32,102 bases of DNA from Lachnospiraceae bacterium. Lineage in GTDB: Bacteria > Bacillota > Clostridia > Lachnospirales > Lachnospiraceae. The notes below the pieces were generated by a model. The model saw nothing but the letters and a program-made list of their open reading frames with translations, searched no databases and had not been told where the DNA came from. The stretch covers positions 1 through 32,102 of the forward strand of contig JAFRZM010000015.1 of assembly GCA_017442585.1 (NCBI GenBank). Direction: 5' to 3'. This document shows positions 1 to 32,102 of the stretch, in pieces (positions within the stretch are counted from its first letter, which is position 1; each line of letters opens with the position of its first letter). The translations under genes and the position numbers were made by a program.

Positions 1-2754
1 ATTATCACTTAAAACCGCACTTAAGGAAACGCTCTTATCAGCTATACCTTCTTCATCTTTAAGCGCTTCTTTCATGAATTCCTCTATGTCCTTTATCGAG
101 GAAAAAAGTCCTTCATCGTCAGTTGCGGCATAACCTTTAACAGAATCTTTTCCAACCGTAAACTCTGCAGCGATTTTTTTATCGTCCTTAAGATGAGAAG
201 TTATGGTAACTTTAGCTTTATCCTTTTTACCTTTAACAATCTTTAAGGATACCGTTCCCATCTCACCCCTAATTAATACAGGGATTGCGAAGTCTTCCTT
301 CTTTGCTGCGTTTGCAAAAAGTCCGATTTCCTGTACTGCTGAGCGCATTTCTGCGATATTAAGGTTACCTACTTCTTCTTCATTTTCCATGGTATCCATG
401 ACTTCGGTCGCACGCTCTTCCAAGTCTTCCAATGCCTTACCCATGGCTACCGGAGATTCGATATTTTCTTCAAAGTGACGAAGCGCCTCACTCTTTAAGA
501 AATTAAGCGCATCTTCACTTGTCATTTCATTAAGTTCGTTGTAGAGCTTGCTGTAGGTTCTGTCCGCCTTGAAGTAACGATATGCCGCTTCTATATTTAT
601 AACTGACTTCGGAACCTCTATCTCATCAAGGTAATTTCTTACTTCTTCTTCCGATGCCAAAATTCGCATCGCTTCGTTAAAGCGCTCGATAGTCTCTTTG
701 GATTCTGCTGCCTTTATATCTTCCGAATTAACAGCACCTGTGGTTTCTGCGATTTCGCCTTGCGCATTCATAAGGCTTTCCAGGAGTTCTTCCGGTGTCT
801 TATTAAGAAGTGATTCTCCCTCCGGTAAAGCTTCTTCAGCTGCTTTTACGGTCTCAACATCCATATATTCAACTGCTGACTTTAATGCCTCTACGTTATA
901 TGCCGCATTGACCTGCTTTGTGATAGAAAGATCCGCAACAACTTTTCTATCCTGCATATCATCGGAAGCCTTTTTGTCAACGTGTCCCGTATGTCTTGTT
1001 CTTACATTTGTAAGTAAGTTCTTTAATGTAAGGTCGCTGTTATTTGCTACAGCCGCACCTATTGCCGCCCCGTCTGTCTTTTCTACCTGACGTAAAAGTC
1101 TATAGATTCCTATAAATGACTCACGCTCTGTCTCACTTATCTCATTATGCTTTTGAAGATCATACAAGAACTTCGAAAACTTCTCATTGTCCTCAAAATT
1201 GCCGGCATCCTTAATCTGTAATGCCTTCTCGTTTAACTCATCTATCGAGACATTAAGCGGATTATAGTTTTCACGAATCATAGAAAGCACAACCTTTGGA
1301 GTAAGATTATTTAAGACATTCTGCCACTTCTGATCAGCCGCTTTTACCTCAGTTACGCTTTCTTCCGTGATCTCTAAATTGTTATATCCAAGGATTCTGA
1401 CCGCACGCATATTCTCTGCCGTTACATCCATGTTCATTTCATTTAAAATATCCGGCACATTTGAGAATGCCTTCTTGATGCTGTCTCCAAGATCGATCCT
1501 TATTTCGGTACGCATTGTATCATACATCTTTGACGCATTATCAAGTGCTTTATTCTCAAAGGCTTCACCGAGTTCTTTATTATTAGCGTCACCTGTAAAT
1601 ACCTTAATCTTCTCATTTACATCAACCAATGTATCAGTAAATGAAAGCTTCGGTAATACATACGCTGGCGCGCTCTCGATATCCTTAATTATCTCGTTTG
1701 TCTTATCAAAGACGTCTTCGGCATTTTCCATCTCACCGAATACTGCCTTTTTAAGAGTCTCTTCTTCTTCGGCAAGGCCTTCTACAATTCTTTGAATTCC
1801 TTCGGTATCTATATGCATACCCTTCTTTAAAAGAGTAAGATTCGTCTCCTCGGAAAGCTTAACGGTAGCCTCCATCAAACGGCGCTTTGCGCTTACCAAA
1901 GTAATCTTCTTATTTAAATCATCATTTGTAATGTTTTTTAATCCGTCCGTGTAACTGTAATCCTTTAAGATAACAGCTTCTTTAGCTTCAAATCCAAAAA
2001 ATACAGCTTCATTTATCGCAGCAGTAAGCTCATCTTCACCCGTTAAAAGCTCGCCTTCTGTCAGGTCCTTTGCATAGGTAAAAGTGTTCTCATTTAATTC
2101 CACTCCGAGCGCTACCATATTTGCCGCAATTTTTAAATCGTCGCTTGAAGGATTCTCTACAAATTCCGCAACCTTCTTTTCTATGGCTCCTGTAAGTTCT
2201 GTAGTATCGACGGTTTTTACCTTTGTATTGCCCATTACGTTTTCAGCCTTCATAACATTTTCCAATGTAGGCTGAAGATCGTTTGTTATCATGTATGCCG
2301 CTTCTTCGATTGTAGGGGTAGAGATATCTTCTGCCATTTTATATGCAGCAACAGCACCCGGAGCTATTTTTTCAAGCTCCGCACGAGAATATTCATCTAA
2401 GTTTACATCCGTTGCTCCACCGATTGCGCGCTGGATCTTAATCTTATCCACAACAGTAAGAACAACTTCACTATCTTCCTTTTCAATATCTATTCCTTCC
2501 TCAGAAAGGCTCTTAGACATTTCTTCAGGCTTTATTCCTGCTACGAAATCCGCATTATTTACCGACATCTTATCCAATTTCATCTTGGTTTTATTTTCGA
2601 TGTCAGCAAAACTAAGGCCACCGGTACTACCGATGCCCTTAGTATTTATTCCGTAATTTATATTTAAATCTTCGTTGATTTTCTTAGGACTTGCTGTATT
2701 GATATTTTCCGTTAAATTATTAAAGTTAGCGTTTTTAATCTCGTTTATCTGCAT
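1..2754 (-). CDS. Large acidic helical protein, possibly motility-associated (DUF6240-like), C-terminus beyond window
   Basis: The frame is open from an ATG at 2752-2754 to base 1, giving the first 918 residues; the 3' end is outside the window. The start follows a strong AAAGGTGG site. The protein has no signal peptide or membrane segment, is rich in Glu, Lys, Asn and Ala, and looks almost wholly alpha-helical. Several stretches share a loose pattern of the type T-x-E-N-hydrophobic followed by R-E-x-N-P-L (for example near residues 410-470), which suggests divergent internal repeats. I associate this pattern with uncharacterised DUF6240/FliK-like proteins of Lachnospiraceae motility loci; that is recollection, not a search. 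The sigma28-like promoter just upstream fits a motility role. It is separated from the preceding gene by 71 bp and probably transcribed on its own. Confidence 0.8.
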   Translation of the reverse strand, partial: MQINEIKNANFNNLTENINTASPKKINEDLNINYGINTKGIGSTGGLSFADIENKTKMKLDKMSVNNADFVAGIKPEEMSKSLSEEGIDIEKEDSEVVLTVVDKIKIQRAIGGATDVNLDEYSRAELEKIAPGAVAAYKMAEDISTPTIEEAAYMITNDLQPTLENVMKAENVMGNTKVKTVDTTELTGAIEKKVAEFVENPSSDDLKIAANMVALGVELNENTFTYAKDLTEGELLTGEDELTAAINEAVFFGFEAKEAVILKDYSYTDGLKNITNDDLNKKITLVSAKRRLMEATVKLSEETNLTLLKKGMHIDTEGIQRIVEGLAEEEETLKKAVFGEMENAEDVFDKTNEIIKDIESAPAYVLPKLSFTDTLVDVNEKIKVFTGDANNKELGEAFENKALDNASKMYDTMRTEIRIDLGDSIKKAFSNVPDILNEMNMDVTAENMRAVRILGYNNLEITEESVTEVKAADQKWQNVLNNLTPKVVLSMIRENYNPLNVSIDELNEKALQIKDAGNFEDNEKFSKFLYDLQKHNEISETERESFIGIYRLLRQVEKTDGAAIGAAVANNSDLTLKNLLTNVRTRHTGHVDKKASDDMQDRKVVADLSITKQVNAAYNVEALKSAVEYMDVETVKAAEEALPEGESLLNKTPEELLESLMNAQGEIAETTGAVNSEDIKAAESKETIERFNEAMRILASEEEVRNYLDEIEVPKSVINIEAAYRYFKADRTYSKLYNELNEMTSEDALNFLKSEALRHFEENIESPVAMGKALEDLEERATEVMDTMENEEEVGNLNIAEMRSAVQEIGLFANAAKKEDFAIPVLIRGEMGTVSLKIVKGKKDKAKVTITSHLKDDKKIAAEFTVGKDSVKGYAATDDEGLFSSIKDIEEFMKEALKDEEGIADKSVSLSAVLSDN

Positions 2755-2779
2755 AATATCTACCACCTTTATGTTTAAT

Positions 2780-2807
2780 ATTTCGGATGGTAGTTTTGCA
2801 ATCTTTA
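2780..2807 (-). promoter_or_regulatory. Candidate sigma28 (SigD/FliA-type) promoter
   Basis: On the minus strand TAAA (2807-2804) is followed after 16 bp by TCCGAAAT (2787-2780), close to the flagellar sigma consensus TAAA-N15-GCCGATAA/T. It lies 26 bp upstream of the start codon of the large left-end gene. The -35 element sits in a small perfect hairpin, AATCTTT-cgtt-AAAGATT (2817-2800). No good sigmaA promoter is visible in this 71-bp gap. Confidence 0.4.
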
Positions 2808-2825
2808 ACGAAAGATTTGTTAACT

Positions 2826-5351
2826 TTATTTTCTAAGATATGTTAAGAATACGTTGCCGGCGCTTTCGCACTGTTCACGCATATCGTCTATACGCATAAG
2901 CTTTGCAACGTTGTACTCAGGATCATAGTATAATATATCGCGGTTTGTATATCCGCAGAATACCACCGGCTTATCACCGTCTATAAGCGCATAAACAGGC
3001 GTGTTATTACTTATATAATAAAGCATCTGATCAACCGATGCTCCGGTAAGGTCTATGACATTCGCATCCTTAAGCGCATCATCAAGGACCTTCTTAACGC
3101 TTCTTCCACTTGATAAAAGCTCTCCTACGGAAAGGGTTATTCCCTCGTGCTGAAGCATTACCGTTACACAGCGTTCATTAAAGCCGGTACCTACGGTTTC
3201 CGAATCAACTCTCATGCCTGTAAGTCTATCCATATATCCGCTTTTAGCCTGCTGCCACACGTATCGTCCGTCTTCACCTATTACTACACCTGCTGCAGAT
3301 GCCGCTTTAAGTACGCAGTCTGCAACGCTTGTAGAAATTGCGGTTATATTGCCCTTGGCATATACATAGTAATACTTAATATTGCCCTGCTTTTCAAGAT
3401 CTATCTTGTTAATCTTATCGTTTTCTATAAGCTTTGCAGATAAAAGCGACGGATCCTTATCCTTTATATCAACTGTAGTCTTTATTATAACTATCTGCTG
3501 CTTAATTTCCGAATAAATAGCCGTTAATGACACTATTCCTGTTGCGTCACCTTTCATATCAACGATGCTGTCTTTCGCGATGGAAACGTATCTGTCATCA
3601 ACCTTTTCTTCACGGTCAAGCTTTATTGTATAATCTTCCGTAGTAATTCCCACTACGTATACATTATCTTTCTTGTATTCCTTTTTAACCTTATTGTCGT
3701 CGCCCATTATATATACTGCATACATAGGAAAATGCACTGCGGTCGAGATTCCCTCAGTAAGATCGTCTTCCTTTGCAATACCGTATATAAGATCGTGCTC
3801 TATAAAACCGAGCGGACGAATAAGCTCGTTTGCACCGGCTTTAATGGTAAAGCTTTTACCTGTTTCAAGATCCATAAAGCGTAAAGTCTTTCCCTCGTTT
3901 ACGCCGTCACCCTCTATAAATGCAAGGCGCTTTGAATCATTTGAAACCGCATACCACTGCTCACCTGCACCGCTCGATAAAATATCAAAATTTTTTGTAG
4001 TTAAATCTACGTCGTAAATATTGTTCTCGCATTTAATATAGAAATGATTAGAATCATTTACGAAGAGAACGTTTCCGACCATCTGCTCTATCATTCCGTA
4101 AGAACGTGTAAACGGAATATAAAGTATCTCTTCGCTTGCGTTTGCAATAGAATCATAATGATATACGGAAATTCCGACTTCTCCTTCGTGCGGACCGCGA
4201 TTTGCATATCCGTAAATGATAAAGTCCATACTTCCGGTCTCATCTACCTGAATTACGCGGATTGCATGCTCACCGTAGTTTTCACGCTCATCCAACTGCT
4301 CATATCCTCTATATGACCATACACAGGATAATGAATTATTAATTGTTGAATACTCCCAAAGGTCGCCTTCCTGTACGAACCCAATGATAGTACCGTTTTC
4401 GTTTGAAGCGTACCCGATTTTCTCAGGGTCTACGATACCGAGCCTTATCGAATTCTTACCAAAATTATTACCGTCTTCTCTGAATATCTGATTCATTGTT
4501 CGCTCGAAATTAAGAAGATACATACGCTTCTCGCCCCAGCGCACACGGTAATACTCCGTAACATTATAATACTCCGATTCGCCGTTTTCTCCGACTGCAC
4601 CAATCGAATACTCTATAGTAATAACCGAGTATTCGTTCTTTATTTCCTTGCAATTAACTCTGATGTCGGTTATCGGCTGTCCCTTAAATTCAGCAAAATA
4701 CAACTGCTTCATGGATGACTTTATCGTTACGAACTGAAGATTATCGTTCTTCATCGTATGATCCGACTCCATATAGATTGCAAGGTCTTTCTTCTTTTCT
4801 ATATTGAAGGTTTTATTATGAAAATCGACGCAGAAATTAATGCATTCTTTAGAATGCGTCTCGCCTGTAAGTATAAGTCTTGTGTAATAATATACATCTC
4901 TGCCGTCTGCCGTAAGCTTAAATATCACCTGATACTCTTCGCCTTCTTCGAGAAGGTTTTGAAGCTTAAGATCGGCCTTAATAGTCTTACCGTCTTCGGT
5001 AAATTTGTCCACTTTTGTATCTTCGATAAGTCTCGAACCGTCGATATTTCTTACTCTGTAACGTATCTCACTTATCTTGGCACCATACGTATTTATCGCT
5101 ATCGGAAGTACCATATTTGAAGATAACGGTGTTATCGTATCTCGCATATAGACCAGTTCCATCTGCTTCGTATAGCCAAAAAGCGTATTGATCTTCTGCC
5201 CGTTAGCATACATACTTACTGTAGGTAACGTGGCTTCGCTCATACGCTCTGTTCTGTCTTCGCCCGATTTACTTGCGAAAACTTCCATTATAAGAACACT
5301 CACTACGAAGATTGCGGTTAATATACCGACCTTCTTAAGCACTTTTCTCAT
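2826..5351 (-). CDS. Exported or membrane-anchored protein with C-terminal C39-like domain
   Basis: The 841-residue product begins with a basic start and one hydrophobic segment (about residues 9-25). This is an uncleaved anchor or a signal peptide ending at EVFA-S; there is no lipobox cysteine. The middle (about 250-600) has repeated beta-rich blades such as SKRLAFIEGDG followed by LRFMDLETGK, suggesting a beta-propeller facing outside. The last ~180 residues resemble a C39-like papain-fold domain: a cysteine in VADCVLKAAS, then PVYALIDG, FCGY and LYYDPEY near the end. The histidine normally placed before the GY motif is not visible, so activity is doubtful. The start lies 3 bp after the methyltransferase stop, making this the last gene of the ptb-buk operon. 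Function unknown. Confidence 0.8.
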   Translation of the reverse strand: MRKVLKKVGILTAIFVVSVLIMEVFASKSGEDRTERMSEATLPTVSMYANGQKINTLFGYTKQMELVYMRDTITPLSSNMVLPIAINTYGAKISEIRYRVRNIDGSRLIEDTKVDKFTEDGKTIKADLKLQNLLEEGEEYQVIFKLTADGRDVYYYTRLILTGETHSKECINFCVDFHNKTFNIEKKKDLAIYMESDHTMKNDNLQFVTIKSSMKQLYFAEFKGQPITDIRVNCKEIKNEYSVITIEYSIGAVGENGESEYYNVTEYYRVRWGEKRMYLLNFERTMNQIFREDGNNFGKNSIRLGIVDPEKIGYASNENGTIIGFVQEGDLWEYSTINNSLSCVWSYRGYEQLDERENYGEHAIRVIQVDETGSMDFIIYGYANRGPHEGEVGISVYHYDSIANASEEILYIPFTRSYGMIEQMVGNVLFVNDSNHFYIKCENNIYDVDLTTKNFDILSSGAGEQWYAVSNDSKRLAFIEGDGVNEGKTLRFMDLETGKSFTIKAGANELIRPLGFIEHDLIYGIAKEDDLTEGISTAVHFPMYAVYIMGDDNKVKKEYKKDNVYVVGITTEDYTIKLDREEKVDDRYVSIAKDSIVDMKGDATGIVSLTAIYSEIKQQIVIIKTTVDIKDKDPSLLSAKLIENDKINKIDLEKQGNIKYYYVYAKGNITAISTSVADCVLKAASAAGVVIGEDGRYVWQQAKSGYMDRLTGMRVDSETVGTGFNERCVTVMLQHEGITLSVGELLSSGRSVKKVLDDALKDANVIDLTGASVDQMLYYISNNTPVYALIDGDKPVVFCGYTNRDILYYDPEYNVAKLMRIDDMREQCESAGNVFLTYLRK

Positions 5352-5354
5352 TTA

Positions 5355-5714
5355 TCATTCCCCATCAAATAACCTAGGTAAAAGTGGCTTAACTCCAAGG
5401 AATTTAATCGCCTCTTCTACTGTAGGGTCATTATCGTTTTTAATTTCAATCTTTTTATGGCGCGTTTTCACCGCACGAATAAGGATATTCTTCGGTGTAT
5501 GCTCCATATCTATAAACTCAAGTAACTGCACGGCGTAACCTTGTGCCTTTAAACTCTCCGCTCTTATCGCATCAGTAAAAAGCGCACATGTGCGTTCTCT
5601 TATTATACCATAGGAAAAAAGGGATGATAAATCATTTTTTTCTTTACTTTTTCCCATAGCTGTATTCATCTCATGCTGGCAGCAAGGAACGGATAAAATT
5701 ACACTCGCGCCCAA
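5355..5714 (-). pseudogene. C-terminal piece of frameshifted SAM-dependent methyltransferase
   Basis: This frame carries the rest of the methyltransferase whose first 284 residues lie in the next frame upstream. It opens at a TTG (5712-5714) overlapping the end of the first piece and reads GASVILSVPCCQHEMN, the conserved block expected directly after the upstream ALYKAVNW. About 118 residues follow, with no further lesion. Adding one G to the GGG at 5710-5712 fuses the two frames into one protein of about 402 residues. Either the base was lost in this strain, or it is a sequencing error at a short G run, or the ribosome slips there. It could be translated separately from the TTG, but it would lack the cofactor site. 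Confidence 0.75.
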
Positions 5715-6562
5715 TTTACCGCCTTATATAATGCATAATCTGTCGCGGTATCGCACGCATGAAGGGTTACAACCATATCTACGGAAGTTACACCCTCATA
5801 ATCTTTGATATCGCCGACTAAGAATTTAAGCTTATCAAATCCATATTTTACGGCAAGCTTATTGCATTTATCTATAACATCTTCCTTTAAATCAAGACCT
5901 ATCATGTTAAGCTTAAAATCATTTAAAACATGAAGGTAATAATATATTGCAAAAGTAAGATATGATTTTCCGCATCCGAAATCAATAATCGTAAGTTCCT
6001 TGTCCTTAGGTAATTCCGGAATTATATCCCTTATGAATTCAAGGAACCTGTTTATCTGTTTATATTTATCATACATCTTATCCCTGATTTTACCTTCGGT
6101 AGTCATAACACCAAGGTCTATCAAAAACTCTACCGGTGTTCCCTCAGGAATAAGATATTTCTTTTCTTTATTATGTGTTAACTGTGGCTTTGCATCATCG
6201 CAATTTTCACAGTTTGAAGCCGCATCTTTCTTACTGCTGTTAGCTTTCTTCTTTAACTTTAAAGTTACTTTGCCCTTTTTACTTATGAGGCAATTTAAGG
6301 TTACTTCACTATGGTCTAGTTCCAACTGCTTAAACTCTTCCATAAGCTTAAGGATTTTTTCGACTGCATCTTCTTTTATGAGATTTTCATGAAATGCCTG
6401 CTTTTCCGTGAAAGATTCAAACTGAAAATATACTTTTTCACGTAGCAGAATTGGGCGGATGTGAATTTTCTTCACTCCGCCCTTCTCTTTACTATTACTT
6501 ATAGTGATCTTATTAAGTTTTTCCGACAGATAATCTGTAAGATACTTCCTTAAATCATCCAT
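5699..6562 (-). pseudogene. N-terminal piece of frameshifted SAM-dependent methyltransferase (Methyltransf_32-like)
   Basis: This piece has 287 codons, of which the first 284 match a class I methyltransferase. An N-terminal domain of about 130 residues with a Lys-rich link precedes the Rossmann domain. The cofactor motif is IDFGCGKSYLTFA, motif II is GLDLKED, and motif IV is VTLHACDTATDYAL. This pattern fits the PF13679 (METTL25/RRNAD1-related) group, whose bacterial members may act on RNA; the substrate here is unknown. After KAVNW the frame runs into ARV and a stop, while the conserved GASVILSVPCC continues in the +1 frame, so a G is missing at 5710-5712. The start uses AAGGAAT, 10 bp after the buk stop, and the gene is part of the same operon. 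Confidence 0.8.
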
Positions 6563-6572
6563 AAATTATTCC

Positions 6573-7646
6573 TTACTGATAGATATGTGCTTCCTCTTCC
6601 TTATTAAGAACACGAAGTCCACCCTGTGCAAGTGCTAAAAGCTCATCTTCACCAGGATATACAGATACAGGTGCGATATGGCTTACGCGCTCCTTGATGT
6701 GATCTACGATATAATCATCATGAGCAACACCACCTGTAACAAGGATCTGATCTACCTTACCCTTAAGTACTGTAGACATAGCTCCGATATCCTTGCTTAT
6801 CTGATAAAGGAATGCTTCACGAACCATGAATGCGTCATGCTCGCCTGCATCTGCTCTTTTACCTACTTCGATCATGTTGTTTGTTCCAAGGTAAGCTACA
6901 ACACCGCCGCCACCTACGATCATCTTCATAGCTGACTTTGTATCCGGATACTTGCCACTCATAAGAACACGAAGGAATCCGCCTGAAGGAAGTCCGCCTG
7001 CACGCTCCGGTGCAAATGCGCCGTCTCCGTCAAGTCCGTTAAATACATCAACTACTCTGCCGTTCTCGTGAGCGCCGACTGAAACGCCTCCACCCATATG
7101 AACAACGATAAGTCTTAAATCTTCGTACTTCTTACCCTGCTCTTTAGCATAACGCTTAGCGATAGCTTTCTGATTTAATGCATGGAAAATACTTACACGA
7201 GGTACATCAGGATGTCCTGAGTATCTTGCTACTTCTTCCATTTCGTCAACTACTACAGGGTCAACGATATATGAAGGGATGTTACCCCACTGAGCTGCAA
7301 GCTCTTTTGCAAGTACGCCACCCAAGTTACTTGCATGCTCACCCTGAACACCTGCCTTAAGGTCACGTAAAAGTGCATCGTTTACTTCGTATGTACCTGA
7401 AACGATAGGCTTAACAAGTCCGCCACGTCCTACGATAGCGTCTAATGATGTAGGATCTACACCTGCATCAACTAATGCCTTCTCGATTAAATCTTTTCTA
7501 AAATCAAGCTGATCGATAATTCTTGCATACTTCTTGATTTCTTCTGTCTCGTGATGAATATTGGTTACGAAAATCTGCTCTTCATCCTGGTAGATACCGA
7601 TCTTTGTAGATGTTGAGCCCGGGTTAATTACTAATATCTTATGCAT
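6573..7646 (-). CDS. buk: Butyrate kinase
   Basis: This 357-residue enzyme converts butyryl phosphate and ADP to butyrate and ATP, the last step of the Ptb-Buk butyrate route in the cytoplasm. It has the ASKHA-fold phosphate-1 motif ILVINPGSTSTKIGIY at the N-terminus, IVGRGG, VHMGGGVSVGAH, DGDGAFAPERAG and ILVTGGVAHD, all typical of the acetate/butyrate kinase family with butyrate kinase spacing. I chose the ATG at 7644-7646, which starts MHKILVINPGS and lies one base after the ptb stop codon with AAGGAAGG upstream. The longer frame upstream only overlaps ptb. The pairing with ptb makes the assignment firm over acetate kinase. Confidence 0.96.
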   Translation of the reverse strand: MHKILVINPGSTSTKIGIYQDEEQIFVTNIHHETEEIKKYARIIDQLDFRKDLIEKALVDAGVDPTSLDAIVGRGGLVKPIVSGTYEVNDALLRDLKAGVQGEHASNLGGVLAKELAAQWGNIPSYIVDPVVVDEMEEVARYSGHPDVPRVSIFHALNQKAIAKRYAKEQGKKYEDLRLIVVHMGGGVSVGAHENGRVVDVFNGLDGDGAFAPERAGGLPSGGFLRVLMSGKYPDTKSAMKMIVGGGGVVAYLGTNNMIEVGKRADAGEHDAFMVREAFLYQISKDIGAMSTVLKGKVDQILVTGGVAHDDYIVDHIKERVSHIAPVSVYPGEDELLALAQGGLRVLNKEEEAHIYQ

Positions 7647-7647
7647 C

Positions 7648-8571
7648 TTAGTTACCTTCCTTTTTAAGTTTCTCTGCAACCATAGCTGCAAGAACGATTG
7701 AATTCATCTTTGTTTCATATGAATCGGATCTTGATGTTAATACTACAGGCGCTGCAGTACCTACTAAGAGTCCGCCGTTTTCTGTATCTGATAAGTGACC
7801 GAGCGCCTTATATAATACGTTACCTGTTTCGATCTGTGGAACGAGAATTATATCAGCGTCTCCGGCAATCTTTCTATTTGTTGTTCCCTTGTGCTCTGCT
7901 GCTTCATGAGAAATTGCAAGGTCGAATGCTAAAGGTCCGTCAACGATACATCCTGTGATTTCGCCTTCTTCGTTCATTCTTGTAAGTTCAGCCGCATCAA
8001 GTGTAGGCTGCATCTTAGGGTTTACAACTTCAACTGCTGCGATAGGAGCTACCTTAGGACAAGCAACACCACAAGCATGTGCTACTACTACTGCATTTTC
8101 AAGAATCTGTTTCTTGTCTTCAAGTGTAGGATATGTATTGAATGCTGCGTCTGTGATGAAAAGCATTCTGTGAAGGTCTTCAACTTCGAATACACCTACG
8201 TGTGATAAAAGCTTACCTGTTCTTAAGCCTTCTTCTTTATCAAGAACTGCCTTAAGTACTGTCTTTGTATCAACGATACCCTTCATTACCATATCGGCTT
8301 TCTTGTCATGTACATACTTAACTGCTGCCTTAGCTGCTTCTACGTTATCTTCGATATCAACGATTTCGTAATCTGCAAGATTGATGTCTACGCCCTTAGC
8401 TGCTTCTTCAATCTTTGCCTTTGAACCGAAAAGCACTGCGTCGCATACGCCTGCCTTCTTAGCACCTGCTACCGCTTCAAGTACTGCAGAGTCCTGTGCT
8501 ACTGCTACAGCGATAACCTTTGTCTCAAGATTCTTCGCTTCTGCCCATATTCTTGAAAATTCCTTCTTCAT
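7648..8571 (-). CDS. ptb: Phosphate butyryltransferase
   Basis: The 307-residue enzyme exchanges the CoA of butyryl-CoA for phosphate, giving butyryl phosphate for butyrate kinase. The whole length matches the Pta/Ptb fold, with the conserved stretches VMKGIVDTKTVLKAVLD, LLSHVGVFEV, ITDAAFNTYP, DGPLAFDLA and PQIETGNVLYKAL. The length and these motifs point to Ptb rather than phosphotransacetylase Pta. The start has AAAGGG seven bases upstream. It lies 20 bp after the TPR/P-loop gene and one base before buk, so the three are probably co-transcribed. Together ptb and buk indicate a butyrate producer using the kinase route rather than butyryl-CoA:acetate CoA-transferase. Confidence 0.96.
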   Translation of the reverse strand: MKKEFSRIWAEAKNLETKVIAVAVAQDSAVLEAVAGAKKAGVCDAVLFGSKAKIEEAAKGVDINLADYEIVDIEDNVEAAKAAVKYVHDKKADMVMKGIVDTKTVLKAVLDKEEGLRTGKLLSHVGVFEVEDLHRMLFITDAAFNTYPTLEDKKQILENAVVVAHACGVACPKVAPIAAVEVVNPKMQPTLDAAELTRMNEEGEITGCIVDGPLAFDLAISHEAAEHKGTTNRKIAGDADIILVPQIETGNVLYKALGHLSDTENGGLLVGTAAPVVLTSRSDSYETKMNSIVLAAMVAEKLKKEGN

Positions 8572-8591
8572 GTTATTACCCTTTCATGCAT

Positions 8592-11204
8592 TTATTTGTC
8601 AAAATCCTTTTCGCGGATTATGATATACCCATTGTCATCACGGCGTTTCTTAAAGATTGAACCGCGATCTGCCTTATCCATTGCGCTGTCCATTATAGCT
8701 TTAACCTCGGCTACGTATGTTGCGCGGTCTACCTTCTGGATGGAGCTTATACGATTATAAAGTGCGAGGATTGCAACTTCATCGATATCGTATCCCTGCT
8801 CGTATGCATAACTTCTTGCAAAGTGTACAAGTTCATCCGAGGTAAAAACAGGAATTGAAAGCTTTATCGGGAACTTGGAGTAAAGCTTCGGCGCTTCGTT
8901 ACTTATCTTTGTAATTCCCGCTCTCGTATCTTCCATTATAATAATGGTGCCGTCTGTCGGACCGTCCATCGCGATATTAAGACCTTCTATTGTCTCTTTC
9001 GTCATCGCGCCGGCCTTCTCTATAATAAGAAAGCCTCCGTGTATCTTCGCAAAAAGATCTACGATGCTTGTCTTATTTAAGATATCGCCGTTTATCTTAC
9101 CTACGCTTCGACCTGCTACAACATGCTCGTTCTTTAAAGCCTTGATAAGGTCGAGTGCCAACGCGGTCTTACCCGAACCACGGCCTCCTTCAATAATTAT
9201 ATTGCCTGTACAGGAGGTGTCAAGGTCTTTCTTATGGATGATGGCGTCCATAGCCTGGCAAATTTGCTTTTCCATACCATCAACTTTTGCAAAATAAGAG
9301 AAAACTTTTTTCTGTTCAGGCGTTAAATGCGTGATTTCTTCGCGGTCTAAGCCGAGGTCGCGTCTTGTGTCCTCATCGTCATGACGATGCCATACGTTAT
9401 CATCATCCGGCGTTGTGATTTTTTGTGTTTTTTGAGGTACAAGTTCTATCGGCTTATCTTCGGCCGGTTCCTGCGGAGTTTCTTCTTCTATTTCTTCTGT
9501 GGATTCTGTCACCTCATCTTCCGAAGTTTCGTCGCTTTCCGTAATGTCAGATTCTTCTGTTTCATATCCGTCTGCAGATTCAAGTTCTTCTTCTAATGCT
9601 GAGTCAACCGGACCTACGCCAAGTGCCTCAATTTCTTCCGGTGTAAGCGCGAGGTCGTCTTCATATGTAACATTCTGTAATTCTTCTTCCATAGCGTTAT
9701 CGCCCGCCACTTCTTCGAAGCTATCTGCCTCATCCGATCCATCCGCAGTTTCCTGCTCTTCCGTAGCTTCTTCTGCCTCAGCTTCCATATCCTCTGTCGG
9801 TAACGGCATCGTATTGCCGCTTGCATTTACATCCGGAATCTTCTTAGTCATAACGCTTGCAAGAAGTGCATCAAGACGTTTCTCGGATACTTCTATAAAG
9901 CCGTGCTTCGGCTCTTCTTCAAGCTCTACTTCTATGCCGTCGTCATCAGGCATTTCTTCTGCTCTCTTTTCATATTCTTCGGCAGCATAGTCTCTAGGGC
10001 TCATTCCCTCTTCTAACTTTCTGGTCATGTCGTTAAGACGATCCATGATGCCTTCTGCTTCCTGAAGTGCACGTGCTTTAGCAGACTCAAGGCGCTTAGC
10101 TTCTGCCATCTCAAGGCTTCTTTTTGCTGCCTGCTGAGTACGCTCCCACTCATCCAAGACATCCTGTATGCTCATCTGTCCAGTAATCTGACGCTCTGCC
10201 TCAGGCTTATCTTCGAAGCTTAATGATATCTGTCCGCCATGCTCTTCTTCGAACATTTCCTGGAAGTCTACCTTAAGTGACGCATCTATTTCTTCGTCTG
10301 TTGCGATATGTCCGTACTTTTCTTCGTCTACCACCGTCTCAGTTTCTTCCGGTACATTGAAGTACGGTATCGTATTTGCTATCTCTTTAATCTTTTCTTT
10401 TGCAGAATTAACTTCTTCCTTGCCTGTTGCTTCCATAATCTTTTGCATATTGTTGGCAATCTCGGCCTGAAGATTTATCGTATTATATGCTTCCGGATTA
10501 TATGTTACTTCCGGTATCTCTCTCTTTTCCGTAATTATATCGCCGCTTCGTAAGTTTTCCCCAGGGAAAACCTCAACCACTCCGCGCTCTTTCTGGCGGA
10601 TCTTTCTGTATTTCTTTTCCTGATCAGGCGAAAGCGGCTGATATACCATTTTTAATTCAAGAGCTTTTTCCACATACTTACCTTCGCCGTACCAAAGTAC
10701 AATCTCGTCACAAAGGTCTACACACTTCGCAGTCATGCCCGCTTTATGATAAAGCGTTGCAAGTTCATAGGACCAACGCTCCGAGCTCTCGCGCTCTTTA
10801 TACTCTTCGAGCACAGATATCATCTCGGCTACGGCCGCACCCTTAGCCTTTAATATCTGGTACTTTAAGATGTAACGAAGGTTATCTGTCGGGGCAATAT
10901 TAATAAACTCTTTATAGAATTCTTCTGCTTCTTCAGGGTTTCCCGCCTTAACCGCAACTATAGCGAGACGATAAAGAATTGTACGACCAATCGGAGAACG
11001 CTCGTACGCGAGAATAAGTACTTCCTTACTTTCCTCGTAACGCTCAGCCTTCTCGTATACCTCACCTATAAGACATAAGGTGGATACCATTTTCTCCTTG
11101 CGATAATTTATACTATCCGCGATTGTGCACGCGTCTTCTATTCTTCCCTCATCGAGCGCAGCACGCATCTCGGTCATTTTTAACTTATGTTCATAACGAT
11201 CCAT
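8592..11204 (-). CDS. TPR protein with acidic linker and C-terminal P-loop ATPase domain
   Basis: The 870-residue protein has three parts. Residues 1-200 are TPR-like helical hairpins (for example VYEKAERYEESKEVLILAYE). Residues about 210-640 form a low-complexity linker very rich in Glu and Asp, with a short coiled coil around 350-390. Residues about 660-830 form an AAA-like domain with Walker A GGRGSGKT (about 671-678), a Walker B-like GGFLIIEKAG (about 725) where the usual Asp is absent, and a following sensor-like stretch TIIIMEDT. The start has a strong GGAGGAA site and a near-consensus sigmaA promoter. It is the first gene of the run TPR-ATPase, ptb, buk, methyltransferase, C39-like protein. 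I recognise the architecture from Lachnospiraceae genomes but know no function for it. Confidence 0.85.
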   Translation of the reverse strand: MDRYEHKLKMTEMRAALDEGRIEDACTIADSINYRKEKMVSTLCLIGEVYEKAERYEESKEVLILAYERSPIGRTILYRLAIVAVKAGNPEEAEEFYKEFINIAPTDNLRYILKYQILKAKGAAVAEMISVLEEYKERESSERWSYELATLYHKAGMTAKCVDLCDEIVLWYGEGKYVEKALELKMVYQPLSPDQEKKYRKIRQKERGVVEVFPGENLRSGDIITEKREIPEVTYNPEAYNTINLQAEIANNMQKIMEATGKEEVNSAKEKIKEIANTIPYFNVPEETETVVDEEKYGHIATDEEIDASLKVDFQEMFEEEHGGQISLSFEDKPEAERQITGQMSIQDVLDEWERTQQAAKRSLEMAEAKRLESAKARALQEAEGIMDRLNDMTRKLEEGMSPRDYAAEEYEKRAEEMPDDDGIEVELEEEPKHGFIEVSEKRLDALLASVMTKKIPDVNASGNTMPLPTEDMEAEAEEATEEQETADGSDEADSFEEVAGDNAMEEELQNVTYEDDLALTPEEIEALGVGPVDSALEEELESADGYETEESDITESDETSEDEVTESTEEIEEETPQEPAEDKPIELVPQKTQKITTPDDDNVWHRHDDEDTRRDLGLDREEITHLTPEQKKVFSYFAKVDGMEKQICQAMDAIIHKKDLDTSCTGNIIIEGGRGSGKTALALDLIKALKNEHVVAGRSVGKINGDILNKTSIVDLFAKIHGGFLIIEKAGAMTKETIEGLNIAMDGPTDGTIIIMEDTRAGITKISNEAPKLYSKFPIKLSIPVFTSDELVHFARSYAYEQGYDIDEVAILALYNRISSIQKVDRATYVAEVKAIMDSAMDKADRGSIFKKRRDDNGYIIIREKDFDK

Positions 11205-11220
11205 TACGAATTCCTCCGAA

Positions 11221-11235
11221 TTTAGAACGTCTAAA
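11221..11235. repeat. Perfect inverted repeat in the 5' UTR of the TPR/P-loop gene
   Basis: TTTAGA-ACG-TCTAAA forms a 6-bp perfect dyad with a 3-bp centre. It lies between the promoter (11268-11297) and the Shine-Dalgarno site at about 11211-11217. It could be an operator for the operon or a short RNA hairpin next to the ribosome binding site. Confidence 0.45.
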
Positions 11236-11267
11236 AGACAGACTTCCCCAACTTTCTATTATTGTCA

Positions 11268-11297
11268 ATTATACCACATCTTGTGCTTTTCTGTCAA
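11268..11297 (-). promoter_or_regulatory. SigmaA promoter of the TPR-ptb-buk operon
   Basis: Consensus TTGACA (11297-11292) and TATAAT (11273-11268) are separated by 18 bp on the minus strand. This leads to a 5' UTR of about 55-60 nt before the ATG at 11204. It is the best sigmaA promoter in the window and the only clear one before ptb and buk. Confidence 0.8.
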
Positions 11298-11365
11298 AGC
11301 AAACACCCATATCTACCAAATTAGGTGTCTTTTGAAAGCCTTTTGATTACGGCATTTTTCTAAGC

Positions 11366-11392
11366 AAAAAGACAGCGGCCATAACCGCTGCC
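11366..11392 (-). terminator. Intrinsic terminator after the AI-2E-family permease
   Basis: On the minus strand GGCAGCGG (11392-11385) pairs with CCGCTGTC (11378-11371) around a 6-nt loop, with one G-U pair, and is followed by TTTTT (11370-11366). It begins 13 bp after the permease stop codon and separates it from the TPR-ptb-buk operon. Confidence 0.85.
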
Positions 11393-11404
11393 TTTAAAAT
11401 TTAT

Positions 11405-12664
11405 TTATTGATTTTCTGCTTTCTTTTCTACTACCTTACCGGCTTCATCTACATAATCAAGCTCGTTATACTGCTCAGAATGTGGTGGGAGCTTTTTCTT
11501 CGAAAGGAAGTGCTCCGATATCTCGTCTATTATGTAGTAAATTACACCAAATGCTGGAACTCCGAAAAGCATTCCCCAGAATCCGAACACACCTCCCGCA
11601 AGAAGGATTGCAAATATAACCCAGAAACTCGAAAGACCCGTCTTATCACCCAAGATCTTCGGTCCTATGATGTTACCGTCAAGCTGCTGTATTATAAGGA
11701 TGATTATAAGGAAATACAACGCTTTTATCGGACTTGCAAGTAAGATAAGTAGCGTACTCGGAACCGATCCGATATAAGGTCCGAAGAACGGGATAACGTT
11801 TGTAACTCCAACTATTACGGATACAAGTACCGGATACGGGATTCTGAATATCAAAAGTACGATATATGTAAGAACTCCGATAATCATTGAGTCTACTATC
11901 TTACCGATGAAGAATCCACCAAATATTTCATCCGACTTTCTAAAGGTCTTAAGAATTACGTTTGATGCGCGCTTAGGGAAGAACGCATACAACGCTTTCT
12001 TAAATATTCCCTTGAAGTGATCCTTCTCAGAAAGTACGTAAATGCATACGATGATTCCGATAAAGAAGTTCAAAAGCGCTTTCAGAAATACTACGATACC
12101 GCTTGTAACTGAAGTTACGATATCTTTACTTCTAGGTAAGATTTCTGTCTTTAAGAAGGTTTGTACATATTTCGTAGTTTCAGTGATTATATCCTCAGCA
12201 TACTTAGCGATATATGAATTATTCTCCATGTAAGTCTTAATCCATGCAACTGTGTTTTGTGCCTGGCGAGGAAGTGTTGTAACAAGGCCTTCTATTGTCT
12301 CATAAAGCTTTGGTCCTATAAGGACAAGTATAAATGCAACCAAGCTTATAAAGAAAAGCACGGATAGAGTTATCGCGATAGGGCGCGAAGCCTTCTCCCA
12401 TTTCGTCTTATGTTTCGTGGACTTTGCGGTCTTTTTCCTAATGAAGGCCTCTATCCTTCTCTCCAACGGGTTTAAGAGGTATGCGATAAATATACCGATT
12501 AGAATCGGCTCCAACGCGCTCATTATTTTACCCATAAACTCTGATGCGCCGTGATATCGTTCAATGAAAAAATAAAGAATTATAGATGCTCCGATAACGA
12601 TAAACGCGGTTAAGCCCATAGCAAGGTATGGTCTTATGTTCCATGTGCTCTTGTTGTTATCCAT
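11405..12664 (-). CDS. AI-2E family transporter (PF01594)
   Basis: This 419-residue polytopic membrane protein has about eight hydrophobic segments. The arrangement is typical of the AI-2E/UPF0118/YtvI permease family: two or three N-terminal helices, a long amphipathic middle, then the block GVTNVIPFFGPYIGSVPS and QQLDGNIIGPKILGDKTGLSSFWVIFAILLA split over two helices. Family members export AI-2 (TqsA) or exchange Na+ for protons; the substrate cannot be told here. I chose the ATG at 12662-12664, which has AGAGGAG in the right place, over a longer frame that runs back into the preceding gene. It follows the coiled-coil gene by 13 bp and is probably co-transcribed with it. Confidence 0.92.
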   Translation of the reverse strand: MDNNKSTWNIRPYLAMGLTAFIVIGASIILYFFIERYHGASEFMGKIMSALEPILIGIFIAYLLNPLERRIEAFIRKKTAKSTKHKTKWEKASRPIAITLSVLFFISLVAFILVLIGPKLYETIEGLVTTLPRQAQNTVAWIKTYMENNSYIAKYAEDIITETTKYVQTFLKTEILPRSKDIVTSVTSGIVVFLKALLNFFIGIIVCIYVLSEKDHFKGIFKKALYAFFPKRASNVILKTFRKSDEIFGGFFIGKIVDSMIIGVLTYIVLLIFRIPYPVLVSVIVGVTNVIPFFGPYIGSVPSTLLILLASPIKALYFLIIILIIQQLDGNIIGPKILGDKTGLSSFWVIFAILLAGGVFGFWGMLFGVPAFGVIYYIIDEISEHFLSKKKLPPHSEQYNELDYVDEAGKVVEKKAENQ

Positions 12665-12677
12665 TACAACTCTCCTC

Positions 12678-13412
12678 TTAGTTATTGTTATTCTTTTTGC
12701 TTTCTTCCATCTGCTGTTTAAATTTAAAGTAATTGGCATTTGTGTTAACTTTGATCTCAGGTGCGGATACGATAGGCTTAGGTTCTTCCTTTTTCGTACC
12801 GTCTTCGTTTAATCCCATCTGGTCAAAGTAAGCTTTATTAATCTTAATGTCCGCCTTCTTTATTGCAGGCATAACAATGGTTCTTCCTTTTTTGAACTTA
12901 TCCGCTTCGTCCTTTTCGCGGGCAAGTTCGTAACGCTTTTCATTTATAAGATTAAGGTAAAGATTTGCGTCACGTCGTTCAAAGAGTGTCTCCTGAAGCT
13001 CCTTTTGATTGGCACGGATACGGTCTTTTTCAAACTCTATCTTCGTACTTACTTCATGATGAAGATTGTCCAAGTCTCTCGCACTTTTATCTAAGATATG
13101 CATAAGACGGGTTATCGCCTCGTCCGTATAAAGAACCGACGCAGAATACATATCTTCTGCCGTGGTATTGGCGCTTTCAATTATCTCTTCGCGCTTCCTG
13201 TTCATCTGGAACTTGGCTTCTTCCTGGCGCTGCTTTGAAAGACCGTATTCATCAAGCATATCCGTCATGCATTCCGCAATCTGCTCCAAGCCCGAAATAA
13301 GGTCTCTTTTATCGATAACTATTCTATTTGGGTCGCCCTTTATCTTCGGGCACTCCGCGATAAGCATATGCATCGCCTTGAGTACGTCTTCTACGCTTTT
13401 TTTCTCGCTCAT
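12678..13412 (-). CDS. Coiled-coil protein of unknown function
   Basis: The 244-residue soluble protein is highly charged and almost entirely helical. Residues 1-50 look like a small folded head (KSVEDVLKAMHMLIAECP); about 65-190 form a long coiled coil (KQRQEEAKFQMNRKREEII); the tail is Lys/Pro-rich and ends in NNNN. There is no signal peptide, membrane segment or catalytic motif. The layout recalls DivIVA- or GrpE-like scaffold proteins, but I see no defining motif. The start at 13410-13412 has GAAGGAAAG upstream; the longer frame before it crosses the promoter and a terminator and is rejected. It has its own promoter and leads a two-gene unit with the AI-2E-family permease. Confidence 0.75.
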   Translation of the reverse strand: MSEKKSVEDVLKAMHMLIAECPKIKGDPNRIVIDKRDLISGLEQIAECMTDMLDEYGLSKQRQEEAKFQMNRKREEIIESANTTAEDMYSASVLYTDEAITRLMHILDKSARDLDNLHHEVSTKIEFEKDRIRANQKELQETLFERRDANLYLNLINEKRYELAREKDEADKFKKGRTIVMPAIKKADIKINKAYFDQMGLNEDGTKKEEPKPIVSAPEIKVNTNANYFKFKQQMEESKKNNNN

Positions 13413-13449
13413 AATCTTTCCTTCTAAAAAAAAGTTTATACACCTTATA

Positions 13450-13478
13450 ATTATAGAACAAATAACGTTTCCTAACAA
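13450..13478 (-). promoter_or_regulatory. Promoter of the coiled-coil/permease unit (twin of the amidohydrolase promoter)
   Basis: TTGTTA (13478-13473), a 17-bp spacer and TATAAT (13455-13450) on the minus strand. The surrounding 33 bases (13449-13481) match 29 of 33 positions in the amidohydrolase promoter at 26429-26461, including the spacer next to the -10 box (TTGTTC). Confidence 0.7.
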
Positions 13479-13497
13479 TAATAAATGAAAGATTATG

Positions 13498-13524
13498 AAA
13501 AAATCCGGCGATTTTCTCGCCGGA
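13498..13524 (-). terminator. Intrinsic terminator after the LURP-one-related gene
   Basis: A perfect 8-bp stem TCCGGCGA/TCGCCGGA (13524-13517 with 13511-13504) around a 5-nt loop is followed by TTTTTT (13503-13498) on the minus strand, about 30 bp after the stop codon at 13555. Confidence 0.92.
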
Positions 13525-13554
13525 CTTTCTCTGAATGTAAATTGTATTAGGAAA

Positions 13555-14457
13555 TTAGTCATTCTCCTGATCTACTACGTTGTCGCAGATGATAGCAAGT
13601 ACAATCATGATGTCCATATAAGACTCATCTAAGATTGTTATACGGTAGCAATCCTGCCAAATCTGCTGAGCTGTATCGATGTGTCCGATTATGTTGCCGC
13701 CTACTTCGATATCGAAGTCGAATCCTAAGATATCGCCCTTGATTCTGAGCTCTTTACCTTTGATTGTACCAACAAGTTCAGGTGATGTAAGTTTAAGTTT
13801 CTTCTTAACCTTACCTACTTCGCTGCCGCCTACGATAAGTGTATACTCAGGTAAAACAGCGATAAGTTTCTTCTTTAATTCGGCTACCTTTGCACCGTTA
13901 CGCTGGATATCAAAGTTAAGTCTTGTAAGGTTACCTTCTACATGGTAAGCTACATTCTTATTCTCATCAAAGATATCGAATTTAGGCTTAATGGAGATAG
14001 CCTTCTGTTTCATGAAGAAAGATCTTGCCTCACCTGTAGATGTGTTAGTATTTGTCTTAATATCGCTTGCTGTCACTTCCTGACCGTCTTCAAGCTGGTT
14101 TATAATCTTTGCAAGTTCATCGACTGCATGATCTGCCTTTGAAGAATCTGCATCCTTAGCATCACGTAATAATGACTTTGTCATGCTAAATGCTGCTTCA
14201 AGTCCGCTTACGCCGTCTGTACCGATCTTGCCCATGATAACGTTCTTGCCGTCAACACGTACAAATACGTCGAATATTCCGCCAACCTGCTTATACATAA
14301 CAGACTGTGTACCCTTAATATCACCCATAACAGGTGTACCGAAGCTTACTTCAATTGCTGAAAGCTTATTTAAAAGATCTTCGTTTGTGAAGTTCTGTTT
14401 GTTAGGAACCTTAGCAAATCCCATTCCGTTTCCTTTTGACTGATCAAATAATCCCAT
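13555..14457 (-). CDS. LURP-one-related / tubby-like beta-barrel protein
   Basis: The 300-residue soluble protein has two parts. An N-terminal part (about 1-130) contains GIFDVFVRVDGKNVIMGKIG. The C-terminal beta-rich part (about 150-300) alternates short strands with turns, in the style of LURP-one-related or phospholipid scramblase folds: FDIFDENKNVAYHVEG, KVAELKKKL, YTLIVGGSEVGKVKKK, FDIEVGGNIIGHID. Bacterial members of that superfamily have no settled function; membrane or lipid binding is often proposed. I chose the ATG at 14455-14457 (MGLFDQSKG), with GGAGGAC upstream, over a frame six codons longer. It follows prsW by 93 bp and is closed by a strong terminator. Confidence 0.65.
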   Translation of the reverse strand: MGLFDQSKGNGMGFAKVPNKQNFTNEDLLNKLSAIEVSFGTPVMGDIKGTQSVMYKQVGGIFDVFVRVDGKNVIMGKIGTDGVSGLEAAFSMTKSLLRDAKDADSSKADHAVDELAKIINQLEDGQEVTASDIKTNTNTSTGEARSFFMKQKAISIKPKFDIFDENKNVAYHVEGNLTRLNFDIQRNGAKVAELKKKLIAVLPEYTLIVGGSEVGKVKKKLKLTSPELVGTIKGKELRIKGDILGFDFDIEVGGNIIGHIDTAQQIWQDCYRITILDESYMDIMIVLAIICDNVVDQEND

Positions 14458-14550
14458 TTCCTTTGTCCTCCGCATTAAGTAATAAATATTTAGTATATAT
14501 CTGATGCGCTTGCGCGCGTATCATTCTTATCTTCTTATGATTCATTTTTT

Positions 14551-15258
14551 CTAAACCATATTGTTTCCACCGTCATCGGTTATCGCAACATCATTCTTCG
14601 AAAGCTTCTTAACCTTCTTTATCGTTACTATGACGATTACGATTTCAAATACGATAAATGCATATAAAAAAGCATCATACGGTGTGCTTAGCGAGAAATC
14701 GTAAAAGCCGTGTAAAAGTGTCGGAACTATTAACGCAAGTTTTAAGTTTCTCTTACATCCCGCACTATCGCCCCTGGCTTCCACAAGCTTTGCCGCGCCG
14801 TAATACGAACCCATAAATATAGCATCAATTACATGCCCCGGAACCGATAAAAGCGCTCTTGATATCGCGACCCCGACTCCGCCTTCAAAGACGTACAAGA
14901 TATTTTCAAGTGTCGCAAATCCAAGTGATGCCATAACCGCATATACTACACCATCAAACGTATAGTTAAATGCCGGATTCTTCCACGTTACTTTCTTTAA
15001 AACAAAGTACTTTCCGCCTTCTTCTATAAGCGCCGTCATTATAAAGTTATCTATCAGTATAAAGAGCATTGACTCTTCGTTTAAAACAAGCTTTGTCAGA
15101 TTCGTTCCTGCCGTACCTATAAGCATCGCACTTATAATCGTCAGCATTCCGCAAAAAAAGAGCTTGATCAAAAGCCATGCCGGTTCTTTTTCTGCTTTAT
15201 CCATTTTCCAGATAAGAGAAAAAAGCACTATGCTCGGTATTATCGCAAGATAAAACAT
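14551..15258 (-). CDS. prsW: PrsW family intramembrane metalloprotease
   Basis: The 235-residue membrane protein has about seven hydrophobic segments and the PrsW signatures: EEGGKY (residues 79-84), FATLENILY with the E-N pair at 118-119, H142 in the PGHVIDA segment and H183 in LLHGFYDF. These Glu and His residues are the expected zinc ligands and catalytic residues. In Bacillus subtilis PrsW cleaves the anti-sigma factor RsiW; the substrate here is unknown, and no sigma/anti-sigma pair is nearby. The start has AAGGGGA upstream. Its promoter carries the same dyad as the promoter of the MalT-like regulator that lies just upstream, so it is a likely target of that regulator. Confidence 0.92.
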   Translation of the reverse strand: MFYLAIIPSIVLFSLIWKMDKAEKEPAWLLIKLFFCGMLTIISAMLIGTAGTNLTKLVLNEESMLFILIDNFIMTALIEEGGKYFVLKKVTWKNPAFNYTFDGVVYAVMASLGFATLENILYVFEGGVGVAISRALLSVPGHVIDAIFMGSYYGAAKLVEARGDSAGCKRNLKLALIVPTLLHGFYDFSLSTPYDAFLYAFIVFEIVIVIVTIKKVKKLSKNDVAITDDGGNNMV

Positions 15259-15341
15259 TTATCTGTCCCCTTTATGTTAATTCGCGCTATGTTATCGCTT
15301 TTGCCTTGACAAAACAATAACATGTCCTGAACACAATATGT

Positions 15342-15387
15342 ATTCTAAGACATGTCATTATCTTTTAATAGTAACCCTATGGCTACC
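15342..15387 (-). promoter_or_regulatory. prsW promoter with dyad activator box
   Basis: On the minus strand a 16-bp dyad GTAGCC-ATAG-GGTTAC (15386-15371) abuts a weak -35 TATTAA (15370-15365). A 17-bp spacer separates that from the -10 TAGAAT (15347-15342). The poor -35 and adjoining dyad are the layout of an activator-dependent (class II) promoter. The spacer also holds a GACATGTC palindrome (15349-15356). The twin site is at 18104-18149. Confidence 0.65.
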
Positions 15388-15410
15388 TTATATGTTTTTT
15401 GGATACCGTT

Positions 15411-15674
15411 TTAATCAAAAATTGCAGATTTTGAACCTTCCGCAAGAAAGTCCGCATAGTCCTCGACGAACTGCGCAAGGCGAAGTCCCGCCTCTGCTTC
15501 GTTCTCCGAATAAGCTGCCGCAACTTTACTTTGAAGTTCATTATCTTCCGTAACTCCCTTTTCGAGAAGCTCAATTATCGGGAGATCCTCTTTGGCTACT
15601 TCTTTCTTTAATTTACTTAATACAAGCCACACTGTCTTTTCACGTTTAATCGTTACTCCGTCTTTCCAGTTCAT
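15411..15674 (-). CDS. Small protein of unknown function downstream of the MalT-like regulator
   Basis: The 87-residue acidic, helical protein starts MNWKDGVTIKREKT at the ATG 15672-15674, which has a strong AGGGGGAA site upstream. A longer frame starting inside the regulator gene is rejected. There is no membrane segment or cysteine motif, and I do not recognise a family. It begins 10 bp after the regulator's stop codon and is probably translated from the same mRNA, which hints at a partner or modulator of the regulator. No terminator is seen behind it; the prsW promoter begins within about 25 bp. Confidence 0.7.
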   Translation of the reverse strand: MNWKDGVTIKREKTVWLVLSKLKKEVAKEDLPIIELLEKGVTEDNELQSKVAAAYSENEAEAGLRLAQFVEDYADFLAEGSKSAIFD

Positions 15675-15684
15675 GACGTTCCCC

Positions 15685-17601
15685 CTAATCTCTGTGCGAT
15701 AATCCGAGTCGCTGTGCATTACGCTCCGCCTCAGCCCTCGTCTTCGCTCCGAGTTTCTTATATATATTTCTGTTATGCTTCTTAAGTCCCGCGTATGTGA
15801 TATTAAGTTCCTCGCAGATATCTTCCATCGACATTCCAAGGCAAAGCCTCGTCAAAACTTCCTGCTCGCGCTTTGTCAATGTAACGCTTTCCTGCTTTTC
15901 AAAACGCATGTAATCAGGGAAGTTAAGCGCTACCTTCGTTACCTCGTCGTGCACTGCCTTTAAGAAGTCCGCATCTATATCCTTTAACGCGTTTTCTTCT
16001 TCAAGTTCAGTAAGCACAGGTAAAATCGCTGCACCTTCAAGTGCTATTACACGCACAAAGTGATATTCTTCCGCTTTTTTAATCGCGCGTATAAAGCATT
16101 CCTTATAATGCTTATCTTCTTTTCTGTATAACGCAATGCTTCTTAATAGCTCACATTCTATAAGAGAGAAGTTACGCTCATAGGATGTATAGTAACCGCG
16201 CAAGAAATTCAATGTCTCAAGCGCCTCATCAAGTCGGTTTCTTGCGATAAGACAGCGCGACTTCGTAAGTTGCCTGTACCTGTCTCCTATACAAAATGTA
16301 ACCTTAGGATCCGGTATCTTTTCTATAAACTTATCCGTCTCCTCGCTGACTCCTCCGTAAAGCGAAAGCCACATTTTTAAGACATTCAAATTCGGCAGTA
16401 ATTGATCCGCACCGTTTATTTTCACTTTTTCCTCGAACGAGGCAAAAGCTCTTTTCGCAGACGGGAACTGCCCCTCTATTAAATGCTGTCTTACAAGAAT
16501 TCCGATTGCCACAAAACAAACCTCAATCCTGCCGCCGTGCGCTGCTGCCTCGAATCCGTCATTACAACGGGTAAGGACTTCGTAAGCTTCCATCGTGCCC
16601 TTTTCGAATCCGCTTTCGGCAAGCGCTATGGTTATCATTCCGATACCTTGCTTTCCAAGGATTATCTCTAATGACTTCGCCATAAACCTGGCTATCTGTG
16701 TGTCGCTTTTCGACCATTCGCAAAAATCGAGTCCGCCATTCATAATAGACGGCATATTACCGGTCGCCGAAAACTCCGGAAGGACTATGTCTCCCTTACC
16801 AATTAGTGTCACCACGTTACGCATGATTCTTAATATTCCCTTGATACCTCTATGCGGAAGCGCTATATCAAGATAAGCCAGGCGGCATCTTGCCTCATGA
16901 CGCAATTCTCTTGGATTTGTTTTATTTTTATAATACTTTTCAAGTTCCGCGTACCACTCTTCCGACTTTTCCGGCTCCATTATAAGGTCGTATATCATAC
17001 TAAGACCCGCCATTAAAACCGGACTGTCAAAAACTTCTTCTCTCGGAAGGTTAAAATAATAGTCTTTGGTCTCAACGTAGTGGTTGTTACCCGGATGGAT
17101 GGTTACGTTCTTTATAAGAAGGTCTTTAACCTTTTGCACCGAGCCGCCCTTTTCGTAATACTTTAAGGCGTTTTTCACATCATCTTGCAGTTCGTAATAC
17201 GCTGCTGCCTTATTGAAATTATTCTGTATATCTTCTTTGCTCCACGTAAGCGACTGCTTCCAAAGAAAGAATTGCTTTAGTTCAAGTCGAAGCGAATACT
17301 TTCCGCCCGCTTCATAACGAAGCTGACTTGTATGATATCTGCAAAATTCAAGCACGCGGCTTATCTGTTTATTTGATGTAAGATATGCCGCCATGTCTTC
17401 CGTGAAGTTATCATACTGACATACCGCCATCGCAAAGTCCGTATATTCCTTCGGCCACTCACTGTATACGAAGTTATCCCAAAGATTATACATGTCATAC
17501 CATATGGCCTTTTTAAGCTCTTCACCGTATGGCTCTCCCGTCTCCATTCTTCTTGCAAAGGCATAAAGACTTCTTATGTAACCCCTACTACACACAGTCA
17601 T
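15685..17601 (-). pseudogene. C-terminal piece of amber-interrupted MalT/LuxR-type STAND regulator
   Basis: This piece (638 codons from the first in-frame ATG, 17601) carries the helical repeat body and the DNA-binding end. Residues about 110-520 are TPR-like helices (AAAYYELQDDVKNALKYYEKGG is one). The last ~65 residues are a LuxR-type HTH: LTKREQEVLTRLCLGMS, then DICEELNITYAGLKKHNRNIYKKL. The coding frame actually continues upstream without change to the TAG at 17689-17691 and on into the ATPase piece, so the two are one gene. GGAAGAGG about 10 bases before the 17601 ATG could allow a restart, giving a regulator without its ATPase. That is inference; the simplest view is a recent nonsense mutation. 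Confidence 0.8.
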
Positions 17602-17688
17602 ATCTGCTGCCTCTTCCGGGGTAAGTTCTATATCAAATGCTTCGAAAAACTTAATGACTTCAGGTTCTTCAAACGCGAAATCATTCTC

Positions 17689-18060
17689 CTATATGCGTAC
17701 AAATCCCAGGTCAAAGTCCTCATTTGCAAGGTAGCGCGGAACCATAGAGCCTCGGGTTACCATAACTACCTGGATGCCACTCGTATGAAGAAGTTCTTTT
17801 AGATACCTTATAGAATCTTCTTCCGTAAGCTGCTGCATGTCTTCTATGATGATAATATTCGCCCTTATGGAAGATATGTCCGGCATCTCAGTTAATTCGC
17901 CTTCTTTGCACGGGATGATAAGTGGGTGCTTTCTCCTGTAGTAATAGTTTACTGCCGCAGTCTTACCGTATCCAAGTGGCGCCGTTATTAAAACCGGCGC
18001 ATAGAAGCTTTCTGCCTTCTTTAGTTTTTCGTATACTTTTGGTATCTTAATGTATTCCAT
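17689..18060 (-). pseudogene. N-terminal ATPase piece of the same MalT/LuxR-type regulator
   Basis: These 123 residues begin the STAND NTPase domain: IKIPKVYEKLKKAESF, Walker A APLGYGKT (about residues 28-35), Walker B NIIIIEDMQQL (about 70-80), then the VVMVTRGSMVP strand and LGFVRI before a TAG. The next codons, ENDFAFEEPEVIKFFEAF, are what MalT-like proteins usually have after this point and are in the same reading frame. The TAG therefore replaces a single codon, for example AAG, CAG or GAG by one base change. Restored, the protein would have 791 residues, a normal size for the LAL/MalT group. Start ATG at 18058-18060 with AAAGGATAA upstream and its own dyad-bearing promoter. Confidence 0.8.
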
Positions 18061-18103
18061 AAACTTATCCTTTAAATTACTAAAGGCTCTTCACTGCCTT
18101 ATC

Positions 18104-18149
18104 ATTATAATAATCTATTTTTCATATAAATAGTACCCCTGTGGCTACC
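18104..18149 (-). promoter_or_regulatory. Promoter of the MalT-like regulator with dyad activator box
   Basis: A 16-bp dyad GTAGCC-ACAG-GGGTAC (18148-18133) touches a weak -35 TATTTA (18132-18127). After 17 bp comes a perfect -10 TATAAT (18109-18104). The dyad-to--35 and -35-to--10 distances are exactly those of the prsW promoter at 15342-15387. The likely binder is the regulator encoded immediately downstream (autoregulation), which is inference. Confidence 0.7.
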
Positions 18150-18188
18150 TTTAGTGTTTTTATTTGATTCACCCGGAAACTGCAAAAC

Positions 18189-18216
18189 AAAAAAAGGCGA
18201 CATTTCTGCCGCCTTT
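18189..18216 (-). terminator. Intrinsic terminator at the end of the restriction-modification operon
   Basis: AAAGGCG (18216-18210) pairs with CGCCTTT (18199-18193) around a 10-nt loop on the minus strand, and the T run continues to 18189. It lies about 156 bp after the DUF262 stop, beyond a decayed coding fragment, and may originally have belonged to that lost gene. Confidence 0.75.
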
Positions 18217-18227
18217 CTATCTTTCAT

Positions 18228-18368
18228 CTAGTCACGCTTCTTTATATTGGCTCTATATCGTATTATCGAGTCTAAATATTATGGTGGAATTCCACTCATT
18301 CTACGTAATTTTGCTTTTTCTAAAAGTTTTTGCAACCAAATTGCATCCATCCACGCTTCATGTCTAAG
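18228..18368 (-). pseudogene. Decayed 3' fragment of an unknown gene at the island edge
   Basis: After the DUF262 stop (TAG followed by a second TAG) the same frame reads LRHEAWMDAIWLQKLLEKA, then KLRRMSGIPP, one TAA (18279-18281), then YLDSIIRYRANIKKRD and a TAG (18228-18230). Both parts look like real protein with charged helical character, broken only by the TAA, which one base change would turn into GAA. It has no start codon or ribosome binding site. I read it as the tail of a host gene whose front was lost when the island entered. The HEAWMDA stretch faintly recalls the end of DEDD exonucleases, but that is too weak to name it. Confidence 0.4.
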
Positions 18369-18371
18369 CTA

Positions 18372-19553
18372 CTATTCCTCGTCTATCAAATCATCTAATT
18401 CAAGATTATCTTTGGAGTCTCTTTTTTTTGCCAACATGCTTTCCATATCATCGGTAATCTCTCGTAACTTACTAATAGCACCACCATCGACCTCAACACA
18501 GACCTTATATAAAATCTCATATCGAATCGATCTATTTGCAACTTTGTTTATTCCTTCAGATGACGCCAATTTATATTTCTTTATATTAGCATACAAATCA
18601 TTTTTTTCAGCATCCTCATAATTAAGTTCAAATTCATTTCTAAATCTACTATATGCATTGACAAATACTTTTATTCTTTCGAAGAAATTATCAAAGCTTT
18701 TACCTTTATCAATCATTTCAAAGACAACGCAAAAAAGTGTATACATCTGCGCTTTTTTTGACACGAAGGAAATCGTAGTCTTATCAATAATATCTTCAAT
18801 AATACCCATTGAATAAATTATTTTTTTCTCTAATTCTCCATCTTCATCAAAGCCATCTTTATAATCATCATAATAATCATTTATCTTCTTGCCATTTGTC
18901 TGATCTACAATCCCTTCATTCGCCAAAATATATATAGAACAACAGTATTCTATATCTTTCATCCTTTTAGCATCCGACGAACTAAAAATTCGTGCTTTTT
19001 TCCAAAAGTCATACATTGACAATGCCTCACTTTTATCTCCAAAAGCACTATCTTTACTATTACGTTTTTCCTGCTGGTTTAATGTATAATTCGTAAGGTT
19101 AAGGCGATAAAAAAGTTCTTTAATTTCACTAATCGTGCACTCAGTATCTATTTCCACAATTGAAATAGGGTATTCCCAAATTTTATTTTTCAAATCTTGT
19201 TCAAGTTGCTTAAAAGTTTTCTTCCCACATTTTTCCTTTATTTCATTATTCAGTAAATATCCTTCATTTAGTGCATACTCTCCACTAATATAATCAACAA
19301 TAGCATTTATTCTCTGCTGTCCATCAACAATGTGTGTAGAAGCAATTCCTGTTTCCGGATCCCTATTTGTTGTCCAAAAAAACACTTCTGGCATTACTAA
19401 TTCCATCAAAATAGTCTCTATTAATCTTACCTTGTCTTGGTCATTCCAAACCTTTCTCCTTTGATATGATGAATCAGCAAACAGCTTTCCTTCATTAAAC
19501 TCTCTATTTATCTCCTCAACCGTTTTAGTATTTCTTCTAAACAGATACTTCAT
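18372..19553 (-). CDS. DUF262 domain protein (ParB/Srx-like, GmrS-related)
   Basis: The 393-residue protein has the DUF262 core: YQRRKVW (residues 30-36), a conserved helix to VFFW, and IVDGQQRINAI (D77-R81), the ParB/sulfiredoxin-fold motif linked in GmrSD and BrxU-type enzymes to nucleotide hydrolysis coupled to DNA cutting. The rest (about 150-390) is helical and charged, ending in an acidic tail. I see no DUF1524 HNH nuclease partner in it or beside it, so it is not a complete GmrSD. Its ATG overlaps the stop of the nucleotidyltransferase-like gene (ATGA), so the two are translationally coupled. It is the last gene of the restriction-modification operon. A defence role is inferred from its family and place. 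Confidence 0.85.
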   Translation of the reverse strand: MKYLFRRNTKTVEEINREFNEGKLFADSSYQRRKVWNDQDKVRLIETILMELVMPEVFFWTTNRDPETGIASTHIVDGQQRINAIVDYISGEYALNEGYLLNNEIKEKCGKKTFKQLEQDLKNKIWEYPISIVEIDTECTISEIKELFYRLNLTNYTLNQQEKRNSKDSAFGDKSEALSMYDFWKKARIFSSSDAKRMKDIEYCCSIYILANEGIVDQTNGKKINDYYDDYKDGFDEDGELEKKIIYSMGIIEDIIDKTTISFVSKKAQMYTLFCVVFEMIDKGKSFDNFFERIKVFVNAYSRFRNEFELNYEDAEKNDLYANIKKYKLASSEGINKVANRSIRYEILYKVCVEVDGGAISKLREITDDMESMLAKKRDSKDNLELDDLIDEE

Positions 19554-20188
19554 AATCCTATCTCCTTCTTTATCTTGGATATATTTTGAATATTATACTC
19601 TTCAAAATCTTCCCAGCTGCGATATATTCTATACGATATGTCATGTCTGAAATATAAATCATTTCTTAACTTCTTCTTAGACACTAATGCAGTTTCATTC
19701 CATACTCTACGACATCCATCAACCTCTGCAATATTTCTTTCGTTTATATATCCCCTGTACAATTCATTATATAAGTGTAAATATGTGTTTTGATATTTCA
19801 ATTTGTATGATTTTCTAAACAACTTCCAGTACTGATGAAAAATATCTGAAGATATAATAGCTATATCTAAATCTGAAACTTTTCTTACTTGTGCATCATC
19901 ATTAAACGGCATAAATAACTTTGATTGGCTAGGATTATTATCGCTTGGTGGGGACATGCTATAACCTATTTTTCCACTTCCAACCATCATTACTGAATTA
20001 TAACTTATTCCAAACCCCTCACTAACTATCAGCCTATAATCATCAATTAGTTGCATCACATCGCTCATATCTTTATTAAGATATTCCTCGAAATACCAAT
20101 TGTCAGATCGTATGATATGTTTTGTATAAAACTGTTTCTCAGTCAACTTATTCAAATCTTCTTTGATTTCCTCTAGTGTAAAAACCAT
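19550..20188 (-). CDS. Nucleotidyltransferase-like protein of the restriction-modification island
   Basis: The 212-residue protein has an N-terminal helical part and a polymerase-beta-like signature: VMMVGSGKIGYS (residues 67-76), a Pro/Ser/Asn-rich insertion, then VSDLDIAIIS (104-113) with the spaced Asp residues expected of a metal-binding NTase site. The second half is Arg/Tyr/Lys-rich and may bind nucleic acid. I do not recognise the exact family, and the insertion between the G-S and D-x-D motifs is longer than usual. I chose the ATG at 20186-20188 (AAAGGGTG upstream), four bases after the stop of M3, over a frame that starts inside M3. It overlaps the DUF262 start by four bases, which argues for a functional pair. 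Confidence 0.7.
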   Translation of the reverse strand: MVFTLEEIKEDLNKLTEKQFYTKHIIRSDNWYFEEYLNKDMSDVMQLIDDYRLIVSEGFGISYNSVMMVGSGKIGYSMSPPSDNNPSQSKLFMPFNDDAQVRKVSDLDIAIISSDIFHQYWKLFRKSYKLKYQNTYLHLYNELYRGYINERNIAEVDGCRRVWNETALVSKKKLRNDLYFRHDISYRIYRSWEDFEEYNIQNISKIKKEIGL

Positions 20189-20192
20189 ATCT

Positions 20193-21347
20193 TCACCCTT
20201 TCCATCGCACATTATGCTCCAAATACTCTCGAATTGAATGTGCAATAGCCTTAGATAATAAAAAAGGAACGCCATTTCCAACAGTCTTAAACATATCACT
20301 CTTTGATAGTTCTTTAGTTATAATAAACTCTTTCGGTAATGACTGTATTGATAATGCCTCAGCAACAGATAACCGTCTTTCATAATACGGATGTAGATGA
20401 ACTTCATTATTTCCATAAGCTACCGTTGGTGAGTATCTCCATCTATGCAACCTCTTAAAAGATTTTCTACTTATATCCCCCTCTTCAATACTCTTAAACC
20501 TATCCTTGGCTTTTGGTGCAAAATAATCTGTGGAGTTATAATGATCACTTACGTTATTTTTTTTAAACCAATACTCCACACATAACTCTGGGATAATATC
20601 TTTCGGCATTTCTCTTTCTGATTTCTGAATAAACTGTTCACGATCAGGCCATTTGCAATTAGAACGTTTCTCAAAATTATATAAAGGATTATTCCCCCAA
20701 GAAAAGCCTTTTTTTAACATATTTACTGCTTTTCGTTTATCTTCATTAATCAAACTATATTTAATACCAACTAAAATTATTCTTTCTCTATCTTGCGGAA
20801 CACCATAGTCTAATGCATTTACTAATCTATCAGTCAAAACATACCCTTTTCTTCGAAATGCATCTTTGATTTTGTCATATTCTTTTCTATGTTTTTGCGT
20901 TTTCCAAAGTCCCTTTACATTTTCAAACACAAAGAAATCTGGCTCCTGATCCAAAATTAGTCGCTTATAACTGTTTGTCAAAGCCCCATTTTTACCAGTT
21001 ATACCTGCATTTTTACCTGCCACAGAAAAATCAGGACATGGCGGTCCCCCAATAAAGCCTACTATTCCATTTTTCCTTTCTTGTAAGACATAATCTTTTA
21101 ATTTTTTTCTTTTCTCTCCGATTAATAATGAATTTATATCTCCACAATAGTACCCTAATCTCGGTGGATTTATCCCCATTACAGTACGTGCATATTTATA
21201 TGCTTTCAAAAATTCATTATTATATTCATTCACAAATACAATTTCGAAGTTTTCTTTTTCAAAACCCAAATCGAGAAAGCCAACTCCAGAAAAGAAAGAA
21301 AAAATCTTAATGTTATTATTATTCAATTTATCATTTTTTTCTTTCAC
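20193..21347 (-). CDS. DNA (cytosine-5) methyltransferase M3
   Basis: The 384-residue enzyme transfers methyl from SAM to C5 of cytosine. Motif I is FSFFSGVGFLDLGFE, the catalytic motif IV is GGPPCPDFS with C104, motif VI is FVFENVKGLW, and motif VIII is GVPQDRERIILVG. The target-recognition region lies about 230-320, and motifs IX-X are SVAEALSIQSLP and TVGNGVPFLLSKAI. Two positions depart from the norm: PCP replaces PCQ, and the GNGVPFL end replaces GNAxPP. The start is GTG (21345-21347) with AGGTGG eight bases upstream, 26 bp after M2, the loosest join inside the island. It is followed within four bases by the nucleotidyltransferase-like gene, so it may belong with the NTase/DUF262 pair more than with M1 and M2. 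Confidence 0.93.
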   Translation of the reverse strand: MKEKNDKLNNNNIKIFSFFSGVGFLDLGFEKENFEIVFVNEYNNEFLKAYKYARTVMGINPPRLGYYCGDINSLLIGEKRKKLKDYVLQERKNGIVGFIGGPPCPDFSVAGKNAGITGKNGALTNSYKRLILDQEPDFFVFENVKGLWKTQKHRKEYDKIKDAFRRKGYVLTDRLVNALDYGVPQDRERIILVGIKYSLINEDKRKAVNMLKKGFSWGNNPLYNFEKRSNCKWPDREQFIQKSEREMPKDIIPELCVEYWFKKNNVSDHYNSTDYFAPKAKDRFKSIEEGDISRKSFKRLHRWRYSPTVAYGNNEVHLHPYYERRLSVAEALSIQSLPKEFIITKELSKSDMFKTVGNGVPFLLSKAIAHSIREYLEHNVRWKG

Positions 21348-21373
21348 GTTTTATTTCCACCTAAAAATAAGTT

Positions 21374-22345
21374 TTAAATTGCCGCATCTAAACACTCCGA
21401 TATCTTATTAGCTACATACCAAAACATTACCGGCGGAATAGCGTTTCCTAAAGCTCTGTACTGAGCCGATTCACTTCCAGACAAAGAAAAGTTTTCCGGG
21501 AATGACTGAATACGTGCCACCTCTCTTGGCGTAAATCTTCTATATCTTCCTTCCGTAAAAAGAACAGGATCTGTGCTATTAAGAGAAACCTTGGCCAAAT
21601 GGGCACCTACCGTATTGCATGGTTTTGTAACATCCTGTGCTCGCCCCTTATTCATTGATTCTCTATTTTTCATCATTCCGGCAACAGCTCTTTCACTAAA
21701 GAAATATTTTTCTTCAACATCATCTTCAATACAGTTCTGTAAAGCAACGTAATCATTTTCTTCAGATATTACAGTCTCTGGGAATTCAAAATTGATATTC
21801 AGATCTTTTCTGAAACCAACAATAATCACCCTTTCCCTTTTCTGCGGCACTCCAAATGTTGCCGAATTAAGAACTGTATACTTCACATCATAACCGCTGT
21901 CTTCGAATTCCTTGATAATAAGCGGAAATGCTTCTCTTTTGTTTGCAGTCATGATGCCCTTAACATTTTCAGCTATAAAGCATTTCGGCTGTCTTTCTCT
22001 AAGAATTCTGCACATTTCAAAAAAGAGCATCCCTTTTTCATCTTTAATACCAAGTCGCTTTGGGTTCTGAGCCACTATTGAAAAAGACTGACACGGAAAC
22101 CCTCCAGTCAAAACATCAAACTCCGGCAGTTCATCAGAAGATACTGTCCTAATATCTCTGTTATCCGGCTTAATTCCAAAATTCTTTTCGAAAATATCGC
22201 AGGCACTCTGCTCAATATCATTTGCATACACTATCTCCGTATTATTAGAAGAATAATGTTTTCCTAAATAATCAAAATCTCCTAAAATTCCAACGTCTGT
22301 TCCACCACAACCGCAGAATAACGATGCTACTTTTAGTTTTTCCAT
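21374..22345 (-). CDS. DNA (cytosine-5) methyltransferase M2
   Basis: The 323-residue C5 methyltransferase has motif I VASLFCGCGGTDVGI, motif IV GGFPCQSFS with catalytic C85, and motif VI FIAENVKGI. Motif VIII is GVPQKRERVIIVGF, and motifs IX-X are REVARIQSFPENF and RALGNAIPPVMF. The spacing is normal and the target-recognition domain is short, as in single-specificity Type II enzymes. It starts with GAGGAG upstream and overlaps the end of the endonuclease gene by 13 bases, so the endonuclease and M2 are translated together. M1 and M2 flank the nuclease and could each methylate one strand of an asymmetric site, or M2 could be the true partner; the sequence cannot decide. Confidence 0.95.
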   Translation of the reverse strand: MEKLKVASLFCGCGGTDVGILGDFDYLGKHYSSNNTEIVYANDIEQSACDIFEKNFGIKPDNRDIRTVSSDELPEFDVLTGGFPCQSFSIVAQNPKRLGIKDEKGMLFFEMCRILRERQPKCFIAENVKGIMTANKREAFPLIIKEFEDSGYDVKYTVLNSATFGVPQKRERVIIVGFRKDLNINFEFPETVISEENDYVALQNCIEDDVEEKYFFSERAVAGMMKNRESMNKGRAQDVTKPCNTVGAHLAKVSLNSTDPVLFTEGRYRRFTPREVARIQSFPENFSLSGSESAQYRALGNAIPPVMFWYVANKISECLDAAI

Positions 22346-23796
22346 GTTAACAACTCCTCAAATTCTCCTACCTTTGAAGGATCAAATGTAATATCCGCAC
22401 CATCGCCCGGTATCATATCAATCTTATCTGCTTTATATAGTCCGACCGGATCTTGAAGAAGAAATAATTTTCTTTCCTTTTTACTCAAAAGCAATCTATA
22501 TACGTAATATCTATCATGCGTGCTACTTGCTGTATTCCACTCGTTCTTTGTTAAATGAATTCGATTAAAGTGAAGAGGCTTAGAACTAATAGTAGTCTTT
22601 ACTTCTATGTATCGTTTCCTCTCGTCAAGCTCGACAGAACTTATGTCATATCCAACAGCAAACTGAGTAGGAATACGTTTGATAAGGTGTATCAAATCTT
22701 CCCTGCCTCCAACTTTTACACGCATACATTCGTGACCATGTACAAGCCCCTCTCCAATGTCTCCAATATCCTTTGTAGTAAAGCTCTCCATGTATGATTC
22801 AACTCTTGCCTCAAGAGCTTCTTCTCTATCAAAAAACTCGCTAAGGTCTGGACGTCCATCTGCATGAGAACTCTTTTTCAATTCTTTCAGTTCATCTTCA
22901 TCATTTGCTATAAATGCCAGAATATCTGTTGAGAAATCAGTATCTTGTATATCACGATTCACATATGCGAACCAGCCAGAACCACAAGCCTTTACCGTTT
23001 CAATATCGCCTGCACGACTTGCAATCATTGAATCATATTCATCAAACCACTCCGTAGATTCACAGAACTTAATAATGGTTTCTTCCTCAAGTGTATTTAA
23101 GTAGTAAGTCCTGCTATCATACGTTTTTAACAGGTTCGCAATTTCCATATAATCAATAATGTCGCCAGCGTATCTAACAACATCTCCAGTCTGATCATAT
23201 TCCATCTTGTTCTTACGATTATCACTGATTCTTTTCCATGTTGCTTCAACGCCCTCATTATCACGTGTAACACGAAGGTCATTAAAGATACAATGACATG
23301 CCTCAAACTTGGTTATTCCTACAGAACTCCCACCGTCTTTATTAGCATATCTAAGTAATTGTAAGATGTACTGTGCCGGCTTAAACCTAACCCCAGCTTC
23401 AATTTGTTCCAGTACATTCTTGGGCTTGATATGTGCGCCTGGATACTGGAAGTTATATAGAAAAACTTTAAAGCTCTCTACCAAATCCTGATTATTCGCA
23501 AGTTCAACAGCTCGTCTTCCAGGCTTATCCGTTGTATCTGTATGCTCTATAAATCCAAATAAAGCAGATATTTCAGTTCTCCAGTTATTAATTGTTTTTA
23601 ATTCCCTATGAGCATTTCCCGGATACTGATATAATGCATTATTAACCGCTTGTACAAACTCATCTGTTGGCTTTTCGCCAACACGAGCCAATTCTTCCGC
23701 TACATAAATCAGGACATTCTCTATGTCACCTTTGAATCTCGGTCTGACATGATGAATTCTAAAGTAGTACTCCTCTGGTATTTTGTATTCACTCAT
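22333..23796 (-). CDS. Restriction endonuclease with C-terminal DUF3883-type PD-(D/E)XK domain
   Basis: The 487-residue protein ends in a DUF3883-like nuclease domain: GYDISSVELD with D384, then RYIEVKTT with E398 and K400, followed by LTKNEWNTA and YYVYRLL, the D-(X)n-E-X-K arrangement of restriction-type nucleases. The first ~350 residues are helical and match nothing I recognise; they probably read the target sequence. Start MSEYKIPEE at 23796 has GGAGAG upstream and overlaps the M1 stop by eight bases (ATGAGTGA); its own end overlaps M2 by 13 bases. Placement between two C5 methyltransferases makes it the cutting subunit of a Type II-like system. Specificity cannot be read from the sequence. 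Confidence 0.85.
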   Translation of the reverse strand: MSEYKIPEEYYFRIHHVRPRFKGDIENVLIYVAEELARVGEKPTDEFVQAVNNALYQYPGNAHRELKTINNWRTEISALFGFIEHTDTTDKPGRRAVELANNQDLVESFKVFLYNFQYPGAHIKPKNVLEQIEAGVRFKPAQYILQLLRYANKDGGSSVGITKFEACHCIFNDLRVTRDNEGVEATWKRISDNRKNKMEYDQTGDVVRYAGDIIDYMEIANLLKTYDSRTYYLNTLEEETIIKFCESTEWFDEYDSMIASRAGDIETVKACGSGWFAYVNRDIQDTDFSTDILAFIANDEDELKELKKSSHADGRPDLSEFFDREEALEARVESYMESFTTKDIGDIGEGLVHGHECMRVKVGGREDLIHLIKRIPTQFAVGYDISSVELDERKRYIEVKTTISSKPLHFNRIHLTKNEWNTASSTHDRYYVYRLLLSKKERKLFLLQDPVGLYKADKIDMIPGDGADITFDPSKVGEFEELLTWKN

Positions 23797-24844
23797 TACT
23801 ACTCTCCAATGTTTCTATCACTTTTTTTGCTATCTCCTGTGCCATTATAGGAGGTACTGCGTTTCCAACCTGCCTAAACTGCTGCGTTTTATTTCCTAAA
23901 AAGATAAAATCATCTGGAAATGACTGCAATCTGGCGCATTCTCTTACTGTAGGTACTCTATTATATTTATAATGGAAATGATGCCTATGCCCCGTATCAA
24001 TAGTTGGAGCCGGTTTGTTACTCGCAAATCTTGTCCATGCAACATGAAAATTTCTGGTATGTACATACTCTTCAGGCAAATCTTTATAATTACCACCATC
24101 CGGCACCAATGCAATTATCTCTTTAACACGATCTGAATGGTTTGCCGCAATATGGTTACGAACATCTAATGATTTTTTTCTCATCAACTTCTGATATGCA
24201 TTTGTTGCCTTAGTCTCATATTGCATTACCTCTGCCCCCAAATCGTCAATAAGTGGAGGCAAATCAGATAAAGCCATCTCACATGTTACTTCATCCTTTT
24301 GTACTTCGGGATATTCAAAGGCACCTACTCTGCTACCAACAAAAACAACCCTTCGTCTGCTTTGTGGGACACCGTGTTCTGATGCGCAAAGTATCTTATA
24401 CTGTATGTCGTATCCCATCTTAGTAAACTTCTCAATAATACTGTCTTTTATCTGACCGCCAAATAATCCTACTAATCCAGGCACGTTCTCAATTACAAAC
24501 ATTTTAGGGCGTATTTCGTCTACCAACCTAATATATGATAAATACAGTTTGTTTCTTGGATCATCAAACTTTCTTGGTCCTGAAAGAGACATTCCCTGAC
24601 AAGGTGGTCCACCAATTATTACATCTATAACTTTATCACCTATTAAGGGCTTTATATCGGACTCATAGTGTACCTTTATAATGTCTCCGCAAATTGATTT
24701 TGCGCCTTTATGATTAAGTTCAAATGTTTCCAATGCCTTAGCATCATTATCAATGCCAAGAAGAACATTAAACCCTGCTTCCTCAAATCCATAAGACAGT
24801 CCGCCACATCCACAAAACAAATCTATGACATTATAGTTACCCAT
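23789..24844 (-). CDS. DNA (cytosine-5) methyltransferase M1
   Basis: The 351-residue C5 methyltransferase has motif I VIDLFCGCGGLSYGFE, motif IV GGPPCQGMS with catalytic C82, motif VI FVIENVPGL, and motif VIII GVPQSRRRVVFVG. Motifs IX-X are TVRECARLQSFPDDF and RQVGNAVPPIMA. I chose the ATG at 24842-24844 (MGNYNVIDLF) because motif I then lies at the usual distance from the N-terminus and GAAGGATG sits upstream; a longer frame only re-reads the HTH gene. Its start overlaps the stop of that HTH gene by eight bases, so the methyltransferase is made as soon as the controller is. It is the first large gene of the island operon. Confidence 0.95.
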   Translation of the reverse strand: MGNYNVIDLFCGCGGLSYGFEEAGFNVLLGIDNDAKALETFELNHKGAKSICGDIIKVHYESDIKPLIGDKVIDVIIGGPPCQGMSLSGPRKFDDPRNKLYLSYIRLVDEIRPKMFVIENVPGLVGLFGGQIKDSIIEKFTKMGYDIQYKILCASEHGVPQSRRRVVFVGSRVGAFEYPEVQKDEVTCEMALSDLPPLIDDLGAEVMQYETKATNAYQKLMRKKSLDVRNHIAANHSDRVKEIIALVPDGGNYKDLPEEYVHTRNFHVAWTRFASNKPAPTIDTGHRHHFHYKYNRVPTVRECARLQSFPDDFIFLGNKTQQFRQVGNAVPPIMAQEIAKKVIETLESSNE

Positions 24845-25019
24845 TATCAGTTTCATCCTTCCGTCTTTTATCCTCTGGCTTTCGTGTATCAGCCGGAATC
24901 GCCCATGCTTCTCCAAGTTTAAAGACACCGGGAATTCTTCCTTCAGCGCATAATATTTGAACTCTTCGCTGAGATATGCTCCATTTCTTTGCTGCTTGGC
25001 TTGCCGTCATATATTCCAT
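24837..25019 (-). CDS. Small helix-turn-helix DNA-binding protein (MerR/excisionase-like), likely controller
   Basis: The 60-residue protein has an N-terminal winged-HTH of the HTH_17/excisionase type: MTASQAAKKWSISQRRVQ as the helix-turn-helix, CAEGRIPGVFKLGEAWAIP as the wing, then a charged tail. Such proteins often head restriction-modification operons. By position it would be the counterpart of a controller (C) protein, though its fold differs from the usual XRE-type C proteins. The ATG at 25017-25019 has GAGG upstream; a second ATG three codons in is possible. It overlaps M1 by eight bases. The region just upstream has two dyads within the promoter that could be its operators. Confidence 0.8.
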   Translation of the reverse strand: MEYMTASQAAKKWSISQRRVQILCAEGRIPGVFKLGEAWAIPADTRKPEDKRRKDETDNG

Positions 25020-25047
25020 TCTTATACCTCAAATTGCTATTTCAACC

Positions 25048-25085
25048 ACTATATATAGTATATTCGACGGGGCGAATAATAGCAA
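25048..25085 (-). promoter_or_regulatory. Restriction-modification island promoter with two candidate operators
   Basis: TTGCTA (25085-25080), a 17-bp spacer and TATACT (25062-25057) on the minus strand. The spacer is filled by an inverted repeat TATTCG-N6-CGAATA (25061-25078). A 12-bp perfect palindrome ACTATATATAGT (25048-25059) covers the end of the -10 box and the likely start region. Both positions would block RNA polymerase if bound, fitting repression, possibly by the HTH protein encoded first in the operon. Confidence 0.6.
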
Positions 25086-25186
25086 GTGGATTTTAACTAA
25101 ATATAACTATGTCATATCTAGATTACCCTCTTTTCCAATTTCCCATTTCATCCTCATAAACTCGCATACAAAATATTTGCAACCAC

Positions 25187-25229
25187 AAAAAATGGGAACC
25201 CACTGTTTAAGCGGATTCCCACGTTTTTT
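25187..25229. terminator. Intrinsic terminator after the amidohydrolase, bidirectional
   Basis: A stem TGGGAA/TTCCCA (25193-25198 with 25216-25221), with further inner pairing (CC with GG), has an A6 run on its low side (25187-25192) and a T6 run on its high side (25224-25229). On the minus strand it ends the amidohydrolase transcript about 18 bp after the stop; it could also stop plus-strand reading into that gene. It marks the upstream boundary of the restriction-modification island. Confidence 0.85.
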
Positions 25230-25246
25230 CGTCTACTCCATCTCAA

Positions 25247-26389
25247 TTATCTTTCTTCGCCGTCTATTATAACGTGAAGAATTCTTGTATCCGATAACAT
25301 CGGGTCTCCGTCTGCGATAACAATATCCGCATCCTTACCGACTTCGATAGAACCCACTCTATCAGCGATGCCGATATGCTTTGCCGGATTAATTGTTATA
25401 GCCTTTAATGCTTCAAACGGATCCATGCCTGCCTTGACTGCAAGTCCTGCGCAAAGTGACAGATACTCCTGCGGGATTACACCTGCATCTGTAATGATTG
25501 ATACGTCACATCCTGCCTTCGATAAGATTCCTGGTGTCTCAAAGCCTTTGTTTGCAAGCTCAAGCTTCGAAGGATGTCCGAGTGACGGTCCTACCGCACA
25601 AGGGAAATGCTCTTTTGCAAGGTCTTCGGCGATTAATGCGCCGTCCGTTACATGCTCCAATGTAAGCTTTATACCGAACTCTTTGGCAATTCTTATCGCT
25701 GTAAAGATATCGTCTGCTCTATGTGCATGCGCCTTTATCGGCATCTCGCCTCTTATAACAGGTAAAAGCGCCTCCATTACAGGGTCGTAAGTCGGAAGCT
25801 TGTCTCCGTCTTCTCCCGCTGCATCAAGCTTTCTTTGATATTCGTGCGCTTTACAAAGGTTTGTACGAAGGATTGCGGCTGTAGTCATTCTTGAAGTTAT
25901 TGCTTTATCCTTATAGCAGCGCTTAGGGTTTTCACCAAATGCCGCCTTCATGGCTGCTTCTTCTTTTACCACTACGTCGTCTACACGCTTTCCGTATGTC
26001 TTAACCGCCACAAAAGTTCCGCCGAGTACGTTCGCGGATCCCGGACCTGTACATATTGTTGTAACGCCGCCCTTTCTTGCAAGTTCTATCGATTTATCCA
26101 TCGGGTTATAACCGTCAATTGCGCGAATCTGCGGAGTTACAGGTCCGTTCATCTCATTATAATCGTTCTCGTATGCTGCAAAGCTTGTATCGAGTCCGAT
26201 ATGCGTATGCACATCGATGAATCCAGGATATACTCTTTTACCTTGTGCATCGATTACCACTGCTTCTGCGTCTTCGATACCGGCTTCGACTCTCGCAATC
26301 TTGCCGTCTATAGCCAAAACATCGACATTCTTTGGCTCACGTGTAACCACATCATACACCAAACCGTTTTTAACCAATAATTTACTCAT
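25247..26389 (-). CDS. Amidohydrolase family metal-dependent hydrolase
   Basis: The 380-residue enzyme has the layout of imidazolonepropionase-like amidohydrolases (PF01979). It has an N-terminal beta sandwich, the HxH metal site in GFIDVHTHIGLD (about residues 58-69), then PIKAHAHRADDI and LTLEHVTDG with further metal-binding His, and ITDAGV with the catalytic Asp. A C-terminal strand, IADRVGSIEVGKDADIVIADGDP, closes the sandwich. The substrate is unknown; relatives cleave cyclic amides or peptide-like bonds. Start ATG at 26387-26389 with AGGAGG upstream. It is a single-gene unit with its own promoter and terminator, probably a chromosomal neighbour rather than part of the island. Confidence 0.93.
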   Translation of the reverse strand: MSKLLVKNGLVYDVVTREPKNVDVLAIDGKIARVEAGIEDAEAVVIDAQGKRVYPGFIDVHTHIGLDTSFAAYENDYNEMNGPVTPQIRAIDGYNPMDKSIELARKGGVTTICTGPGSANVLGGTFVAVKTYGKRVDDVVVKEEAAMKAAFGENPKRCYKDKAITSRMTTAAILRTNLCKAHEYQRKLDAAGEDGDKLPTYDPVMEALLPVIRGEMPIKAHAHRADDIFTAIRIAKEFGIKLTLEHVTDGALIAEDLAKEHFPCAVGPSLGHPSKLELANKGFETPGILSKAGCDVSIITDAGVIPQEYLSLCAGLAVKAGMDPFEALKAITINPAKHIGIADRVGSIEVGKDADIVIADGDPMLSDTRILHVIIDGEER

Positions 26390-26429
26390 AATTCTGCCTC
26401 CTATATTGAGTTGTAAAGTCTATGAGTCA

Positions 26430-26458
26430 ATTATAGAACAACTAGCCTTTCCAAACAA
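26430..26458 (-). promoter_or_regulatory. Amidohydrolase promoter (twin of the coiled-coil gene promoter)
   Basis: TTGTTT (26458-26453), a 17-bp spacer and TATAAT (26435-26430) on the minus strand. It is directly downstream of the ABC terminator, whose T run touches the -35 region. The 33 bases 26429-26461 match 29 of 33 positions at 13449-13481. Confidence 0.7.
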
Positions 26459-26459
26459 T

Positions 26460-26484
26460 AAAAAAGTGGCATCGCTGCCACTTT
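26460..26484 (-). terminator. Intrinsic terminator overlapping the ABC exporter stop codon
   Basis: A perfect 9-bp stem AAAGTGGCA/TGCCACTTT (26484-26476 with 26471-26463) around a 4-nt loop is followed by a continuing T run on the minus strand. The first base pairs fall within the ABC gene's TAA stop codon. Confidence 0.88.
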
Positions 26485-28261
26485 ATTTTACGTAATTCTC
26501 TGCCTGCTTCGTAAACATTTCGTAGTACTTGCCTTGGCGGTGCATGAGTTCGTCATGGTTACCGATTTCCAGAATCTTGCCGTGATCTATTACTACGATT
26601 CTATCCGCATCACGTACGGTTGACAAACGGTGCGCTATCATGATTGTTGTCGTCTTATTTGCTGCGCCCATGATGGCTTTGCTTACTTTATGCTCTGCCA
26701 AAGGATCAAGCGCCGATGACGGCTCATCAAGTAAGAGCAAACCAAAGTCTCCGCACATTACCCTGACAAGTCCCACTATCTGTGACTCTCCGCCCGAAAG
26801 TAAAATTCCGTTATCAAAAAACTCTCTCGTCAACTGCGAATTATAATCTGCGTTATTCTTTTCCAATATCTTATCAAGACCTAATTGCTGCTCTATTTTC
26901 TGTAAACCTTCATCCTTTACCGGCTGATATAAGGATATATTATCCTTTAAGCTCATTGCATATATGTTGGTATCCTGAAACGCTACGCCGATACGGCTGC
27001 GGAGTTTATGGACATCATACTCATTAATCGCTTTTCCGTTTATTATAATCGAGCCACTTTCAACATCATATAATCTAAGCAACAGCTTTAAAAACGTGGA
27101 CTTTCCTGCTCCGTTTTCTCCGACTATCGCAATTTTCTCTCCCCGCTTTATCGAAAGATTTAAATCAGATAACGCGAAATCCGAATTCTCATACGTAAAT
27201 CCTACATCCTTTAGCTCCAAGGAAAAGCTTTCCTCACTAGGCTCTGCCGAAGTCTCGTCACTACCGCTTTCTATCTTTGAATCGAGATTAAAGAACGTCC
27301 TTATTCTTTCTACATTCATTGAAAGGATGTCTGCATCCTTAAGTAGACCTATAAGTACGTTTATTTTGGAATCCAATCGATAAAATGCCAGCATCAGGGT
27401 CATGTACATTCCGATTTCCGGGATATTGCCTGCGATGATATTCTTTATCAAATATACCATGATGATTATCTCGGTTACACTTAATATAACCTCATGCAAG
27501 ATATTTAATAACTCATACTTCCAGAAAAACTCCGTAACTATCCTAATCTTATTCTTGGCGCATTCATCATAGGATTCTCCAGTCATCTTTGAAATCAAAG
27601 TTGATTTCATATCAGCGGCATATTCTCTTAGATAAAACAATCTTTGAAAATACCCCAGGCGCCTGTCTATCGGAACTGAGGCACTTTTATACTTTATCAT
27701 CTCGGTATTGATAATCCTATTTACACCGGTATGAAGCAACATCTGGATTACTTCAATAGCTATGATCCATGGACCAAGAGTTATTATAATTGTACCAAGT
27801 AATGCGAGACTTAACACACATTGCGCAATTTTTACGAGTAAATCTCTTGCGCCTTCGAGCTGTGTTGCATATTCCTCGACAGCCCACGAGAAGTTATCAT
27901 AGTATTCGGGATTATCAATGTTTTTATAATCCGTAAGTACTGCTTTGTCGTAAATCTCTCGGTTTGCGCGAAGGCGTATCGTTACTTGCTTTTTCTTGAA
28001 ATATGCTCTTGCGATTTTAAATAATGAATTGTTTAAAAATGTGGCACTCCCTAAGATTACCGCAACCATTGCAATATAAATAAAAGGCTTTCCTACCGAT
28101 AAATACCCAAGTATAATTTCCGGCGAGCGCACATATATAAAGTCTTCGATCGGTGAATAAAGTCCTAATACTATTAATGAAATGAATAGATATATTCCGT
28201 ATTTTTTATACGGCTTACATATCCACAAGATGTTGCTGCATGTTCTTCGTAAATTTCCCAT
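26483..28261 (-). CDS. ABC transporter, fused permease and ATP-binding protein (exporter type)
   Basis: The 592-residue protein is a half-size exporter that would work as a dimer. About residues 25-320 hold the membrane domain with five or six hydrophobic segments. The ATPase domain follows with Walker A GENGAGKST (about 380), a Q-loop in VAFQDTN, signature LSGGES (about 488), Walker B LLLLDEPSSALD (about 510) and the H-loop IAHRLSTV. The substrate (peptide, lipid or drug) is unknown. I chose the ATG at 28259-28261 with GAAGGAG upstream. An in-frame TTG at 28334-28336 overlapping the XRE stop would add 25 residues, but that stretch is mostly a near-perfect hairpin. It follows an XRE regulator by 71 bp and ends in a strong terminator. 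Confidence 0.93.
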   Translation of the reverse strand: MGNLRRTCSNILWICKPYKKYGIYLFISLIVLGLYSPIEDFIYVRSPEIILGYLSVGKPFIYIAMVAVILGSATFLNNSLFKIARAYFKKKQVTIRLRANREIYDKAVLTDYKNIDNPEYYDNFSWAVEEYATQLEGARDLLVKIAQCVLSLALLGTIIITLGPWIIAIEVIQMLLHTGVNRIINTEMIKYKSASVPIDRRLGYFQRLFYLREYAADMKSTLISKMTGESYDECAKNKIRIVTEFFWKYELLNILHEVILSVTEIIIMVYLIKNIIAGNIPEIGMYMTLMLAFYRLDSKINVLIGLLKDADILSMNVERIRTFFNLDSKIESGSDETSAEPSEESFSLELKDVGFTYENSDFALSDLNLSIKRGEKIAIVGENGAGKSTFLKLLLRLYDVESGSIIINGKAINEYDVHKLRSRIGVAFQDTNIYAMSLKDNISLYQPVKDEGLQKIEQQLGLDKILEKNNADYNSQLTREFFDNGILLSGGESQIVGLVRVMCGDFGLLLLDEPSSALDPLAEHKVSKAIMGAANKTTTIMIAHRLSTVRDADRIVVIDHGKILEIGNHDELMHRQGKYYEMFTKQAENYVK

Positions 28262-28266
28262 TAAAA

Positions 28267-28326
28267 AATCTCCTTCTCTTAATTCATACGATGCAATTTC
28301 ATTGTATGAATAGAATGAAGGAGATT
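28267..28326 (-). promoter_or_regulatory. Long hairpin sequestering the ribosome binding site of the ABC gene
   Basis: On the minus strand AATCTCCTTC (28326-28317) pairs perfectly with GAAGGAGATT (28276-28267), which contains the Shine-Dalgarno site of the ABC gene. Inside it, TTCATACAATG (28310-28300) pairs with CATCGTATGAA (28293-28283) with one mismatch around a 6-nt loop. No U run follows, so it is not a terminator. In the mRNA it would block translation initiation unless opened by ribosomes leaving the XRE gene, by temperature or by a ligand. Confidence 0.65.
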
Positions 28327-28332
28327 CAATAA

Positions 28333-29496
28333 TCAATCAGTTGTTTCAAAATCAACAAATTGTTTAAATCGTGGATCTGCTTTCATTTCAGAAAGAACTT
28401 TTTCTTTCTCAGGCACATCCCACCACGGCCAAAGATTTGGTAATTCCTTATGAAATGCGGAGTTTTCCAGCACCTTTTCTATATGCATAGAAACATTCTT
28501 TAAAAGCGGAGATTTAAAATTAGTATCTTTGCTATCATGTAATTTATCATACTCCTTGGCTAGCATTAATGCTCTATCTAACGCATTAAATGCTTCATCT
28601 TTTTCATCTGCAAGCCATAAGTAATATGAGCGAAGCATCTGCACACATGAAAGAAAAGCATAGTTTCTTCCATAAGATTCACCGCATATGTTCTTATACA
28701 TATCTTCTACGTGCTGAAGCGTTTTGGCTGCCTCTTTCGGAAGCATAGTTCCATCATCCAAGACGATTCTTACCATTTGCTCTGCAGATTTTGATACTGT
28801 TTCTAAAAGTAGCTCCCCTGTTGCTGTAACGGCTTCTTTGCCGTCGTAAGCCTGCAATCGTAAGAACGGCTTTGACGCTGCAAGGTCCGGTGCGGATTCA
28901 GAAAGAGCAAGCGCTTTTTCCTGCTCTCCTGTATTTTTATATAACTGTGCAAGCTCGGTTACAGCTTTATGGCGCTTCTTTCCTTCGGGAAGTGTTTGGA
29001 TGAGCTTTTCATAAAGTTTTATCACTTCCTGCCACTCTTTATATGTACGATGTCTTTCTACATCATATACGCTGTAACCTTCTTCGTCGGTAATGTGCAT
29101 CTCGCCGTAGCGCACGTATCCTGCGTTGTAGAGCACCGATGTAAGCGAAAGCATAAGGCTCTCGTTTCCCGGAAACTCAATTAATGCATCCCTCGCAAGT
29201 GCGATACATTCGTCCATGTTAACGTCTTCGCCGGCGTTTTGGTTGTTCATATTGTTTATCTTTTCGACAAGTTCGTCTATTCTTTTTGAGCGCTCGTTAT
29301 CATATCCGAAAAGCTCGTCTATCGATATGTTAAAGTAATTCGCAAGCGACGGAAGTATTTCCATATCCGGATAACAAATTCCCTTTTCCCAGCGGGATAC
29401 CGCCTGCGCAGTAACACCTAACTCTGTCGCTACGGCTTCTTGTGTCTTTCCGTCACGAAGCCTTAATTCTTTTATTCTTTCGCTTAACTTTATCAT
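28333..29496 (-). CDS. XRE-family transcriptional regulator with TPR-like C-terminal region
   Basis: The 387-residue protein has an XRE helix-turn-helix at residues 4-60 (LSERIKELRLRDGKTQEAVA, then VTAQAVSRWEKG and ISIDELFGYD). This is followed by about 300 residues of helical repeats with TPR-like pairs (YKNTGEQEKALALSE), a design seen in regulators that sense peptides or small ligands. I chose the ATG at 29494-29496 (MIKLSERIKEL) with GAAGG upstream; the longer frame runs through repeats in the promoter region. It directly precedes the ABC exporter, and the two are probably co-transcribed, which makes this the exporter's likely regulator. Confidence 0.9.
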   Translation of the reverse strand: MIKLSERIKELRLRDGKTQEAVATELGVTAQAVSRWEKGICYPDMEILPSLANYFNISIDELFGYDNERSKRIDELVEKINNMNNQNAGEDVNMDECIALARDALIEFPGNESLMLSLTSVLYNAGYVRYGEMHITDEEGYSVYDVERHRTYKEWQEVIKLYEKLIQTLPEGKKRHKAVTELAQLYKNTGEQEKALALSESAPDLAASKPFLRLQAYDGKEAVTATGELLLETVSKSAEQMVRIVLDDGTMLPKEAAKTLQHVEDMYKNICGESYGRNYAFLSCVQMLRSYYLWLADEKDEAFNALDRALMLAKEYDKLHDSKDTNFKSPLLKNVSMHIEKVLENSAFHKELPNLWPWWDVPEKEKVLSEMKADPRFKQFVDFETTD

Positions 29497-29538
29497 CGTT
29501 ACCTTCTTTAAATTATGCCTATTCCTTGTTGCTCTTTT

Positions 29539-29581
29539 ACTATACCATCTCGACTGTCGTCTCGATGCTTTTCTCGTCGAG
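29539..29581 (-). promoter_or_regulatory. Candidate promoter/operator of the XRE-ABC operon
   Basis: A -10 TATAGT (29544-29539) has no good -35. Upstream TCGAGA occurs twice 12 bp apart (29553-29548 and 29565-29560), followed by a CTCG-T-CGAG palindrome (29573-29581). The first repeat lies in the spacer region. Repeats of this kind suit an XRE-type autoregulator, but binding is inference. Confidence 0.4.
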
Positions 29582-29608
29582 GTGGCATTCATGCAAGCAT
29601 GATGCCAC
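29582..29608. repeat. Inverted repeat behind the nitrilase gene
   Basis: GTGGCAT-CATG pairs with CATG-(A)-ATGCCAC, 11 bp with one bulged base and a 4-nt loop, starting 12 bp after the nitrilase stop. There is no U run on either side, so it is not a standard terminator. It may protect the mRNA 3' end or be an operator for the XRE unit. Confidence 0.5.
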
Positions 29609-29620
29609 TTCTCCTCGTTA

Positions 29621-30325
29621 TTATATCAAAATACCCTCGGTTTCATACGGTATGCGGTTGGCTATTTTACCTTCTTTTACGTAAAATGCTCCGCCAATCG
29701 ATACAGGGTCGTCACTTAAGGAATTAATGATATATGCCTCTTTTGCGGCAAGGTCCGCCTGTTCTGCATACTCATGCTCGTATTCTCCCAATCCTTTTTT
29801 GTCGAAGTTTACATATATCGGCCAGATTAAGGTTCCGTCTGTCTTAAAACGCTCTGGGAAGTCCCAAAGGTCACCGCATAAAGCGATGTTGAGCTTTTCG
29901 CCTTTATAAAGAAATTCTTTTGTCTCGGTTCCTTCTTTATAATGCTCGCCCGCAATCGGCTCTTTCCATCCCTTGGATATTCTTCTGTAGTTATGTAAGA
30001 CTTTTCCGCTTTCTATTACGACGCATGAGGAATATAAATCCTCTCCGCAAAGTTCCACGTATCCAAGTAAAAGGTCTGTCTTATACGTAACCGTAAGCGC
30101 TGCTATACGATTCATTGTTTCCGAATGCAAGGATATAGCAACTTCCTTGTCGTGCTCGTAATTCCAATTCAATGAATCAAAGCCCTGCAAAAACGTCTCT
30201 CCAAAGCATACTAAATCTGCCTTCCCTGCTGCCTCTTTCAAAACTTTCTCGATTTTTCCTATATTATACTCTATATCATTATTGATAAACTTATACGCCG
30301 CAAGGGCTATTCTTACCTTACTCAT
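29621..30325 (-). CDS. Carbon-nitrogen hydrolase (nitrilase superfamily)
   Basis: The 234-residue enzyme has the nitrilase triad: E43 in FGETFLQGFD, K118 in YRRISKGW and C150 in ALCGDLWDFPE. It would hydrolyse a C-N bond of an amide or carbamoyl substrate that cannot be named from sequence. It is shorter than the usual 260-280 residues, with a compressed C-terminal part. Of two in-frame ATGs I chose the second (30323-30325), which lies seven bases after GGAGG; the first is only a base or two from it. Its start lies just past the GNAT stop, so both are translated from one mRNA under the structured leader at 31075-31212. Confidence 0.85.
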   Translation of the reverse strand: MSKVRIALAAYKFINNDIEYNIGKIEKVLKEAAGKADLVCFGETFLQGFDSLNWNYEHDKEVAISLHSETMNRIAALTVTYKTDLLLGYVELCGEDLYSSCVVIESGKVLHNYRRISKGWKEPIAGEHYKEGTETKEFLYKGEKLNIALCGDLWDFPERFKTDGTLIWPIYVNFDKKGLGEYEHEYAEQADLAAKEAYIINSLSDDPVSIGGAFYVKEGKIANRIPYETEGILI

Positions 30326-30327
30326 TC

Positions 30328-31071
30328 TCATTCCTCCAAAATATATGCTAATCCATAATCCTTATACCCTATATGTTTTGATAGATTATATGATGCCTCA
30401 TTTTTTACCGTGCACTCCCACTGCGGGCAAACACCAATCTCTATAAGATGATGTGCTGCATAAGCTGCTGCATTCGTTGCATATCCTTTTCTTCGCTCGC
30501 TCTTAAGTGTCATAATACCTGTGTGCTGTATCATATCTTCCATAAACGGAACGTCCGGCGCATCACATACTGCAAGAAGTTTGCCATTATCAACTACACC
30601 CACAAAGTACTCTTTAGCAGCTTTTTCCTCAAAGTATTCCTGAAGCCACCCTGTCGGATCTGCCTCCGGCTCTGTTATTCTGAAGAACTCCTCATACATA
30701 GGGTAATCTTCTGCCTTTAAAACTCTTGCTTTTCCATAATCAGTTATTATTTCTCCACCGAATATCATATAATGCATTTGTAAGAGTTTATACTTATCTG
30801 AAACTGCCCTTATAATTGTATCCTTATCTTGCCCTTTTAAAGTTTCGATAAAGCCTGCATGCTTTGGCGAATATACAACTATTAAGGCCTCACCTTTTAC
30901 AAAAATAATAATTGTATACTTTGCTCCAAGACCTTTTACCTCTTTATCTCGTTCCTCGCTGCAAACGAAATGTATTCCGTCACTTATGCCTTTAAGCTCT
31001 GTTCCTATAAGTTTTGAATAAAACTCCTCCGTTATTTCGTATATCTCTTTGTTTGTTAATGCTTTTCTCAT
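30328..31071 (-). CDS. GNAT family N-acetyltransferase
   Basis: The 247-residue protein has a divergent N-terminal half (about 1-115) and a C-terminal GNAT domain. The domain has GVVDNGKLLAVCDAP as central strands, ERRKGYATNAAAYAAHHLIE with the R/K-x-x-G-x-A acetyl-CoA loop (about 195-215), and VKNEASYNLSKHIGY near the end. The two-part layout is like the ZmaR-related acetyltransferase group. The substrate is unknown. Start ATG at 31069-31071. The AAGGAGG site ten bases before it is part of a hairpin followed by TTTTTT, so both transcription and translation of this gene look controlled by its leader. It is followed at once by the nitrilase gene, which suggests one pathway. Confidence 0.88.
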   Translation of the reverse strand: MRKALTNKEIYEITEEFYSKLIGTELKGISDGIHFVCSEERDKEVKGLGAKYTIIIFVKGEALIVVYSPKHAGFIETLKGQDKDTIIRAVSDKYKLLQMHYMIFGGEIITDYGKARVLKAEDYPMYEEFFRITEPEADPTGWLQEYFEEKAAKEYFVGVVDNGKLLAVCDAPDVPFMEDMIQHTGIMTLKSERRKGYATNAAAYAAHHLIEIGVCPQWECTVKNEASYNLSKHIGYKDYGLAYILEE

Positions 31072-31074
31072 AAT

Positions 31075-31212
31075 AAAAAAGCCTCCTTGTCTTGCAAGAA
31101 GGATTATCTAACTACCACAAAATAGAGGCACTATATGCCTTAAGAAAAATATCAGATAATCCTACGCAAAATAAGCCCTGATATGGGCTACCAACCGTTA
31201 CTGTTTTTGCAT
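31075..31212 (-). ncRNA. Candidate riboswitch-like leader RNA of the GNAT-nitrilase operon
   Basis: On the minus strand, 5' to 3': ATGCAAAA (31212-31205) can pair with TTTTGCGT (31171-31164), enclosing the hairpin AGCCC-AUAUCA-GGGCU (31189-31174). GGATTATCT (31162-31154) pairs perfectly with AGATAATCC (31109-31101), enclosing the hairpin AGGCA-N5-TGCCT (31140-31126). The loop AUAUCA (31184-31179) is complementary to UGAUAU (31154-31149), a pseudoknot. A terminator-like hairpin CCTTCTTG/CAAGGAGG (31102-31095 with 31089-31082) with TTTTTT (31080-31075) shares the two bases 31102-31101 with the 9-bp helix and contains the ribosome binding site. I match it to no known riboswitch class. Confidence 0.6.
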
Positions 31213-31270
31213 AAAACTATCTTCTGATCAATTTCTCTTTCACACTTACCCTTTCGGTTTTGTCACCTTT

Positions 31271-31299
31271 AGATTAACAGTTTAGCATAAATTTGTCAA
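31271..31299 (-). promoter_or_regulatory. Candidate promoter for the leader RNA and GNAT-nitrilase operon
   Basis: A perfect -35 TTGACA (31299-31294) lies inside the last codons of the upstream gene, with a 17-bp spacer to a weak -10 TAATCT (31276-31271). Transcription would start near 31263 and give a leader of about 190 nt before the GNAT start codon. Confidence 0.4.
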
Positions 31300-31854
31300 T
31301 GCAACTTCCGGTATCTCTATATCCGGTAGGTCTACAGCTACTTCTGCGTTATTGGCCATTTCTATAGGATCAGTTGTTTCCGGCACTTCCTCGTCTTCCC
31401 ACAGTGACTTATGTTTCTTACGCTCTTCGTTTTGTGCCATAGCCTGCATATTCTTCGCCATCTGGTACATCTTCCAATCGTACTCCATAAGCTTCTTTTC
31501 ATCCGATGCAGGCACTATATCACCCGCTGCAAGGCGCCTAAATACAGTTATGACCTTGCCTAAATCTTCCGCTTCCTTTGCCATAGCGTCGCCCTGCTGC
31601 TTAGCAGACTCCATATTTGCGATACTCATCCACAGCTCACCGATATTATCAAGCACTTCCTGATTCTTTATAAATGCATCTTCCGTTTTTTGCAACGAAA
31701 GCGTAAGCGTCGCGGCTTCCTCTTGGAATTTCGTATCTCCCGTTTCTTTAAACTTATTCTCCGCCGCGGTCTTTTGTGCACTTAACGTCTTCTTATTATC
31801 GCAAAGCTGCTGCCTATTCTGATAATATATAGCCCTTGCATCCGCTATCTTCAT
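31282..31854 (-). CDS. Helical cytoplasmic protein of unknown function, possibly motility-associated
   Basis: The 190-residue protein has no signal peptide or membrane segment. It is helical with coiled-coil stretches (about residues 10-80), a conserved-looking central block RRLAAGDIVPASDEKKLMEYDWKMY split by a turn, and an acidic tail ending in a lone cysteine. I recall similar proteins in Lachnospiraceae but no function for them. The ATG at 31852-31854 has AGGGAGG upstream. A sigma28-like promoter 88 bp upstream suggests expression with motility genes; a FliJ-like chaperone role is possible but unproven. The gene stands alone: the next transcript appears to start inside its 3' end. Confidence 0.75.
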   Translation of the reverse strand: MKIADARAIYYQNRQQLCDNKKTLSAQKTAAENKFKETGDTKFQEEAATLTLSLQKTEDAFIKNQEVLDNIGELWMSIANMESAKQQGDAMAKEAEDLGKVITVFRRLAAGDIVPASDEKKLMEYDWKMYQMAKNMQAMAQNEERKKHKSLWEDEEVPETTDPIEMANNAEVAVDLPDIEIPEVALTNLC

Positions 31855-31941
31855 ACTTAAACCTCCCTGTCTATCTATGAAATCTATTTCTTTATAAATT
31901 TATCTTAGGCAAAAGCACATACTCCTGCCAATCTATATAAT

Positions 31942-31968
31942 ATATCGGTAAACTTTAATTTCCTCTTA
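31942..31968 (-). promoter_or_regulatory. Candidate sigma28 (SigD/FliA-type) promoter
   Basis: TAAG (31968-31965), a 15-bp spacer and ACCGATAT (31949-31942) on the minus strand match the flagellar sigma consensus TAAA-N15-GCCGATAT at 10 of 12 positions. It would give a 5' UTR of about 80 nt for the gene starting at 31854. Confidence 0.45.
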
Positions 31969-32027
31969 ACCCCTACTATTATATAAAGTCATAGTCTTTC
32001 TTTACCTTTTCTACAGGTTCGACTATG

Positions 32028-32102
32028 CTATTTTAAGATGCTGTGGATTGGTGTTTTCCCCCTACCACTAGATGGTTTAAACGAGGCTCCAACCACAGTC
32101 TC
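32028..32102 (-). other. Structured right edge, possibly the 3' end of a tnpB/omega-RNA element
   Basis: CTGTGGTTGG (32098-32089) pairs with CCAATCCACAG (32051-32041) with one bulged base. Inside lie a small hairpin ACCA-N5-TGGT (32076-32064), a GTTTAAAC palindrome (32075-32082) and a G5 run. Two minus-strand frames are open from the window edge: one ends in IHSILK at 32028, the other at 32033. A compact folded RNA overlapping the end of a reading frame is the pattern of IS200/IS605 tnpB 3' ends, but the gene itself would lie outside the window, so this stays a suggestion. Confidence 0.35.

Follow-up and report, generated by a model that had tools for sequence, protein, structure and literature searches.

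The window analysed here was the whole stretch of 32,102 nucleotides from a Lachnospiraceae bacterium, and the locus under study lay near its end on the minus strand. A gene for a GNAT acetyltransferase of 247 aa (30328..31071; Pfam PF12746 and PF00583) was followed by a gene for a carbon-nitrogen hydrolase of the nitrilase family (29621..30331; Pfam PF00795), which overlapped the GNAT gene by 4 bases. Behind the nitrilase gene, on the same strand, two overlapping genes lay at positions 29592-26483, one for a helix-turn-helix protein (TPR match below threshold) and one for an ABC exporter; both may be part of the GNAT-nitrilase operon. On the other side, upstream of the leader and on the same strand, positions 31282-31854 held an open frame of 190 aa with no Pfam match.

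The leader in front of the GNAT gene was mapped from its 5' end to the start codon, all features being on the minus strand. A -35-like TTGACA (31294..31299) and, 17 nt downstream of it, a candidate -10 element TAATCT (31276-31271) were read by eye; the latter matched the consensus at only 3 of 6 positions, and the possible promoter was therefore absent from the feature scan list. A Shine-Dalgarno sequence GAAAGGG (31249..31255), recognised as sequence shared between leaders, preceded a short reading frame at 31217..31243 (GUG AAA GAG AAA UUG AUC AGA AGA UAG, MKEKLIRR-stop). Segment 1 (31205..31222) comprised the last codon of this frame, its stop codon (31219-31217) and the next bases. Segment 2 occupied 31151..31171 and segment 3 31100..31112. 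A hairpin of the form AGCCC-AUAUCA-GGGCU followed by UAUUUUG (31174..31189) was located by the scan within the stem formed by segments 1 and 2, and a second one, AGGCA..UGCCU (31126..31140), in the loop of the helix formed by segments 2 and 3. Together with the U-rich stretches, these two small hairpins may be candidate RNA-polymerase pause sites, by analogy with vmlR. The 3:4 hairpin (31082..31102) was predicted as an intrinsic terminator, with a tract of six U (31075..31080, seen in the sequence and in the scan) directly before the start codon, and its 3' arm contained the ribosome-binding site AAGGAGG of the acetyltransferase gene (31088-31082). Another mini-frame, AUG CAA AAA CAG UAA (31212-31198), was considered and rejected, since it had no Shine-Dalgarno sequence and was missing in the second copy of the leader described below.

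The segments could pair in three ways. Positions 31222-31205 formed a long helix with 31171-31154, the OFF pairing or anti-antiterminator, which largely used the strand of a second helix between 31163-31151 and 31112-31100. This second helix, the antiterminator, had been noticed in the initial annotation as a perfect closing helix of 9 bp; it had in fact 13 contiguous pairs, two of them G-U, around that 9-bp core. It overlapped the 3:4 hairpin at 31102-31100, so that the two structures were mutually exclusive, and the pairings 1:2, 2:3 and 3:4 thus each excluded their neighbour, which is the classical plan of an attenuator. The competition between closing helix and hairpin, the terminator-like hairpin hiding the ribosome-binding site (also listed by the scan) and the small nested hairpins had all been described in the initial annotation and were found again. 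Two features that explain the leader had been missed there, as they lay partly or wholly upstream of position 31212: the short frame with its Shine-Dalgarno sequence, and the helix 31222-31205/31171-31154. The pseudoknot proposed between AUAUCA and UGAUAU was a matter of complementarity only and was treated as unsupported; the corresponding loop of the second copy read GAUUAAU, with which that register no longer paired (by eye), and the UGAU of the pseudoknot strand was consumed by the full-length closing helix.

Folding predictions agreed with this plan. The predicted fold of the full leader consisted of the 1:2 helix and the terminator. When segment 1 was removed, as if it were covered by a ribosome, the 2:3 helix was predicted and the terminator hairpin was lost. 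The second copy showed the same behaviour, removal of segment 1 again giving the 2:3 helix, except that an inserted hairpin and a few 3:4 pairs stayed in the minimum free energy (MFE) structure, these leftover pairs covering part of the ribosome-binding site. A hairpin in the 2:3 loop persisted in the predicted folds of both copies without segment 1. The MFE of the leader was -44.1 kcal/mol, against -33.0 (sd 3.4) kcal/mol for dinucleotide shuffles, none of 200 of which was equally stable.

The second copy of the leader was found in the same genome on contig C28 (1074-1154; 71% identity over 83 query bases). Aligned from the end of the frame to segment 3, the two copies shared 79 of 122 aligned bases (142 columns). 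Both started with GAAAGGRUAAGU-GUG followed by a short frame, that of the second copy being MTAMLMKIR-stop in the corresponding position, and the genes behind both copies had AGAAAA in common after the start codon; the shared sequence thus entered the first codons. The gene behind the second copy encoded a ribosomal-protection ABC-F protein (NCBIfam NF000355, 477 bits at a cut-off of 380). Its best match among solved structures was 7nhl, a lincosamide-streptogramin A resistance protein, and other near solved chains were 5zlu (macrolide efflux protein) and 7nhn (Lmo0919). The ABC-F gene was immediately followed by genes for a radical-SAM protein and an ABC transporter (positions 2793-5945 of the extracted locus L003 on C28); this stretch could be a small peptide-natural-product neighbourhood.

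Relatives of the leader were sought in several ways. When the two copies were combined into a covariance model, this model found no third copy in the genome of the window at E up to 10 and, with stricter filters, no match in 183 other genomes, including six from the same genus. Among the loci searched, the leader of locus L019 was the sole other leader matched, weakly (E 0.099); a match in locus L041 lay off the leader of that locus and was not counted. A search with the leader DNA in 150 genomes of the family recovered the two copies and seven further matches; the latter spanned 20-32 bases and, when read, were all put down to chance. The search within the genus (7 genomes, including that of the window) returned the two copies only, and no leader match was found in the plasmid records. 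The block GAAAGGRYWASTGTGA at the Shine-Dalgarno sequence was common to the window, the second copy and the leaders of the ABC-F genes L017, L018 and L019. As a pattern in 397 genomes, GAAAGGRYWASTGTGA gave 16 matches, of which five were these leaders and 11 were judged chance; the reversed control pattern gave 13. This search, which did not start from the ABC-F protein, added three leaders, all before ABC-F genes, to the two copies, and no leader before a non-ABC-F gene was among the 16 matches except that of the window itself.

The remaining relatives were collected through the ABC-F protein. Homologues were matched in 15 of 250 genomes of the family at 1e-80 and in 17 of 344 genomes of the order at 1e-100, the genome of the window being included in both counts. 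After L040 and L042 were dropped because of contig ends, 29 upstream regions were left, which gave 31 leaders together with the window and the second copy; since most of them were found via the ABC-F protein, the gene content of most relatives is not independent. Seven leaders had the closest plan (window, second copy, L017, L018, L019, L028, and L035). In six of these seven, the helix search placed a 1:2 helix across the stop codon of the frame; L028 exceeded the searched stretch, and its segments were read by eye and their order confirmed. Three further ABC-F leaders (L034, L036, and L037) had a very long 1:2 stem with arms of 25 nt and a differing 3' half, and are possibly another leader subtype.

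The three-helix architecture was scored as the sum of the three helices and set against 300 dinucleotide shuffles of each leader, on hand-set stretches of 185-310 nt. In 15 of the 31 leaders, including the window and the second copy, no shuffle reached the score, and in 21 of the 31 at most 4 of the 300 did. No clear signal was obtained for L018 (7/300), L020, L021, L024, L025, L027, L028, L029, L030, and L038; the leader of L028 was longer than the 250 nt scored in this test. The triple of helices with the best score lay away from the frame in some leaders, e.g., L023 and L026.

Covariation was investigated by exchanging partners between leaders. For the named segments of 12 leaders, duplex energies were better with the own than with exchanged partners in both the 1:2 and the 2:3 pairing, and 0 of 20,000 permutations did as well; the 1:3 pairing, which was not expected to form, showed no effect (16,885/20,000). 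As these first segments had been chosen by their pairing, the test was repeated with fixed segments. In this region-level test, the stop codon and the distance from the gene start defined the segments (the offset of the second copy alone was set by hand), and these were paired with the middle region as a whole; the test covered 19 of the 31 leaders, six near-duplicates and six leaders without clear frame or plan being left out. Own partners again won: for neither helix did any of the 20,000 permutations reach the observed value. When the test was restricted to the close group of seven, 2 and 11 of 20,000 permutations did so, where the unpermuted order alone would give about 4. The own partner was the single best one for segment 1 in 12 of 19 leaders and for segment 3 in 5 of 19 (3 of the 7 close leaders), so much of the 2:3 signal is common to the leaders. 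A table of pairs covering six close leaders (L018 was left out because of a bulge) contained compensatory changes from U-A to C-G, from G-C to A-U and from U-A to A-U; 3 of 72 table cells for the 2:3 helix and 7 of 70 for the 1:2 helix did not pair.

The short frames of the close leaders were MIDLIIR in L017 and L035, MKDMIIR in L018, MNIW in L019 (read by eye, as the Shine-Dalgarno filter gives MNR there), and MIIW in L028. Five of the seven close frames ended in Arg (AGA, AGG or CGG) and two in Trp (UGG); the Arg-stop ending stood in matching position in the window, the second copy, L017, L018, and L035. These Arg and Trp codons were within segment 1, and segment 2 varied to match them, partly via G-U pairs. 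Among distant leaders the frames were MIIR, MKIR, MRIK, MFIW, MIIL, and MKL; the frames MRM, MKR, MKIN, and MFN were read by eye and entered the region-level test. MIIR-stop was the frame of the ABC-F leaders L033, L034, L036, and L037. The macrolide arrest motif is described as Arg/Lys-X-Arg/Lys in PMC10314930. Lys-Ile-Arg of the second copy fits this motif, whereas IRR of the window does not, and therefore no drug class is claimed here.

Judged by the frame, the three competing helices with their covariation, and the second copy before an ABC-F gene, the leader is very probably a ribosome-mediated attenuator of the ABC-F type (CplR, VmlR), which drives a GNAT-nitrilase operon in the window. 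We infer that the frame is translated, that ribosomes stall on it in response to an inducer and that the operon acts against the same stress. When ribosomes do not stall, they would complete the frame of nine codons (eight residues and the stop), the 1:2 helix would form, and so would the 3:4 hairpin. This hairpin would end transcription just before the start of the acetyltransferase gene and mask its ribosome-binding site, and the operon would be off. A ribosome stalled on the frame, most probably by a ribosome-targeting antibiotic, would cover segment 1; the 2:3 helix could then form and block the 3:4 hairpin, and the operon would be transcribed and translated. Unlike that of the second copy, the gene regulated in the window is not an ABC-F gene; this is no bar to the mechanism, since ABC-F genes are only the typical targets and hflXr is a known exception.

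The products of the operon were examined for their substrates. The GNAT protein had a weak NCBIfam match to kasugamycin acetyltransferase AAC(2')-IIb (E 1.4e-5; 24.4 bits at a cut-off of 390), and a search by sequence against solved structures gave no match at E up to 0.01. Its predicted model, made from five sequences, had a moderate mean pLDDT of 74, and the structure search with it returned generic GNAT matches only (best 3iwg, E 3.8e-4, TM 0.37), so the substrate cannot be named. The nitrilase matched NAD+ synthase best (E 6.3e-11) and N-carbamoylputrescine amidase at E 2.4e-7, all of its matches being far below cut-off. PF12746 may be linked to ZmaR, a protein of zwittermicin resistance. 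PamZ shares 31% identity with ZmaR and acetylates a ribosome inhibitor (PMC9054821). At most, it can be stated that the GNAT gene is regulated in the manner of a resistance gene. Tentatively, and with the odds somewhat against it, the GNAT-nitrilase pair might be an inducible detoxification system against a ribosome-targeting natural product, under a leader copied from an ABC-F gene; the same stalled ribosome would then turn on target protection by ABC-F and drug modification by acetylation and by amide or nitrile hydrolysis.

Five close orthologues of the GNAT protein (49-59% identity; L012-L015 and L032) were found, four from the genome contigs searched and one from 249 other genomes of the family (E up to 1e-20); the search of 391 other genomes of the order gave no close one and three with 31-35% identity. 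In none of the five was the leader found when the upstream regions were read. A run of five U was also missing from the last 15 bases ahead of each start, and the two-copy model matched none of them at E up to 1. A nitrilase gene adjoined the GNAT gene in three of the five, in reversed order compared with the window; in L012 it lay directly upstream and its product was 50% identical to the nitrilase of the window, in L013 and L015 the sequence upstream looked like a nitrilase by eye, and in L014 no nitrilase lay directly upstream. In L032, an ABC exporter gene stood before the GNAT gene, its product having 32% identity over 326 residues to the exporter in the gene row of the window. As the five relatives had no leader and the leader goes with ABC-F genes, this lineage probably acquired it before the GNAT-nitrilase operon as a copy from an ABC-F gene. 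The initial annotation had proposed that the leader be looked for before orthologous operons and that its helices be examined for covariation; the leader was absent from the orthologous GNAT genes, and covariation of the pairing segments was present among the ABC-F leaders.

Four other readings of the leader were weighed against a ribosome-mediated attenuator. The initial annotation had proposed a metabolite-binding riboswitch of a new class, and the competing helices, the terminator and the lack of an Rfam match would all suit one. The window indeed had no Rfam match at gathering score, as the initial annotation had stated for ten known riboswitch classes, and a search of 31000-31290 at E up to 10 gave six chance-level hits (best E 1.1), far below the gathering scores. 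The two copies before different genes could also form the regulon of one ligand, and the sequence shared by the copies does extend through the middle of the leader. Against this, leaders of the same plan kept the frame and the three alternating segments while the stretch from the frame to segment 3 varied between 71 and 420 nt across 19 leaders. No conserved aptamer core was found among these 19, and the range of lengths disfavours an aptamer, as does the pseudoknot that was not kept in the second copy. A new riboswitch class is thus very improbable. The regulatory nature of the element, with mutually exclusive folds in which the closing helix is the ON and the hairpin the OFF state, was borne out; the metabolite-binding, pseudoknotted aptamer was not. 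The relatives of the leader stand before ribosome-protection ABC-F genes, and the leaders already known from such genes respond to stalled ribosomes. Most likely, the leader is a switch that senses ribosomes rather than a metabolite riboswitch. The simplest reading, a plain terminator between the gene of 190 aa and the GNAT operon with chance secondary structure, would account for the terminator-like hairpin with its six U and for the upstream gene being on the same strand. It is extremely improbable given that no shuffle reached the three-helix score, that the sequence shared with the second copy runs into the first codons, and that the segments covary.

The other two readings also involve the ribosome. 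An attenuator in which the terminal Arg codons sense a shortage of arginine or of its charged tRNA would fit the two AGA codons at the end of the window frame and the Arg ending of most close frames; it is hardly likely, as the other close frames end in Trp, frames elsewhere end in Lys, Leu, Met or Asn, and the gene of the second copy encodes an ABC-F protein, not one of arginine metabolism. On the amino-acid side, a general starvation input is possible. As a variant of the preferred ribosome-mediated attenuator, and not exclusive of it, the leader might respond to ribosome stalling of whatever cause (drugs of several classes, starvation, polyamines), with the GNAT-nitrilase pair handling a cellular amine and not a drug. 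The weak match of the nitrilase to N-carbamoylputrescine amidase would fit this, and toiL of E. coli is described as responding to at least 5 ribosome-targeting antibiotics (PMC12121999). The homologous leaders collected here otherwise precede ribosome-protection factors, and this variant is rather unlikely.

A ribosome-mediated attenuator of the ABC-F type was compared with known systems as these are described in the cited papers. The cplR leader of C. difficile has the plan with a terminator at the gene start that hides the ribosome-binding site, which was tested by mutation, and mutating the start of the frame left a reporter inactive (PMC10201436). Like the window, cplR (an ARE1 ABC-F gene) has a short frame (MRI) in a 5' hairpin and a 3' terminator stem that masks the ribosome-binding site of the gene, with termination at the start codon and with transcription and translation attenuation combined; unlike the window, its target is an ABC-F gene and its frame is MR[I/M] (PMC10201436). 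The likeness to cplR is one of description, the closest leaders examined being L041, L043, and L049 (MRM, by eye). The frame of the window starts with GUG and ends in RR-stop, whereas cplR, vmlR, and lsaA have AUG frames of three or four residues (PMC10201436). In vmlR of Bacillus subtilis, as in the window, the frame lies in the anti-antiterminator stem, followed by antiterminator and terminator, with a hidden ribosome-binding site and a pause hairpin (a candidate one in the window); in contrast, its frame is MIN, its terminator and ribosome-binding-site hairpins are separate, and its target is ABC-F (PMC9226507). For msrD, the short peptide MYLIFM stalls the ribosome at the stop codon and blocks the terminator, as in the model proposed here, with a different leader peptide (PMC10314930). 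Two ABC-F genes of the same bacterial family had MsrD-type leader peptides, MYLIFM in L029 and MYYIFI in L030, and the three-segment plan was not recovered in them.

YjhQ, encoded in the toiL-topAI-yjhQ operon of E. coli, is a GNAT protein. The word acetyltransferase is absent from PMC12121999. According to this paper, a stall anywhere in the short frame of toiL exposes a hidden ribosome-binding site and the operon is without a known drug target, both as in the window, and the likeness is again one of description; unlike the window, termination is Rho-dependent (PMC12121999). Stalls at different codons suffice there, and an amino acid or polyamine is left by the authors as a possible natural signal (PMC12121999). 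The rli80-hflXr leader of Listeria resembles that of the window in being a short-frame attenuator with a resistance target other than ABC-F, and differs in its frame of 14 residues with an RLR motif and in its target, a homologue of a ribosome-splitting factor (PMC6310831). In the portions of the open-licence literature consulted (including PMC10201436, PMC9226507, PMC10314930, PMC6310831, PMC12121999, PMC9054821, and PMC10219788), no GNAT-nitrilase operon under such a leader was found, and the words MIIR and MIIW were absent among the literature matches listed. The kind of switch is already known, and its placement before a GNAT-nitrilase operon was not met in the open-licence literature.

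Leaders of this kind are normally found before genes whose products counter the very stress that the leader detects. With such a leader in front of them and its twin before a ribosome-protection gene, the GNAT and nitrilase proteins become candidates for acting against ribosome inhibitors, and the leader would offer a direct route to the inducer. For the search for new riboswitches, the result would mean one candidate fewer among the orphans. The case also suggests how such a switch gets duplicated and re-used.
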